Source of the DNA: Fodinibius salinus
GTDB taxonomy: Bacteria > Bacteroidota > Rhodothermia > Balneolales > Balneolaceae
Direction of reading: 5' to 3'
DNA: 64,000 nucleotides
Assembly: GCF_008124865.1 (NCBI RefSeq)
Contig: NZ_VNHY01000003.1
Coordinates: forward strand, 1-64,000
This document shows, piece by piece, positions 1 to 64,000 of the stretch (position 1 is its first letter; each line of letters starts with the position of its first letter). The position numbers were made by a program, and so were the translations under genes. The notes beneath the pieces are model-generated. The model was not told where the DNA came from. It saw only the letters and a list, made by a program, of their open reading frames with translations, and did no database searches.

Positions 1-1
1 C

Positions 2-94
2 CAACCGGTAGCCATGGAAGAAGGGCTGCGGTTTGCGATTCGCGAAGGCGGCCGCACAGTTGGGGCCGGCGTTGTAACTGAAATTATAGATTAA
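2..94 (+). CDS. tuf: Elongation factor Tu, C-terminal end (partial)
   Basis: Only the last 30 codons are inside the window; the gene begins upstream. The visible residues, including [13 protein letters not shown] and [11 protein letters not shown], are the standard end of domain 3 of EF-Tu, the GTPase that carries aminoacyl-tRNA to the ribosome. The reading frame ends in TAA at 92-94. It lies directly before tRNA-Trp, secE and nusG, which is the widespread bacterial order, and this supports the call. Nothing can be said about the GTPase domain from here. Confidence 0.95.
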
Positions 95-275
95 ACTTCT
101 AAGATAGTATCGCCTTGTAGCGATAATCTAATGATTGTTGGGAGGAGTAGGCTGGAAATTTGGTCTGTTCTTCTCGCATCTTTGGGTGTAGCTTCCCGAC
201 TGGTTCGGGAGTAGGGCAGTGAAAAGAAATAGCAGCTGGATTTCTTGCTGATCTGGAAACTGCACAAGTTAATTT

Positions 276-348
276 ACGGGTGTAGCTCAATTGGCAGAGC
301 AGTGGTCTCCAAAACCGAAGGTTGTGGGTTCGAGTCCTTCCACCCGTG
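276..348 (+). tRNA. trnW: tRNA-Trp (anticodon CCA)
   Basis: The sequence folds as a cloverleaf. The acceptor stem ACGGGTG (276-282) pairs with CACCCGT (341-347), followed by discriminator G at 348. The D arm is GCTC/GAGC, the anticodon loop CTCCAAA carries CCA at 309-311, and the T arm contains GGTTCGAGTCC. The 3' CCA is not encoded (GCA follows). The outer pair of the anticodon stem is a G-A mismatch. Its place between tuf and secE is the classic one. Bases 95-275 upstream show no gene. Confidence 0.95.
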
Positions 349-373
349 CAAGTATTGAACCGAATTGTAATTC

Positions 374-556
374 ATGGATAAGATTAAGGAATACATACAG
401 GACATACGCAAAGAGATGAAAAAAGTCTCTTGGCCGGATCAGCAAGAATTGATCGATTATACGATTGTTGTTGTTGTATTTACGGTTTTATTGTCCGCAT
501 TCATTTTTGTGATAGATCAAGTTTATAGCACGGTATTAGAGGCCATATATCAATGA
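374..556 (+). CDS. secE: Preprotein translocase subunit SecE
   Basis: Sixty residues, the usual size of the single-helix bacterial SecE. An amphipathic N-terminus with the conserved EMKKVSWPDQQEL stretch (about residues 14-26) is followed by one membrane segment rich in Val, Ile and Phe (about residues 30-50). SecE clamps SecY in the inner-membrane translocon. The stop codon overlaps the nusG start (ATGA), so the two are translationally coupled. The tuf, tRNA-Trp, secE, nusG order confirms the assignment despite the small size. Confidence 0.96.
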   Translation: MDKIKEYIQDIRKEMKKVSWPDQQELIDYTIVVVVFTVLLSAFIFVIDQVYSTVLEAIYQ

Positions 557-1119
557 CAAAAGAGGAACAACATAAATGGTATGTCGTTCGTGTGTTTTCC
601 AGCCACGAAAAGAAAGTAAAGCGATATCTGGATCGTGAGATTGAGATGCAAGGACTGGAAGATAAGATCATTGAAGTTTTGATCCCCACTGAAACAGTCG
701 TTGAAATACGATCGGGGAAAAAGAAAACACGCGAAAAGAATTTTTTCCCAGGCTATATTTTGTTGAAGACAATTTATGATGAAGAAGTCAATAATCTTAT
801 CCAGGGGGCTCCTTCAACGATTGGTTTTTTGAAAACTGGAAAGAAACAGCATGCTCCCAAGCCATTGCGTAAAGCTGAGGTTGATCGTATTCTCGGCCGG
901 GTAGAAGGTGATGATGACGCTATGGAGCAGGGAGGTAAGATTGAAATCCCGTACGATGAGGGAGATGTTGTTGAAGTTATTGACGGACCTTTTAAAGATT
1001 TTGACGGAACCGTACAAGAAGTAAACGCAGATAAATTAAAATTACGAGTTCTGGTAAGTATTTTCGGTCGAAAGACCCCGGTTGAAGTTGGTGTGAACCA
1101 GGTAGAACCTGCAACTTGA
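553..1119 (+). CDS. nusG: Transcription termination/antitermination protein NusG
   Basis: The 188-residue protein has the N-terminal NGN domain (WYVVRVFSSHEKKV, then FFPGYILL near residues 55-65) and a C-terminal KOW domain (EGDVVEVIDGPFKDFDGTV, about residues 130-150). NusG binds the RNA polymerase clamp to increase processivity and links it to Rho or ribosomal protein S10. Its length is normal for a NusG without an insertion. The start overlaps the secE stop by four bases, and rplK follows after 76 bases. Confidence 0.97.
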   Translation: MTKEEQHKWYVVRVFSSHEKKVKRYLDREIEMQGLEDKIIEVLIPTETVVEIRSGKKKTREKNFFPGYILLKTIYDEEVNNLIQGAPSTIGFLKTGKKQHAPKPLRKAEVDRILGRVEGDDDAMEQGGKIEIPYDEGDVVEVIDGPFKDFDGTVQEVNADKLKLRVLVSIFGRKTPVEVGVNQVEPAT

Positions 1120-1133
1120 CCACTATTATATAA

Positions 1134-1152
1134 TCACTTGATGCAAAAGTGA
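1134..1152 (+). promoter_or_regulatory. Small hairpin in the nusG-rplK leader
   Basis: TCACTT (1134-1139) pairs with AAGTGA (1147-1152) around a 7-nt loop, 44 bases before the rplK start. The L11-L1 operon is commonly autoregulated by L1 binding an mRNA stem in this leader. Whether this stem is that site cannot be decided from sequence alone; a second helix typical of L1 targets was not clear. Confidence 0.25.
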
Positions 1153-1195
1153 GCTATTACGCGGCAAATAAACATAAGTACAATTACTAATTAAA

Positions 1196-1627
1196 ATGGC
1201 AAAAGAAGTAGATCAAGTACTTAAGCTCCAGATTCGGGGCGGACAGGCAAACCCTGCCCCACCCGTTGGACCTGCTTTAGGGCAGGCTGGAATAAATATT
1301 ATGGAGTTTTGTAAGGCTTTTAATGCTAAGACCCAAGAAGATGCCGGTACTATTATTCCGGTTGAAATCACGGTTTATCAGGATAAGTCTTTCGATTTCA
1401 TAACTAAGACTCCGCCTGCTGCAGTACTGCTAAAACAAGCTGCTGGCATTGATACAGGTTCCGGAGAACCCAACCGTACCAAGGTTGGCGACGTTACCTG
1501 GACCCAGTGCAAGGAGATAGCAGAACAGAAAATGCAGGATCTTAACGCTTTTGAGGTAGAGAACGCTGCTGAGATGATTGCAGGAACTGCCCGAAGTATG
1601 GGGCTGCGTGTACAAAGAGATAAATAG
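1196..1627 (+). CDS. rplK: 50S ribosomal protein L11
   Basis: The protein is 143 residues, the normal length. The N-terminal domain carries the typical [20 protein letters not shown] motif (about residues 15-34). The RNA-binding C-terminal half ends in [11 protein letters not shown]11 forms the GTPase-associated centre with 23S rRNA and the L10-L7/L12 stalk, and is the binding site for thiostrepton. It is followed after 15 bases by rplA, as in most bacteria, and probably shares its transcript. Confidence 0.98.
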
Positions 1628-1642
1628 AAGGTAAATTAATTT

Positions 1643-2341
1643 ATGTCACAACGAGGAAAAAAGTACCAAGAGGCCGCAAAGCTCATCGATCCTGAGTTGG
1701 AATATACTCTGGAAGAAGCTTGTGATCTTGTGGAGAAAACCTCTACGGCTAGCTTTGATGAATCCGTTGACCTGGATTTGCGTTTGGGAGTAGATCCCCG
1801 ACATGCCGACCAAATGGTGCGCGGTTCTGTTACCTTGCCACATGGCACAGGTAAAGAAGTGCGTGTATTAGCACTGGTCAGTGAAGCAAAGCAAGAAGAA
1901 GCCGAAGAGGCAGGAGCAGATCATGTGGGCCTTGACGAGTATATCGAGAAAATTGAAGATGGATGGACAGACGTTGATGTAGTTATTGCCACTCCGGATG
2001 TAATGGGACAAATTGGTAAGCTCGGACGCATTTTGGGTCCGCGCGGACTTATGCCCAATCCTAAAAGTGGTACAGTTACAAACGACGTTGCTGATGCAAT
2101 TGATGAAGCGAAATCTGGTAAGATTGATTTTCGTGTAGATGACTACGGAATTCTGCACGCATCAATCGGACGTATAAGTTTTGATCCCAGAGAGCTTCGT
2201 GAGAATGCAATGGAATTTTTCAAAACGGTCATGCGACTCCGACCCGCTTCCGCTAAAGGATTATATATACGAAGCGCGTTTATGAGTTCAACAATGGGCC
2301 CGAGTATTCCATTAAGTCGTTCATCGATCATGTCTGCATAA
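1643..2341 (+). CDS. rplA: 50S ribosomal protein L1
   Basis: The protein is 232 residues, the expected length. It carries the L1 signature around [20 protein letters not shown] (about residues 125-145). The C-terminus with [20 protein letters not shown] matches the family end. L1 builds the mobile stalk at the E site and usually represses its own operon. It sits between rplK (15 bases upstream) and rplJ (23 bases downstream), consistent with one L11-L1-L10-L7/L12 transcript. Confidence 0.98.
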
Positions 2342-2364
2342 CGATAAAATTATAGAACCATATA

Positions 2365-2889
2365 ATGGCAACATTAGCAGAAAAGAAGGAAACTGTTGAA
2401 CAAATTACAGAAGACCTAAATAGTTCCGGTGCTGTTTATATCACCAACTATGCGGGTATGTCTGTAAAAGAAGTCAACAATATGCGTGGTGAATTCTTTG
2501 AAGGCAATATTAAATACAAGGTGTATAAAAATACCCTAGTAAAACGAGCCATGGACGAAGTAGGCGGATATGAGGATTTATATCCCCATCTGGCCAACCA
2601 AAATGGCTTTGCCTTTGTAGAAGAAGAGCTTGCTGCACCTGCGAAAGTGATTAAAAAACTATTTGAAGAAACAGAAAAGCCCAAGTTCAAAGCTGCTGTC
2701 ATCGACGGTGATTATTACGGTGAAGATGAGCTTGAAACTTTGGCCGCAATGAAATCCAAGAGCGAAGTTATTGGAGATATTGCAGGTCTATTACTTGGTC
2801 CTGTTTCTAATGTGGTTAATGCAGTTCAAGCTCCCGGTAGAAATATTGCCGGAGCTCTTGAAACCATCGCTGAAGAAGGCGACGAATAA
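2365..2889 (+). CDS. rplJ: 50S ribosomal protein L10
   Basis: The 174-residue protein has the L10 pattern. The N-terminal rRNA-binding domain shows TNYAGMSVKEVNNMR and KVYKNTLVKRAM (about residues 28-65). The acidic, Ala-rich C-terminal helix that binds L7/L12 dimers is present. L10 anchors the ribosomal stalk. The gene lies between rplA and rplL in the standard order, and rplL starts 55 bases downstream. No long L10 leader fits in the 23-base gap upstream, so any autoregulation would act elsewhere. Confidence 0.97.
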   Translation: MATLAEKKETVEQITEDLNSSGAVYITNYAGMSVKEVNNMRGEFFEGNIKYKVYKNTLVKRAMDEVGGYEDLYPHLANQNGFAFVEEELAAPAKVIKKLFEETEKPKFKAAVIDGDYYGEDELETLAAMKSKSEVIGDIAGLLLGPVSNVVNAVQAPGRNIAGALETIAEEGDE

Positions 2890-2944
2890 TTAAATCAACA
2901 ACACAACGAATTTTCAATTCAAAGATCAATCGGAGAATAAACAA

Positions 2945-3316
2945 ATGGCTGACGTTAAAGAAATAGCTGAAGAACTAGTCAATTTAACTGTAAAAGAAGC
3001 AAACGAACTTGCTGATTTTCTTGAAGAAGAATACGGTATCGAACCCGCAACAGGTGGCGCAGTAGTTGCTGCTGGTGGCGGAGAAGGCGGTGACGAGGAA
3101 GAACAAACAGAATTTGATGTTGTTCTGAATGGTCCCGGCGACAAAAAGATTGCCGTTATTAAGGAAGTTCGTGGAATCACCGGCCTTGGCCTCAAAGAGG
3201 CTAAAGAATTGGTGGATAATGCACCTAATCCTATTAAAGAAGGTGTTGCAAAAGAAGAAGCCGAAGATCTCAAGTCTCAGCTTGAGGATGCCGGTGCAGA
3301 GGTTGAGCTTAAGTAA
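2945..3316 (+). CDS. rplL: 50S ribosomal protein L7/L12
   Basis: The 123-residue protein has the dimerisation domain (residues 1-35), a Gly/Ala/Glu-rich hinge (about 38-55) and the C-terminal factor-binding domain. That last domain contains [20 protein letters not shown] and ends in AGAEVELK. The multicopy stalk protein recruits translation factors. The protein is strongly acidic, as usual for the family and accentuated in halophiles. Hairpins in the gap before rpoB may uncouple its high expression from that of RNA polymerase. Confidence 0.98.
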
Positions 3317-3344
3317 TTTAAGCCTCCTAACATATATTTTGCCT

Positions 3345-3439
3345 TAGCCAATATCGTATTTGACGGTATTGGCTATTGGCGTCTATTTGCATGCTAGTAA
3401 TACACTTATTATAAAGTGTAACCGAAGCGGCAAATTCGG
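3345..3439 (+). promoter_or_regulatory. Hairpin array in the rplL-rpoB intergenic region (candidate attenuator or processing site)
   Basis: Three stems follow one another. The first is 13 bp with one G-U pair (3345-3357 with 3363-3375, core TAGCCAATA/TATTGGCTA). The second is TACACTT/AAGTGTA (3401-3407 with 3414-3420). The third is CCGAA/TTCGG (3422-3426 with 3435-3439). None has a proper U tract, so they are not ordinary terminators. In other bacteria this gap holds a partial attenuator and an RNase III site; the same role is inferred here. Confidence 0.5.
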
Positions 3440-3477
3440 CTCATCAACATCAACTTAATTTTAATGGAGAGGTTCTT

Positions 3478-6400
3478 TTGAGTAAACAGAGTAAAATGAA
3501 AAAAATTCCTTTCACCGACCGCTTATCTTTTGCAAGTACTGAACATGTATTGGACTATCCAGATTTTCTGGGCGTTCAGCTTGATTCATTTGAGCAGTTT
3601 ACCCAGCTGGATGTAGCTCCTGAAGATCGTAAAAATCAGGGACTGCAAAAGATTTTTAACGATAATTTTCCTATTCAGGATTCGCGGGAAACCCATATCC
3701 TGGAATTCATGCATTATAGCGTAGATACGCCTAAATATAGCATGAAGGAATGCCAAGAGCGTGGACTCTCGTATGCCGTACCGCTCAAAGCAAAAATTCG
3801 GTTGTCGGCTGTTGATGATGACGATGAAACAACCGAAACTATTGAACAGGAAGTATTTTTGGGCGATCTCCCGTGGATGACATCCAAGGGTAGTTTTATC
3901 ATTAATGGTTCAGAACGCGTAATTGTAAGTCAGCTGCATCGTTCGCCCGGTGCTTTCTTTGGAACCAATGAACACCCCAACGGGACGCAGCTTTACAATG
4001 CCCGTGTAATTCCGTTTAAAGGTTCTTGGATTGAGTTTTCTACAGATATCCGTGATGTGCTGTGGGCATATATTGATCGTAAAAAGAAGGTTCCATTTAC
4101 AACTCTTCTCAGAGCATTGGGATATTCCACAGATGAGGAGTTGTTTAATCTGTTTGGCCAATCCGAAGTTGTTGAAATTGAAAGCAAGAAACAGTTTAAG
4201 AAAGAGCTGGTTGGTGAACGATTAGCGGTCGATATTGTAACTGAGCAGGTGGAAGAAGTAGTTGATGAAGATACCGGCGAAGTAACTGAAGCAACGAGCC
4301 GCGAGACACTACTCGAAATTGACCATGAGCTTGAAGAAGATGATTACGGCAAGCTCAAAGAGGCCGACGTAGAAAAGGTACGCATCCAAACCATGGAGCC
4401 GGAAGATTCTGAGCGGGATGTGTTTATGAATACTATCCGCAAAGATCCTACACATGACGAAGAGTCGGCACTTGGAGAAATTTACAAGCAAATTCGAACC
4501 GGTGAAATGCCGGACGCTGAAACAGCACGACAAGTGCTGGAGCGATTGTTTTTTAGCGACAAGAAATATGATCTCGGCGAAGTGGGTCGATATCGTCTTA
4601 ACAAGCGGTTGAAGGTTGATGTCGATATGGATATCCGCTACTTGGTTAAGGAGGATATCGTTGCCATTATCGAAGAGGTTATCAGATTAAAGAACATGAA
4701 GGCTCAGGTGGATGATATTGATCACTTGAGTAATCGTCGTGTTCGAACTATTGGTGAACAACTGGGTCAACAGTTTTCTATTGGATTGGCTCGGATGTCT
4801 CGTACGATCAAAGAACGAATGAACTCGCGTGATGCTGAACAGCTGACACCTCAGGACTTAGTCAATGCGCGTACCATCTCTTCTGTGATTAACACATTCT
4901 TTGGTACGAATCAGCTGTCGCAGTTTATGGATCAGACCAATCCTATTGCAACACTTACGCATAAGCGTCGGATGTCTGCACTGGGACCCGGTGGATTAAC
5001 TCGTGAACGAGCAGGCTTTGAAGTTCGTGATGTTCACTACACGCACTATGGACGTTTATGTCCAATTGAAACGCCAGAAGGTCCTAATATTGGACTAATT
5101 ACTTCGCTTTGTGTACACGCGAAAGTAAATGACTTTGGATTTATTGAAACACCGTATCGCCAAGTCGAAGACGGGGAGGTATCTGATGATATTGAATATC
5201 TTTCTGCCGAGCAGGAAGATGAAACGGTCATTGCACAGGCAAATGCTCCGTTGGATAAAAGTGGTGCGTTTAAGAATGATAACGTTTTCTCTCGTTTCCG
5301 AGACGGAAATTACCAGATGGCTTCTCCTGATGAGGTTGGATATATGGATGTCTCTACCAATCAGATTGCATCAGTTGCAGCAGCACTTATTCCGTTTATG
5401 GAACATAATGATGCCAACCGTGCGCTTATGGGAGCAAACATGCAGCGTCAGGCAGTACCACTGCTTCGTCCCGAAGCGCCCGTTGTTGGAACAGGTCTCG
5501 AGCACCGTGCGGCTAAAGATTCCCGCGCTATTATCACTGCCGAAGAAGATGGGGAAGTGGTCTATGTAAGTGCCGAGGAAATTCATGTGAAGTATGATCG
5601 CTCCGAAATGGAGCAGAATTGCTATTTTGATGATGGCATCCGCAAGTTCAATCTTTCCAAGTTTGAGCGAACAAATCAGGATACGACCATCAACCAGACA
5701 CCTATTGTAGAAGTAGGTGACGAGGTTAAAAAAGGTCAAACACTGGCTGATGGGTGTGCAACCGATCAGGGAGAACTTGCCTTGGGACGTAATCTACTTG
5801 TTGGTTTTGTTCCGTGGAGAGGATATAACTTTGAGGATGCAATTGTAGTAAGTGAACGCATTGTTCAGGATGATATTTACACCTCTATCCATATTGAAGA
5901 ATTTGAACAAGAAGTTCGGGATACCAAGCGCGGTGAAGAAGAATTGACGCGTGAAATTCCGAATGTGAGTGAAGATTCTACAAAAGATCTTGATGAACAA
6001 GGTATTATCCGAACTGGTGCGAAGATTAATCCCGGTGATATATTGGTCGGTAAAATTACCCCAAAAGGTGAAACCGATCCCACGCCGGAAGAAAAACTCC
6101 TGCGAGCTATTTTTGGAGATAAGGCTGGAGATGTGAAAGATGCTTCGCTTAAAGTTCCACCTGGGGTATCAGGTACAGTTATTGATACCAAACTCTTTAG
6201 CCGCAAGCGTGATGAGCAGATCTCCCGAAAAGAGGAGAAGAAACAGGTTGAGCTTGAAAATGAACGTCATGCCGAGAAGGTTGAAGAGCTCAACGAAGAA
6301 ATGGTGGATAACCTTTATACTCTGCTCAGAGATAAAACGTCGCCTGGTGTGTATGACTTTAGCGGTGTTGAGCTTATTCCGAAAGGACAAAAATATCGCA

Positions 6401-7311
6401 AGTCCGATTTTCAAGAATTGGATCCCGTTAATATTAATGAAAATATTGACTGGGCTACCGATGATGAACTGGTAGAACATGTACGACTGCTCTTTGAAAA
6501 CTATCGAAAGTTACGCCGAGAAATTGATACTGAGGCTAAGCGCCGTAAGTATCAGATTCAGGTAGGAGACGATCTACCGCCGGGCATTATCCAGAAAGCA
6601 AAAGTTTATGTTGCCAAAAAGCGCAAGCTTCAGGTAGGTGACAAACTTTCCGGACGGCACGGTAATAAAGGTGTGATTGCAAAAGTTGTACCCGTTGAAG
6701 ATATGCCGTATATGGAAGACGGTACTCCCGTTGATATTTGTTTGAACCCACTGGGTGTACCTTCACGAATGAACCTTGGTCAAATTTATGAGACCATTCT
6801 CGGTTGGGCAGCCAAAGAATTGGGTGTTAAGTTTGCATCCCCAATATTTGATGGCGCATCCGAAGAGCAGGTAAAAGACAAGATGGAAGAAGCCGGATTG
6901 CCCAGAGATGGACGTGTAACATTGTATGACGGCCGAACCGGCCAACCGATGGATCAGAAATCTACGGTTGGGTATATTTACATGCTTAAGCTTAACCACC
7001 TGATTGAAGACAAGATGCATGCACGATCTATTGGTCCTTATTCGCTTATTACCCAGCAGCCGCTGGGCGGTAAGGCTCAATTTGGCGGACAGCGTCTCGG
7101 TGAGATGGAGGTTTGGGCACTGTATGCGTATGGTGCTTCAAATATCCTTAAAGAGATGCTTACTGTTAAAAGTGATGATGTGAAAGGTCGATCGCGCGTA
7201 TATGAGGCCATTGTAAAAGGTGAAAATCTGCCCGAAGGAGATGTTCCCGAGTCCTTTAAGGTACTGCTGCGCGAAATGATGGGACTCGGACTCGACATTC
7301 ACATTGATTAA
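3478..7311 (+). CDS. rpoB: DNA-directed RNA polymerase subunit beta
   Basis: The 1277-residue protein is a full-length beta subunit. It has the rifampicin-region sequence FFGTNQLSQFMDQTNP, then HKRRMSALGPGGLTRERAG. Further on are the catalytic-region motif KLSGRHGNKGVI and the C-terminal GGQRLGEMEVWALYAYGA. The start is TTG at 3478, chosen because GGAGAGG at 3466-3472 lies five bases upstream. An internal ATG at 3496 is less well placed. It forms the catalytic core with RpoC, which follows after 52 bases. Confidence 0.98.
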   Translation: MSKQSKMKKIPFTDRLSFASTEHVLDYPDFLGVQLDSFEQFTQLDVAPEDRKNQGLQKIFNDNFPIQDSRETHILEFMHYSVDTPKYSMKECQERGLSYAVPLKAKIRLSAVDDDDETTETIEQEVFLGDLPWMTSKGSFIINGSERVIVSQLHRSPGAFFGTNEHPNGTQLYNARVIPFKGSWIEFSTDIRDVLWAYIDRKKKVPFTTLLRALGYSTDEELFNLFGQSEVVEIESKKQFKKELVGERLAVDIVTEQVEEVVDEDTGEVTEATSRETLLEIDHELEEDDYGKLKEADVEKVRIQTMEPEDSERDVFMNTIRKDPTHDEESALGEIYKQIRTGEMPDAETARQVLERLFFSDKKYDLGEVGRYRLNKRLKVDVDMDIRYLVKEDIVAIIEEVIRLKNMKAQVDDIDHLSNRRVRTIGEQLGQQFSIGLARMSRTIKERMNSRDAEQLTPQDLVNARTISSVINTFFGTNQLSQFMDQTNPIATLTHKRRMSALGPGGLTRERAGFEVRDVHYTHYGRLCPIETPEGPNIGLITSLCVHAKVNDFGFIETPYRQVEDGEVSDDIEYLSAEQEDETVIAQANAPLDKSGAFKNDNVFSRFRDGNYQMASPDEVGYMDVSTNQIASVAAALIPFMEHNDANRALMGANMQRQAVPLLRPEAPVVGTGLEHRAAKDSRAIITAEEDGEVVYVSAEEIHVKYDRSEMEQNCYFDDGIRKFNLSKFERTNQDTTINQTPIVEVGDEVKKGQTLADGCATDQGELALGRNLLVGFVPWRGYNFEDAIVVSERIVQDDIYTSIHIEEFEQEVRDTKRGEEELTREIPNVSEDSTKDLDEQGIIRTGAKINPGDILVGKITPKGETDPTPEEKLLRAIFGDKAGDVKDASLKVPPGVSGTVIDTKLFSRKRDEQISRKEEKKQVELENERHAEKVEELNEEMVDNLYTLLRDKTSPGVYDFSGVELIPKGQKYRKSDFQELDPVNINENIDWATDDELVEHVRLLFENYRKLRREIDTEAKRRKYQIQVGDDLPPGIIQKAKVYVAKKRKLQVGDKLSGRHGNKGVIAKVVPVEDMPYMEDGTPVDICLNPLGVPSRMNLGQIYETILGWAAKELGVKFASPIFDGASEEQVKDKMEEAGLPRDGRVTLYDGRTGQPMDQKSTVGYIYMLKLNHLIEDKMHARSIGPYSLITQQPLGGKAQFGGQRLGEMEVWALYAYGASNILKEMLTVKSDDVKGRSRVYEAIVKGENLPEGDVPESFKVLLREMMGLGLDIHID

Positions 7312-7363
7312 TTTGAATAACAGAATTTATACTGTTAAATAAAGTCAACCCGGAGGTATTTCC

Positions 7364-10300
7364 TTGCCGACTACTAATACATTAACAGTTTCGAAAGACT
7401 TCGATAAAATTGGAATTTCCCTGTCGTCGCCTGAGACTATTCTCTCGCGATCGCACGGCGAAGTCTTGACTCCCGAAACAATCAACTATCGTACTTTCAA
7501 ACCCGAAATGGACGGCCTGTTCTGTGAGAAGATTTTTGGGCCGGTAAAAGATTATGAATGCCATTGCGGTAAATATAAACGAATTCGCTATAAGGGTATT
7601 ATTTGTGACCGTTGTGGCGTTGAAGTAACCAGAAAAGCAGTTCGACGAGAGCGAATGGGTCACATTTCGCTTACCGTACCTGTGGTACATATCTGGTACT
7701 TCAAATCGTTGCCCAACAAACTTGCTTATTTGCTGGGGTATTCTTCCAAAAATCTTGAGAAGATTGTTTACTATGAGACCTATGTAGTAATGAATCCGGG
7801 AGTAGCCCGCGATCTCGGTTATAAGAAAGGTGACCTGATCTCCGAAGAAGAGTATTACGACATTCAGGAGCAGTTGCCTGAAGATCAGTGGGAGATGGAA
7901 GATGATAACAAAGAGAAGTTCCGTGCTAAAGAAGGAGCTGAAGCTATCTATGAGCTGCTTGAAACGCAGGATCTGGATGAGCTGGCGTACCGCTTGCGGT
8001 ATGAAGCACGGAATGAGACTTCTCAGATGCGGAAAAAGAAGAAGCTGAAGCGTCTGCAGGTTATCGAATCATTTCGGGCAGCAAATCAGCATACCGAAAA
8101 TCGTCCCGAGTGGATGATACAAAGTGTAATTCCGGTGATACCTCCGGAGCTTCGTCCGCTTGTACCTCTGGAAGGTGGTCGATTTGCAACTTCTGATCTT
8201 AATGACTTATATCGACGGGTTATCATCCGAAATAACCGATTGAAACGTCTGGTTGATATTAAGGCGCCGGACGTAATCCTGCGCAATGAAAAACGGATGT
8301 TGCAGGAAGCGGTAGATTCGCTGTATGATAACTCCAGAAAATCGAATGCGGTACGCAACAACAATCGACCTCTTAAGTCTCTAAGCGATATGCTTAAAGG
8401 GAAGAGCGGTCGATTCCGACAGAACTTGCTTGGTAAACGTGTAGATTATTCCGGCCGTTCTGTAATTGTTGTCGGTCCTGATCTGAAGATGCATCAATGT
8501 GGTCTGCCGAAAGAAATGGCGGTTGAGCTTTATAAGCCATTTATCATCCGACGATTGATTGAGCGCGGATATGTGAAGACTGTAAAATCGGCAAAGAAAG
8601 TAGTAGATCGCCGAGACAAAGTGGTTTGGGAAGTGCTGGAAAATGTTATTGAAGGGCATCCCATTCTGTTAAATCGTGCACCGACATTGCACAGGCTCGG
8701 TATTCAGGCTTACCAACCGGTACTTATTGAAGAGAAAGCTGTGCAGCTTCACCCGCTGTCATGTACGGCATTTAATGCTGACTTTGACGGTGACCAGATG
8801 GCTGTACACTTACCATTGAGTCATGATGCCATTCTTGAAGCATCAGTATTGATGTTGGGCTCGCACAATATTTTAAGTCCTGCCAACGGTGGACCTATTG
8901 CCGTTCCTTCGCAGGACATGGTTCTGGGTATTTACTACCTAACCAAGATGGCCAATGATCAGCGTGGCGAAGGTAAAACGTTCGCTAATCTCGATGAGGT
9001 TCTTATTGCCTATGATCGAGATCGCTTGGATCTACATGCCAAAATTAATATTCGCATTCCGGTTACTGATGAAGATGGGAATGAAGGATATGAAATTGTG
9101 AAATCAACGACGGGACGTGTAATCTTTAACAAGATTCTACCCGAAGGTATAGAGTATGTCAATAGAACCTTAGGTAAAAAAGAGCTGCGTTCACTTATTG
9201 GTGATATTCATTATGAAGTGGGTACTGCTCGTACTGCCGAATTTCTTGATGAGATGAAGCGTCTTGGTTTTAATCAGGCAACGACTGGTGGATTATCGTT
9301 CAGTCTCGAAGACATTGTAATTCCTGATGAGAAAAAAGAGCTCATCCAAAATGCTCAGGATGAGGTTAGTGAAATTACTGACCGTTATGAGATGGGTTTC
9401 ATTACCGACAACGAGCGGTACAACCAGGTTATTGACAAGTGGACAAGCACTACTAACCGCGTGTCAGAGTCGTTGTTTGAATCATTAACGGAAGACAGAG
9501 AAGGATTTAATCCGGTATTTATGATGGCCGATTCCGGAGCTCGTGGTTCTAAAGAGCAGATTCGTCAGCTCGGTGGAATGCGTGGACTGATGGCTAAGCC
9601 TCAGAAAAGTTCTATGCAGGAAGGTAATGAGGTTATCGAAAATCCTATTTTGTCATCATTCCGGGAAGGCCTAACAGTACTTGAATACTTTATTTCTACG
9701 CACGGTGCACGAAAAGGTCTGGCTGATACCGCACTTAAAACTGCTGATGCCGGTTACTTAACACGTCGCCTTGTGGATGTATCGCAAGATATCATCATCA
9801 ACGAAAAAGATTGTGGAACGCTGCGCGGTATTAAGATGAAAGCGCTCAAGGATAACGAAGATGTTATTGAGAGCCTTGAAGATCGAATTCTTGGCCGCGT
9901 TTCGCTGCATGATATTTATGATCCTATTGACGATGAGCTTCTCTGTGAAGCAAATCAGATGATTGATGAGCAAGTAGCGAAAAGTATAGCTGAAACCTCT
10001 ATCGAAGAGGTAGAGATTCGATCGGTACTGACTTGCGAAAGTGAACAAGGGGTATGCTCTAAATGTTACGGTCGGGATCTTTCACGGGGAACAATGGTTC
10101 AGGTTGGTGAAGCCGTGGGTGTTATTGCGGCCCAATCAATTGGTGAACCCGGTACACAGCTGACGCTACGAACTTTCCACGTAGGTGGTACAGCTTCACG
10201 AATGGAGTCAGAGTCGCAGCATAAGGCAAAATTCGAAGGTACGGCTGAGTTCGAAAACATCCGCGTTGTCGAATATGATGACGGTGAAGAGATTCATGAT

Positions 10301-11716
10301 GTTGTATTGAGCCGAGCTGGTGAAGTCAAGATTGTTGATGAAGAAGGTAAAGTACTTACAACCTACAATATTCCCTATGGTTCAGAGCTGCTTATTGAAG
10401 AGGGGGATGAACTCCTCGAAGATATGCCGATCTGTACATGGGATCCGTATAATGCAAATATTTATGCGGAAATTGATGGGACTATTGAGTACAAGGATAT
10501 CATGGAAGATATCACCTTCTCTGAAGAAACTGACACACAAACCGGTCACCGTGAGAAGGTAGTAATTGACTCCAAAGATCGTTCGCTGGTACCTACTTTA
10601 ATGGTTAAAGGCAGTGATGATCGCGTTCGTGAAAAGACGCTACCCGTTGACACTCACATTGTGGTGGATGACGGTGAGGATGTTTCTGCCGGGCAGGTGC
10701 TGGCCAAGATTCCACGTACTACCGGACAGTCAAAGGATATTACAGCCGGTCTGCCGCGTGTAACTGAGCTATTTGAGGCTCGTTCACCGAATGATCCTGC
10801 TGCAGTATCAGAAATTGACGGTATCGTCAGTATGGGTGGTCGCAAGCGCGGTAAGCAGGAAGTTATTGTTGAAAGTAAAGACGGTAAAACAGAAAAAACG
10901 TACCTCATATCACTTTCCAAGCACATCCTTGTGCAGGAAAATGATTATGTGGAAGCGGGTGAACAACTTTCTGACGGAACTATCCCGGCTGAAGAGATTC
11001 TGAATATTCTCGGTCCATATGCGGTACAATCATATCTCGTGAATGAAATTCAGGAGGTTTATCGACTGCAGGGTGTGAAAATTAATGATAAGCACATCGA
11101 GACTATCGTTCGTACGATGATGCAGAAGGTAGAAGTGACTCATTCCGGAGATACGATGTATCTTGAAGGAGATAAAGTAGATCGATTTGAGCTTAATAAT
11201 AAGAATGATGAGCTTATCGGTAAGTACGTTGTCACTGAAACTGGTGGTAGCGATCTCAAGCAAGGTAGTATTCTGGATCGCCGAGAAGTTCGGGAGATCA
11301 ATAACGAGCTTATCAGAGAAGGTGAAGAAGAGATTGAAACGCGTGAAGCTGAGCCGGCTATTTCGAAGCCGATACTGCTTGGTATTACACGTGCGGCTCT
11401 CTCTACTGAAAGCTGGTTGTCTGCTGCTTCATTCCAGGAGACCACAAAGGTTCTTACTCAGGCTTCTATTGAAGCCAAGAAGGATCTATTGAAAGGTCTT
11501 AAAGAAAATGTGATTGTCGGTCATAAAGTACCTGCGGGTACCGGACTGCGAAAATACGATGATCTGATTGTTGGCAAGAAAGAAGAACTGGATGAGGACG
11601 AGCAGGAAGTAGCCAAAGTGTTTAACGAGCTCAGCGGAGCTGGAGAACCCAATGGTGAAGGTGAAGAAGAGGAAGTCTCTGCAACAGAAGCAGATGTTGA
11701 GGAGGATGAATCCTGA
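7364..11716 (+). CDS. rpoC: DNA-directed RNA polymerase subunit beta'
   Basis: The protein is 1450 residues. The N-terminal zinc site reads [20 protein letters not shown]. The catalytic Mg motif NADFDGDQM is near residue 480. The second zinc cluster contains [16 protein letters not shown]. The C-terminus includes [16 protein letters not shown] and ends in an acidic tail of about 30 residues ([18 protein letters not shown]). As for rpoB, the start is TTG, at 7364, with GGAGGT at 7352-7357 in good register. A strong terminator follows 27 bases after the stop. Confidence 0.98.
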
Positions 11717-11743
11717 TCGTCTGATATTCTGATTGGTAACTAT

Positions 11744-11786
11744 AAAAAAGGCACTCGGCTTAAAGTCGAGTGCCTTTTTTTCTTTT
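11744..11786 (+). terminator. Rho-independent terminator of the rpl-rpoBC operon
   Basis: GGCACTCG (11750-11757) pairs with CGAGTGCC (11767-11774), flanked by an A run upstream and a seven-T run downstream. It lies 27 bases past the rpoC stop and is a textbook intrinsic terminator. The flanking A and T runs extend the helix. Confidence 0.95.
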
Positions 11787-11819
11787 AGTATATTCTAATA
11801 GCTTTAGGGGGATAAATAA

Positions 11820-11847
11820 AAAAGGAGATCTGAAAAGATCTCCTTTT
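11820..11847 (-). terminator. Terminator of the YtxH-like gene
   Basis: AAAAGGAGATCT, a GAAA loop and AGATCTCCTTTT form a 12-bp perfect stem. Read on the minus strand it is followed by a T-rich stretch, and it lies about 30 bases past the stop of the YtxH-like gene. Because both sides are A/T-rich it may also act on the plus strand as a backup for rpoC. Confidence 0.85.
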
Positions 11848-11875
11848 AACTAATTAAAAATGTATAACTAGATTA

Positions 11876-12205
11876 TTAGGCAGTTCCCTCGGTATCATCA
11901 GCGCCATCGGTTTTTGTATCTTCAATATTGTTCAACAGGTCTTCGGCCTCGTTAATCAAATTTTCTGCACGATCACGTGCATCTTCTACTACCAAATTGC
12001 CTTGTTTTTTGGCTTCAGAAATAGCTTCCTTTTCATCCGACAGCTTATCAATCAAATGGCTAAGTTCATCCATATAATTGCTAAGACGGTATGAAAGTAC
12101 GTCACGGGTGTTACTGCCCTTGTCTGGAGCATATAATAATGCAATAGCTGATCCGACAACAGCTCCGGAAATTAAGCCTAAAGTAAAATCTTTTGACTTA
12201 CTCAT
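11876..12205 (-). CDS. YtxH domain-containing protein
   Basis: This 109-residue protein begins with the YtxH signature, a short glycine-rich membrane segment followed by APDKGS: FTLGLISGAVVGSAIALLYAPDKG (residues 7 to 30). The rest is predicted to form a long charged helix or coiled coil with an acidic C-terminus. Family members are small, stress-associated membrane-anchored proteins of unclear function. It is transcribed alone, towards the rpoC terminator, with its own hairpin terminator. It has no obvious partner. Confidence 0.85.
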   Translation of the reverse strand: MSKSKDFTLGLISGAVVGSAIALLYAPDKGSNTRDVLSYRLSNYMDELSHLIDKLSDEKEAISEAKKQGNLVVEDARDRAENLINEAEDLLNNIEDTKTDGADDTEGTA

Positions 12206-12327
12206 AATTGTTTAACGCCTCCTGCAGTCTTGTAATTGATTGGTTAATTTTAATCAAAGTCTGTATAAATATAACGATTAAACTGTGAATTTAATATGTG
12301 ATTTATTCAAATAATTTAAAGCTATAT

Positions 12328-15300
12328 TTAGTTTTTCAAAGTCTTCAGATGGTCTTTGATTGCTTTCCTTCGTTTTTTACTGATACCCATGATGAAAACT
12401 GGTAAAATATAGAGTGTCAAAATAGAGCCGAAGAAAAGACCGCCAATAACAGCTCGTGCCAGAGGCGCCCAAATTTCAGCACCTGTACCTATGCTTAGTG
12501 ACAATGGAATCATTGAACAGATAGTGGTAAGAGCAGTAAGCAGAATGGGACGCAATCTCCGTTTACACGCCTCAATAACGTTGTTAAACAGCGAATCGGA
12601 GTGCTCATTATGTTTGGTGTATAAGTGCATATAGTCCACCAATACAATACCATTATTTACAATAATACCCACCAGCATGAACATGCCGATATAAGCAGTA
12701 GCACTTAACGGAGTCTGTAAAATCCATAGGCCGGCGAGTGCACCAAAGAATGCCAGGGGAATAGAAAACCAGATGATGAACGGATCCCGAAAGTTTTCAA
12801 ATAGCGAAGCCATAATCATATACGTTAACAAAACGGCAAATAAAAGAGTCCAGAGGACTTCGTTGGACCCTTCCTGGGAGTCGCTCGTACCCCCTGTAAA
12901 TTCATACCGATAACCTTCCGGCAGAACAATCTGTTCTTTGATGATATCAGTAATCTTTTGACGGTATTCAAAAGCATTGCCGTCCACTTCTACACTGACG
13001 TCTAGAATGGTTTCACCGTCACGCCGGTTAATAGAATTTACGCCCTTTGCACTTTCGAACCTACCCAAAGCAGTGACAGGTACGCGCTGAGAGTCGGTCT
13101 TAATAAGTTCAAGATCAAAAAGTTGTTCGCGATTTGTAAGAGATTTTTTAGATGTCCGGACTTCTATGGGAACTTCTTTACCCTGCTGACGTAGAAAACC
13201 AACACGTGTACCTTGTACCTGAGATTTAAGAGAGCGGGCAACTTCGTTTAATGAGCTACCCATACGACTTATGCGTTGTCTGTTGACTTGGTAATGTAGC
13301 TCGGGCGTGGGTTCAGTCCAACCATTATCTACTGAAATAACCTTAGAATCTTTGAGTAGGGTCTGTCTGATTTTATCAGAAATAGCCTGTAATACCTCAA
13401 TATCAGGTCCTACTAAGCTTAGCGTTATGCCGCTGCCGAATGAACGACCTCCGCCTTGACCGCGAATATTTACTTCTACGCCCGGTGATGATAGTTCTTG
13501 GCGTAGCTGGGCAGAAAACTTATTGGTAGAGATATTTCGCTTTTCGAGATCAACAAGGTTAACGGTAATTTCTCCTTCATTGGTACGTTGGTTAAAACCA
13601 CTTTGGCCAATTTGGGTGATAACCGTTTTGACAGGTTCCTTATTTTTTATTTCTTCGCTAAAGTCGCGCATCACTTGTGCTGTTTTAACCAGTTTAGTTC
13701 CCGTGGGCAATTCAATACTGATAGACACCCGACCGGAATCAGACTGGGGAAAAAAGTTTGAGTCCAGGTTCTGGAAAAGCGTGTATGAGCCTCCCAGAAT
13801 TAGCATGACGAAGACAACGGCAGTCCATTTGTGAAACATCACCCAGCGAAGTGTATCTTCGTACCAATTTTCTAACTTTTGTAGTGCCCCGGATGACGAA
13901 CTTTTTCCCTGGAACTTATTTTCATTCAGGAATAGCAGTACCATGACTGGCACTAAAATGATAGAAGCAATAAATGAGATGCCTACAGAAATACTTATAG
14001 TGAGAGCAAACTGGGAGAAAAACTGTCCCTGAATTCCAGACAATCCAATAATTGGAATAAATACACCCAGCGTGGTAAGAGTGGCCCCGAGGAGTGCTCC
14101 GATGACCTCATTTGTTCCTTCAAGAGCAGCTTCCATTTTGGGTAGTCCTTCTTCAAGCTTGCGGGCAATACTTTCGGATACCACAATAGCATTGTCAACA
14201 AGAAGGCCAATTGCCAGTGCGAGGGCAGTGATAGTAAGAATATTAAGTGTAAGTCCTGCCGCGTACATGGCAGCAAAACTAGCCGTGACTGATACAGGAA
14301 TACTGGAGGCTACAACTAGAGAGATCCGCCATCCGCCGAGAAAGATAAGTAAAACTATGATTACAACGACAAGAGCCGCGAGGGCAGATTGGGTAAGATT
14401 AGAAATAGAATTTTCTACATTGTCACCATCATTTGTCAAAACTTCTAGGCTTACCCCATCAGGTAAATTAGTGTTAATGTTATTAAGTTGTTCTACGACC
14501 GCAGAGGTTACATCCAGTGTGTTGGCATCGGACTTTTTTTGGACTCCTATGGATACACTGTTCTTACCGTTAATTTCGACAAGAGTGTTAATTTCGGCAA
14601 AACTATCTTCTACTTCAGCTACGTCTTTCATTCGAATGGGAACGCCATTTTCACTCTTTTTAATAATCGTTTGGCTTATTTCATCCACATCTTGGTACAT
14701 CGATTGTGCACGTACACTGTAGCTGTTTTTGCCAGTACGGATATCACCCACTGGAACTTGTACATTGTTAGAACGTAATACTGATTCAATATCGGAGGGC
14801 ACCAAGTTGTGCTGTGCTAATGACATCGGATCGACATTGATGAATATCTTCCGTTCTAGACCACCGCGGGTATCGGCTGATGCTACGCCCGGCAGTCGTT
14901 CAATGCGTGGTTCAATAAAATCAATGCCAAGTTGCCGCAGTTTATCAAGCCCCTGATTTTCAGCTTTAAGGCTAAGACGCATGATGGGGAACTGTTCAGG
15001 ATCAAACTGGAAAATAATGGGCTCTGAGGCTTCTTCAGGCAGATTGTTACGAATACGGGACATTTCTTCACGCACTTTTAATTCAGTACGACGGATATCC
15101 GTCCCTTCCTGTAACCGAAGTATAATAAAAGCACTTCCTTTGCTGATGTTGCTTTCCAGCTCGTCAATTCCCTCAATGGAAGACACCGCTCCTTCAATAG
15201 GTTCTACCACCAAATTTTGCATGTCCTTGGGAGCCACATTGCCATAAGTGGTTTGTACGGCAAGGATGGGGATATTAAAGGATGGGTACAGTGTAATCTT

Positions 15301-15405
15301 AAGATTGGAAAGCGAGAAAATCCCGAATCCTATGACTACCAGTGTAACCATAATGACACTGATAGGTCTGTTTAAAATACGTTCGGCTATTGAAAACTTT
15401 TTCAT
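12328..15405 (-). CDS. RND efflux pump inner-membrane protein (second pump of the operon)
   Basis: About 1025 residues with the AcrB/HAE plan: TM1 (about 12-30), a large periplasmic porter loop, TM2-6, a second loop, and TM7-12. TM4 carries GLLVDNAIVVSES near residue 400, so one Asp of the usual Asp-Asp pair is Asn, as in several RND subfamilies. The pump would export small molecules by proton motive force. The start ATG at 15405 is preferred to a TTG at 15417, which sits closer to an AGAAGG. It follows another RND gene with a gap of 12 bases or less, so they are co-transcribed. Confidence 0.93.
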   Translation of the reverse strand: MKKFSIAERILNRPISVIMVTLVVIGFGIFSLSNLKITLYPSFNIPILAVQTTYGNVAPKDMQNLVVEPIEGAVSSIEGIDELESNISKGSAFIILRLQEGTDIRRTELKVREEMSRIRNNLPEEASEPIIFQFDPEQFPIMRLSLKAENQGLDKLRQLGIDFIEPRIERLPGVASADTRGGLERKIFINVDPMSLAQHNLVPSDIESVLRSNNVQVPVGDIRTGKNSYSVRAQSMYQDVDEISQTIIKKSENGVPIRMKDVAEVEDSFAEINTLVEINGKNSVSIGVQKKSDANTLDVTSAVVEQLNNINTNLPDGVSLEVLTNDGDNVENSISNLTQSALAALVVVIIVLLIFLGGWRISLVVASSIPVSVTASFAAMYAAGLTLNILTITALALAIGLLVDNAIVVSESIARKLEEGLPKMEAALEGTNEVIGALLGATLTTLGVFIPIIGLSGIQGQFFSQFALTISISVGISFIASIILVPVMVLLFLNENKFQGKSSSSGALQKLENWYEDTLRWVMFHKWTAVVFVMLILGGSYTLFQNLDSNFFPQSDSGRVSISIELPTGTKLVKTAQVMRDFSEEIKNKEPVKTVITQIGQSGFNQRTNEGEITVNLVDLEKRNISTNKFSAQLRQELSSPGVEVNIRGQGGGRSFGSGITLSLVGPDIEVLQAISDKIRQTLLKDSKVISVDNGWTEPTPELHYQVNRQRISRMGSSLNEVARSLKSQVQGTRVGFLRQQGKEVPIEVRTSKKSLTNREQLFDLELIKTDSQRVPVTALGRFESAKGVNSINRRDGETILDVSVEVDGNAFEYRQKITDIIKEQIVLPEGYRYEFTGGTSDSQEGSNEVLWTLLFAVLLTYMIMASLFENFRDPFIIWFSIPLAFFGALAGLWILQTPLSATAYIGMFMLVGIIVNNGIVLVDYMHLYTKHNEHSDSLFNNVIEACKRRLRPILLTALTTICSMIPLSLSIGTGAEIWAPLARAVIGGLFFGSILTLYILPVFIMGISKKRRKAIKDHLKTLKN

Positions 15406-15417
15406 AGCTGTGTTCAA

Positions 15418-18400
15418 TTAACCTTCTGGTTGTGCAATTGGATCTTGTTTGTGAACCGCATCGAAGCCGAAGTTCTCGACCATAGCATTAATTAGTTTAT
15501 ATAGGCAAGGTACCACAAATAACATCAGCAGTGTTGACATGGTGAGTCCACCGATAACGGTACGTGCCATGGGGCTCCATGTTTCTGATCCCGAGCCGAG
15601 TTCAAGTGCCAGCGGTACCATCGATAGGATAGTTGTAAAAGCAGTCATCAAAATAGGGCGCAGCCTGCGCGTAGCTCCTTCTACAATGGCCTCATGCCGT
15701 GAATAATTGCGGGCCTGCAGAATCTTTATGTAGTCAATCATTACAATACCGTTATTTACAACAATGCCCGAGAGCAAAATAAGTCCAACCAATGAGGTAA
15801 CACTGATGGCAGTGCCAGTTCCCCAGAGCATCAGTATAACCCCAGTAAGAGCAAGTGGAATAGTAAGAATGATAATAAATGGTTCAACCAGGCTTTCGAA
15901 CTGTGATGCCATTACCATATAGGTGAGAATACCGGCAATGATAAATGCGATAAACAAAAAGTTGAATGAATCTTGTTGATCTTCGGCCGAGCCACTGATT
16001 TCATATCGATATCCTTCCGGCCAGTTGATCTGTTCCAGCTGCTGTCGTGCCCGGCTGCTGGCTGTTTTCAAGTCAACGCCGGAAAGATCGGCTGATACTT
16101 CGGTTACCCGTTCTTGGTTGATGCGCAGAATGTTTGTGGGGCCGCTATATCGTTCAATAGTAGCTAGGCTAGAAAGGGGAACCCAGTTGTCGTTTGGTGT
16201 CTGTATCTGTAGGCTCCGAAGAGCTTGGACGCTGGCCTTATCATTTTGTTCGAGCTGTACAAGTACTTCAAATTCAATACCCTGATCCACATAATTAGTT
16301 GCTAAATTGCCTTTGACAGCATTACTGATAGCAGTGGCGACATCAGAGGTGGACATTCCCAGCCGCGAGATTCGTTCCCTATCCATGGTTACGCGTAGTT
16401 CGGGCCGCCCTTGGTCGGCAGTACTGAAAACATTTACAATACCTTCCAGTTCGCGAAGATCTTTTTTAATACCTTTTGCAAGTTGTTCTTTTACTTGATG
16501 TTCATAGCCGTAAAGCTGGACGACAAGGCCACTTTCTCCCTCAGGTCTAAGTGGATCTTGTTGCACCTCTTTTATATTTGTTCCTGCTACGGTCTCCAGC
16601 TGGTCTAATAAGGAAGATACAATTTGGGATTCGCTGCGCTGCCGCTGATCTTGAGCAATAAGTTCAACTCGTATAGTTCCCTGATAACCGCCAGGGTTAT
16701 CAGCTCCCTCAATGCCTTCTTTATCTCCAAAATCGGCAACGATCAGTTCGGCCTCTGGTACTTCTTTGTCAACGATAGATTCTACTTGTTTAATGGATCG
16801 CCCCAGTTCAAACAGACTTACGCCGGGTTCGCGCTGTATATCCAGAATAAAGGAATTGTCATCCACTGTTGGGAAAAACTCGCCGCCTAAAACATTGAAC
16901 AGTGGTAAGGTGATAAGAAATAGTACCAGCGCAGATATTACTACTTTACCGCTATTGTTAAGTAATTGGTCAATCCTTTTAGAATAGGCCTTTTCAATAC
17001 CCACTAGAAAATTATCCAGCGCAGGACCTACTTTATTGCTGAAAAACCAGCCGGCTTTTCGTTTTGCAACCCTAAAAATCCAGTAGATAGGATAGACAAT
17101 AACGCCGAGAAGAAGCAGAGGGGCAATGCCAATTCGTTTCCAGATGTTGCCCCGGCTCCAGTCCAGCAGTCTCTTTAGGTATATATCTTTTTCTTCTTTT
17201 TCTTCTTCAGTATCCAATAAAATAGAGCTCATCATTGGGATGAGTGAGAGGGCAACGAGAGAAGAGACAATAAGGGCAAATGAAATGGTCAGTGCTAGGT
17301 CACGGAATAAAAATCCGGCGATGCCGGGTACAAATAGTATGGGAATAAAAACGACCAGAGTAGTGAGCGTAGAAATGACCACTGGCACAGCTACCTCTTG
17401 AGCCCCGAAAATAGAGGCTTCCTTGCGGTTGTGTCCCTCTTCTTTAAAGCGAAAAATGTTTTCGAGGACTACTACGGCATCATCTACAACCATACCTACG
17501 GCAAGGGTAAGTCCCGACAGCGAAATGATATTGAGGCTCAGGTTGGTCCAGTCCATGATGCTGAAGGTAGATATTATAGATACTGGAATAGAAATAGCAA
17601 TAATAAGCGCAGAGCGTCCACTATGCAGAAAGGCCAGCAAAATAAGAATCACAAGTATTACCGCCTGCAGGCCGGTCCACAGTAGATTGTTAATAGAGCT
17701 TTGAATAAAATTTGCCTTGTTGGTAAGCACATCTACCGAAACATCACCCGGCAGTATATCTTGCATGGTATCAAGCTGTCCGGTTACGCCATTAGCCGTC
17801 GTTACCACATTAGCATCGCTTTGCCGATATACATTGACGATAACACCTTCTTTTCCATTTACATGCACGTTGCCAATAGGCTGTGCTATACCGTCTTCAA
17901 CGGTTGCCACATCATTAAGGCGTACCGGATTACCATCTTGCTGGGCGATAATGGTATTGCGAATTTGATCAACATTCTTGAATTCACCGATAGTACGCAG
18001 TGAGTAAATTGTACGCCCCTCTATAAGTTCACCAGCGGGTACCTGGATGTTTTCGGCCTGCAGTTTACTGGCAATGGTGCCAATAGTGAGGCCGTACGTT
18101 CGCATCTGTTCGTTACTGATATCAATATTAATCTGCCGTTCATAACCGCCGGCCGTTTCGCTTGAGGCTACGCCTTCTATTCGTTCCAGCTGCTGCTCCA
18201 GATCTTGTTTTGCAATGGTACGCAACTCCCGGGGACTCTGAGTATCAGAGGTAAGAGTAAGGACCATGACTGGTTCTTGATTAGGGTCATACGAAAAAAC
18301 AATAGGCTGCTCGGCATCATCAGGAATGGTTCGGCGTACAAAATCGAGTTCTTTACGAACATCTGATTCTGCCTGGTACAGATTGGTTCCCCAGTTAAAT

Positions 18401-18684
18401 CTCAATTTGATAACTGAAGCTCCCTGTTTTGAAGATGACTGGACTTCGCGCACACCGCTTATGCTGCCCACCTGTTCCTCAATGGGACGTGTAACGAGCG
18501 TTTCCATATCGCCCGGGGCTACACCTTCGTAGGTAGTATAAACGGTGATAGTGGGGAAAGAGACATCCGGATAGAGGTTTAACCGCAAATTGGAAAGTCC
18601 AAACAACCCAAATCCAATTACGATCAGGCTGGTCATGAAAAATGTAACCGGTCGTTCAACCGCCTTTTTTGCTAAAGCTTTCAT
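15418..18684 (-). CDS. RND efflux pump inner-membrane protein (first pump of the operon)
   Basis: The 1088-residue RND transporter has TM4 motif VGMVVDDAVVVLENIF with both proton-relay Asp residues (near residue 405). Compared with its neighbour it is about 60 residues longer. The extra length lies between TM6 and TM7, where a hydrophobic stretch (IGIAPLLLLGVIVYPIYWIF) sits in an otherwise basic cytoplasmic segment. It lies 14 bases downstream of the adaptor gene. The two pump subunits could form a heteromeric pump, as in MdtBC, or two separate pumps; the sequence does not decide. Confidence 0.93.
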   Translation of the reverse strand: MKALAKKAVERPVTFFMTSLIVIGFGLFGLSNLRLNLYPDVSFPTITVYTTYEGVAPGDMETLVTRPIEEQVGSISGVREVQSSSKQGASVIKLRFNWGTNLYQAESDVRKELDFVRRTIPDDAEQPIVFSYDPNQEPVMVLTLTSDTQSPRELRTIAKQDLEQQLERIEGVASSETAGGYERQINIDISNEQMRTYGLTIGTIASKLQAENIQVPAGELIEGRTIYSLRTIGEFKNVDQIRNTIIAQQDGNPVRLNDVATVEDGIAQPIGNVHVNGKEGVIVNVYRQSDANVVTTANGVTGQLDTMQDILPGDVSVDVLTNKANFIQSSINNLLWTGLQAVILVILILLAFLHSGRSALIIAISIPVSIISTFSIMDWTNLSLNIISLSGLTLAVGMVVDDAVVVLENIFRFKEEGHNRKEASIFGAQEVAVPVVISTLTTLVVFIPILFVPGIAGFLFRDLALTISFALIVSSLVALSLIPMMSSILLDTEEEKEEKDIYLKRLLDWSRGNIWKRIGIAPLLLLGVIVYPIYWIFRVAKRKAGWFFSNKVGPALDNFLVGIEKAYSKRIDQLLNNSGKVVISALVLFLITLPLFNVLGGEFFPTVDDNSFILDIQREPGVSLFELGRSIKQVESIVDKEVPEAELIVADFGDKEGIEGADNPGGYQGTIRVELIAQDQRQRSESQIVSSLLDQLETVAGTNIKEVQQDPLRPEGESGLVVQLYGYEHQVKEQLAKGIKKDLRELEGIVNVFSTADQGRPELRVTMDRERISRLGMSTSDVATAISNAVKGNLATNYVDQGIEFEVLVQLEQNDKASVQALRSLQIQTPNDNWVPLSSLATIERYSGPTNILRINQERVTEVSADLSGVDLKTASSRARQQLEQINWPEGYRYEISGSAEDQQDSFNFLFIAFIIAGILTYMVMASQFESLVEPFIIILTIPLALTGVILMLWGTGTAISVTSLVGLILLSGIVVNNGIVMIDYIKILQARNYSRHEAIVEGATRRLRPILMTAFTTILSMVPLALELGSGSETWSPMARTVIGGLTMSTLLMLFVVPCLYKLINAMVENFGFDAVHKQDPIAQPEG

Positions 18685-18698
18685 AAATAAATAAGTAG

Positions 18699-19946
18699 TT
18701 AGGAGGTTGCGCTTGTATCTTGGGAGACGGAGTCAGCTTGTTGATCTTTCATATCTTGAATCGGGACTTCTTCCTTCGAAGAGGGCTGAAAATTTTCGGG
18801 ATCAGCAATACGCACCTTTGTGCTGTCTGTAAGGTCAGATTGCCCGGTGATGACAATTTCATCGCCTGCGTTAATGCCACTTGCTATCTCCACACTGTTA
18901 CCTTGTTGAATACCTAACTCAACCTTACGTTCAAAGGCAATACTATCTCCCTGAACTACAAAAACTGAGTAGCTGCGTTGCAGCTGAATGGAGTTTGATT
19001 CGGGTTCGATAAGGGTTTGTACGTTTTCTACGAGAGCAGCTCTGGGAATGACGGGCGTATCATTATGTGTTTCTACATCAATAATTGATTCCACAAGCAC
19101 ACCTTGATAAATGGAGTTACCGCGCTCGGTTAAACTAATTCTTACTTCTCCAAGTCCGGTATTGGCATCCAGACGCGGACTTTTTTGGGTCACGCGCCCC
19201 CGCCCGCTGATATCAGATTGGTTGGAAACGCGAAAATTGACCGGCTGACCAATTTCTACTTCTTTCCATTCCTCAAATGGCACATGTACTCGGGCTTGAT
19301 ATCCGATTAGATTAGCTATTTCAAAAGCTGTTTGGCCAGTAGTGGCAACATCGCCCTCTGAGATCTTTCGGCTGAGTACCGTTCCATAAACCGGAGAAGA
19401 AATCTTTGTATTATTTAAGTTTTCTCGACTTTCGGTCAAATTAGCTTTCGACGATTCCAGTTGGGCTTTACTATTTTGAAAAGTGGCTTTGGCATTGTCA
19501 AATTCTGTAGCGCTTATTAAATCCTTTTTATAAAGTTCTTTTTGCCGTTGAAATTGCAAGCTGTCTCTTACATATGCTGATCGGTTTTGTTCAAGTTGCG
19601 ACTGGGCCTGCTTGTATTGATCTCGATAGGTAGCATCATAAACTTTAGCCAGCACTTCTCCCTGTTGTACTGTATCACCCAGCTCGGCATGAATTTCGAC
19701 AACGCGATTTGAAACCTGTGGTGTTACTTGTACAATTTCTTGTGCCCGTATATTTCCGAATGATTTTATTTGTTGAGAGATGTTTTGGGCAGAAACGGTG
19801 ATAGTTTCTACGCTGGTGGGAGGATCCTCTTGTTTATTTTGCCCCGACCAGTTAGAGCGTGAAGATTCGCCAGAACCGCCGCTGCATGCTTGTAAAACAA
19901 TAATTAATGACAATACTGAAAGTAAAGATAGATTTTTCACGTTCAT
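18699..19946 (-). CDS. RND efflux periplasmic adaptor (membrane fusion lipoprotein)
   Basis: An HlyD/AcrA-type adaptor of 415 residues from the preferred start at 19946. That start gives a lipoprotein signal, MNVKNLSLLSVLSLIIVLQAC, with lipobox LQAC. An in-frame start at 20009 would place 21 residues before it. Then come a biotinyl-lipoyl-like half, a long coiled-coil hairpin rich in Gln, Lys and Ser, the second lipoyl half (SSPVYGTVLSRKISEGD) and beta-barrel domains. It is first in the operon with two RND pumps. No TolC-like outer-membrane channel is encoded here. Confidence 0.92.
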   Translation of the reverse strand: MNVKNLSLLSVLSLIIVLQACSGGSGESSRSNWSGQNKQEDPPTSVETITVSAQNISQQIKSFGNIRAQEIVQVTPQVSNRVVEIHAELGDTVQQGEVLAKVYDATYRDQYKQAQSQLEQNRSAYVRDSLQFQRQKELYKKDLISATEFDNAKATFQNSKAQLESSKANLTESRENLNNTKISSPVYGTVLSRKISEGDVATTGQTAFEIANLIGYQARVHVPFEEWKEVEIGQPVNFRVSNQSDISGRGRVTQKSPRLDANTGLGEVRISLTERGNSIYQGVLVESIIDVETHNDTPVIPRAALVENVQTLIEPESNSIQLQRSYSVFVVQGDSIAFERKVELGIQQGNSVEIASGINAGDEIVITGQSDLTDSTKVRIADPENFQPSSKEEVPIQDMKDQQADSVSQDTSATS

Positions 19947-20127
19947 AGAGTTTGATGATGAATTTTTAGGCAACAACATACCTACGAATGTCAGAAGTAA
20001 ATGATTCACTTAATCCAAAGAAAAATTAAACTTAATGATTTTTAACAAGATTAAACGTCGAAGTTAGATTTTAAAAAAGATCATTAAGGTAGTTGGGTTT
20101 AAGAAAGGCGAAGAAAATTTCTTATTT

Positions 20128-20135
20128 TAGATTTG
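20128..20135 (+). promoter_or_regulatory. Possible Bacteroidetes-type -7 element for transaldolase
   Basis: TAGATTTG fits the TAnnTTTG -7 consensus of the Bacteroidetes primary sigma factor and lies 29 bases before the preferred ATG. No TTG -33 element was found at the right distance, so support is weak. Confidence 0.25.
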
Positions 20136-20164
20136 AACAAAAACACAATTCTATACTGCTGAAT

Positions 20165-20827
20165 ATGAAATTTTTTATTGATACTGCCGACCTTGATGAA
20201 ATTCAGGAAGCTCATGATCTGGGTGTTCTGGATGGAGTAACAACAAATCCCAGTTTATGTGCCAAAATTGGTGTGGCGGACTTTGAAGGACACATTGCTA
20301 AAATTTGCAATATGGTTGACGGTGATGTTTCTGCCGAAGTTGTTTCCACGGAATATGATGAAATTATGGCTGAAGCCCGTGGCCTTGCTGATATTGCAGA
20401 TAACGTGGTGGTTAAGGTTCCGCTTATCAAAGAGGGTATCAAGGCTATCCGCAGTCTTTCGGATGAGGGTATTCGTACGAACTGTACGCTCTGTTTTTCT
20501 GCCACGCAGGCATTACTGGCTGCCAAAGCAGGTGCTACCTATATTTCTCCGTTCATTGGTCGTCTTGATGACATCTCTGATGACGGTATTCAACTTATCA
20601 AAGATGTAGTTACTATCTACGATAATTATGGTTTTGATACAGAGATACTGGCGGCAAGCATTCGTCACCCTATGCATGTTCTTGAATCTGCCCGTCTTGG
20701 TGCTGATGTTGCTACAATGCCTCTCAAAGTGATCGATCAGCTGTTGCACCATCCCAAAACTGACAGTGGACTTGAGCGCTTTCTGAACGACTGGGAGACC
20801 TTGCAGGGAGAACTCGAGAATAAGTAG
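20165..20827 (+). CDS. tal: Transaldolase, TalC/FSA-like family
   Basis: From ATG 20165 the protein is 220 residues starting [10 protein letters not shown], exactly the family start. An in-frame start at 20093 would add 24 unlikely residues. The short transaldolase/fructose-6-phosphate aldolase signature is present: GVTTNPSL, then VVVKVPL with the Schiff-base Lys, then [20 protein letters not shown] and SPFIGRLDD. It interconverts sedoheptulose-7-P and glyceraldehyde-3-P with erythrose-4-P and fructose-6-P in the non-oxidative pentose phosphate pathway. It stands alone. Confidence 0.95.
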
Positions 20828-20840
20828 AATACCTGTTAAA

Positions 20841-20890
20841 AGACCATTCAAATTTTGTGATCGTTACTGCGAACGATCACAAAGTGGTCT
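20841..20890. repeat. Nested inverted repeat downstream of transaldolase
   Basis: TTTGTGATCGTT (20854-20865) and AACGATCACAAA (20872-20883) form a perfect 12-bp stem with a 6-nt loop. It is enclosed by AGACCA (20841-20846) and TGGTCT (20885-20890). There is no T tract on either strand, so it is not a canonical terminator. It could be a protein-binding dyad or an RNA processing or stability hairpin. Confidence 0.6.
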
Positions 20891-20960
20891 GGAAAACCAA
20901 GATAAATTTATACAGTATCTCAAAATTGGATGTTTGAGATAGCGAGTTTAATAATGGGTT

Positions 20961-21000
20961 ACTGGTAATAATAAATTCTTATTGTTCAATTGTTACCAGT
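20961..21000. repeat. Inverted repeat between transaldolase and amidase
   Basis: ACTGGTAA (20961-20968) pairs with TTACCAGT (20993-21000), and the inner A/T-rich arms TAATAA and TTATT can extend the helix. It lies 54 bases past the amidase stop (minus strand) and may serve as a weak end of transcription for both convergent genes. Confidence 0.4.
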
Positions 21001-21054
21001 TTATAACTAACTGTATTGGCTAAGGTCGAGGCCATCTCAACCGGTGTTTGACTA

Positions 21055-22617
21055 TTATTCTGCATTGTTAAGTGTAGGAGGTTTTCGAATATTCGTAGCC
21101 TGCTCAAACCCATAGGCAATTTCTATGAGCGCAGGTTCACTCCATGCCCTTCCAAAAAAAGAGACGCCTACAGGGAGTCCGTCAATAAACCCCATGGGTA
21201 CTGTAATATTGGGATAACCGGCATGCGCCGCGGGAGAACTGGAGGAAACCGAGAAGTTGTCGCCGTCCGTCAGATCTGTTTTCCAGGCCGGTGCGCCGGT
21301 AGGAGCCATAATAGCATCCAAATTATGTTCATCCATAACCTTGTCGAGCCCTTTTTCTTTTGCATAAGTCATCAGACGTTCAAGAGCTTTCTGGTATTCT
21401 TCCGAATTTAAATCCCCCTTTTTATTAGCTTGAATTAACAAGTCATGATCGAAATAATGCATTTCCACCGAGTCAGCTAGTGTCTTTTTGACAAGCTCAT
21501 CAAAACTATCTATTGGAGCGTCTTTGCCGAGGGAATCGAAATACTTGTTGAGTCCATGTTTAAATTCGTACAATAAGACCTGGAAAGAATCGCCGTTAAT
21601 ATTTTCTTCTGAAATCTGGTCGATTTCAACGATGGTTGCTCCCTGCTCTTTAATAAGACGCTTTGTTTGTTGTATCAGTGTATCTACGCGGTGATGGCTG
21701 CCTAGAGGTTTCGTCCAAAACCCAATGCGCTTTCCTTGCAGACCATCTTCATTGAGAAATTGTGTATAGGCTGTATAATGATGATCTCTGCTTGCTTTGG
21801 TTTTGTTATCTGCGCTGTCTACCCCTGTCATTGTTCCCAATGCGATGGCTGCATCAGTCACTGTTCGCGCCATAGGTCCGGGAGTATCTTGCGTGTGTGA
21901 TATCGGAATAATTCCCGAGCGACTCAATAGCCCAACGGTCGGTTTTATGCCAACGATACCATTAGCTGAAGAGGGGCAGGTAATAGAGCCATTTGTTTCT
22001 GTTCCCAGAGCAATGACTGAAAGATTAGCCGAAACGGCAGCTCCCGAACCAGAACTGGACCCACAAGGATTGCGGCTGAGATCATACGGATTATGTGTTT
22101 GTCCACCGAGACCACTCCACCCGCTGGACGAAAAGCTGCTGTGAAAGTTTGCCCATTCACTGAGATTAGCCTTACCCAGGATAACCGCTCCCGCTTCACG
22201 TAGTTTTTTAGTGATGAAGGCATCATCATCTGGTACGGATCCTTCAAGTGCCCGTGCTCCGGCTGTAGTGGGCATATCCTTGGTGTCGATATTGTCCTTT
22301 AAAACAACTGGGACACCATGTAGGGGGCCACGAATACTGTCATTGGCTAATTCTTTATCAAGTGCTTTGGCCTTTTTTATGGCATCAGGATTAAGGTAAA
22401 TCATCGAGTTTAATTTCATCCCGTTTTGATCAATCTTTTCTATGCGATCCAGGTAGGCGTGGGTTACATCCGCAATAGTAAAATCCCCATTGTCATAGCC
22501 TTCCTGCAGTTCTTGAATTGTAACTTCTTCAAGCCCAATCTGCTTGTAAGTAGATTTTTGCTGGCAAGATATAAAGCTAATTGATAGTATTGCTATCAGA
22601 AAAAGTATGCGTTTCAT
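21055..22617 (-). CDS. Amidase-signature family amidase, predicted lipoprotein
   Basis: The 520-residue protein has a lipoprotein signal (MKRILFLIAILSISFISC, lipobox FISC). The amidase-signature core is intact: GVPVVLKDNIDTKDMPTTAG with catalytic Lys107, the Gly/Ser loop CGSSSGSGAAVSA (cis-Ser about 187), and TETNGSITCPSS with nucleophile Ser211. Such enzymes hydrolyse amides; the substrate cannot be told. Export to the envelope suggests nutrient scavenging or peptide/amide hydrolysis. It should not be taken as GatA, since it is exported and no gatB/gatC is near. Confidence 0.92.
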   Translation of the reverse strand: MKRILFLIAILSISFISCQQKSTYKQIGLEEVTIQELQEGYDNGDFTIADVTHAYLDRIEKIDQNGMKLNSMIYLNPDAIKKAKALDKELANDSIRGPLHGVPVVLKDNIDTKDMPTTAGARALEGSVPDDDAFITKKLREAGAVILGKANLSEWANFHSSFSSSGWSGLGGQTHNPYDLSRNPCGSSSGSGAAVSANLSVIALGTETNGSITCPSSANGIVGIKPTVGLLSRSGIIPISHTQDTPGPMARTVTDAAIALGTMTGVDSADNKTKASRDHHYTAYTQFLNEDGLQGKRIGFWTKPLGSHHRVDTLIQQTKRLIKEQGATIVEIDQISEENINGDSFQVLLYEFKHGLNKYFDSLGKDAPIDSFDELVKKTLADSVEMHYFDHDLLIQANKKGDLNSEEYQKALERLMTYAKEKGLDKVMDEHNLDAIMAPTGAPAWKTDLTDGDNFSVSSSSPAAHAGYPNITVPMGFIDGLPVGVSFFGRAWSEPALIEIAYGFEQATNIRKPPTLNNAE

Positions 22618-22779
22618 GATGTATTAATTTTATCCGGAATTACGCTAACAATATACAAGAGCTGAACAATATTTCCATCAGAGAATCAATATTCGGTAGT
22701 CGATGTAGGTAAGAGTTTTGATAAACGTTCACCTTTATCATACTGATGTACTTCTTTGGGCTGTACATTTGAGAAAAAG

Positions 22780-24258
22780 TTATTCCTCACAGATAAGATC
22801 TTCAGCAATCTTAGCTGATGACAGTACGCCCGGTAGTCCTGCACCCGGATGGGTGCCTGCTCCCACAAAAAACAGATCATCCACATCTTCTGATTTATTA
22901 TGGGGGCGAAACCAGGCCGACTGTGTTAGGATCGGTTCAACTGAAAAGGCTGACCCTTTATAACTGTTTAGAGTCTGCTGAAAGTGTAGGGGATCAATAT
23001 GATGTTCCGTTACAATATGCTCTTCCAGATTGGGTAAGTAGTTTTGTTCCAGAAAATGAATGATAGCATCGCGGTATGGTTTGGCTTTTTCTTTCCAGTC
23101 TGTGCCGCTGTCAAGGTGAGGTACTGGTGAGAGTACATAAAATCCTTCGCAGCCTTCGGGAGCCAGTGAGGGATCGGTTTTAGTAGGCATGTGCAAATAA
23201 AGAGAAAAATCCTCTGCCAGTTTTTTGTCATGAAAAATGTCAGTCAGTAGTTCCCTGTATCGCTCTCCGAGAATAATATTGTGGTGCTCTAGCTCGGAGT
23301 CGAGGTAACGCCGGTCAGTGCCGAAATAAATCACAAAGAGTGACATGCTGTATTTAGTACGTTCAATTTTTCGATTGGTATAGGTTGAACGTTCCTTTTC
23401 GGGAATCATATAGCGATAGGTAAAGGCTACATCCGCATTAGATACCACTTGATCGGCTTGGTGTGTGCTTCCGTCTTTCAGCCGAACTCCGGTTGCACAG
23501 CCGTTTTGGATCATAATTTCATCGACCTCGGTGTTGTAATGAATAGCACCACCTTGCTCTTTGATAAGTGTGGCCAGTGCATTGACAATGGCGCCCGTGC
23601 CGCCCATGGCATAGTGAACCCCCCACTGGCGTTCCAGGTAGTGAATCATGGCATAAATAGAAGTAGTATCAAAAGGATTGCCGCCTACTAGCAAGGGATG
23701 AAATGAAAAGACTTTGCGCAGGAAGTCGTTGTCAATATATTGGGCAATATATTTGAATACGGTCTTATGCGATTGCAGTTTGATAAGGTCAGGCACTACC
23801 TTAATCATATCCCATAGATTTAAGAAAGGTTGGTCGGCCAGTTCTACAAATCCCTTGTCAAAAATAGCTTTGGTTGACTGTAAGAACTTGGTATAGCCTT
23901 CTTTATCGTCGGGATTCCAGCGTTCAATCTCATTGAGTACGAACTCGTGATCACCATTATAGTCGAACTTTTCGCCGTTGCCATTAAAAATCCGGTAATA
24001 AGGATTACATGGCACGAGCTCAAAATAGTCTTCCCGATTTTTTTCGGCGGCATTGAAAATTTCATCAAAAAGAAACGGAGCGGTTATTACGGTGGGCCCC
24101 CCGTCAAATGTAAAGCCGTCTTGCTCATAGACGTAAGCACGTCCGCCGGGCTTGTCGCGCTTCTCAAAAATTTCAACTTCATGTCCGCGTGAGAGTAGCC
24201 GCGAAGCGGTGGCAAGTCCGCCAAAGCCACTGCCAATTACAATTATTTTTTTCTTCAT
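22780..24258 (-). CDS. crtI: Phytoene desaturase (CrtI family)
   Basis: The 492-residue flavoprotein starts with the Rossmann FAD motif [19 protein letters not shown], followed by [12 protein letters not shown] and FDGGPTVI. It ends with the CrtI C-terminal motif around [20 protein letters not shown]. CrtI introduces double bases of conjugation into phytoene towards lycopene. Usual neighbours crtB and crtY are not in the window; a CrtZ-like hydroxylase lies 22 kb away. A related CrtI-type isomerase/desaturase remains possible because paralogues are common. Confidence 0.9.
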
Positions 24259-24335
24259 TTATTGGTGAACTGCATTATAGGTAAGTGACTAAACCAAAAA
24301 GAAACGGTAATCCATTCCGGGATTTATCAAGAATA

Positions 24336-25007
24336 TCAGTTTTCAATCTGCTTAACGTAGCCCTTATATCCTTTTTGGGCAAGCATACGCTTTTTTTGAC
24401 GAGCCGTATCTTTGTCTGTGTATCGTCCGTAATACACTCGGTACACTTTTTGGCTGTCTAGGATAATAGTTTCGACGCGTGAACCGCTTATTTTTCGGGA
24501 ATGGGAAAATGCTTTATCTTTTTTGCGATATGATGCAAGTTGTACTGTATAAGTGGGTGTTTTTAGGTCAGTGACACGTGAATTTTCAAGATCACCTTCC
24601 ATTAAAATTAAAGAGACACGTGCGGTACCGGCTCCCAACATGTCAATTTCCTGGGCAGCTTTTTTAGAGAGGTCAATAATCCGATTTTTGGCATAAGGCC
24701 CACGGTCATTAATTCGAACTGTTACTGACTGACCGTTATCCAAATTCTTGACTTTTATGATACTGTTAAAGGGCAGGGTACGGTGCGCAGCCGTAAGGGC
24801 ATACATATCATACTTTTCGCCATTGGCAGTAAGCTTGCCGTGAAAATTGGGACCATACCAGCTGGCTTTGCCATCCTCAATTTTTTTGGAAGAGGATGAG
24901 GTGGATTTTGTAGTGTTATCTGTATCGGGTGCTCCCATACGTTCAGTGGTACCACAAGACGAAATGAGGAAAGCTAACAAAAGTATAATGAATGAGAGAT
25001 AGCGCAC
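24336..25007 (-). CDS. rlpA: RlpA-like septal ring lytic transglycosylase with SPOR domain
   Basis: A 223-residue lipoprotein starting at GTG 25007; this start is needed for the signal peptide MRYLSFIILLLAFLISSC. The double-psi beta-barrel domain (about residues 48-140) has KASWYGPNFHGKLTANGEKYD, the conserved His in AAHRTLPF and Asp in INDRGPY, both linked to lytic activity in RlpA. A SPOR domain (about 150-223) should bind denuded septal peptidoglycan. The gene stands alone, divergent from a sigma factor gene 123 bases away. Confidence 0.93.
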   Translation of the reverse strand: MRYLSFIILLLAFLISSCGTTERMGAPDTDNTTKSTSSSSKKIEDGKASWYGPNFHGKLTANGEKYDMYALTAAHRTLPFNSIIKVKNLDNGQSVTVRINDRGPYAKNRIIDLSKKAAQEIDMLGAGTARVSLILMEGDLENSRVTDLKTPTYTVQLASYRKKDKAFSHSRKISGSRVETIILDSQKVYRVYYGRYTDKDTARQKKRMLAQKGYKGYVKQIEN

Positions 25008-25130
25008 ACTAAATTTGTTTATTGATAATATTCAATTGTAATTACAGAATTTGCTAATACAAATAATTGGTATCTCCTGAGAGCTTACCTATTTTCAGTT
25101 TTTATTACTCGATAAACTAATATCTGAATA

Positions 25131-25796
25131 ATGCTCCGGTGGTTCAAAAATAAAAATCCACAACCTCCCTACAGTAATGATCAATGGGTGGATTTGTTGT
25201 CTGAGCCGGTGAATGAGCAAGCCGTTGATGAACTTAGCCGTCAGCTTATCCGTGGTCTAAAGCCAGCCTTGCATAAATATGTGGATCGGGAACTGCAGCA
25301 GTTTGTGGAAGATGTTGCACAGGACAGTATCCTAAAAGTTTTAAATAATATTGAGACGTTCAGAGGTGAAAGTAAGTTTATGACCTGGGCTATGAAAATA
25401 GCCGTGCGCGAAGGACTTACCGAGCTTCGTCGCAAACGCTGGGATAATGTATCGCTGGATGAAATGAAAGCGGGCTACAGCAGTAAAGATCGAGAAGAAT
25501 TTACTTCTCGATCATTTGCTGGTAATAATCCTTCGCCGGAGACTGATACGGCCCAAAAGATGGTTGTTGAAAAAATTGAGCAAATGATTGAAGAGCTGCT
25601 TACCAAACGGCAGCAACGAGTGATAGAGGCACTGCTTATCGAAAATAAACCTAGTTTTTTGGTGGCCAAAGAGATGGATACCAACCGAAATAATCTTTAT
25701 AAGTTGTTGTATGATGCTCGCAAAAAGCTCAAAAATGAACTGGAAGTTCAGGGTATTGACCCTAAAGAATTATTACAGCAAATTTCAGAATCCTGA
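25131..25796 (+). CDS. RNA polymerase sigma factor, sigma-70 family (ECF-like)
   Basis: This 221-residue protein has sigma region 2 (VEDVAQDSILKVLNNIETFRG, then KFMTWAMKIAVREGLTELRRKRW; about residues 55-105). Region 4, a helix-turn-helix, lies around RQQRVIEALL to LYKLLYDARKKLK (about 160-205). There is no region 1.1 or 3. It would direct RNA polymerase to a specific regulon. The gene for a small Cys/His protein starts 29 bases downstream and could be its regulator. Its own target promoters were not found. Confidence 0.92.
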   Translation: MLRWFKNKNPQPPYSNDQWVDLLSEPVNEQAVDELSRQLIRGLKPALHKYVDRELQQFVEDVAQDSILKVLNNIETFRGESKFMTWAMKIAVREGLTELRRKRWDNVSLDEMKAGYSSKDREEFTSRSFAGNNPSPETDTAQKMVVEKIEQMIEELLTKRQQRVIEALLIENKPSFLVAKEMDTNRNNLYKLLYDARKKLKNELEVQGIDPKELLQQISES

Positions 25797-25825
25797 GAAT
25801 TGCAGGAACGCAATGAACTAACATT

Positions 25826-26059
25826 ATGAAACTGACAACGAATATAACAAAAAAAATACTCGGTGCTGTTGCCGCTACAGCTGATGAGGAAATTGCCTGC
25901 GGTAAATGTTATGAACAGGTCGAAAAATTTGTAGAGTTGAAGCTTAGCGGTAAATCACCCGAAGAAGCAATGCCGCTTGTCGAGGAACATTTACAGCGGT
26001 GCGAAGAATGCCGAGAAGAGTACGAGGTCTTGCTTAATGCTTTACAAGAATTGGAGTGA
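25826..26059 (+). CDS. Small Cys-rich protein, putative zinc-binding anti-sigma partner
   Basis: A 77-residue soluble protein without a membrane segment. It has CGKCYEQV (about residues 25-32) and, 25-30 residues later, HLQRCEEC with a His-x3-Cys-x2-Cys pattern like zinc-finger anti-sigma domains. The gap of 29 bases to the upstream sigma gene points to co-transcription. Function as an anti-sigma or redox-sensitive switch is inferred from context and motif only. It is short but the acidic, helical composition looks genuinely coded. Confidence 0.7.
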   Translation: MKLTTNITKKILGAVAATADEEIACGKCYEQVEKFVELKLSGKSPEEAMPLVEEHLQRCEECREEYEVLLNALQELE

Positions 26060-26230
26060 TCACATCAATTTATTTAAAGCGAAAAGAGGAGTTCGATAAT
26101 ATAGACGTTGACGAGGTCACCTAAAAATTGTAGCACACAAACTCTATTAAGTAGCGTAACATTCAGCGCGACATAATTCGCAATAAATACATAATAACCT
26201 TTAAACCCTGTTTAACGGCTTCAAATGAAG

Positions 26231-26303
26231 AGCCGAAGATCGGATTCGAACCGACGACCTACGCTTTACGAGAGCGTCGCTCTACCAATTGAGCTACTTC
26301 GGC
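26231..26303 (-). tRNA. trnT: tRNA-Thr (anticodon CGT)
   Basis: On the minus strand the acceptor stem GCCGAAG pairs with CTTCGGC. D arm GCTC/GAGC, anticodon stem ACGCT/AGCGT with loop CTCGTAA (anticodon CGT), and T arm with GGTTCGAATCC are all regular. The discriminator is U and CCA is not encoded. The gene sits alone within the 407-base gap between the Cys-rich protein and the rhomboid protease. The rest of that gap shows no further gene. Confidence 0.95.
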
Positions 26304-26466
26304 TTATCAATTTGGGATTCTATCCCTGGCTACACTGGCTTTTGGATAATGCAGATATTTTATTTGAACAAAGATCCAAATATAACCACTCTCCGTTTGG
26401 GTTGACAAATTTTTATTAGCCTTCACAGTTTCCGTTCTATATCTTAGGGCAAAAAAATAGCACCGC

Positions 26467-27084
26467 ATGAATGAGTTTATATCAAATTATCCGGTAACAT
26501 TTTACTTAGTAGCGATAAATGTATTTTTTTCGCTGGCAGCATTGTATTTATATCCTCCTATTATTGAATGGGGATATCTCAAACCGTACCGCACGGTTCG
26601 GCAGAAGTCATGGTACGAGCTGTTGACTTCAGGCTTTTTGCATGCCAACATCGGTCATTTGTTTGTTAATATGTTTACGCTCTACTTTTTCGGTCAGGTC
26701 ATGGAAAGAGTACTGGGCGGCAATTATTTTTTGGGCTTGTATCTTAGCGGATTGATCGCAGCGGGAATTCCGTCGCTTATCAAATTTAAAGATGATCCTA
26801 ATTATGCAACCTTGGGAGCGTCAGGTGCGGTGGGATCGGTGCTGTTTGCCTTTATTCTGTTGTTCCCGTTGGAGCCTATCTATCTTATGTTAATTCCAAT
26901 ACCCATTCCGGCTATTGTGTTCGCCATTGGATATCTAGGATACAGCATGTATGCCAGTAAGCAGGCGCGCGGAAAAATTAATCACGAAGCCCATGCGGCG
27001 GGTGCTGTCTGGGGCATTCTTTACCTGATACTGTTTGTACCAAATACCATCGATCATATTCTTACGGTATTTGGACTGATGTGA
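26467..27084 (+). CDS. Rhomboid family intramembrane serine protease
   Basis: A 205-residue polytopic membrane protein with the rhomboid fold: LHANIGHLFVNM in TM2, GASGAVGS with nucleophile Ser119 (GxSG), and NHEAHAAGAVWG with catalytic His176. Rhomboids cut single-pass membrane proteins within the bilayer. About six hydrophobic segments are visible, the minimal core. No substrate is suggested by the neighbours, tRNA-Thr upstream and serC convergent downstream. Confidence 0.94.
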   Translation: MNEFISNYPVTFYLVAINVFFSLAALYLYPPIIEWGYLKPYRTVRQKSWYELLTSGFLHANIGHLFVNMFTLYFFGQVMERVLGGNYFLGLYLSGLIAAGIPSLIKFKDDPNYATLGASGAVGSVLFAFILLFPLEPIYLMLIPIPIPAIVFAIGYLGYSMYASKQARGKINHEAHAAGAVWGILYLILFVPNTIDHILTVFGLM

Positions 27085-27293
27085 TGTTTTGTAAAAAGAT
27101 TTTTTCGATCTTATCGCACTGATTTTATAGAATCAGTACTTATATCACTCCGATGGCGAGAATTAAGCGAGCTTAGATTTATTATTTTAGATTCCCCAAT
27201 ACAAAACAGTATTCGTTGTTTCCTCTTGAGCGAGGTGGCCCAGCATATGAATTGTTGTGCTTGATTAGGGGGTAAACGGTCTCTAAACTTACT

Positions 27294-28373
27294 CTACCCG
27301 TTATTCTTCCGAAAGTCTCGCATAAATTGTATCAGTGTTTCTACACTTTCGCGTGGACAAGCATTATACATACTGGCCCTGATACCACCGACACTGCGGT
27401 GTCCCTTAAGTGCCAGAAGATTATGTTCAGCAGCTTCGCCAAGAAATTTTTGCTCCAGCTGTTCGGTGGGCAAGCGAAAAGTAGCGTTCATAAGTGATCG
27501 CGAATCTTTATCGACTGCTCCGCGATAAAAATCATCGGCGTCGATTTCATCATATACAAGAGTAGCTTTCTCTTTATTGAATTTCTCGAAGTATGAAAGC
27601 CCGCCCTGCTCTTCAATCCATTCCAACACCAGGTTGACCATATACACGTTATAGGTAGGAGGCGTGTTGAAAATCTTTTCAGCATGCGTCTGGTACTGGA
27701 GAATTGTAGGCACGTCTTCGGTAATTGCTTGTTCAAGAAAATCTTTGCGTACGATAACAATAGTTACTCCGGCAGGACCTACATTTTTTTGGGCGCCGGC
27801 ATAAATCAGTCCATATTTCGACACATCTATTGGTTTTGCCAGAAAGTCGGATGAAGCATCGCAAACAAGCGGGACACCATTGGTCTCCGGTTCGTCGGCA
27901 AACTGAGTGCCGGCCACAGTATTATTAGAAGTGTAATGTACATAGGCAGGGTCTTCACTGAGATTTAGCTCATCATCGGTGGGGACACTGTCGTATCCCG
28001 ACTCTCTGCTGCTAAATGGCCGGTGGACATTGCCAAAAATCTTTGCCTCTCTGATGGCTTTTTTTGACCATCGGCCGGTATCAATATAGTCAGCTGTTTG
28101 GTCATCGCGCAGAAAATTAAATGGAACCATCATAAATTGTGAGCTGGCACCACCCTGCAGAAACATAATTTCAAAATCGGTGCCGAGGTTTAGCAGATCC
28201 CGCAGCCGTGATTTGGCCTGATGGTCAATTTCGGTGTATTCGGCGCTGCGGTGGCTGATTTCCATCACCGATCGTCCCATCTCTTGGTATTCGGTAAATT
28301 CACTTTTTGCTTTTTTAAGTACTTCAAGAGGCAATGTTGCAGGTCCGGCGCTAAAGTTATGAACGCGATCCAT
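27294..28373 (-). CDS. serC: Phosphoserine aminotransferase
   Basis: The 359-residue PLP enzyme of aminotransferase class V starts with the SerC signature MDRVHNFSAGPATLPLEVL. The PLP-lysine is in IYAGAQKNVGPAGVT, and the C-terminus contains LLALKGHRSVGGIRASMYNA. It converts 3-phosphohydroxypyruvate and glutamate to phosphoserine in serine synthesis, and can act in the pyridoxine pathway. It follows a DUF1015 gene on the same strand (104-base gap), a common pairing in Bacteroidetes and relatives. Confidence 0.97.
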   Translation of the reverse strand: MDRVHNFSAGPATLPLEVLKKAKSEFTEYQEMGRSVMEISHRSAEYTEIDHQAKSRLRDLLNLGTDFEIMFLQGGASSQFMMVPFNFLRDDQTADYIDTGRWSKKAIREAKIFGNVHRPFSSRESGYDSVPTDDELNLSEDPAYVHYTSNNTVAGTQFADEPETNGVPLVCDASSDFLAKPIDVSKYGLIYAGAQKNVGPAGVTIVIVRKDFLEQAITEDVPTILQYQTHAEKIFNTPPTYNVYMVNLVLEWIEEQGGLSYFEKFNKEKATLVYDEIDADDFYRGAVDKDSRSLMNATFRLPTEQLEQKFLGEAAEHNLLALKGHRSVGGIRASMYNACPRESVETLIQFMRDFRKNNG

Positions 28374-28477
28374 AATAGTTGTGTGTTGTAGAGTTATTAG
28401 AGATTTAAAGAATCAAGTGATTATGTCATTCTGCCCTGATTCCGAATTTTCTGGGTAAACAGAATCTTTCGAACAAA

Positions 28478-29686
28478 TTAAAAAGTGTGTACCAGCAGTC
28501 CCGATCGTAGCTTCGGTTCAAACCATGTTGACTTTGGAGGCATCAGTTTGCCAGCATCCGAGACTTCAACAAGTTCAGAAATATCTGTTGGATACATACT
28601 GATGGCCATTTCAGCGCTGTTATTGTCAACAAGTTCTTCCAGTTCTCCAGTGCCTCTGATGCCGCCTACAAACGAGATGTTATCATCTCGTCGGGGATCA
28701 GTAATATCCAGTAGCGGAGCAAGCAGATGTTCTTGCAGACGGTGCACATCCAGTTGTTCTACACTGTTTGGATTATCTGTTATCGGTAGCTGCATCTTAT
28801 ACCATTGTCCATTTATATAGATACAGATATTACCTTTCTCAGATGGTGTAGGATCATTGACAGATGAAAGATCAAACTTATTGTCCAGTGTTTGATAGAA
28901 ATTCTCGGGCACGGAATAGATAACTCGGTTGTATGCCATGATGTGCATGTTTGACATCGGAAATATTACGGCCGGGAAAAAATTATAGGCTTCATCACCT
29001 GTATGGCTGGCATTTTCTTGTCGTTTCGTTTCTGCTGCCCGCGAAGCTGCTTTACAACGGTGATGACCGTCGGCAATATATAAATTTGAGATATCCTTAA
29101 ACGTTTTTACAAACTCATCCGTATATGCAGTTTTCCATATTTTGTGGATTACTCCATCCTCAGCCTTAAAATCAAATAAAGGATCTGTTTGGACCACTTC
29201 ATCAATCAAGCTTTGAACCTGCCGGTTGTCTTTGTACGTAAGCATAACGGGCTCGGCATGGGCTTGCTGGGTAAGGATGTGTTTAGTTCGGTCATCCTCT
29301 TTTTTGGGTCGCGTAAGTTCATGTTTAAGGATCACTTCATTATCATAGTCATCCACAGACACGCAAGTAAAAATACCAGTTTGGCGGCGCCCCTTCCTAA
29401 TCAGCTGATAAATGTAAATGCAGGGTTCGTCATCTTGTGTGAGAGTACCATCGGTAATGAGCTGCCTCAGATTTTCTGCGCCTTGGTCATAAACCTCATC
29501 GTGATAGGGATCAGTGTCTTCGGGTAGGTCTATTTCGGGACGCACAACATGTAGAAAGCTTTTGGGATTACCCGCCGCCATTGTGCGTGCTTCTTCAACG
29601 CTTACCACGTCATAGGGAACGCAGGCAATTTGCTCTACTTCGTCAGTTTTAGGCCTCCATGCGTTAAAGGGATGTATTACCGCCAT
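28478..29686 (-). CDS. DUF1015 family protein
   Basis: A 402-residue soluble protein that opens with the DUF1015 pattern (VIHPFNAWRPK, then VACVPYDVVSVEEAR-like and NPKSFLHVVRPEIDLP). Centrally it has LYIADGHHRCKAASRAA, resembling a ParB/sulfiredoxin-like nucleotide-binding loop. The biochemical role of the family is not firmly established. Its repeated location next to serC suggests a link to serine metabolism, perhaps phosphorylation of serine as in the SerK-like ParB families; that is inference. Confidence 0.88.
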   Translation of the reverse strand: MAVIHPFNAWRPKTDEVEQIACVPYDVVSVEEARTMAAGNPKSFLHVVRPEIDLPEDTDPYHDEVYDQGAENLRQLITDGTLTQDDEPCIYIYQLIRKGRRQTGIFTCVSVDDYDNEVILKHELTRPKKEDDRTKHILTQQAHAEPVMLTYKDNRQVQSLIDEVVQTDPLFDFKAEDGVIHKIWKTAYTDEFVKTFKDISNLYIADGHHRCKAASRAAETKRQENASHTGDEAYNFFPAVIFPMSNMHIMAYNRVIYSVPENFYQTLDNKFDLSSVNDPTPSEKGNICIYINGQWYKMQLPITDNPNSVEQLDVHRLQEHLLAPLLDITDPRRDDNISFVGGIRGTGELEELVDNNSAEMAISMYPTDISELVEVSDAGKLMPPKSTWFEPKLRSGLLVHTF

Positions 29687-29846
29687 GAATCATTTTTTTC
29701 GTATAAAATTTCTGTTAACAAGGCTGGACAAGGTACTTGGTTCACGGGAATTTTTAAAGAATTGTAAAGGAAAATTTAGGACTCTTCTATTAATTATTTG
29801 TAATAAAGATCTTATTTTATAATGAATTTGAATAAAATTATTTACT

Positions 29847-30158
29847 ATGGATGAAATGAATTTAAACGGCGATAATTTATCAGAAGATGAACAGCAGCAG
29901 CTTCTTTTTATGATGCTCGTCCAGCAGCATCAACAGATAGCTATGATGGGGATGGGGAAGATGGAGAACCCGCAAACCGGAGAAACTGAACGCGAGCTTA
30001 AATCAGCCAAATTTGCCATTGACACGTTAGTAATGCTGCAAGATTTTACGGAAGGCAATCTGCCGGATAAGCTGGATAATTATCTTAAAGAGACGTTGAA
30101 TAACTTGCGGATGAATTATGCTGAAGAAAAAGAAAATGACGATTCGGAAGAGGAATAA
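29847..30158 (+). CDS. DUF1844 domain-containing protein
   Basis: A 103-residue acidic helical protein. The core LLFMMLVQQHQQIAMMGMGK followed by SAKFAIDTLVMLQDFTEGNL matches DUF1844, a small conserved domain of unknown role found in many phyla. There are many Met and Gln residues in the first helix. A NUDIX hydrolase gene starts 11 bases downstream, so the two share a transcript. No catalytic residues are evident. Confidence 0.85.
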   Translation: MDEMNLNGDNLSEDEQQQLLFMMLVQQHQQIAMMGMGKMENPQTGETERELKSAKFAIDTLVMLQDFTEGNLPDKLDNYLKETLNNLRMNYAEEKENDDSEEE

Positions 30159-30169
30159 TTTTTTGCAGT

Positions 30170-30610
30170 ATGTCTAAGATCAAACCGATAACAGCAGCAG
30201 GAGGAGTTGTTTATCGAGAGGGCTCTCAGAAGATAAAGCCCAATATTCTGGCTATATATCGGCGCGGAAAGTGGGATTTACCCAAGGGCAAACTAGAAGA
30301 TGGAGAGACAATTAAAGAATGTGCCGTCCGGGAAGTAGCCGAAGAAGTAGGCCTTACTACAACTCCTAATATTGCTACTAAATTGCATGAAACCTATCAT
30401 GAATATGAGCAGGCTGGTACTTACTTTGGCAAAACAACCCACTGGTTTGCGATGCAGTTAAATGAGGAAGACCAAGGAGGAGAATTTAATGCTCAAGAGG
30501 AGGAAGGCATTGAGGAAGTAAAATGGTTTGATTTGGAGAAGGCTAAAATTATGATGGGCTATGCTAACCTCGTTGAAGTACTTGATGCTTTTGATCAGTG
30601 GCAGCAGTAA
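30170..30610 (+). CDS. NUDIX hydrolase
   Basis: The 146-residue protein carries a full Nudix box (GKLEDGETIKECAVREVAEEVGL; consensus GX5EX7REUXEEXGU, about residues 42-64) preceded by KWDLPKGK. Nudix enzymes cleave nucleoside diphosphates linked to another moiety. The substrate is not clear; the PKGKLEDGE context resembles diadenosine polyphosphate or diphosphoinositol hydrolases and the MutT-like group. It is co-transcribed with the DUF1844 gene. Confidence 0.93.
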   Translation: MSKIKPITAAGGVVYREGSQKIKPNILAIYRRGKWDLPKGKLEDGETIKECAVREVAEEVGLTTTPNIATKLHETYHEYEQAGTYFGKTTHWFAMQLNEEDQGGEFNAQEEEGIEEVKWFDLEKAKIMMGYANLVEVLDAFDQWQQ

Positions 30611-30620
30611 GAATAACCGC

Positions 30621-30658
30621 ATAAAAATAAAAGGGATGCACTGAAAAGTGCATCCCTT
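30621..30658 (-). terminator. Terminator of the tonB gene
   Basis: AAGGGATGCACT (30631-30642), a GAAA loop and AGTGCATCCCTT (30647-30658) form a 12-bp perfect stem. On the minus strand it is followed by TTTTATTTTTAT, a good U tract, 24 bases past the tonB stop. On the plus strand only TCC follows, but the hairpin lies 20 bases past the NUDIX stop and may serve both. Confidence 0.9.
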
Positions 30659-30681
30659 CCGTAATTGATAACTATGTTAAA

Positions 30682-31332
30682 CTAGTTTTGTAGTTTAAAG
30701 GTGATCGGCAGGCTATATTGTACACGAACCGGCTCACCTCGCTGGCGTCCTGGTTTGAATTCTGCTTGCTTTACCACGCGTAAGGCTTCTTTATCACAAC
30801 CGCCACCAATGCCTCGAATAACCTTCGGGTCTTCAACATTACCATCTTCTGTAACAACAAATTGAATAGTAACCCTTCCTTCAATGCCGGCTTTTCGTGC
30901 CATTTCGGGGTAGTTAATTTGTTTCTGCAAACCTGCAAGACCACCTTTCAGTTCAGGCATATTTTCAACAGCGACGAAGAAATCTTCTTCTTCCTCTTCT
31001 TCGGGTGGAGGTGGCATTTCAAGCTTTTCGTCCATGCTCATATCGGCATCCAGATCGATACTCTGATCTTCGACAATTTCGTCATTTGGTACTTCTACAG
31101 GTACTTGAGGAGCAGGTGGAGCTGGGGGTTTCTTTTCCTGTTTGGTTTGAACAACTTCTTCCATCTTGGTGACTTCTTGCTCTTCCGTCAAATCCGCATC
31201 GGGCTTTTCGGATACAAAGTCAATTTTTGCTGCCAAGACAAATAGAAGCAGGACAACAATCATCCCTCCTTGTAAAAACAAGGTGTAATAGTTTTGAAGA
31301 TCAGACGATGGTTTTTTTCTATCCGATCGCAT
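30682..31332 (-). CDS. tonB: Energy transducer TonB
   Basis: The 216-residue protein has an N-terminal membrane anchor (about residues 15-40, LFLQGGMIVVLLLFVLAAK), then a Pro/Glu/Lys-rich periplasmic linker (KKPPAPPAPQVPVEVP, and a run of seven acidic residues). The C-terminal TonB domain reads YPEMARKAGIEGRVTIQFVV ... CDKEALRVVKQAEFKPGRQ. It couples the proton motive force to TonB-dependent outer-membrane receptors. ExbB/ExbD and receptors are not in the window. Confidence 0.93.
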   Translation of the reverse strand: MRSDRKKPSSDLQNYYTLFLQGGMIVVLLLFVLAAKIDFVSEKPDADLTEEQEVTKMEEVVQTKQEKKPPAPPAPQVPVEVPNDEIVEDQSIDLDADMSMDEKLEMPPPPEEEEEEDFFVAVENMPELKGGLAGLQKQINYPEMARKAGIEGRVTIQFVVTEDGNVEDPKVIRGIGGGCDKEALRVVKQAEFKPGRQRGEPVRVQYSLPITFKLQN

Positions 31333-31481
31333 AATTACCTCCGCATTAAATTAAGGTATCAAATTTTCTTTGGATAAATGAAACAAATTATTCTGCTTAA
31401 TATCCACTTTAATAACGAAAAATATATCACAATTATTTTATGAATGAAATACTAATTCTGATGAGCATAGTAGAGATTGAG

Positions 31482-31901
31482 CTATTTATTGAGCGATTGT
31501 AACCGTTCTTTATTGGGCGTATAGTGCAGTACCCAGAGAGCAAGGAGACATCCAAGGATATCAAATGCAAAGTCAAGGGGGTCTGCATGGCGGTTGAGAG
31601 GGAGAGAGTATTGTAAAATTTCAATAATCAGACCAAATGCAATGCCTAATCCACCGATAATCCATTTATTAAGTTTAGGGATGGGAAAGTTGCCAATTTG
31701 GTTATATAGCCCTAGTGTTAGAGTCCAGCCTCCAAAAAGAGCTAAGTGTCCCAATTTGTCATAGTCCCACATTTTATTGTCTCCCATCACATCGGTAGGT
31801 ACAAGGGTAAGTCCAAGCATAAGAAGGGTAAGCACCCCGATTGCCAGAGGGAAAAGAAAGCTATTTCGCTCAAGAAATGAATAGATAGAAATTAACCTCA
31901 T
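31482..31901 (-). CDS. VanZ-like family membrane protein
   Basis: A 139-residue protein with four predicted membrane helices. The VanZ-like features DKLGHLALFGGWTL and ILQYSLPLNRHADPLDFAFDILG are present (the R-x-x-D-x-x-D pattern about residues 105-115). The family is named after a teicoplanin-resistance protein, but most members are of unknown function, so no resistance role should be read into it. It overlaps the stop of nnr by four bases (ATGA) as the last gene of the proS operon. Confidence 0.85.
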   Translation of the reverse strand: MRLISIYSFLERNSFLFPLAIGVLTLLMLGLTLVPTDVMGDNKMWDYDKLGHLALFGGWTLTLGLYNQIGNFPIPKLNKWIIGGLGIAFGLIIEILQYSLPLNRHADPLDFAFDILGCLLALWVLHYTPNKERLQSLNK

Positions 31902-33418
31902 ATAAAATCAGTAGGTTCGGGAATCTTGTTGGTATCCTTTTGCAATGAAGATAATTTTTGTTGACCATTGAGCAGAGCAGCTGCGCAACTTTCATCAGCG
32001 GCTAAACCAAGGGCGGAGAAGGCACTTACTTTTCCCGCCAGCACATCACCACTTCCGGCACGGGCGAAATAGTTGGTGTTGTAATTTGTTAAATAGCATT
32101 TTCTGCTGGGGGTTCCGATTATGCCCGGCATGCCCTTCGATAATATTGTGGTGTTATTTTCTTGGCATAATTTTCGAACGGTATTTAATCGCTGATGACC
32201 TTCACCGATTTCATCTTTAATCAGTTTTTGGAGTTCGCCGGGATGAGGGGTTAATATCCAGTTTGCTTGGTCCGTTTTGGGCCACTCTTCTAATTGAGAT
32301 AGGCACCACAAGCCATCGGCATCAATAATAGTATCAGTTGTAGTTGTTGTGAGTAGTTGCTCTACAAATGATATTGTATCGGTATTTCGCCCCAGACCCG
32401 GCCCAAGCAGCATGCTGCTTTCTTTTTCCTGGAGAATGTCTTGTACCTGTTCGGCATGACTTTCTTTAAAATAATAATCTTCCTTTTTACCTACCGGTTT
32501 TTTGATAACTGATGGCAGATTGTGTTCAAATACGGATAGCAGCCCCCGTGGACAGATAATAATAATGGCACCAAGTCCTTCGGCCCAGGCACTTCTGGCG
32601 GCCATAATGGCAGCACCCGTTAATCCTTCGGAACCGGCCACAATATGCAGTACGCCGGAATCATACTTGTGTTTGCCTGGTGTGTAAGAGGGAAGGGATA
32701 CCCAATCAGTATCGAGGGCAAATGTCTTGCAGTCTTCTTTATAAGCATTGGGAAAGGGGAGGTCGCAATAGTCAATAGTTCCGGTAACTGCAGGTCCGTC
32801 GTTAAGATAAAACCCTTGTTTACGTCCGCCAAAGGAAAAGGTACGTACTGCCTCTATTGCCTTGCCCATCTTTTCTCCGGAATCGGGATGTAATCCGGTA
32901 GGGATATCCATAGCTAGTACCGGATGTTGTTGCTGGTTGGCCCAGCCTACGGCTTTAGCATAATCGCCCCGGAGATCACTCGTTAGCCCGGTTCCAAGCA
33001 TCCCGTCAATGATAAAATTATAGTTATTTGGAGCAGAAAAACCTGACCACTTTTCGTAAATGGTGATGCGGTCTTTCTTATCAAAGGCCCGGAGAAGTTT
33101 AAGGTTCTTTTGCGTATCTTTGGAAAGATCATCAGTACCACTTATAAATACTAGCGTCACTCTAGCATCATGCTGCAAAAGATACCGGGCTACGACCAGT
33201 GCATCCCCGGCGTTGTTTCCTTTACCGCACAGAAAAACATTGTGTTGAAGCTGCTTATTGTGCTGCAAAATCTTTTTGGCAGCTGACGATCCTGCTATTT
33301 CCATCAGCGTAAAACCATCTATGTCCATCTCTTCGGTAGTTCGATGGTCAACTTTTTGGCTCAGCTCAGCATCAAGCAGATAGTGAGAGTAAGGTGCGTC
33401 AAGAGTCTCTTTTACCAT
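31898..33418 (-). CDS. nnr: Bifunctional NAD(P)H-hydrate epimerase / dehydratase
   Basis: This 506-residue fusion has an N-terminal YjeF epimerase (NnrE) domain with the motif LCGKGNNAGDALVVARYL (about residues 65-80). The C-terminal ribokinase-like dehydratase (NnrD) domain has LTPHPGELQKL and ARAGSGDVLAGKVSAF. It repairs the damaged hydrates of NADH and NADPH; the C-terminal reaction uses ADP or ATP. It overlaps the upstream PAP2-like gene by seven bases and the downstream VanZ gene by four. Confidence 0.95.
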   Translation of the reverse strand: MVKETLDAPYSHYLLDAELSQKVDHRTTEEMDIDGFTLMEIAGSSAAKKILQHNKQLQHNVFLCGKGNNAGDALVVARYLLQHDARVTLVFISGTDDLSKDTQKNLKLLRAFDKKDRITIYEKWSGFSAPNNYNFIIDGMLGTGLTSDLRGDYAKAVGWANQQQHPVLAMDIPTGLHPDSGEKMGKAIEAVRTFSFGGRKQGFYLNDGPAVTGTIDYCDLPFPNAYKEDCKTFALDTDWVSLPSYTPGKHKYDSGVLHIVAGSEGLTGAAIMAARSAWAEGLGAIIIICPRGLLSVFEHNLPSVIKKPVGKKEDYYFKESHAEQVQDILQEKESSMLLGPGLGRNTDTISFVEQLLTTTTTDTIIDADGLWCLSQLEEWPKTDQANWILTPHPGELQKLIKDEIGEGHQRLNTVRKLCQENNTTILSKGMPGIIGTPSRKCYLTNYNTNYFARAGSGDVLAGKVSAFSALGLAADESCAAALLNGQQKLSSLQKDTNKIPEPTDFI

Positions 33419-34089
33419 ATATTTATGAATATGATTAGCTCAATAATTGTAAGCAGAATGCCGGCTGTGGTTCCGCCAACCAATTCTGTAAATGAGTGTA
33501 CGCTTAGATGATAGCGCGCCCACATGATCATAGGTAAAAGTAGTAAAAGGTGGGTTAAGGATAAAATTAATGTGATAGTATGATATTCAGTAATGCTCCA
33601 AAGAAACATAAGCCAATAAACAGTACCTGCGACAGCAACTGAAGCCGAATGTACACTTACTTTCCAACGTAGATTTAGAAGGAATGAGATAGCAAGATTT
33701 GCCAGTACCACTAGTGACAGAATAAAAATAAAGGTGTGGAGTACAGAAGTTAGTTGATAAATAATCAGTGAAGCGAGAGATGCAGTAGCTATTGAAAAAG
33801 CATATAATGCCGTGCGCGTTTTTCGGATAGGCAAGTCCATGGAGTGGATAATGCCACGTCGAAACAAAAAGAATGTGAGTAGAAAGGGTAGAAGGCTATA
33901 GCATATAATTGCTATACCGGTAACCTGCAATGTTGTCCATAGGGATTGCTTCAACAGTATACAACTCCCCAAAAGTATGGCGGGCGGCATAAATAGGGGG
34001 TTGCCGAGGTCAGAAATCAGACGTGCTAATCCTTCCTCGGCAAATCGATCAAAAATGTTAAGTGTACTGTCTACGGGCGATTGCTCCAT
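33412..34089 (-). CDS. Divergent PAP2-superfamily-like membrane protein
   Basis: A hydrophobic protein of about 225 residues with six predicted membrane helices. Two degenerate PAP2-like motifs are seen: WKVSVHSASVAV (about residue 143) and RYHLSVHSFTELVGGTTAG (about 192). The first phosphatase motif KxxxxxxRP is not evident, and Glu replaces the usual Asp after the last His. ATG 34089 is used, though GTG 34095 is also possible. It sits between proS (gap under 10 bases) and nnr (7-base overlap). Lipid phosphatase activity is uncertain. Confidence 0.7.
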   Translation of the reverse strand: MEQSPVDSTLNIFDRFAEEGLARLISDLGNPLFMPPAILLGSCILLKQSLWTTLQVTGIAIICYSLLPFLLTFFLFRRGIIHSMDLPIRKTRTALYAFSIATASLASLIIYQLTSVLHTFIFILSLVVLANLAISFLLNLRWKVSVHSASVAVAGTVYWLMFLWSITEYHTITLILSLTHLLLLLPMIMWARYHLSVHSFTELVGGTTAGILLTIIELIIFINIW

Positions 34090-34098
34090 AGCCACTGT

Positions 34099-35565
34099 TT
34101 AGTAAGCTTGGGCAAATAATACTTTTTGCTTGGATGGTTTGCCGGTTACCATGCATTCGCCTTGCTCTCCATCTTCCAGCGGAATACATCTGATAGTAGC
34201 TTTCGTTTCATCTTTGATTTTTTCTTCGGTTTCTGCAGTACCATCCCAGTGGGCATATACAAAGCCACCTTCCTCTTCGATTATTTCTTTGAACTCATTA
34301 TAGGAATCTACCGAATGGGTATTTTCGTCAATGCGTTGTTGTGCACTTTTATATAAGTCCTCCTGGATAGTCTCGAGGAGATCAGCAGCGTGCTGTGCAA
34401 TGCCTTCACGGTCTTCAATATTCTTGTTGCCGGTATCTCGGCGGGCTACTTCCACATTATTGTTTTCTAGGTCACGGGGACCAATCGTCAGCCTAAGTGG
34501 AACACCAGCCGCTTCGTGTTCATTAAACTTCCAGCCGACGCTCATGTTTTCACGATGGTCAAGTTTAATACGGATATCCAGCTCATTGAGCTCGTCCATA
34601 ATTTCGTGGCAGTAATCAAGCACCTCTTCTTTCTGCTCATCATTTTTCCAGATGGGTACAATTACAATTTGATTAGGTGCTAGCTTAGGGGGAATAATGA
34701 GTCCTTGGTCATCAGAATGTGTCATAATCAACCCGCCGATAAGTCGCGTAGAAACGCCCCAGCTGGTAGCCCAAACATATTCGTGTTGACCTTCGGAGCT
34801 TTGAAATTTTACGTCGAAGGCCTTGGCAAAATTCTGCCCCAGGAAGTGCGATGTACCGGCCTGCAGCGCTTTGTTGTCCTGCAGAAGTGTTTCTATGCAA
34901 TAAGTATCTACAGCACCAGCAAAGCGTTCGGATTCAGTTTTTACACCCGTTTTAACCGGCATAGCCATATATTCTTCGGCAAAAGTACGATAGACTTCCA
35001 GCATTTGCTTGGTTTCATCCACCGCTTCTTCTTTTGTAGCGTGGGCGGTGTGACCTTCCTGCCAGAGAAACTCCATGGTGCGTAGAAACATCCGCGTCCG
35101 CATTTCCCAGCGTACGACGTTAGCCCATTGGTTAATCAGGATTGGCAGATCGCGATACGATTGAATCCAGTCCCGGTAGGAATCCCAGATGATGGTTTCG
35201 GAAGTCGGACGTACAATTAGCTCTTCGTCCAGCTTCGATTCGGGATCTACTTCAACCCCGTCTTCCGAGCTTTGCAGTCGGTTATGAGTTACGACGGCAC
35301 ACTCTTTGGCAAAGCCTTCAACATGTTGGGCTTCTTTCGATAAAAATGATTTTGGAATAAAAAGCGGAAAATAAGCATTCTCATGGCCGGTGTCTTTAAA
35401 CATCTGATCCAGCGAATCCTTCATGTTTTCCCAAAGGGCATAGCCGTTGGGACGAATAACCATACAGCCGCGTACTGGAGAATGGTCGGCCAACTTGCCT
35501 TCGCGAATTACATCCTGATACCACTGCGAAAAATCTTCGTCTTTACTGGTAATCTTCTTTGCCAT
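34099..35565 (-). CDS. proS: Prolyl-tRNA synthetase (archaeal/eukaryotic-like type)
   Basis: The 488-residue class II enzyme lacks the bacterial insertion (editing) domain and has the type 3 architecture. The N-terminus includes [19 protein letters not shown], class II motif 2 around [31 protein letters not shown], and a C-terminal domain that ends in Tyr (LFAQAY), typical for this type. It charges tRNA-Pro. This form is widespread in Bacteroidetes and relatives. It is first in a tight minus operon with PAP2-like, nnr and VanZ-like genes. Confidence 0.97.
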
Positions 35566-35760
35566 GAGAACTGATAAAATTGAAAATGTTAGGTTTTGAT
35601 TTTATAAGCTGGAAAATAAGGTGATTTAAAGGAGCCTCAAAAAAGTTTATAGACCTCGTCAGGTTCCGATGTATCGGTATTCTTGTCAGCCGGTGATTGA
35701 AATTGATAGTGTAGAAGAAAACGATGGCTGATTCTACTTAATATTTTCAAGAAAAAGTTA

Positions 35761-35768
35761 TATATTTG
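35761..35768 (+). promoter_or_regulatory. Possible -7 promoter element for tRNA-Met
   Basis: TATATTTG matches the TAnnTTTG -7 consensus of the Bacteroidetes vegetative sigma factor and lies 74 bases before the tRNA. No convincing TTG -33 element was seen, so the call rests on one element. Confidence 0.3.
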
Positions 35769-35842
35769 GCAACTCTTGATTTGATTGAAACTGCTTGATA
35801 GTCTCAACGGTTCGATCCCTGAATCAAGTCACATAATTTTAT

Positions 35843-35916
35843 GGCGTGGTAGCTCAGTTGGTGAGAGCGTCGGATTCATAACCCGGAGGTCGACGGTTCG
35901 ATTCCGTCCCACGCTA
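35843..35916 (+). tRNA. trnM: tRNA-Met (anticodon CAT), elongator-like
   Basis: The acceptor GGCGTGG pairs with CCACGCT (first pair G-U) and is followed by discriminator A. D arm GCTC/GAGC, anticodon loop TTCATAA with CAT, variable loop, and T arm with GGTTCGATTCC are regular. The initiator hallmark of three G-C pairs at the anticodon stem and an unpaired 1-72 position is not present. A tRNA-Ile decoded by lysidine-modified CAT cannot be fully excluded without comparing identity elements. CCA is not encoded. Confidence 0.9.
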
Positions 35917-35959
35917 CAAAATCCTGAAGTTTTTCCTTATGGAGCTTTAGGATTTTTTT
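35917..35959 (+). terminator. Terminator after tRNA-Met
   Basis: AAAAATCCTGAAG (35917-35929) pairs with CTTTAGGATTTTT (35945-35957) in a 13-bp helix with one G-U pair, followed by more T residues. It begins directly after the tRNA and fits a short single-gene transcript. Confidence 0.85.
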
Positions 35960-36086
35960 ATTGGTTACTTTTCTTGAAGGTGTGCAGTTATTTGGAATAT
36001 CAATTCAATAAGCGATTGGTCTGCATAATACTTATTTTCAAGGCTTCTGAAAACAGATCAATTTAATTTAGCAGATATTTACTTTT

Positions 36087-37880
36087 ATGGCGTGGAAACG
36101 ATCACATCACTGTGCTGAACTGACAACCGAAAACATGGGAGAAGAGGTTATCCTTAATGGATGGGTAGATACCCGCCGCGATCTGGGTGGCGTAATCTTT
36201 ATAGACTTACGGGACCGGTACGGTATTACGCAAATTGTTTTTAAAGAAACGGATGAAAGTCTCCACAGCAAAGCTGAACAGCTGCGAACCGAATATGTGA
36301 TTGGTATAAAAGGTACAGTCAAAAAAAGGGGCGAAGAAAATATCAATGATGAGCTGTCTACCGGAGGAATAGAGATAGATGTTAATGATTTAACTATTTA
36401 CTCTGAGGCCGAAACCACACCTTTTGAAATCAAGGATGATATTGAAACCGGTGAAGATTTGCGTCTGGAATATCGTTATTTAGATTTGCGGCGCAATGAG
36501 TTGCAGCAAAATATGATTATGCGTTCGGATTTTTACCAGTCCACGCGCTCATATTTTTATGAGAATGATTTTCTGGAAGTGGAGACGCCAGTACTGATGA
36601 AAAGTACGCCAGAGGGTGCACGTGATTATCTGGTGCCCAGTCGCGTAAATCCCGGTCGTTTTTTTGCGTTACCGCAAAGTCCGCAAACCTACAAACAGTT
36701 GCTTATGGTTTCGGGTTTTGACCGCTACTTTCAGATCGTAAAGTGTTTTCGGGACGAAGATCTGCGTGCTGATCGTCAGCCGGAGTTTACTCAGATTGAT
36801 GTCGAAATGTCGTTCGTAGATGAAGAAGATGTAATGGAATCTACCGAAGGGCTGATGCAGAAACTTATGGCTGATACCATTGATGAGCAGGTTAAAGCTC
36901 CTTTTGAGCGAATGACCTACGAAGAGGCAATGAGAACGTATGGCACTGACAAGCCGGATACGCGCTTTGGCCTGGAATTTACCGATTTTTCTGATCTCGT
37001 CGAAAATTCTGATTTCAATATTTTTGCCAACACCGTGCAAGACGGTGGCGCAGTACTGGGTATTACGGTCCCGGATCAGGGAGATATGGGACGTGGTGCA
37101 ATTGATCGGCTTACCGAACGCGTGCAGGATGAAACCGGTGCGGCGGGTCTCATTTATATAAAGCTAAATGAAGATGACGGTGTAAAATGTAGCGTTGGCA
37201 AATTTCTTGATGATAGTACAGTGGATGCTATGGTGGATCGTGCGGATGCTGACATGGGTGATCTGGTACTCATTTTGGCAGGTGCGAGCCCTGATGTATA
37301 TAAGCAGATGGGGCAGTTGCGTCTGATGATGGGTAACGAACATGACCTTATTGATGAAGAAGCATATGAATTTTTATGGGTTACCGACTTTCCACTGGTA
37401 GAATGGAGTCGGGAAGACCAGCGGTATCATGCACTGCACCATCCGTTTACATCTCCCAAAATGAATCAGCTTGATCTGCTGGATGATGATCCTGCTTCGG
37501 TGAATTCACGAGCTTACGATCTGGTGCTTAACGGCTACGAAATTGGCGGCGGGTCTATTCGTATTCACGATCGTGAACTCCAAACCCGGATGTTCGATTT
37601 GTTGGGGATTGATGAAGAAGAGGCCGAAAAGCGGTTTGGCTTTCTGTTGGAAGCCTTTAAATACGGAGCCCCACCGCACGGAGGTATTGCACTTGGCGTA
37701 GATCGGATCGTGATGATTTTGGCAGATGAAAGTAGCTTGCGGGATGTGATTGCCTTTCCCAAAAATAAGAAGGCGCAAAGTACAATGGATAACAGCCCAG
37801 ATTTTGTGGATCAGGAGCAGCTCGATGAATTGCATATCGAGCTTAAGCACTATGCCGAGAAGGCTGCACAGGAAGAGTAA
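36087..37880 (+). CDS. aspS: Aspartyl-tRNA synthetase, bacterial type
   Basis: The 597-residue protein has the N-terminal OB-fold (VILNGWVDTRRDLGGVIFIDLRD). It has class II catalytic motifs (LEVETPVLMKSTPEGARDYLVPSR, then FRDEDLRADRQPEFTQIDVEMSF). The bacterial GAD insertion domain is followed by motif 3 (GIALGVDRIVMIL). The length matches bacterial AspRS. It charges tRNA-Asp; no gatCAB is in the window, so whether it also charges tRNA-Asn cannot be judged. DUF429 follows after 16 bases. Confidence 0.97.
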   Translation: MAWKRSHHCAELTTENMGEEVILNGWVDTRRDLGGVIFIDLRDRYGITQIVFKETDESLHSKAEQLRTEYVIGIKGTVKKRGEENINDELSTGGIEIDVNDLTIYSEAETTPFEIKDDIETGEDLRLEYRYLDLRRNELQQNMIMRSDFYQSTRSYFYENDFLEVETPVLMKSTPEGARDYLVPSRVNPGRFFALPQSPQTYKQLLMVSGFDRYFQIVKCFRDEDLRADRQPEFTQIDVEMSFVDEEDVMESTEGLMQKLMADTIDEQVKAPFERMTYEEAMRTYGTDKPDTRFGLEFTDFSDLVENSDFNIFANTVQDGGAVLGITVPDQGDMGRGAIDRLTERVQDETGAAGLIYIKLNEDDGVKCSVGKFLDDSTVDAMVDRADADMGDLVLILAGASPDVYKQMGQLRLMMGNEHDLIDEEAYEFLWVTDFPLVEWSREDQRYHALHHPFTSPKMNQLDLLDDDPASVNSRAYDLVLNGYEIGGGSIRIHDRELQTRMFDLLGIDEEEAEKRFGFLLEAFKYGAPPHGGIALGVDRIVMILADESSLRDVIAFPKNKKAQSTMDNSPDFVDQEQLDELHIELKHYAEKAAQEE

Positions 37881-37896
37881 CTAAAAAGCTATTAGA

Positions 37897-38607
37897 TTGA
37901 AGACATTAGGATTAGACGGTTGCCGTGCCGGATGGATAGCGATAAGTATAGATGATGAGAACGCGGGATACTGGTTGCTGGAGTCCGACGAAAAACTTAA
38001 AGAGTTTTTTGAGGATTTCGATCGTATCTTTATTGATGTGCCCATCGGCTTAACGGAGAAAGAGTATGTCCGGCAGTGTGATGCCGAGCTCCGTGATGTG
38101 CTGGGCCCTGATTATCAAGCCAGTGTGTTTAATCCGCCCATACGCTCGGCCTTGTATGCACCAACTTATGCCGAGGCATCAATGACCAGCTTTGAGACTA
38201 CGGGTAAGAAAATTTCGTTGCAGTCGTGGAATATTACGCCCAACATTAAAATTGTGGATAAGTACCTGCAGGAAAACGAAGAACTGCGGGAAAAAGTGTA
38301 TGAAAGTCACCCCGAATTGTTGTTTCGGATTCTCAACGGCAACAACTCCATCCTGCAAAAGAAAGCCACAAAGAAAGGATTGCGTCACCGGCTGAAATTG
38401 CTAAAGGATAATAGTAAATATGCGGATGACTTTTTTCGCGATATCAAAGAAGAATATCGCCGTAACCAAGTAGACGAAGACGACATTGTGGATGCCATGT
38501 CGCTGGCGCTCTTTGCTTTACGATCAGTTGACGAAGAGATAAAGACACTGCCCGACGATCCGCCCACCGATAATACAGGATTACCAATGGCCATTCACTA
38601 CGTGTAA
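37897..38607 (+). CDS. DUF429 domain-containing protein
   Basis: A 236-residue soluble protein whose N-terminus LGLDGCRAGWIAISID is the DUF429 hallmark, with IFIDVPIGL following (about residues 45-53). The family has an RNase H-like, predicted nuclease fold with conserved Asp residues, but no established reaction. The start is TTG at 37897, 16 bases after aspS, which gives the correct family N-terminus. Co-transcription with aspS is likely; a functional link is unknown. Confidence 0.85.
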   Translation: MKTLGLDGCRAGWIAISIDDENAGYWLLESDEKLKEFFEDFDRIFIDVPIGLTEKEYVRQCDAELRDVLGPDYQASVFNPPIRSALYAPTYAEASMTSFETTGKKISLQSWNITPNIKIVDKYLQENEELREKVYESHPELLFRILNGNNSILQKKATKKGLRHRLKLLKDNSKYADDFFRDIKEEYRRNQVDEDDIVDAMSLALFALRSVDEEIKTLPDDPPTDNTGLPMAIHYV

Positions 38608-38671
38608 ATTGATAGTCACAGCACCCGTTTGATTATATTAATACGGAAATTATAAAGTAGCGATTAGGCCA

Positions 38672-38734
38672 ATAATTGAATTAGTTCAATTATAATACCA
38701 ATATTGAGATTTAGTTTAGCTAATATGTTGGTAT
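38672..38734. repeat. Two inverted repeats between DUF429 and sthA
   Basis: ATAATTGAA, TTAG, TTCAATTAT (38672-38693) is a perfect 9-bp stem. ATACCAA (38695-38701) pairs with TTGGTAT (38728-38734), 7 bp, with more A/T pairing inside. They lie between convergent genes and probably help end transcription from both sides, although neither is GC-rich. Confidence 0.4.
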
Positions 38735-38740
38735 TGCAAG

Positions 38741-40192
38741 CTACTTATCTTCAAGAATGTTTTGGTATTTAACGCCCGCTTTAAAAACACGATTTACGCC
38801 ATTAAAAGCGGCAATACGGTACGCTTCACTCATAGTGGGATAGTTCATGACGTGATTGATGAAATAGCGAACATCACCCTCAAAGGAAATTACTGATTGC
38901 CCGAGGTGAATCATATTGGCCGCATCATCACCCAGAATATGTACGCCCAGCAGGTCCAGAGATTCAGTTTCGAAGACAAGTTTAAGCATGCCTTCGGTGT
39001 GATTGGTCATATCTGCTTTGGCAATGTTACTAAAGTAGGCGCGACCGACCGAAACATCCAGTTCCTGTTCTTCGGCTTCTTTTTCGGTGAGACCGATACT
39101 GGCAATTTCCGGGATGGTATAGATGGCGTAGGGAATTTCGTTTGGCACTTCGAGGGCGGGAATTCCAAACATATTGCAGGCGGCAAGGCGCCCTTCGGTA
39201 AAAGAAGCAGAGGTTAGCCTGGGGAAGCCAATGACATCTCCGGCTGCATAGACACTGTCGCTGGATGTTTTAAAATCATCGTTCACTACAATGCAGTCTT
39301 CCTTATCAACTTCTACCTGCGTATTTTCGAGCCCCAAACCCTCAATGTTGGATTTACGTCCTCCCAGATAGAGCACATGTTCGGTTTCAAGCACTTGCCG
39401 TCGGTCTCCGTCGTTGGCAGATGTGAAGGTCACCTCGGTATAATTTCGAAGACTGTTAAAATCCACACCCTGGATTGCTACATCCGTTTTTAGGTTGATG
39501 TTTTTATTGTCGAGCACCAACTGCAGCTGTTCTTTAATTTCATGATCTAGGAAAGAAAGCACTTCACTGCGATCGCTGAGTACTGTAACCCGCGTACCAA
39601 GAGCAGAAAAGGTGGTGGCATATTCAATAGCATGCACGCCCGATCCTACAATGGTAAGCCGGCGCGGAATGTGAGTGAGTTCAAGGATAGATTTATAATC
39701 CAGAATCTTGTCACCGTCGATCTCGAAATTCTCCGGTTCACGTGGGTTGCTACCGGTACATACTAAAATATAGTCAGCGGTATATGTTTCTGTTGTTCCG
39801 AAATGCGTTTCTACCTCTACCGTATGTTCATCCAAAAAACGTCCAAAACCGCGTGCTACATCAACTTCATTTTTGATGAGGTCATTCTTGACCTTCCGGT
39901 TTTCTTTCTCCAGTATTTCCTGTTTATACTGCAACAGGTCAGCCATTCGAAAGCGCTCGTACGGCTTTTTGTGGTCTTCATCACCAAACTGATCATTAAA
40001 TCCGAGAATAGTTTCTGAAGCTTCTCTGAGTGCTTTACTGGGGACCGTACCCGAATTAATCCAAGTACCACCCAGATATTCTTGGTGGGATTCAATGACC
40101 AACGCATCCTTGTTAAATTTGGAGCTTTGCATGGCACATGAAAAGCCGGCCGGACCGGTTCCGATAACGATAACATCGTAATCTCTGTTCAT
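38741..40192 (-). CDS. sthA: Soluble pyridine nucleotide transhydrogenase, Si-specific (SthA-like)
   Basis: A 483-residue flavoprotein of the pyridine nucleotide-disulfide oxidoreductase family. FAD motif VIGTGPAGFSCAMQSS is at the N-terminus, NAD(P) motif VGSGVHAIEYATTFSALG lies in the middle, and YAAGDVIGFPRLTSASFTEGR closes the FAD domain. The redox-active CxxxxC is absent (GGTWINSGTVPSKALREA), as in transhydrogenases. The C-terminal dimerisation domain has NYPTMSEAYRIAAFNGVNRVF. It equilibrates NADH and NADPH in the cytoplasm. Confidence 0.9.
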   Translation of the reverse strand: MNRDYDVIVIGTGPAGFSCAMQSSKFNKDALVIESHQEYLGGTWINSGTVPSKALREASETILGFNDQFGDEDHKKPYERFRMADLLQYKQEILEKENRKVKNDLIKNEVDVARGFGRFLDEHTVEVETHFGTTETYTADYILVCTGSNPREPENFEIDGDKILDYKSILELTHIPRRLTIVGSGVHAIEYATTFSALGTRVTVLSDRSEVLSFLDHEIKEQLQLVLDNKNINLKTDVAIQGVDFNSLRNYTEVTFTSANDGDRRQVLETEHVLYLGGRKSNIEGLGLENTQVEVDKEDCIVVNDDFKTSSDSVYAAGDVIGFPRLTSASFTEGRLAACNMFGIPALEVPNEIPYAIYTIPEIASIGLTEKEAEEQELDVSVGRAYFSNIAKADMTNHTEGMLKLVFETESLDLLGVHILGDDAANMIHLGQSVISFEGDVRYFINHVMNYPTMSEAYRIAAFNGVNRVFKAGVKYQNILEDK

Positions 40193-40433
40193 AATAACCT
40201 ATACTTGCGGTAAATGGGATTAAGCATTAGGTATAACAAAATAGAATAATTTTAGGATCATTTCTCTGCCATAATGAGGAATATTGAAATAAAAATATGA
40301 AACGATTTATCTCATAATTTTGATTTAAAATATATCTTATATACAGTAACTTATACTTGAGATACCAAGAATAGTTGCCAGAATTATTCATACATTATTA
40401 TTAACTATTTCAAATTTCAAAAATTGATTAATC

Positions 40434-41042
40434 ATGGCTTACGAATTACCTGATCTACCTTATGCTTACGATGCGCTGGAACCCCATATTGATGAGCGTA
40501 CGATGAAGATTCATCATACCAAACATCATCAGGGATATACCGACAAGGTAAATGCCGCACTTGAGGGACACGAGTTTGCTGATCTCCCTATTGAGAATGT
40601 GCTGCAGCGAATTACTGAAGTTCCTGAAGGAAAGCGACAGGCTGTAATCAACAATGGCGGTGGTTATGCTAATCACAAACTATTTTGGACAATTCTTTCG
40701 CCCAACGGTGGTGGAACTCCAACAGGAGATATTGCCGGAGCCATTGATGAAGAATTTGGCAGTTTCGATTCTTTTAAAGGAACATTTAATGACGCCGCTA
40801 CTGGACAGTTTGGTTCAGGATGGGGCTGGCTCTGCGTTAAGAATGATGGGAGCCTCGAAGTGCTTTCCACCGCTAACCAAAATAGTCCTTATATGAATGG
40901 GTTGACGCCTATTTTGGGTGTTGATGTTTGGGAGCACGCTTATTACTTGAATTATCAAAATGAACGTGGCAGTTATGTAGATAATTTCTGGAATCTGGTC
41001 AATTGGGATCAGGTGAATGAATATTATGCGGATGCCACCTAA
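40434..41042 (+). CDS. sod: Superoxide dismutase, Fe/Mn family
   Basis: The 202-residue enzyme has all four metal ligands: His in [12 protein letters not shown] (residue 27), His in [10 protein letters not shown], and Asp and His in [12 protein letters not shown] (near residue 165). [10 protein letters not shown] is typical. It removes superoxide in the cytoplasm. Whether iron or manganese is used cannot be read off with certainty. It has its own strong terminator; the bacilliredoxin gene downstream is another thiol/oxidant defence gene. Confidence 0.97.
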
Positions 41043-41064
41043 ACTTTGTATGTTAATTGAGTAT

Positions 41065-41102
41065 AGAAAAGCACTTCATGTAAAAATGAAGTGCTTTTCT
41101 TC
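41065..41102 (+). terminator. Terminator of sod
   Basis: AGAAAAGCACTTCAT (41065-41079) pairs with ATGAAGTGCTTTTCT (41086-41100), a 15-bp perfect stem with a T-rich 3' arm, 22 bases after the sod stop. Confidence 0.95.
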
Positions 41103-41172
41103 TTCAAACCTTTATAATTGAATGTTATATTTTACTATTTAATAACAAGCAAAATTAAAAACAATATTTCTT

Positions 41173-41619
41173 ATGCAATTTGGATTAGGTGCAGGTCCTG
41201 ATGTTTCCTGGATGCGGGAAGAGCTGACTGAGCTGGGAATTGAAGAATTAAAAACGGTCGATGACGTAGATCGTGCAATGGATGAATATGATGAAGGCAC
41301 GATGCTGATGGTTATTAACTCAGTTTGTGGATGTGCAGCTGGTAATGCGCGTCCGGGTGTTAAGCTGGCTCTTGATGATGCCGAAAACCAACCAGATCAC
41401 ATGGTGACAGTTTTTGCCGGACAGGATAAAGAAGCTACAGCTCGTGCACGCGAATATTTTAGCGAATACCCACCTTCCTCACCGGCCTTTGCTTATTTCA
41501 AAGATGGCGAAATTGAGGCTATGATTCCGCGCCATCGCATTGAGGGTCGAACTAAAGATGATATTGCAGAAGACCTAAAGATGGTATTTAAAGCTTTTAA
41601 CGGCGAAGAGGAAGAGTAA
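41173..41619 (+). CDS. BrxA/BrxB family bacilliredoxin
   Basis: The 148-residue protein carries the CGC active site (Cys52-Gly-Cys54 in NSVCGCAAGNARPG) of the YphP/YqiW family, with PSSPAFAYFKDGE near residue 100. In Firmicutes these proteins reduce bacillithiol-mixed disulfides. Members are also common in Bacteroidetes and relatives, some of which make bacillithiol. No bacillithiol synthesis gene is in the window. It follows sod with its own transcript start after the sod terminator. Confidence 0.92.
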   Translation: MQFGLGAGPDVSWMREELTELGIEELKTVDDVDRAMDEYDEGTMLMVINSVCGCAAGNARPGVKLALDDAENQPDHMVTVFAGQDKEATARAREYFSEYPPSSPAFAYFKDGEIEAMIPRHRIEGRTKDDIAEDLKMVFKAFNGEEEE

Positions 41620-41788
41620 GCGTACTTTCTGATGAGCAGGTTATATCAACCTGCCTGCGCTGAACTAATTTGAAGATAGCGTAGTTGTCAAAGAGTACTG
41701 ATTTCCGTAATCATAGCTACTTTGATATGGTGGGAACAGTTTAGATAGGCATTGGTTTATTTAAACCGAATTTTGTTTTCTTATTTTA

Positions 41789-41823
41789 TAGCCGGTGATC
41801 GTAGCTGTTCATCGGCTATTTTT
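41789..41823 (+). terminator. Terminator between bacilliredoxin and hflK
   Basis: TAGCCGGTGA (41789-41798) pairs with TCATCGGCTA (41809-41818) with one G-U pair, followed by five T residues. It lies 170 bases past the bacilliredoxin stop. A second stem GCAGGTT/AACCTGC (41636-41654) lies right after the stop codon. The remainder of this 419-base gap shows no open gene. Confidence 0.75.
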
Positions 41824-42038
41824 CAGGGATTCGGGATAACCTGAAGGATAGGTGTTTAGGTTGCATCCTAAAATAGATTTTTAAAATTATCTAATCGTCA
41901 AAATGCAACAAGCTATTACCCGTCTCGTATACTCTTTTCGAATATGAGTATAAACTGTTAATTGGCTTGTAATATCAGTATCATTCGCTTCGAAATTCAA
42001 CGAACAAAACCATCTTTTTTCATTAAGGAATAAACAAA

Positions 42039-43052
42039 ATGGCTGACAATAATTTTTCCGATATGGATATACCGCCGCAACTTAAAAAGCTGAGCAAGAA
42101 CATTCGCTATATTGTTCTTGCAGTTGTAGTGTTGGTGCTGGCGTTTTCTTCTTTTTTTACTGTTAATCCAGAAGAAGTGGGTGTAATAACACGATTTGGA
42201 GAATTTACCCGTACGGCACAACCCGGCTTAAATTTTAAACTGCCATTTTTAGAAGGTGTACAGCTTGTGCCCGTAGAAAGACAGCTTAAGCATGAATTTG
42301 GTTATCGTACCGTTAGTGCAGGCGTTAATACTAGCTATGCCAAGAAACCATATACAAACGAGTCTTTGATGTTAACTGGTGATCTAAACTTGGCAGATGT
42401 GGAATGGGTAGTGCAATACCGGGTGCAAGATCCCTATAACTTTTTGTTTAAGATTCGTGAGCCGGAGCAAACATTACGCGATGTATCAGAAGCAGCCATG
42501 CGCCAGATTGTAGGTGATAGAACGGTAAATGAGGTTCTTACCGTGGGACGTGCTGAAGTAGCTGCTAAGGCGAAGGAGCTTATCCAGAAGCTTTGTGATG
42601 AGTATGAATCGGGGTTACGTATTGAGCAGATTGTCTTGCAGGATATCAATCCGCCTGATCCCGTAAAGCCGGCTTTTAATGCTGTAAATGAAGCCCAACA
42701 GAAAAAAGAAACGCTGATAAATCAGGCAAAATCAGAATACAACAAGGTAATCCCCAAAGCTCGTGGCCAAGCAGAAGAGACGATCCAAAAGGCCAAAGGG
42801 TATGCAGTAAATCGGACTAACAGAGCCGAGGGTGAGGCCTCACGCTTTAATCAGCTTTATCGCGAATATAGAAAAGCACCCGAAGTAACCAAGCGGCGGC
42901 TTTATCTTGAAACTATTGAAAAAATTCTACCCCAAATCGGTAATAAGATTGTGACCGACCAGAATGGGAATAATGTACTTCCGCTGTTGCAAATGCAGAT
43001 GGATGGGGTAAAACTTAATCAGCCAAATTCAAAAGCTAACGGAGAGAATTAA
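42039..43052 (+). CDS. hflK: FtsH protease modulator HflK
   Basis: The 337-residue SPFH/band-7 protein has a membrane anchor (residues 24-45, IRYIVLAVVVLVLAFSSFF), then the HflK motif TVNPEEVGVITRFGEFTRTAQPGLNFKLPF. A long helical stretch (about 210-280) is predicted to form the coiled-coil cage. HflK and HflC surround FtsH hexamers and limit its access to membrane substrates. hflC starts six bases downstream. ftsH is not in the window. Confidence 0.95.
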   Translation: MADNNFSDMDIPPQLKKLSKNIRYIVLAVVVLVLAFSSFFTVNPEEVGVITRFGEFTRTAQPGLNFKLPFLEGVQLVPVERQLKHEFGYRTVSAGVNTSYAKKPYTNESLMLTGDLNLADVEWVVQYRVQDPYNFLFKIREPEQTLRDVSEAAMRQIVGDRTVNEVLTVGRAEVAAKAKELIQKLCDEYESGLRIEQIVLQDINPPDPVKPAFNAVNEAQQKKETLINQAKSEYNKVIPKARGQAEETIQKAKGYAVNRTNRAEGEASRFNQLYREYRKAPEVTKRRLYLETIEKILPQIGNKIVTDQNGNNVLPLLQMQMDGVKLNQPNSKANGEN

Positions 43053-43058
43053 ATAGCT

Positions 43059-44006
43059 ATGAAGAATATTAAAAGTATTTCGATTATTATTGTTCTGGGT
43101 GCTTTCATTCTTGTGGGCCTGGATGGAATGTATATTATAGATGAAACAGAGCAGGTTATTATCACACAGTTTGGTGATCCGGTAGGCGGAGCAGTCACTG
43201 AGCCCGGGTTGAAGTTTAAAATCCCATTTGTACAAAAAGCTCATTATTTTGATGAACGATACCTGGAATGGGACGGTGATCGTAACCAAGTACCTACACG
43301 CGACAAAAAGTTTATTTTTGTGGATACCTATGCCCGCTGGGAAATTACCAATCCACTGCAGTTCTTTAAGCGTCTTCGCGATGAGCGAGGTGCTCAGTCT
43401 CGGCTGGATGATATCCTGGACGGAGAGACACGAAATGCGATCGCCTCACGCGATCTGGTAGAAGTAGTGCGTTCGACCAATCGTGATCCAAAATCAACTG
43501 CAACAGTTATTGATGTGGTGCAAGATTCACTGGCTGATATTGCTGTAGGTCGTGACTCCATTCAAACTAAAATACAGCAGCTTGCTAATAAACGAGCCGA
43601 AGAGCTTGGTATTAACATTCTCGATTTTCGCTTTAAGCGTATTAATTACGTTGAAGATGTACGCAAAACGGTATATGACCGCATGATTAGTGAACGTAAC
43701 CGCATTGCTGATAAGTTCCGATCAGAGGGACAGGGTGAAGCGGCGCGCATTAACGGTGAAAAAGAGCGCGAGCTAAACTCCATACAGTCAAACGCATTCC
43801 GTCGGGCCGAAGAAATTCGCGGTGAAGCGGATGCACGGGCAACAGCCATTTATGCGAATGCTTACGACCAGTCTGCTGAGGCACGCAAGCTATATGACTT
43901 TACCCGAACTATGGAATCGTATAACAAAGCATTTGATAAACAAACTTCGATTATTCTTTCCACCAACAGCGATTTCTATAAGTTCTTGAATGACATTCAG
44001 GAATAA
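43059..44006 (+). CDS. hflC: FtsH protease modulator HflC
   Basis: This 315-residue band-7 protein has an N-terminal membrane helix (residues 5-25), then DETEQVIITQFGDPVGGAVTEPGLKFKIPFVQ. The rest follows the HflC pattern (RNAIASRDLVEVV; MISERNRIADKFRSEGQGEAARINGE). It assembles with HflK, whose gene ends six bases upstream. A hairpin with a 16-bp imperfect stem lies just after the stop. Confidence 0.95.
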   Translation: MKNIKSISIIIVLGAFILVGLDGMYIIDETEQVIITQFGDPVGGAVTEPGLKFKIPFVQKAHYFDERYLEWDGDRNQVPTRDKKFIFVDTYARWEITNPLQFFKRLRDERGAQSRLDDILDGETRNAIASRDLVEVVRSTNRDPKSTATVIDVVQDSLADIAVGRDSIQTKIQQLANKRAEELGINILDFRFKRINYVEDVRKTVYDRMISERNRIADKFRSEGQGEAARINGEKERELNSIQSNAFRRAEEIRGEADARATAIYANAYDQSAEARKLYDFTRTMESYNKAFDKQTSIILSTNSDFYKFLNDIQE

Positions 44007-44016
44007 ATAATCAATA

Positions 44017-44058
44017 AAGGCTGCTTCAATAGGCATTTTTGCTTATTGGAGCAGCCTT
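44017..44058 (+). terminator. Hairpin after hflC
   Basis: AAGGCTGCTTCAATA (from 44017) pairs with TATTGGAGCAGCCTT (to 44058) with one G-U pair. The loop contains TTTTT. No T tract follows, so termination may be weak; it separates hflC from the convergent ABC1 kinase gene. Confidence 0.6.
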
Positions 44059-44088
44059 GAGAATTATTGAAGAGATTACCAGTTTCTG

Positions 44089-45411
44089 TCAGGCTTCATC
44101 CTGCATGTTGTCTAACACTGTTTGCGTAATCACCTTACTGCGCTTGGTATCGATTGTAGCCTTTAGTTTCATGAGGATGCTGTAAAGTCCAATGTGTACC
44201 TTAGTGCTGTAGATAAAGTTTTTGTCGCCGCGTGGCTCGTTCATCATCGGCATTTTCTTGGCATAATGGTTGATTCGCTTTTTGAATTCAGGGTCACTGA
44301 AATCAAATTGATCCCCCATATACGGCTGGGCATATGTGTCTCCGTAGCCTTTACAGAATTGAAAGAATTTTTCTTCTTTTTCGGGATTCGGCGGATTTTC
44401 TTTGATAATATCCAGCCGCTTATATAAATCGCGAATTTGTTGTTCATCTTGCTCAAGGTGAGTGGGTAACAGCTGCATATAATTTTGGGTAAATTCTTCA
44501 GAGAATTTCTTAACGCATCCAAAATCAACAACGCCCAGCTTACCGTCATTGCGAAAAAAGAAGTTGCCCGGATGGGTATCGGCATGGATAAAATTGCGTT
44601 GTTCTACCTGATCGTGGAAGAAATCCCAGAGCAATTGTCCAAAGTAATTGCGTTCTTCTTGGCTGGGGTCGGTAGCGAGGTACTCTTTAAGATGATGCCC
44701 CTCAACAAAGGACATTGTAAGTACTTTTTGGGAAGATAACTCTTCGATGTATTTTGGTGTAGCAACCTCCTTACCGTCAAATCGATCATGAAAATAGTTA
44801 AGGTACTGCGCCTCTTGTTGGTAGTCGGTTTCTTCTATCAGCGTTGATTCAACCTCATCAAAATATTCGTCGAGGTTTGCACCGCCGTTTACAAGGCGTC
44901 TCATCAACGTTTTAGCCATCGTCATATCTGAGGATATAGTGTTTCGCACATTGGGATATTGAATTTTAACAGCCACTTTTTGCCCATTTTTTAACCGCGC
45001 TTGATGTACCTGTCCGATAGATGCTGCAGCGAAAGCTTCAGAGTTAAATTCAGCGAATAATCTTTCTGGATAATCCCCAAGCTCCCGCTTAATGATTGAT
45101 CGGGCCAGTGCCTTGTTAATAGGTGGTACGCTGTATTGAGCTTCGGTCATCACTTCTGCAAACTCTTCGGGTAGCATACCCTCATCCATACTCAGTGATT
45201 GTGCTATTTTCAGTGCGGTACCTCGGAGTTTAGAAAACTCGTTGAATACCTGTCGAGCATTGTTGGTATGAAACTGTTGACCTTCTTCGGTCTCTTTGTT
45301 GCCTACGGATTTTTTGAGATACCGTTTAGCATAGTTGGTACCTACTTTAAGTCCCGTTTTAGCAAATATTTTGCCGCGCTCAAGTTTAGAAGATGGAAAA
45401 TCGTTACCCAT
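44089..45411 (-). CDS. ABC1/AarF/UbiB-family atypical kinase
   Basis: A 440-residue protein with the family's N-terminal helix motif KLRGTALKIAQSLS (KxGQ-like), the Ala-rich loop FAAASIGQVHQARL, Lys in VAVKIQYPNV, and catalytic-loop residues FIHADTHPGNFFF followed by LGVVDFGCVKKF. Family members are ATPases or kinases linked to quinone synthesis or lipid homeostasis. It is the last gene of a tight three-gene operon with a TetR regulator (3-base gap) and a UmuD-like protein. Confidence 0.9.
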   Translation of the reverse strand: MGNDFPSSKLERGKIFAKTGLKVGTNYAKRYLKKSVGNKETEEGQQFHTNNARQVFNEFSKLRGTALKIAQSLSMDEGMLPEEFAEVMTEAQYSVPPINKALARSIIKRELGDYPERLFAEFNSEAFAAASIGQVHQARLKNGQKVAVKIQYPNVRNTISSDMTMAKTLMRRLVNGGANLDEYFDEVESTLIEETDYQQEAQYLNYFHDRFDGKEVATPKYIEELSSQKVLTMSFVEGHHLKEYLATDPSQEERNYFGQLLWDFFHDQVEQRNFIHADTHPGNFFFRNDGKLGVVDFGCVKKFSEEFTQNYMQLLPTHLEQDEQQIRDLYKRLDIIKENPPNPEKEEKFFQFCKGYGDTYAQPYMGDQFDFSDPEFKKRINHYAKKMPMMNEPRGDKNFIYSTKVHIGLYSILMKLKATIDTKRSKVITQTVLDNMQDEA

Positions 45412-45414
45412 GGC

Positions 45415-46113
45415 TTATCGAATTTCAATTTTTGAACAAATCTGTTTAAGAAATGGAATATTTTGGAAAAAGGATTCCCTGTTAGCGTTAAAAAATTTGA
45501 GTAGGTCTGCCCCCTTATCCAAGACGGTGTTATAAAATAGCTCTTGCAAGAAAGCAGTTAATTTATCGGTAAGCTGCATTGTCAACTCACGGTTATCGCT
45601 GTCATCGTGCAGCCAAAAGCGAACTAACTCTAAAAATTGCCGTCGTAAAAAACTATAGGAACAGTCGTTTAATGCCACTGATGAACTGATAGATAGTTGC
45701 GAATCGTTCTCCAAGAATTGTTTAAGCAAACGTTCTACCTCACGTTCAAAATCCGTTTTGGTACAGCTGTTGACGATTAGCTTATCAAAGGTATCTTCTA
45801 CAAACTCTTCTTGCTCTGCCAGCATATCGAAGAGCGTGAAGGCAAAATTCGAAAATTTTTCGCTAAGCGTGTATGAATTAAACCCTTCAATCTCACTTAC
45901 CATCGATTCATAACGGATGATCAGTGATGCATAATAAAAGCGCAGAATGGAAACTTTATTTGGGAAATAGTTGAAGATCTCGGCCGGATCCATCTCCAGT
46001 GCAGCCGCAACATCTCTGATATAAAATTGCCCATTACCTTGCGAATACAGATGGGCAGCTGCTTCGGCAATATTATATTTAGTTTTAAATGTTTCCGGAT
46101 CAAATGATGCCAT
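45415..46113 (-). CDS. TetR family transcriptional regulator
   Basis: The 232-residue protein has an N-terminal helix-turn-helix of TetR type (about residues 14-60): IAEAAAHLYSQ, FYIRDVAAALEMDPAEIFNYFPNKVSIL. The C-terminal helical domain is of unknown ligand specificity. It is three bases upstream of the ABC1 kinase gene and 13 bases downstream of the UmuD-like gene. It probably controls this operon, perhaps in response to a lipid or quinone-type molecule; that is inferred from context only. Confidence 0.85.
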   Translation of the reverse strand: MASFDPETFKTKYNIAEAAAHLYSQGNGQFYIRDVAAALEMDPAEIFNYFPNKVSILRFYYASLIIRYESMVSEIEGFNSYTLSEKFSNFAFTLFDMLAEQEEFVEDTFDKLIVNSCTKTDFEREVERLLKQFLENDSQLSISSSVALNDCSYSFLRRQFLELVRFWLHDDSDNRELTMQLTDKLTAFLQELFYNTVLDKGADLLKFFNANRESFFQNIPFLKQICSKIEIR

Positions 46114-46126
46114 GAGTTTTTACTTT

Positions 46127-46564
46127 TTAGCTGTGTTCGTGAATGCTATGAGAAACGACACCCCATATTTTAAAATCGAGTGCTTCAGTAATTTCTGTTT
46201 GCTCTTTAAGATCTTTCCCTTTGGCTAAATACGTTGTTCCATTTGTTTTGATCAATTTTCGCACAACTATTTCGCCCTCCAGTATGGCCGTAATCAAACA
46301 GTTGGCCGTTGGTTTAAGGGAACGGTCTATCACGAGAATATCCTTTGAATAAATGCCAATATCGTTCAATCCGTTTCCTTTTACCCGCATAAAAAATGTG
46401 GCAGCCGGATGCCTGATAATATAATCATCCAGCGAAAGACGCCGTTCATAGTGGTCTTGAGCCGGAGAGGGGAATCCGGTTTCTCTTCGAAAGCGATTGG
46501 GATCATTTTCATTGTTCCGATCGATGTTGCCTGAATAAATATCGGTTATGCTAAAATTTTCCAT
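46127..46564 (-). CDS. UmuD/S24-like protein lacking the catalytic dyad
   Basis: From ATG 46564 the protein is 145 residues (an in-frame TTG at 46600 would add 12). It aligns along its length with UmuD: GFPSPAQDHYERRLSLDD, IIRHPAATFFMRVKGNG, DILVIDRSLKPT and GEIVVRKL. All key sites differ: the cleavage-site Cys24 is Thr29, the nucleophile Ser60 is Gly65, and the general base Lys97 is Arg102. The fold is probably kept but self-cleavage should be lost. No umuC is nearby. It leads the operon with TetR and ABC1 kinase genes, 13 bases before TetR. Confidence 0.82.
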   Translation of the reverse strand: MENFSITDIYSGNIDRNNENDPNRFRRETGFPSPAQDHYERRLSLDDYIIRHPAATFFMRVKGNGLNDIGIYSKDILVIDRSLKPTANCLITAILEGEIVVRKLIKTNGTTYLAKGKDLKEQTEITEALDFKIWGVVSHSIHEHS

Positions 46565-46675
46565 CGCATTATGTTTTGCTGAATTCTGTAATTTAAACAA
46601 TCTTTAGTGGTGATTAAGTCCCTGATTAGGGGGAACAATACGGAATGTATCTAAAACCACTGAAACCATACTGTC

Positions 46676-47122
46676 ATGGATGTATTAATTTTTTCGGGAT
46701 TTGTGCTGCTCGGTTTTGCCGGAATGGAAATAGTCTCGTATTTAGTGCATCGGTTTTTGTTTCATGGACTACTATGGAAAATCCATCGTTCGCACCACGA
46801 GTCGCATCACGGTTGGTTTGAGCCCAATGATTTGTTTTCAATCTTTTTTGGGGGTGTATCCATTCTGCTTATATATATGGGAATTGAGACCCCTGTCGAA
46901 TCAGTGAGTTTTGCTATAGGTATGGGCATTGCCGTTTATGGCATACTCTACTTTGTAATCCACGATCTTTTTGCACATAAGCGATTTATGCCTTTTAAAA
47001 GTGACAGCAAGATTATGCGCCTCATTCGCCACGCCCATCAGCGACATCACCAGTCTGTTGATAAAGAAGGGCAAGAACCATACGGCTTATTCCTGTTCCC
47101 CTATGATAAATACAAGAAGTAG
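46676..47122 (+). CDS. crtZ: Beta-carotene hydroxylase-like (CrtZ/fatty acid hydroxylase superfamily)
   Basis: The 148-residue protein has about four membrane helices and the histidine clusters of the di-iron hydroxylase family: HRFLFHG, HRSHHESHHG, HDLFAHKR and HAHQRHH. Length and spacing match bacterial CrtZ, which adds hydroxyl groups to beta-ionone rings to give zeaxanthin. It stands alone, divergent from the UmuD-like gene. The only other carotenoid gene here is crtI at 22.8 kb. Confidence 0.9.
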   Translation: MDVLIFSGFVLLGFAGMEIVSYLVHRFLFHGLLWKIHRSHHESHHGWFEPNDLFSIFFGGVSILLIYMGIETPVESVSFAIGMGIAVYGILYFVIHDLFAHKRFMPFKSDSKIMRLIRHAHQRHHQSVDKEGQEPYGLFLFPYDKYKK

Positions 47123-47247
47123 CTTATTGGATGTCATTATGGCGAGTAAGCTCTAATTAGCCTTGGAAGGAGGGTTATAAGTCCCCTTAATGTGATAGAG
47201 CAATAAATTTTTTAAAAAAAGAATAAACAATTGAACCTGTAAACGCT

Positions 47248-47826
47248 TTAATTACTCGCTTTTTGCAATGCCTCCAACGTTTGTTTAGCCTGCCAATGAT
47301 GCCTCCGTTGGTGTATGTCAATGACAGCAAAACATTCCGAAAGGGTCATTGAGAGGAATGAAAAAACCGGATGGGCTACGCGTGTTGCGTTTAGATGTAA
47401 GTTATTTTTTTCTGCTTTGTTAAGCTGAGTAATAAACCGATTTTGCAGTTCAAGGTATTCGTCAAGCAGTTTTTGCTGGTTATAATTGGAAACAGGATCA
47501 GGTTCCATCGGTTTCAAGGTAGGAATCTTGATTTTATAGGGAGGGGCAAAGAACGAAAGAACCTGTTGGACGATCCAGCGTGGTTTGAAGGGACGTTGTA
47601 AATTATCGGTTGTAGCAGTGGCGTTAGCAATACCGGCTGACAAATTATAAAGATACAAATTCCCAAACTGTATCAGATGGTTGTAGCATTCAGCTGCGCT
47701 CCATTTGCCTTTGGCAGGCGGCTGCAAGAATAAGTCCTCATCTACTGATAAAATAAATGATTTGGCACTCCGCTGGGCTTCCTCGAACTGCTGGACATAC
47801 CATTTATAACTGTATTGTTTGGTCAT
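47248..47826 (-). CDS. DinB-like four-helix bundle protein
   Basis: A 192-residue helical protein. Putative metal-ligand His residues of the DinB/YfiT fold are seen in ECYNHLIQF (about residue 50) and DIHQRRHHWQ (about 172-178), with GKWSAAEC before the first. The DinB superfamily (not DNA polymerase IV) includes thiol-dependent transferases and many unknown proteins. It lies 10 bases downstream of the NagZ-like gene on the same strand. Confidence 0.8.
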   Translation of the reverse strand: MTKQYSYKWYVQQFEEAQRSAKSFILSVDEDLFLQPPAKGKWSAAECYNHLIQFGNLYLYNLSAGIANATATTDNLQRPFKPRWIVQQVLSFFAPPYKIKIPTLKPMEPDPVSNYNQQKLLDEYLELQNRFITQLNKAEKNNLHLNATRVAHPVFSFLSMTLSECFAVIDIHQRRHHWQAKQTLEALQKASN

Positions 47827-47836
47827 AAGTCCTTAT

Positions 47837-48952
47837 TTATTGAATCTTGTTTTTCAGCTTCATGATGCGTTGGTACGATTTGTCAATTCGCTTTTCAGAG
47901 ATTACCCCCTCATCAATGAGTTGTTTAATAATACGGTGGGCTTTGGGGACGATTTCAGGATCATAAATGGAATTATTGCTAAAAACAAGCATATCAACGC
48001 CGGCTTGCAGCGTTTGTTTGATTGTTGTCTTAAGGCCGTATTCTTTGCGGATAGCGCCCATCATCAGATCATCGGAGATTACCACCTTATTAAAGCCGAG
48101 ACTATCCCGAAGAACGCCACTGACGGTTGGTTTAGATAGCGTAGCCGGATAAGAAGAATCAATTTGAGCATTAAAAATATGAGCAGTCATTACGGCATCC
48201 ACGAGATTTGAATCAATAAGCTGCCGGTAGGGGATAAGTTCTTTGTCGGACCAGGTATCGCTGACATCTACCACCCCCAAGTGAGAATCTTTTTTAGAAC
48301 TGCCGTGGCCGGGAAAATGCTTTAAGGCTGTTAAAATATCGTAGTTGTGCATAGTGTTAATAAAGATACGCGCATGTTTTGTGACAATATCCGGATTTTT
48401 TGAAAAGCTGCGCTCTAAATTTCCTATCACAGGATTCTGGGGATTTGTGTTGAGATCAACAACCGGTGCAAAATTCATGTTTATATCCATATCAGATAGC
48501 GTTAGGGCAATTTGACGAGCATAGTGACGAGTACTGTCAGCATTATCAATGTCCCCGAGGTATTGGGCCGATACCGTTTTGGGGAATCCATACTTTTGTT
48601 TTAGACGCACCACCTTGCCGCCTTCTTGATCTATACTGACCAGCAGTGGACGATCAGCCAACTTTTTTACATTCCCGACCAGGGATTTCAATTGTTCGGG
48701 GGATGTAATATTTCGAACCGAGGTGTCAGCAGGAACATCATAATCAAAAAGTACAACACCGCCTAAATGATATTGTTTGATATCGCGCACAATGTGATTT
48801 GTATCGGCAATAGCTGTGCCTCGAAAACCGGCCGTGATCATTTGGCCGACCTTAACATCCAGCGACACCTTTGAGGCATCGGGTTGGTTGCAAGAAATGA
48901 GAGTTATAAACATAAATAAGGCGGTAATAAAGCGAATGATATAGGTAAACAT
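47837..48952 (-). CDS. nagZ: Glycoside hydrolase family 3 beta-N-acetylhexosaminidase (NagZ-like lipoprotein)
   Basis: The 371-residue protein starts with a lipoprotein signal (LFMFITLISC, about residues 12-21). The NagZ motif KHFPGHGSSKKDSHLGVVDV (about 200-220) provides the catalytic His and Asp loop, and VISDDLMMGAI (about 295) contains the nucleophile Asp. It would release N-acetylglucosamine from muropeptides or glycans. Unlike cytoplasmic E. coli NagZ it should be in the envelope. Confidence 0.92.
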   Translation of the reverse strand: MFTYIIRFITALFMFITLISCNQPDASKVSLDVKVGQMITAGFRGTAIADTNHIVRDIKQYHLGGVVLFDYDVPADTSVRNITSPEQLKSLVGNVKKLADRPLLVSIDQEGGKVVRLKQKYGFPKTVSAQYLGDIDNADSTRHYARQIALTLSDMDINMNFAPVVDLNTNPQNPVIGNLERSFSKNPDIVTKHARIFINTMHNYDILTALKHFPGHGSSKKDSHLGVVDVSDTWSDKELIPYRQLIDSNLVDAVMTAHIFNAQIDSSYPATLSKPTVSGVLRDSLGFNKVVISDDLMMGAIRKEYGLKTTIKQTLQAGVDMLVFSNNSIYDPEIVPKAHRIIKQLIDEGVISEKRIDKSYQRIMKLKNKIQ

Positions 48953-49087
48953 TACAGATTGTTAATTGAAGATTAGTGGTGCCAATTTCGGGAACCAGTA
49001 CATAAATTAAAAAATGTTAATTTATAAAAGTATTGCTTTAAAGCCTGTAAATGTCACATATTGGGTTAATTGTACAATAACCTAAAG

Positions 49088-49125
49088 TTTTTTTGTAACA
49101 AATGGCCTGTGAGATCATCCTGTAA
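49088..49125 (+). promoter_or_regulatory. ECF-type promoter candidate for the TPR membrane protein
   Basis: The sequence has a T run, GTAACA (49095-49100), 16 bases, then ATCCTGTAA (49117-49125), 111 bases before the gene. The same two blocks at the same 16-base spacing, and also the central AATGSCCTGT, recur on the minus strand at 53974-54011. The GTAACA/16-nt/second-block layout is that of ECF sigma promoters. The sigma factor at 54291 is the natural candidate; this is inferred. Confidence 0.65.
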
Positions 49126-49236
49126 ATAGAAAGAGGAATAGTTGTTGGCAAGATTCTTATTTAAGTTGCGGTATCAACGAAGGCTTAAATATCTTGTCTG
49201 ATTGACCAATGATAGTAAATAAAAAAATGCACCATA

Positions 49237-49977
49237 ATGTTTGAGAGACCAAATAATAATGATATAGAGGACAAAATCCACCGTTATGTAGATGGTCAAC
49301 TTTCACCGGAAGAGACAGAACAGCTTTGGGCTGAATTAGTTAGAGATGGTGAAAAGCTCGATTATTTGAAGACTGTTGCAAATGTAAAAGGTATATCTCA
49401 GAAAAGCACCAAACAAAAAGCAAATGTTACCCGAATGTACTGGTATTCAGCAGTTGCAGCTGCTGTAGCTCTACTGATTGGCGTATTGGCGTATATGAAT
49501 TTCTACACTTCTACAGGTACGGAGACTGTGCAGCCGGTAGAAGTTGTTGAATTAGATTATTATCGTTCGGATGGGGGCAGTATGTCTGGCCAAAAAGCAG
49601 AAGATAATGTAATACAACGTGCAATTCGTCTTGCTAATACCGGTAATGTTAGTAAAGCGATTGATTTGCTCCAAGAGGCCTTGCAATCAGCATCGAAGCC
49701 ACAATGGATTGCAAAATTAAGTTTAAATTTAGGATCATTACATTACAACCAGGGTAACTATAAGAAATCAGTACAGTTTTACAATCGGGTCTTAGACCAG
49801 AAGTCTAACATAGATGTACTAATACTTGAAAAAACATATTGGTACATTGGTAATGCCTATTTCCATTTGGATCAGTTGGGGAATGCCCGTGCGAATATAC
49901 AGAAAGCCTATGAGCTGAATGGAGCTTACCGTCGTGTATCCAAAAGCTATTTAGAGGCTCTTTCTACTGCAGAATAA
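49237..49977 (+). CDS. Membrane protein with anti-sigma-like N-terminus and TPR domain
   Basis: A 246-residue protein. Residues 1-65 form a short acidic helical domain (IEDKIHRYVDGQLSPEETEQLW) resembling anti-sigma factor N-termini but without zinc ligands. One membrane helix lies at about 68-90, and the C-terminal half (about 120-245) contains TPR-like repeats such as IAKLSLNLGSLHYNQGNYKK and TYWYIGNAYFHLDQLGNA. The TPR part would be periplasmic. It is convergent with the CHAT gene (37-base gap) and preceded by an ECF-like promoter. A role as membrane anti-sigma is inferred. Confidence 0.75.
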   Translation: MFERPNNNDIEDKIHRYVDGQLSPEETEQLWAELVRDGEKLDYLKTVANVKGISQKSTKQKANVTRMYWYSAVAAAVALLIGVLAYMNFYTSTGTETVQPVEVVELDYYRSDGGSMSGQKAEDNVIQRAIRLANTGNVSKAIDLLQEALQSASKPQWIAKLSLNLGSLHYNQGNYKKSVQFYNRVLDQKSNIDVLILEKTYWYIGNAYFHLDQLGNARANIQKAYELNGAYRRVSKSYLEALSTAE

Positions 49978-50014
49978 CAGGTGAAAGTGATTTTTATCGT
50001 TTCTCCTACCTTCC

Positions 50015-53000
50015 TTAAGCAGCTTTTTGTGCGTCATTCCTGCCAATAATGCCCTGATCTTTAAGAAAGGAAAGCCCCGTTGTGATGATAAAAAAGAACA
50101 AAAACACACTGGCAACTGCTATATTGGTATCTCTATTGGGTTTTACAATGGGATCGTCATTGCCGATTAGCATATATACGCCCCAAAAATGAGGGCTTGC
50201 GTTTTTTGTTTCCAGAAAGTGAATTTTGGTATCTCTGAGTGCTTCGGTTTTTGACATACCTTTATTTAGCTGCTTGTAAAAGTAGGTAGCGAAATCAGAA
50301 GCGAGCATATCATTTACTGACCAAAGGTTAAGCACCAGTGTATTTGCTCCGGCATATCGTAGTGCTCTGCTCATACCCATAATACCTGATCCCTGGATGT
50401 AAGAACCTGAACCTGATTCGCAGGAGTTAAGCATGATCATTTTGTTGCTAAGGTTGAGCTCAAATAGTTCATAGGCAAATACCTGGCTGTTAAATGTACT
50501 GTCTGTACGTTGCCCATTATTCATGTAGATGGCAGAAAACATGGGATCCCGCTCCGAAACTGTGCTATGTGTTGCCATGTGTAGAATATCAGCTTTGGGA
50601 GCTGTACGAATAAAGTCTTCTTTTGTAGCGTTTTGATTTATAACTGTTTTGGTATTTTTGAGATGGGTTAATGAGTTTTTTAAAGCAATTACTTCCTCTT
50701 CAGCATAGGGTAGGGGCACAAGCGATTGGTTATTGTAATTGTTAAAATTTGAAATTCCATACCCTACAAAATCAAAGTTGTGTTTCTTTCCCATTTTCTG
50801 CTTTCGCCGGTTAAAGAAATTACTTAGCGAAGTTAAGTAGCGCGTTCTGAATTGTTCGATAGCATAGGTTGTTTGCCCGTAGCTGTAACTTTTATCCGGC
50901 TTAGAAATCGGCAGAATGTCAACAGGTAACTGGTATAAATATCGGTCGGGAATAATGGTGAGCTGTTTCAAATGCGTTGGGAGCTTGTCAATACCCAGTA
51001 GTTTGGTAATAGTATATAGTGAGTCTAGGTTTGTTTTATTTGAAGCCACCTGGTGCACGGCATCCGATAATTTATTTCTTAGTGTTGAATCCAGTGGAAC
51101 CGTGGTAATGCGGATATCCGACCGGGAAATATTGGCGATGTAATATTGCTCATTAAGTTCCGTAATATGCAACACCTGCTCCCTGGCCGAGAGTTTTTTC
51201 TGGACATCACCAACAGAAAATGATTGGTCTTCGGTTACATTGGTAAGCTTATTGTCGAGGTTGCTTTTTTCTATTTTGAGCTTATTTATCCTCTGCCGGA
51301 TTTGAAGCTGTTCCTCTTGCCTTGCCGTCAATAGTTTTTTCCGTGTAGCATCTAATTGGTTAACAAGCCGTTGATACCGGGTGAGTTCCGATTCATTAAG
51401 TACACTGGATTTTACCAATGGGTTTTGATACAGTGAAGCGTCATTAATTGTTTTTAACTGGTCAAGTTTTTTAACGGCTTTGCCGTATTCTTCCATTTGT
51501 TTATGGATATTCACTGCTAACTCAAAAGCATCCAGGTATTCATCTTCTACGTGCCAAAACCCCGATTTTAGATCGGCGCTGCTCCTGGCTCGTTCCAGGA
51601 TTTGCTTTAACGCCGGATTCAGTATTTGTAATGCCTGTTGGAAATTTCCTTTCTGATGCAGGTAGTCCGCTTCAACTGTTTGGGCTTTGATTATCTGGTG
51701 AAAATCGAGCTGGTCCATATTAAAAGACTGGAATTCTGTTATGAGCTGCCCCGCAGATGTCAGATTGCCCATTTTTAAATTAACTACTGTCTTATTTATA
51801 AGAGCATCTACGTAATTTACACCCTTTTTGTCTGATGTAAGACTGATGATTTGATCATGTATATCAATCGCCTGCCTCAGTTTTCCTTGTTGTTCAAATG
51901 TTAGACCCTTTTCGTTTAATAAGTCGATAAACAGAGCAGCGTTATTACTGGGGTCCAATTTTTTTTCAGCTTTCTTGAAGTATGCTAGTGCTTGTTCATA
52001 GTTTGATCCAAATTTTTTGTAGAATGAACCTATTGATACATAAATAGTTCCGAGATCGGTGTTATTTTTTTTCTCCCGGGCCAATTTTAAGGCTTCATTG
52101 ATATATGTTAGGGCATTTTTCTTGTCACTGGATTTTCTATAGTAGATAAATAAATTATTATAGATTTCAATTTGGTGATCATAATTGTTGTTTTCTTTCG
52201 CGGTATTCAACGCCTGGTTTTGAAGCTGCAAGTATTTATTATATTGTCCGGACTTGTAGTAGGTGAGCGCCAGGTTGTTATAGGTAATGGCCCGGGGTAA
52301 GGCAATATTGGCTTCGTTTGCCTGAGCTATAATGCGCTCAAAAAGTGGTTGGGCTTCCAATACTTTCCCAATATCGTAGAGATAGGTGGCCTGATTCATT
52401 TTGAGACTCAAAATCACTGATTGGCTACCGTATATTTTTGCCAATGGAATAGCAAGCTTTCGGACAATATTTAACCCTTTGTCATAATGCCCCAGCCGGT
52501 ACATAGAATAGTCCAGGTATTTAAATAATCGTAATTTAAGGGGCGAGTTTGGAAATAATTGATCCCCAATCATAAAGTTATAGAGGGAGAGGATATCGGA
52601 ATATTGGTCCGTTATATATAACGCCCGAAAACGGCTGAGTTTGCCAAGTGTATTATCTAGTGTGTTATCAGATGAAAACTGAGAACGCCAGCTTTGAGTA
52701 ATATTTTGCAGATAGTCATCGGAAAAATAGGTTGAATAATTTTTGTCGTAGAGAATGAAAAAATGCGGCAACAGAAAAGTCTCATCCGTCAACATATCAT
52801 TTGTTATTTCTGTTTGCTGGATGATTGTCTCACAAAGCTTCTTATACCTTATACTGGGAGATTCAGGAAAAGTAAACCGTGAAACAAAATTGCGGTATAT
52901 CTTTTTCTTTTGATTTTTGTTTTCCACCGAGAGTAATAGTGCGATAAGAAGATCAGCGGATCCGGTTTGAAACACGCTTTTTTGAAGCTGATCAGGAAAA

Positions 53001-53248
53001 GAGCCTTCAAATTGTTGAAATGATTTTAAGTCACTGGAACGCTGCCTGGTTTTTTTCTCGATAAATGATTGTAGTGCTTCATTTTTACTACCCAGCAGTG
53101 TTAGGGCCCAGGTATTTTCCGCCACATTGGTTTCTTCTTCTATTTGGTTGATATAGTGTATAGCCTGCGATTTCGTTTGTTCGGCAATACCTGTACTGTC
53201 CGAAGCAGAAAATACCTGAAGAAAGCCCAGAAAAAATGCTAATAACAT
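50015..53248 (-). CDS. TPR-CHAT domain protein, exported and membrane-anchored
   Basis: A 1077-residue protein with a signal peptide (MLLAFFLGFLQVFSA), TPR repeats over about residues 230-600, a coiled coil (about 630-680), then a CHAT (caspase-HetF-associated) domain. The CHAT dyad is visible: His894 in LHMATHS and Cys943 in MLNSCESGSG. A membrane helix (about 1042-1062) and a short basic tail end the protein. The protease domain should therefore lie outside the cytoplasm. It is near an anti-sigma-like gene, two lipoprotein genes and a sigma gene; its substrate is unknown. Confidence 0.88.
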   Translation of the reverse strand: MLLAFFLGFLQVFSASDSTGIAEQTKSQAIHYINQIEEETNVAENTWALTLLGSKNEALQSFIEKKTRQRSSDLKSFQQFEGSFPDQLQKSVFQTGSADLLIALLLSVENKNQKKKIYRNFVSRFTFPESPSIRYKKLCETIIQQTEITNDMLTDETFLLPHFFILYDKNYSTYFSDDYLQNITQSWRSQFSSDNTLDNTLGKLSRFRALYITDQYSDILSLYNFMIGDQLFPNSPLKLRLFKYLDYSMYRLGHYDKGLNIVRKLAIPLAKIYGSQSVILSLKMNQATYLYDIGKVLEAQPLFERIIAQANEANIALPRAITYNNLALTYYKSGQYNKYLQLQNQALNTAKENNNYDHQIEIYNNLFIYYRKSSDKKNALTYINEALKLAREKKNNTDLGTIYVSIGSFYKKFGSNYEQALAYFKKAEKKLDPSNNAALFIDLLNEKGLTFEQQGKLRQAIDIHDQIISLTSDKKGVNYVDALINKTVVNLKMGNLTSAGQLITEFQSFNMDQLDFHQIIKAQTVEADYLHQKGNFQQALQILNPALKQILERARSSADLKSGFWHVEDEYLDAFELAVNIHKQMEEYGKAVKKLDQLKTINDASLYQNPLVKSSVLNESELTRYQRLVNQLDATRKKLLTARQEEQLQIRQRINKLKIEKSNLDNKLTNVTEDQSFSVGDVQKKLSAREQVLHITELNEQYYIANISRSDIRITTVPLDSTLRNKLSDAVHQVASNKTNLDSLYTITKLLGIDKLPTHLKQLTIIPDRYLYQLPVDILPISKPDKSYSYGQTTYAIEQFRTRYLTSLSNFFNRRKQKMGKKHNFDFVGYGISNFNNYNNQSLVPLPYAEEEVIALKNSLTHLKNTKTVINQNATKEDFIRTAPKADILHMATHSTVSERDPMFSAIYMNNGQRTDSTFNSQVFAYELFELNLSNKMIMLNSCESGSGSYIQGSGIMGMSRALRYAGANTLVLNLWSVNDMLASDFATYFYKQLNKGMSKTEALRDTKIHFLETKNASPHFWGVYMLIGNDDPIVKPNRDTNIAVASVFLFFFIITTGLSFLKDQGIIGRNDAQKAA

Positions 53249-53279
53249 AAGTTAGGGAAATTTATACAATCACTTTTAC

Positions 53280-53295
53280 ACAGTAAATCTACTGT
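53280..53295. promoter_or_regulatory. Inverted repeat upstream of the CHAT gene
   Basis: ACAGTA, AATC, TACTGT is a perfect 6-bp dyad, 32 bases before the CHAT start and after the lipoprotein terminator. It may be an operator or RNA leader hairpin. No known regulator is recognised. Confidence 0.35.
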
Positions 53296-53310
53296 AGCCG
53301 TGATAGTAAA

Positions 53311-53346
53311 CCAAAAAGAAAAGGAGGGAGTTGGAAATCCCTCCTT
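53311..53346 (-). terminator. Terminator of the lipoprotein pair
   Basis: AAGGAGGGA (53321-53329) pairs with TCCCTCCTT (53338-53346). On the minus strand it is followed by TTCTTTTTGG, a good T tract. It would end transcripts coming from the lipoprotein genes before the CHAT gene, so the latter needs read-through or its own promoter. Confidence 0.9.
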
Positions 53347-53444
53347 GCAGTCAATAATGCTAACCGGAGCTTAATATTGAATTACGCTATCAGAGCTTTG
53401 CCCCTCTTACTGTCAGTAAAAATCGAGAGTGCCGGTGGAGATAT

Positions 53445-53636
53445 TTATTCAGGCTTGTCACGCATGGTATTCATGTCAGAATCCGTACCAAAATCTACAT
53501 TATCTGACAGCTCATCATTAACCTGCTCGGTGTCAGCTTGTTGTTCTGTTTGGGGTGCGGTCAGTGAAGAAGCACAACCGACAGTAAGAGTTACGATAAA
53601 AATGAGGGCGAAAAGTTTTTTGATAAGAGATTTCAT
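53445..53636 (-). CDS. Small lipoprotein, copy 1 (promoter-distal)
   Basis: A 63-residue protein with lipoprotein signal MKSLIKKLFALIFIVTLTVGC (lipobox TVGC). The mature part of 43 residues is acidic and polar, with Gln and Asp/Glu predominating (ASSLTAPQTEQQADTEQ) and no repeat or fold visible. It differs from the upstream copy at two residues (Thr for Ala at 30, Glu for Asp at 42). It is not recognised as a known family. It may be a sensor, inhibitor or substrate in the CHAT/sigma module. Confidence 0.8.
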   Translation of the reverse strand: MKSLIKKLFALIFIVTLTVGCASSLTAPQTEQQADTEQVNDELSDNVDFGTDSDMNTMRDKPE

Positions 53637-53689
53637 AATTGATTGTTGGTTTTGTTTGTAATTATGTAAGAGAGTGCCGGTGGAGATAT

Positions 53690-53881
53690 TTATTCAGGCT
53701 TGTCACGCATGGTATTCATGTCAGAATCCGTACCAAAATCTACATTGTCTGACAGGTCATCATTAACCTGCTCGGTGTCAGCTTGTTGTTCTGCTTGAGG
53801 TGCCGTCAGTGAAGAAGCACAACCGACGGTGAGAGTTACGATAAAAATGAGGGCGAAAAGTTTTTTGATAAGAGATTTCAT
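53690..53881 (-). CDS. Small lipoprotein, copy 2 (promoter-proximal)
   Basis: Nearly identical to its neighbour (61 of 63 residues), with the same signal peptide, lipobox and acidic tail ending in NTMRDKPE. It lies nearest the ECF-like promoter at 53974-54011, so it would be the first gene transcribed. The high identity with maintained reading frames suggests that dosage matters or that the duplication is young. The product has no recognised family. Confidence 0.8.
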   Translation of the reverse strand: MKSLIKKLFALIFIVTLTVGCASSLTAPQAEQQADTEQVNDDLSDNVDFGTDSDMNTMRDKPE

Positions 53882-53973
53882 AATTGATTGTTGGTTTTGT
53901 TCGTATTTATGTAAGTAAAATTGTTTACGGGTATTTCGTGCTTAACCATATAAAAGTATATACCCCTTCTTAA

Positions 53974-54011
53974 TTACAGGATTAATGAACAGGGCATTTG
54001 TTACAAAAAAA
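53974..54011 (-). promoter_or_regulatory. ECF-type promoter candidate for the lipoprotein pair
   Basis: Read on the minus strand: a seven-T run, GTAACA (53999-54004), AATGCCCTGT within a 16-base spacer, and ATCCTGTAA (53974-53982). The first 23 bases differ from those of the site at 49088 by one base. It lies 93 bases before the first lipoprotein start. The rest of the 409-base gap to the sigma gene holds a further TTGTAACA at 54047-54054 on the plus strand but no gene. Confidence 0.65.
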
Positions 54012-54290
54012 TCGCATTTTGCAATCTGGGATGCCCGAAAATTATGTTGTAACATTTTTCACCGTTAGTGTAATTAAGGGATAAATCCGTGCCTGTAGCG
54101 GTATATCGGATGTTATGGCCACAAGTTTTTATATCATATTCAGTATAAAGTTTATTTATATAATTGAAAATAATGTCCGATTAATGCTGATATTTGATTG
54201 ATAATTCTATAGTTATATATTTCATCAAGCAGTTGAATAGTACGATTTGGCATAATAATATTGGTTTCATCTTAAGTTTATTCATTTACT

Positions 54291-54857
54291 TTGGCTACCT
54301 CTCGAAGTGATTATTCCGAACTGATAGAAGCGATCAAGCAGAATAAGCATGATCGTACGAACGAACTGCTTCAAGATATTACCAGTCGCTTACGGGACTA
54401 TTTACAGGTGGTAATGAGTGCTGATAAAGTAACTGCTGATGAGGTTACGCAGCGAGCTTTGCTTGAGGTTTATGAACGTATTGAAGCCGATAAAATTCAG
54501 GATAGCCGATCGATATATAGTTATTTGCTGAGAACAACCCGCAATGAATTTTTACAGTTTAAACGAGAGCAGGGATTTCTGAATACTCCATTGGATGAAG
54601 CTGAAGATCATTTTGTTGATCCGGCTGAACAGTTTCAGAATCTGTTGGACGAAGAACGCCAGCAGATTTTGGAAATTTGCATGGATGAGCTTAAGGAGCG
54701 ATCCAGAAAATTAATAGATTATTTTTTTGATAATCCCGATACCACTACCAAAGAAGCCAGCGAAGAATTTGGTATTTCCGGGGCTAATGTCCGCACCAGA
54801 AAATCGCGTATTTTAAGTCGACTTCATGAGTGCTATAAACGAAAAAGACAGCAGTAG
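54291..54857 (+). CDS. ECF-like RNA polymerase sigma factor
   Basis: A 188-residue sigma-70 family protein with region 2 (about residues 25-95: ADEVTQRALLEVYERIEAD, SIYSYLLRTTRNEFLQFKRE). Region 4 (about 125-180) ends in the helix-turn-helix TTKEASEEFGISGANVRTRKSRILSRL. The best start is TTG at 54291, since no ATG is near. It is divergent from the lipoprotein/CHAT block with 409 bases between. It probably recognises the paired GTAACA/ATCCTGTAA promoters of this module; this is inference. Confidence 0.88.
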   Translation: MATSRSDYSELIEAIKQNKHDRTNELLQDITSRLRDYLQVVMSADKVTADEVTQRALLEVYERIEADKIQDSRSIYSYLLRTTRNEFLQFKREQGFLNTPLDEAEDHFVDPAEQFQNLLDEERQQILEICMDELKERSRKLIDYFFDNPDTTTKEASEEFGISGANVRTRKSRILSRLHECYKRKRQQ

Positions 54858-55197
54858 GTTATAGACCTACTAGTCCAAAAACATCAAAAAATAGCCCAGG
54901 TAGAGATTGTAGATGATTACTGGCTTTTAGCTGTCTCGAAACCATTAAAAAAGATGAGACCCGCAATGTGACAGGTACAGTTCATAATCCTCAGGATTGT
55001 TTTTTATTTGTCATTACCGCTATATATGATTTAGGATTGTATTACTTAAACTGGTTTGCTACAGTTATCGTGATTGTTGCTAATTGTATCCTCTATTATC
55101 ATAGCAAAGTTAATTTCACACTTGATTCTCGGCTCAGATTAGTTAACATACTTCATCTGTATGAAACGGAAATCCCGAATATAAAGACGACGGTAAT
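54858..55197. other. Intergenic region before acs, no gene seen
   Basis: These 340 bases between the sigma factor and acs are A/T-rich. An open frame at 54968-55213 encodes a hydrophobic 81-residue stretch, overlaps the acs start and has no family features, so it was not accepted. No clear terminator or operator was seen; the acs promoter must lie here. Confidence 0.6.
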
Positions 55198-57096
55198 ATG
55201 CAATCCGATATAACATCTTTCGACGAGTATAAAAAAGTACATCAGCAAAGTATTACGGACAAGGAAGCGTACTGGGAGCAAAAAGCAGAAACTTTTGATT
55301 GGCACCGTAAGTGGGATAAGGTGCATAGCGGAAGCTTTGAAGACGGTAACGTTAAATGGTTTGAGGGGGGCAAGCTGAATATTACCGAAAATTGTCTCGA
55401 TCGTCATCTGGATGAGCACGGAGACAAGGTTGCTTTCCATTTTGAAGCGAATGATCCCGATGAGGGACCGCGCAATTTAACTTACAGCGAGCTTCACGAA
55501 GAAGTATGTAAATTTGCCAATGTTTTGGAATCAAAAGGAGTAGGCAAGGGCGACCGGGTAGCAATTTATATGGCTATGACGCCTGAAATTGCCATTGCCA
55601 CGCTGGCCTGTGCACGTATCGGGGCCGTGCATTCCATTGTATTTGCGGGATTTTCGGCGCAGTCGCTGGCTGATCGTATTCAGGATTGTGATGCAGAAAT
55701 GCTTATTACAAATGATGGATTGGAGCGTGGAACCAAGTTGGTACCTCTGAAAGAAATTTCCGATAAGGCTCTGCAAAGCTGTCCAATGGTCAACGACGTA
55801 ATTGTTTGCCAGCGTGTGGGTAACGACATTGATTGGGAAGAAGGCCGCGATGAGTGGTGGCACGATCTGATGGCTAATGCTTCTGCCGACCATGAAGCGG
55901 AAGTGATGGAGGCTGAAGATCCGTTGTTTATTCTCTATACCTCGGGCTCAACCGGTAAGCCGAAGGGGCAGGTTCACACCTGCGGCGGCTATATGACATA
56001 CGTGAGCTCTACGCTCAAAAATGTGTTTCAGGTTGGACAGGATGATGTGTATTGGTGTACTGCGGATGCGGGGTGGATTACGGGACACTCTTATATTATT
56101 TATGGGCCGCTACTCAATGGACTCACGGGTATTATTTTTGAAAGTACGCCCATGCATCCTAACCCTGGTCGTCTGTGGCAAGTGTGCGAAAAATATGAGG
56201 TAACTCACTTTTATACTTCTCCCACAGCTATTCGGGCTCTTATGAAAGAGGACATTAGCTATGTTAGAGATTGTGATCTTAGCTCACTTGAGGTGCTTGG
56301 TACCGTTGGGGAGCCTATTAATGAAGAAGCTTGGCACTGGTATGACGAGGAAATTGGTAATGGAAATTGTCCTATTGTAGACACGTGGTGGCAAACCGAA
56401 ACTGGTGGTATGATGATTTCCCCGATGGCAGGTATTACACCGACCAAACCAGGCTATGCTACACTACCACTGCCCGGCATTGAACCTGCGCTGATGGACG
56501 AGGACGGGAATGAGATTGAAGGAAATGATGTGCAGGGAAACTTGGTCATCAAACAGCCTTGGCCGGGTATGACGCGCGGTGTTTGGGGCAATCACGAGCG
56601 GTATATGAATACCTACTTTAATAAGTATCCGGGATATTATTTTACTGGTGACGGTTGCCGCAGAGATGAGGATGGTTACTATCGCATTACTGGACGTGTA
56701 GATGATGTGCTTAACGTTTCGGGTCACCGATTGGGAACGGCCGAAATTGAGAATGCTATTGACGAACACAATAAGGTAGTTGAGGCTGCTATTGTCGGCT
56801 ATCCGCATGATGTGAAGGGGGAAGGTGTTTTCGCTTTTATGACATGCAATTCGGAAATTGCTGATCCGGAAGCATTCAAGAAAGAGATTGATGACTTGGT
56901 AGCAAAGATTATCAGTCCCATTGCCAAACCCGATAAAATTCAAATCGTGCAAGGCTTGCCAAAGACCCGATCTGGGAAAATTATGCGCCGAATTTTACGC
57001 AAAATTGCAGCTGGAGAAACTGACGATCTCGGCGATACGTCAACATTAGTTGATCCCTCTGTGGTCGACGACATTATAGACGGCCAGGCATATTAA
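55198..57096 (+). CDS. acs: Acetyl-CoA synthetase (AMP-forming)
   Basis: The 632-residue enzyme has the AMP-binding signature ILYTSGSTGKPKGQVHTCGG (Gln where most Acs have Val), WWQTETGGMMISP, YFTGDGCRRDEDGYYRITGRVDDV, and the C-terminal regulatory PKTRSGKIMRRILRKIA whose Lys is acetylated in other Acs. GWITGHSYIIYGPL provides the acetate pocket. It activates acetate to acetyl-CoA in the cytoplasm. The length is normal and it stands as a single gene. Confidence 0.97.
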   Translation: MQSDITSFDEYKKVHQQSITDKEAYWEQKAETFDWHRKWDKVHSGSFEDGNVKWFEGGKLNITENCLDRHLDEHGDKVAFHFEANDPDEGPRNLTYSELHEEVCKFANVLESKGVGKGDRVAIYMAMTPEIAIATLACARIGAVHSIVFAGFSAQSLADRIQDCDAEMLITNDGLERGTKLVPLKEISDKALQSCPMVNDVIVCQRVGNDIDWEEGRDEWWHDLMANASADHEAEVMEAEDPLFILYTSGSTGKPKGQVHTCGGYMTYVSSTLKNVFQVGQDDVYWCTADAGWITGHSYIIYGPLLNGLTGIIFESTPMHPNPGRLWQVCEKYEVTHFYTSPTAIRALMKEDISYVRDCDLSSLEVLGTVGEPINEEAWHWYDEEIGNGNCPIVDTWWQTETGGMMISPMAGITPTKPGYATLPLPGIEPALMDEDGNEIEGNDVQGNLVIKQPWPGMTRGVWGNHERYMNTYFNKYPGYYFTGDGCRRDEDGYYRITGRVDDVLNVSGHRLGTAEIENAIDEHNKVVEAAIVGYPHDVKGEGVFAFMTCNSEIADPEAFKKEIDDLVAKIISPIAKPDKIQIVQGLPKTRSGKIMRRILRKIAAGETDDLGDTSTLVDPSVVDDIIDGQAY

Positions 57097-57261
57097 GTAA
57101 TAGCAATATAAATTAGTTGCAGAGGGTTGGGAGGTAATCACAGAGCTACGCATCGGGATCTACAGGGATACCGAAAAGCACAATGCTCATTTTTACCTTC
57201 CGAGTATCTCTGCGATTCTCTTGCTATGGTTACTCCCGATTTTGATTTCTCTGCAGTGAAA

Positions 57262-57630
57262 TTAAATGAGCAACAGGGATCCCATCAGAAAAAGTAGAAA
57301 GCTGATGACTAATAACACCAGACGAAATCGTGTGCGTATCATGATCGGGTGAAAGAGCAGGCCGTAGGTCAACGGGTGTTCGCTAAGCCACTGATAGTAA
57401 TGGTGTCGGTGTGCTTCGCCGACGGCCATGGTTACATATCCGTGGAGAATCGTTATCATAAAGGGCACAGAAAAGAAAATAGCTCCCAGATAGGCTATGG
57501 ATTGTTCGATACCGCTATAGTTCGCTAAATAAAGATACGGCCACGAGAAAAGAACAAAGAAGGGAACGCTTAGTAGCCAGTTGATGATACAGATGCGCTG
57601 AAAATTTTTAGGATGTAATTCTTTGTTCAT
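57262..57630 (-). CDS. Hypothetical membrane protein (four predicted TM helices)
   Basis: A 122-residue hydrophobic protein from ATG 57630 (a TTG at 57642 adds four residues). Four membrane helices are visible, with a basic, His-containing loop GEAHRHHYYQWLSEHP between the second and third. Not recognised as a known family. It lies alone between acs and alanine dehydrogenase. Confidence 0.6.
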   Translation of the reverse strand: MNKELHPKNFQRICIINWLLSVPFFVLFSWPYLYLANYSGIEQSIAYLGAIFFSVPFMITILHGYVTMAVGEAHRHHYYQWLSEHPLTYGLLFHPIMIRTRFRLVLLVISFLLFLMGSLLLI

Positions 57631-57788
57631 TTCAGTAGGCAATTAACAAGCCATAATTTTAATATGGAATTCTAGATTAAAAAGTAAAATTCGCTAATTA
57701 GTGCAGGTATTATTTGTTAGCCATATCTAAGTTCGTTTTATCTATTTAAAATATAGTTGTTTCCGATTTGCTGCCTACTGCTAACTGT

Positions 57789-59003
57789 TTAAATTCGGCT
57801 GGCAATAAGCATTTCAATCTCACGAAAAGAGATGTCGAAAATTTTAGAAAGTGATTTTTTAGTCAGGTGATTTTTGTATACGTAAGTACCGTTGCGTAAA
57901 GCAGTGTTACTCCACAGACTTTTTTTAATACCTCCGGCATCACCGATTGCGAGAAGGTAAGGCACAATAACATTATTAAGGGCATAGGTAGCTGTACGTG
58001 CAACGTTCGAAGGGATATTGGGGACGCAGTAGTGAATAATATCGTGTTCTTTAAAAACAGGGTTTGAATGGGTTGTAGGTTTACTTGTAGAAATACATCC
58101 ACCCTGATCGATAACTGTGTCAACGATTACACTGCCCGCTTTCATATTAGCCACCATTTCTTCAGTCACCAGACATGGTGCTCGTTCTCCTTCTTCCATA
58201 GAGGCGCCAATAAGTACATCTGCATGATTTAAGGCCGTAGATAAATATTGATAACTGGCTGTTGCAGTAGTGATGCGTCGGTCCAGGGCATTTTCGAGAT
58301 GTCGAAGGCGGGCCAGGTCGTTATCCAACACAAATACTTGTGCTCCGTATCCGAGAGCGGTACGAGCGGCATATTCGGCTGTAATTTCGCCACCAAGGAT
58401 GAGAACTGTTGCTGGTGGAATACCTGAAATGCCTCCCAGCATGATGCCCTGTCCGCCGTCTGCTATTTCAAGGTAGTGAGCTCCAATCTGCACCGCCATT
58501 GATCCCGTAATTTCATGCATCATCCGTACGAGGGGAAATTCTTGGTTTTCATCCTTAATAAATTCAAAACCAATGGCTGTAATGTTTTTATTTATCAGGG
58601 TTTGGATAAATTCTTCTGTGGTATCCCCAAGATGCACTGCAGAAATAAGGGTCTGCTGGTCATCAAGCATTTCCAGTTCTTCTGTTGTTGGGGGCGCAAC
58701 CTTAAGGATGATATCAGATTTGTTATATACCTCATCTATGCTGTAAGCCAAGTCAGCTCCGGCATCAGCATATTCGTTATCACTAAAATTCGCTTCTTTG
58801 CCAGCCTCTTGTTCAATAAAAACCTCATGGTCGTTAGCCGTAAGCACGGACACGCCGTCAGGTGTCAGGCAAATACGTCGTTCATCGTCAGATACTTCTT
58901 TTGGCAGCCCAATCTTTAGTGATATATTAGAATTGGATTTCATGAGCCGCTTTTCCAGCGTCTGCATGCCAATCTTCTCGGTTTCAAAAGGATTAAAACC
59001 CAT
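57789..59003 (-). CDS. ald: Alanine dehydrogenase (Ald/PNT family)
   Basis: The 404-residue protein has the N-terminal PNT domain (KIGLPKEVSDDERRICLTPDGV), the motif MHEITGSMAVQIGAHYLE, and the NAD-binding domain. It ends like the family in Bacteroidetes (LLAIGDAGGIKKSLWSNTALRNGTYVYKNHLT). It would catalyse L-alanine to pyruvate and ammonia with NAD. The glycine-rich loop reads GGEITAEYAAR (residues 204-214) instead of the usual GxGxxG. The N-terminal 30 residues before the PNT domain are longer than in Bacillus Ald. Confidence 0.88.
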   Translation of the reverse strand: MGFNPFETEKIGMQTLEKRLMKSNSNISLKIGLPKEVSDDERRICLTPDGVSVLTANDHEVFIEQEAGKEANFSDNEYADAGADLAYSIDEVYNKSDIILKVAPPTTEELEMLDDQQTLISAVHLGDTTEEFIQTLINKNITAIGFEFIKDENQEFPLVRMMHEITGSMAVQIGAHYLEIADGGQGIMLGGISGIPPATVLILGGEITAEYAARTALGYGAQVFVLDNDLARLRHLENALDRRITTATASYQYLSTALNHADVLIGASMEEGERAPCLVTEEMVANMKAGSVIVDTVIDQGGCISTSKPTTHSNPVFKEHDIIHYCVPNIPSNVARTATYALNNVIVPYLLAIGDAGGIKKSLWSNTALRNGTYVYKNHLTKKSLSKIFDISFREIEMLIASRI

Positions 59004-59190
59004 AGTATCGTTTTTTAAAGCATTATTTTAGAGTAAGGTAATTTACAGAACATCCGTAAGCAAAATACAATTAGCAATTAGGGTATTGATCAAAATCACT
59101 TTTCTCCTGAAAGTTCGAGGTCGGGACAGGATGACAGCCGAGCTTTGTAAGGCCTCTGAGTAATTCTAAATTCTATATTCTTAATTTTAT

Positions 59191-59961
59191 ATGAGACCCA
59201 AAAAAAGTTTAGGACAACATTTCTTAACGGATGAAAATATGATTCAAAAAATTGCTGATGCAGTGCAAGCCGGGGAAGGTGACCGCGTAATCGAAATTGG
59301 CCCCGGTACCGGCGCGCTTACAGCAGCTCTTATTGATCGGTATGAGGAGGTAATAGGCATAGAAATTGACGAAAGAGCTGTGGAAGTACTCGAGCACAAG
59401 TTTCCCAATCTCAAGGTTCATCAGGCAAATATTCTAGATGTGGACTGGGAGCAGTTTACGATGGGAAAACAGAAGACCCATGTAGTTGGTAACCTACCAT
59501 ATTATATTACCAGCCAGATTTTATTTTCGCTGCTGGCAAACCGGGCATTGTTCTCAGATGCACTACTGATGATGCAAAAAGAGGTCGCCGAGCGAATTGT
59601 AGCTGATATTCGGACCAAAGCTTATGGCATCCTGAGTGTACAAACGCGGCTGATGGCTACGCCCGAAATTTTATTTCCTGTCTCGCCTCATTGCTTTCGT
59701 CCGCAACCCAATGTAGAAAGTGCAATGCTAAAGCTAAATTTTAACAAGGGGAGGCTCAGTTGCACCGACGATCAGCTAAAAAAAGTAGTTCGTACTGCGT
59801 TTAATCAGCGTCGCAAAAAGTTAAGCAATGCGCTAAAACCAATTGTCTCAAAAGATCAACAACCTGACGGATTTGATTTTGACAAGCGGGCTGAAGCATG
59901 GCTACCATCCGAATATGAAAAGTTGACAGCACGGCTGGTTGAAGATGGCATTTTGACCTGA
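59191..59961 (+). CDS. rsmA: 16S rRNA dimethyladenosine transferase
   Basis: The 256-residue methyltransferase opens with RPKKSLGQHFLTDENMI, a RsmA/KsgA hallmark. SAM motif I is VIEIGPGTGALTAAL; motif IV is VVGNLPYYITSQILF; the C-terminal rRNA-binding domain has RTAFNQRRKKLSNAL. It dimethylates A1518 and A1519 at the 3' end of 16S rRNA as a late assembly check. It is a single gene before groES. Confidence 0.97.
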   Translation: MRPKKSLGQHFLTDENMIQKIADAVQAGEGDRVIEIGPGTGALTAALIDRYEEVIGIEIDERAVEVLEHKFPNLKVHQANILDVDWEQFTMGKQKTHVVGNLPYYITSQILFSLLANRALFSDALLMMQKEVAERIVADIRTKAYGILSVQTRLMATPEILFPVSPHCFRPQPNVESAMLKLNFNKGRLSCTDDQLKKVVRTAFNQRRKKLSNALKPIVSKDQQPDGFDFDKRAEAWLPSEYEKLTARLVEDGILT

Positions 59962-60111
59962 AATTTCGACTTTGAAAATTGAGCTGTTCGGATTGGGAGT
60001 AAAAAAGGACGGTTTTTAAAACTTTTTGGCCTCAAACCCACCTTTTTATCATAAATATGCAGATCTGGGAAAGTTTGGTACGGTACTTGCTCATTTATAT
60101 ATCTGATTAAG

Positions 60112-60126
60112 CGAGATGTGATCTCG
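60112..60126. promoter_or_regulatory. Perfect dyad upstream of groES
   Basis: CGAGAT, GTG, ATCTCG is a perfect 6-bp inverted repeat 95 bases before the groES ATG, in the likely promoter region. It is unlike the CIRCE element bound by HrcA (TTAGCACTC-N9-GAGTGCTAA), which is absent from this region. It may be an operator for heat-shock control by another repressor. Confidence 0.4.
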
Positions 60127-60220
60127 ACAAATAGAATTTTTGAAAGTATTACAGCATTTCGATGCTGCGATTTCAGAATTTAAACATTCAACTTTTAACT
60201 TAAATCTAGGAGTCATACTT

Positions 60221-60514
60221 ATGGCTAAATCTAAGATCAAACCATTAAGCGATCGTGTTTTGGTTCAGCCAGAACCCGCTGATGATAAAACAGAATCTGG
60301 AATTATTATTCCCGATTCTGCGAAAGAAAAACCACAGGAAGGGACGGTTGTTTCTGCTGGACCAGGAAAGGTTGAGAACGGAAACAAAATTGACATGTCT
60401 GTTTCAGAAGGGGATACAGTACTCTATGGAAAATATTCCGGTACTGAAATTACACTGGATGGAGAAGAGTATTTGATTATGCGAGAATCTGATATTCTCG
60501 GAATCGTTTCCTAA
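60221..60514 (+). CDS. groS: Co-chaperonin GroES
   Basis: From ATG 60221 the protein is 97 residues, [19 protein letters not shown], the normal start; a longer in-frame start at 60140 adds 27 unrelated residues. CTAGGAG sits about 10 bases upstream. The mobile loop ([18 protein letters not shown]) and [25 protein letters not shown] are typical. It caps GroEL, which follows after 54 bases. Confidence 0.97.
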
Positions 60515-60562
60515 TGAAAGTTATTCAACATTTTTAAATATAAACTCAAAATTAATTAATAG

Positions 60563-62257
<1,695 letters not shown>

Positions 62258-62298
62258 ATCATCCCCGATTCCATTTAGCATTCGCTAAATAAATTCAG

Positions 62299-62336
62299 GC
62301 CTCGTTCCGATTTTCGGGACGAGGCTTTTTTATTTT
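62299..62336 (+). terminator. Terminator of groESL
   Basis: GCCTCGTTCCG (62299-62309) pairs with CGGGACGAGGC (62315-62325) with one G-U pair, followed by TTTTTTATTTTTT. It is a strong intrinsic terminator. Confidence 0.95.
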
Positions 62337-62494
62337 TTAAATATATTTTGATTAGAAAAAGTAATTTTATCGTCCTGACTCTGAGAAATATTCAAAATCG
62401 CATGAGGCAAAGAGTTTTAAAAAGCGATTGAGCATATCCCAAAAATTACGTTTGTTAGATATTCATCAGAAAATTCTAATAGCTAATAGTTATT

Positions 62495-64000
62495 GTGCTT
62501 GCTACTATTGACTGGGTAATTATTGCGGCCTATTTATTATTCTCGCTTATTATCGGGCTGTGGGTTGCCCGGCAGGCTGGCCAAAATTCAACACAATTTT
62601 TTGCAGCGGGCAAAAATATGCCATGGTGGTTGCTGGGTATTTCGATGGTAGCTACGACTTTTTCTACGGATACGCCCAACCTGGTAGCTAATATTGTACG
62701 TACCGATGGCGTATCGGGTAACTGGGTGTGGTGGGCTTTTTTACTCACAGGCATGCTCACTGTTTTTGTTTATGCTAATCTATGGAAGCGTTCGGGAGTG
62801 TTGACGGATGTGGAATTCTATGAACTGCGATACAGCGGCAAGATGGCGGCCTTTTTACGTGGGTTCAGATCAATCTATCTGGGCTTAGTTTTTAATGTAA
62901 TTGTGATGGCAACAGTATCGCTGGCAGCCATTAAAATAAGCGGGGTACTAATGGGATTGTCACCTGTGGAAACTGTGGTCATTGGCGGGATCGTAACGGT
63001 CATCTACAGTACACTTGGGGGCTTGAGAGGGGTATTGCTTACTGATTTTTTCCAGTTTTTCTTGGCTATAGGTGGTAGCCTGATTGCCGCTTATGTGGCA
63101 CTTAACCATCCTCAAGTAGGAGGGTTGGAAGGGCTGCTCACTCACGAAAATGTAGTGGGACAACTAAATATTCTACCCGATTTTTCTGATCCTGCACAAG
63201 CTTTGGGCATTTTTATTATTCCTTTGGCGGTACAATGGTGGAGCGTCTATTATCCCGGCTCGGAGCCGGGCGGTGGTGGGTACATTGCTCAGCGAATGTT
63301 TGCGGCCAAGGATGAAGAGAATTCTATTGCTGCAGTATTCTTTTTTAATGCAGCCCATTATGCTTTGCGCCCTTGGCCATGGATTATTGTGGGATTGTGC
63401 TCGCTTATTGTTTTTCCTGATATTGCCTCACTCAAAGAAGCATTCCCTAATGCATCGGGCGTAGCTGATCATGACATGGGGTATCCGGCTATGCTTACGT
63501 TTATACCTACGGGATGGTTGGGATTGGTGGTGGCATCACTTACAGCGGCATATATGTCCACTATTTCTACGCATCTTAACTGGGGGTCTTCATATTTGGT
63601 TAATGACTTTTACAAGCGATTCATTAGTCCCGATAGCTCGGAGAAAGAGCTGGTGATGGTGGGACGAATATCCACAGTTGTGCTGATGATTATTGCTGGA
63701 ATATTTGCGCTTTTGCTACAAAATGCGCTCGAGAGTTTTCAGATTATCCTGCAGATTGGCGCGGGTACGGGGTTGCTGTTTATCCTTCGCTGGTTTTGGT
63801 GGCGTATCAATGCGGGAAGTGAAATTGCGGCTATGGTTATTTCTTTTGCAGTGGCTATGTATTTTCAGTTTGGGCATGTTCATACGGGTTTGCCTGCACT
63901 TACTGGTTGGCAGGAGCTGGTGGTTGGGGTTGTCGTTACCACTATTGGATGGGTAGCGGTTACTTTTATGACGCGTCCGACTGATAAGGAGACATTGATA
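62495..64000 (+). CDS. Sodium:solute symporter family protein (3' end outside window)
   Basis: An open frame of 502 codons starts at GTG 62495 and runs off the window end. The start gives MLATIDWVIIAAYLLFSLIIG, a typical SSF first helix. SSF features follow: FFAAGKNMPWWLLGISMVATTFSTDTPN, TVIYSTLGGLRGVLLTDFFQFF, and AAYMSTISTHLNWGSSYLVNDFYKRF with Na-site Ser/Thr. About 13 membrane helices are expected. It would import a sugar, amino acid or similar solute with sodium; the substrate cannot be told. Natrium coupling fits a saline habitat. Confidence 0.92.
   Translation, partial: MLATIDWVIIAAYLLFSLIIGLWVARQAGQNSTQFFAAGKNMPWWLLGISMVATTFSTDTPNLVANIVRTDGVSGNWVWWAFLLTGMLTVFVYANLWKRSGVLTDVEFYELRYSGKMAAFLRGFRSIYLGLVFNVIVMATVSLAAIKISGVLMGLSPVETVVIGGIVTVIYSTLGGLRGVLLTDFFQFFLAIGGSLIAAYVALNHPQVGGLEGLLTHENVVGQLNILPDFSDPAQALGIFIIPLAVQWWSVYYPGSEPGGGGYIAQRMFAAKDEENSIAAVFFFNAAHYALRPWPWIIVGLCSLIVFPDIASLKEAFPNASGVADHDMGYPAMLTFIPTGWLGLVVASLTAAYMSTISTHLNWGSSYLVNDFYKRFISPDSSEKELVMVGRISTVVLMIIAGIFALLLQNALESFQIILQIGAGTGLLFILRWFWWRINAGSEIAAMVISFAVAMYFQFGHVHTGLPALTGWQELVVGVVVTTIGWVAVTFMTRPTDKETLI

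Follow-up and report, generated by a model that had tools for sequence, protein, structure and literature searches.

ECF sigma factors recognize promoters with an AAC-containing −35 element and a separate −10 element at a near-fixed distance, and anti-sigma domains of the zf-HC2 type have characteristic features of their own. CHAT proteases use a His-Cys dyad. The regulon of E. coli sigma-E includes small RNAs (sRNAs), and RybB and MicA are sRNAs that depend on sigma-E. According to PMC10028731, the RseA/DegS/sigma-E system of E. coli combines an ECF sigma factor, a membrane anti-sigma factor and a membrane-linked protease with autoregulation. The same paper describes the type III-E protein Csx29 (TPR-CHAT), which cleaves Csx30, the inhibitor of CASP-sigma.

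The stretch of DNA analysed here (the window) covers positions 1-64,000 of the forward strand of contig NZ_VNHY01000003.1 from Fodinibius salinus (GCF_008124865.1; Balneolaceae). Its relevant features are as follows.

49088-49094, plus strand: T tract of P1, upstream of the −35 element
49094-49125, plus strand: predicted promoter P1, with −35 TGTAACA (49094-49100), a 17-nt spacer and −10 TCCTGTAA (49118-49125)
49237-49977, plus strand: TPR membrane protein, 246 aa, probable anti-sigma factor, with a zf-HC2-like N-terminus, a TM helix at about 67-91 and TPR from about 120
50015-53248, minus strand: TPR-CHAT protein, probable protease, 1077 aa, with a hydrophobic N-terminus, a TPR array, CHAT at 758-1030 and TM at about 1041-1063
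53445-53636, minus strand: short lipoprotein copy 2, 63 aa, with a lipobox-like LTVGC recognized by eye
53690-53881, minus strand: short lipoprotein copy 1, 63 aa
53974-54005, minus strand: predicted promoter P2, with −35 TGTAACA (54005-53999), a 17-nt spacer and −10 TCCTGTAA (53981-53974)
54005-54011, minus strand: T tract of P2 (54011-54005), upstream of the −35 element
54291-54857, plus strand: ECF sigma factor, 188 aa, TTG start, with Sigma70_r2 and Sigma70_r4

The sigma gene and the TPR membrane gene are not adjacent in this window.

The locus shares its ECF sigma factor, putative membrane anti-sigma factor, probable membrane-linked protease and predicted autoregulation with the E. coli system as outlined in PMC10028731; sRNAs in the regulon are a further likeness. 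It differs in that a probable CHAT protease with a TPR array stands in for DegS, the candidate anti-sigma factor carries TPRs, lipoproteins are present, and the promoter and sRNA are others. With Csx29-Csx30-CASP-sigma, described in the same paper, the locus has in common a TPR-CHAT protease, a putative anti-sigma substrate and an ECF sigma factor encoded together, and sigma motifs inside the locus itself; in contrast to that system, the module is predicted to be envelope-anchored, the substrate would be the TPR membrane protein, and the regulon consists of exported and regulatory genes. No cas gene was recognized by eye, without a cas model, among the ORFs around the module. When a profile of 7 CHAT orthologues was searched against PDB chain sequences, the 19 matches at E 0.001 or better all fell in the TPR part (profile 279-548) and none was named Csx29. 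In this search no sequence likeness to Csx29 beyond the general domain appeared, a reading that depends on a Csx29 chain being in that set.

A preliminary description of this DNA had pointed to two matched sites on opposite strands, and the pair proved to be as described: T7-GTAACAAATGGCCTGT-GAGATC-ATCCTGTAA at 49088-49125 (plus strand) and T7-GTAACAAATGCCCTGT-TCATTA-ATCCTGTAA at 54011-53974 (minus strand), with one mismatch in the first 23 bases and 16 bases between GTAACA and ATCCTGTAA at both. The former does lie 111 bases ahead of the TPR membrane gene, counted from 49125 to the ATG at 49237; the latter is correctly placed ahead of the lipoprotein pair, at a true gap of 92 bases (53974 to the ATG at 53881) instead of 93, which is the coordinate difference. 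GTAACA-N16-ATCCTGTAA has no exact match in the 64-kb window other than this pair, and a third exact match lies elsewhere in the 2.86 Mb genome. Allowing up to 3 mismatches, the window holds 3 matches; shuffled windows gave a mean of 1.76, and at least 3 in 25 of 100 cases, so the window count by itself is ordinary. A chance origin is judged unlikely because of the matches beyond the window, that is, the third exact match and the reversed-pattern controls given below.

In the strict form of this pattern (at most 1 mismatch), a search of 38 genomes returned 8 matches in the genome itself, while ten other genomes gave 16 more that did not resemble the two sites; the loose form (at most 3 mismatches) gave 127 matches in the genome against 77 for the control and was dropped because this excess is modest. 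The idea of a feature confined to the species was abandoned once the upstream regions of relatives were read and the −10 variant CTCTTGT appeared. ATCCTGTAA is mostly the own-genome variant of the clade's −10 element, usually CTCTTGT, and the transferable consensus is therefore TGTAACA-N17-TCYTGT. The testable consensus put forward earlier survives in that the motif recurs throughout the genome and the family, whereas its original form is largely limited to this genome and had to be revised. Exact matches to the revised consensus number 9 in the genome, with 0 for the reversed pattern. Across 12 genomes the genus form has 58 exact matches against 1 for the reversed control (one of the 58 is a duplicate, the identical contig ends C2:776738 and C5:83 of G006 having been counted twice), and 116 against 10 at up to one mismatch; on these controls chance was rejected. 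Named relatives carrying the motif belong to Fodinibius/Aliifodinibius in the Balneolaceae.

The motif has the form of an ECF promoter, being bipartite, with TGTAACA and TCTTGT at a near-fixed distance: when 12-22 free bases were allowed, the gap was 17 in 59 of 82 matches, 16 in 10, 18 in 4 and of other lengths in 9. An information profile of 90 sites, which were picked by the two blocks themselves (L130 and L165 omitted), has two blocks, with little in the spacer and flanks beyond a T-rich upstream side and the block edges.

The preliminary description held that a random spread of hits inside genes would speak against its reading. None of the sites in the first 30 loci listed (exact genus pattern) lies inside an ORF of at least 120 aa, and such ORFs cover 64% of these loci. 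In a larger set, picked partly by eye, the count is 1 of 84 in sigma-positive genomes and 3 of 4 in two genomes without the orthologue; the former value is flattered, because 13 of the 116 matches with at most one mismatch were left out, judged by eye to be noise or contig-end duplicates, and a check, possible for 3 of them, placed all three inside ORFs. The match at C1:139033 of the genome itself, inside an ORF, is among those left out and is not counted in the eleven own-genome sites. Upstream of the site, 14 of the 30 loci also have the start of a divergent ORF, which we counted against the promoter reading. First-downstream ORFs were assigned by a longest-ORF rule, and some picks are wrong; 15 loci (L087, L089, L091, L104, L106, L107, L117, L130, L157, L165, L168 and L170-L173) were left out before clustering.

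The product of the gene at 54291 belongs to the ECF sigma factors (group IV), with 24.9 bits for Sigma70_r2 (cut-off 24), 30.9 for Sigma70_r4 (cut-off 24.1) and 53.6 for TIGR02937 sigma70-ECF (cut-off 42.9). Of 128 genomes of the order, 57 have an orthologue of this gene and 71 do not; the exact motif is present in 52 of the former and 13 of the latter, where the orthologue cut-off (E 1e-49) was chosen after the list was seen and the same-genus genomes are not independent. Five of the 57 sigma-positive genomes lack the exact motif, and the motif-bearing sigma-negative ones include G022, with 6 matches and a partial match to the sigma factor, G067 and G035 (5 each) and G052 (4). Within the genus, the sigma factor, short lipoproteins, TPR-CHAT protein and TPR membrane protein are conserved as a module together with both promoters, a matching promoter standing ahead of the orthologous TPR membrane gene in 6 of 6 loci read; for the lipoprotein gene, all 9 orthologous loci read have one. 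This co-occurrence and synteny suggest that the sigma factor at 54291 binds the sites, and about eleven promoters in the genome probably answer to one alternative sigma factor. The earlier idea of a shared regulon for the flanking genes holds, given that the genus has kept both module and promoters, but the predicted regulon extends over the whole genome and is not local: the motif also precedes genes for subtilisin, RND pumps, AraC-type regulators, HPt proteins and M23 proteins. Profile searches of the genome contigs found 8 relatives with the sigma alignment and no relative with CHAT.

The motif also precedes a conserved predicted sRNA of 110-123 nt with a covarying terminator. The alignment was made from 35 model matches after removal of two on the wrong strand and of L100 and L104, divergent copies that lack ACUCCU; this hexamer is present in 31 of 33 copies. 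Among the 128 genomes of the order, the sRNA occurs in 48 of the 57 that are sigma-positive and in 5 of the remaining 71, and strong matches are confined to the Balneolaceae, across related genera. The model was built from the transcribed part alone; at 13 of the 19 sRNA loci that were not used to train it, the motif (at most 2 mismatches) stops 0-14 nt short of the modelled RNA. The sigma factor thus appears to drive the sRNA. Like RybB, MicA and FoxJ of Fusobacterium, the last described as sigma-E-dependent in PMC11005410, it would be a separate RNA gene under an ECF-type promoter, here with an intrinsic terminator; unlike FoxJ, RybB and MicA, it has ACUCCU and a GC-GAAACCUAA-GC hairpin, and its strong matches among the 128 genomes lie in the family of the window alone. 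Rfam searches with 8 loci, 6 of them carrying the sRNA, gave 2 matches up to E 1, both under gathering scores, and no family match.

In the TPR-CHAT protein, the CHAT domain is clear (PF12770, 165 bits; cut-off 24), and H894 and C943 are invariant in 7 of 7 orthologues, making a protease the probable product. Its N-terminal signal has no positive charge, the structure model of the CHAT domain is poor in the catalytic part, and we infer a periplasmic orientation. The N-terminus of the TPR membrane protein matches zf-HC2 at E 0.0026 with 18.3 bits, below the Pfam cut-off of 22.2; its structure model places three low-confidence helices within 7-59, and hydrophobic windows for the following TM helix start at 67-73, where the model, at low confidence, has a helix at 71-89. 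This predicted order, a short helical domain at the N-terminus and then a TM helix, is also that of class I anti-sigma factors with a zf-HC2-like domain, a class treated in PMC7406223; the TPR protein differs from these in having no zinc-site Cys ligands (by eye), a TPR domain on the far side and a Pfam score under the cut-off. PADLOC returned weak matches only for the four module proteins.

Could the repeated site be the operator of a DNA-binding regulator instead of a sigma promoter? Two conserved blocks could be half-sites, and the start sites are predicted ones; yet the blocks differ from each other and are not inverted copies, a gap of 17 prevails, the spacer and flanks are low in information save for the T-rich side and block edges, the site ends just ahead of the sRNA, and the motif tracks a sigma gene, all of which makes an operator very improbable. 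Hardly more probable is that the promoters serve another sigma factor with the one at 54291 as a bystander. The obvious candidate, the paralogue at C2:458450, is 36% identical and likewise adjoins a TPR membrane gene, but G001 and G011, which have a distant sigma only (35-40%), contain 0 exact genus-form matches, and in all 4 loci read the junction of the distant sigma gene and its TPR gene carries another sequence, TGTAAGGAT-N15-TCTTAC.

The promoters can also be accepted and the loop denied, with the TPR membrane protein and CHAT as ordinary regulon members and the sigma factor controlled otherwise, for example by transcription or an unlinked anti-sigma factor. The weak anti-sigma domain match, the separation of the sigma and TPR genes here, and the predicted nature of both anti-sigma cleavage and sigma binding favour this. 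Against it stand the conserved synteny, the dual promoters, the distant sigma paralogue, whose gene directly adjoins one for a TPR membrane protein at each of 4 loci (3 with CHAT homologues), and the DegS/RseA and Csx29/Csx30 precedents in PMC10028731. We regard ordinary membership as unlikely, though far less so than an operator or a bystander sigma.

The reading we prefer, and hold to be likely, assigns the two sites as promoters to the ECF sigma factor at 54291, around which a membrane anti-sigma factor and a CHAT protease would form a loop. By analogy with DegS and RseA or Csx29 and Csx30, the TPR membrane protein is most likely an anti-sigma factor clipped by the envelope TPR-CHAT protease to free sigma. 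Its cytoplasmic N-terminus would hold the sigma factor, with the TPR domain in the periplasm; on envelope disturbance, the membrane-anchored protease, with its TPR and CHAT domains also periplasmic, would cut it. Freed sigma would turn on CHAT and the lipoproteins, giving more activation, and the anti-sigma factor, giving shut-off, as well as exported proteases, pumps, surface proteins, small regulators and the sRNA, whose ACUCCU could cover Shine-Dalgarno sequences.

More tentatively, and with somewhat less than even confidence, we propose that the Balneolaceae have a stand-alone cascade of envelope TPR-CHAT protease, TPR anti-sigma factor and ECF sigma factor with a clade-wide sRNA, which would correspond, outside CRISPR and perhaps in an ancestral form, to the Csx29-Csx30-sigma arm of type III-E systems. 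CHAT would then be a further class of protease making the first cut in an anti-sigma factor. If the step from CHAT to anti-sigma is true, it would suggest an origin for the protease-to-sigma signalling in type III-E CRISPR and reveal another bacterial way to sense envelope damage. Our literature search found no sigma-factor paper for this group and no paper combining Fodinibius and small RNA; the present analysis supplies a specific predicted pairing of sigma factor and promoter, a regulon open to testing and a family of sRNAs that Rfam lacks. The small lipoproteins, which may act as signal or brake, are present in 1-3 copies per locus at the 6 orthologous loci free of contig-end breaks.

Both promoter-like sites exist as the preliminary description had them, on opposite strands around a small module of genes:

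49094-49125, plus strand: site P1, TGTAACA-N17-TCCTGTAA, upstream of the gene for a 246-aa TPR membrane protein, a probable anti-sigma factor
54005-53974, minus strand: site P2, TGTAACA-N17-TCCTGTAA, upstream of two 63-aa lipoprotein genes and then the gene for a 1077-aa TPR-CHAT protein, a probable protease
53445-53881: the near-identical lipoprotein pair, whose products differ at two residues
54291: the ECF sigma gene, divergent from the lipoprotein genes

Across the genus the genes keep one order: TPR protein, CHAT, lipoproteins, sigma. Of 11 same-genus genomes, 9 have a sigma orthologue (50-56% identity), and the remaining two hold only a more distant sigma (35 and 40% identity). In six of the nine orthologous loci the lipoprotein, CHAT, and TPR genes follow in the same order, the other three loci being cut by a contig end; the lipoprotein gene is present in one to three copies per locus, indicating that the array expands and shrinks. 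TGTAACA followed 17-18 bases on by TCTTG precedes 6 of 6 readable TPR genes and 9 of 9 readable lipoprotein genes; judged from these sequences, the clade's usual element is thus CTCTTGT, and ATCCTGT is a variant of it found in F. salinus. In all seven loci L071-L077 the site before the lipoprotein genes has a tandem partner about 130 nt upstream of it, its spacer measuring 16 in four loci and 17 in the other three.

In the F. salinus genome (2.86 Mb, 9 contigs), the strict form of the two sites has three exact matches, namely both sites and C2:382392 (contig C2), while the relaxed core TGTAACA-N17-TCYTGT has 9 versus 0 for the reversed control, with ATCCTGT as the -10 element at 6, ATCTTGT at 1, and CTCTTGT at 2. 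Across 12 genomes, TGTAACA-N16-CTCTTGT gave 58 exact matches (control, 1), with none in the two of these genomes that lack a sigma orthologue; a longer form with one mismatch permitted gave 116 versus 10, 6 of the 116 falling in those two genomes. The spacer, measured over 82 matches, is 17 in 59, 16 in 10, 18 in 4, and of other length in 9. A profile of 90 sites consists of the two blocks, for which it is circular given that the sites were chosen by them, and of flanks free of such selection: a T-rich side upstream, A/T-rich bases past the first block, and tA ahead of the second, the spacer being nearly uninformative.

Matches scattered at random inside genes would have spoken against a regulon, and such a spread was not seen: none of the first 30 sites listed for the exact genus form lies within an ORF of at least 120 aa, ORFs of that size covering 64% of those loci. 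In a larger set, 1 of 84 sites in sigma-positive genomes is inside an ORF, versus 3 of 4 in the two genomes that lack the orthologue; this set was picked partly by eye and excludes 13 of the 116 one-mismatch matches, 3 of which were checked and lie inside ORFs. An ORF of at least 55 aa starts 20-300 nt downstream at 23 of the 30 sites and divergently upstream at 14. In F. salinus and the 9 other genomes with the orthologue, every match listed next to the sigma gene is directed away from it.

A sigma orthologue (profile E ≤1e-49, a cut-off chosen after the values were seen) occurs in 57 of 128 genomes of the order. The motif is present in 52 of these 57 and in 13 of the 71 others, a comparison whose P values ignore relatedness and so overstate the independence; matches number 243 versus 18 in the control for the sigma-positive genomes and 31 versus 7 for the others. 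Some exceptions lie in fragmented assemblies, and G022 has a partial sigma match, which covers residues 4-139. Within one genus (g26), the motif occurs in 9 of 9 members with the orthologue and is missing from 16 of 19 without.

F. salinus has 11 sites in all, including the two in the window; the others precede the following targets:

C2:382392: 56-aa membrane protein and RND pump
C2:378790 and C2:375667: paralogous proteins of 144 and 142 aa; the second was scanned and is AraC-type
C2:366394 (N16 spacer): short ORF
C2:881881: I9-S8 subtilisin
C1:1059556: protein pseudopilin-like by eye, with no Pfam match above cut-off
C4:287172: HPt protein
C2:259313: small protein (by eye)
C1:888242: sRNA

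Representative targets in relatives include HPt, adenylate cyclase, subtilisin, response regulator, HU-like, AraC-type, M23 peptidase, LuxR-type, RND, HlyD-like, ParA-like, and C10 peptidase proteins; 3 of 17 had no Pfam match. The region C2:366000-383000 of F. salinus clusters four sites, two RND-type pumps, and AraC-type genes with a short exported peptide recalling NVEALA peptides, a signal-peptidase-like protein, and other exported proteins (all by eye), and is possibly a peptide export system. Behind a site in one relative (G004:C12:277832), the 452-aa target combines a Tox-MPTase3 (metallopeptidase toxin 3) domain with a lipobox-like N-terminus.

At several sites no ORF of 40 aa lies nearby; what follows them is a conserved RNA that closes with an intrinsic terminator. 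Its mean column identity is 89% over eight genus copies, and the 4 sequences folded have shuffle z-scores of -3.2 to -4.9. Rfam gave no match to it above the gathering score. A covariance model of the transcribed part, searched against the 128 genomes with E up to 0.01, matched in 53: 48 of the 57 sigma-positive genomes and 5 of the 71 others (G022 at E 4.9e-8, the remaining four at 2e-5 to 0.009), and some sigma-positive matches are also weak (e.g. E 0.006 in G055). Of the loci not used for training, 19 have their upstream sequence complete (3 further loci are cut by contig ends). In 13 of these 19, several of which share one genus, a promoter with at most 2 mismatches ends 0-14 nt ahead of where the model begins; the other 6 show 3 to 7 mismatches.

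The sequence ACUCCU, which may act as an anti-Shine-Dalgarno, is present in 31 of 33 sRNA copies and absent from the two most divergent (G006 and G007); with those two excluded, the alignment of 31 shows no variation in ACUCCU or AACCUAA. In the terminator stem 95.6% of cells are paired and 11 of 12 pairs show changes on both sides, versus at most 65.3% and 5 pairs in slid controls. A small GC...GC hairpin lies ahead of the terminator, its next pair being U-A in 22 of 31 copies and A-U in 7; the remaining 2 leave it unpaired. F. salinus has a second copy directly upstream of the first (C1:888566-888676; L186:1938-2048, minus), preceded by a different, AT-rich sequence without a recognisable sigma promoter. 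The sigma-site transcripts of three loci (L087, L091, and L107) carry in their 5' part AGGAGTGA, which is exactly complementary to UCACUCCU in the sRNA.

Three N-terminal helices are predicted in the TPR protein at low confidence, next to a TM helix and the TPR domain. The CHAT protein begins with a hydrophobic stretch and carries an invariant His-Cys pair and a TM helix at its C-terminus; these predicted topologies suggest that the TPR domain of the one and the protease of the other share the same, periplasmic side. Such an arrangement matches systems in which a protease releases the anti-sigma factor, DegS/RseA and Csx29/Csx30/CASP-sigma, as excerpts of PMC10028731 describe them. The two promoters would then close a loop, P2 feeding the protease and P1 the anti-sigma factor. 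Literature joining a CHAT domain, an ECF sigma factor, and an anti-sigma factor was found only for the CRISPR case, and the titles and abstract openings among the matches listed, a scope mostly outside subscription papers, held nothing on the module. We rate the system as known in kind, an ECF stress-type regulon, the different protease arm and the new sRNA being what is new here.

In 4 of 4 loci with the more distant sigma (L080-L083), the interval separating it from its TPR gene carries TGTAAGGAT-N15-TCTTAC. This sequence resembles P1 and P2 in plan and may be the promoter that the paralogous sigma uses.
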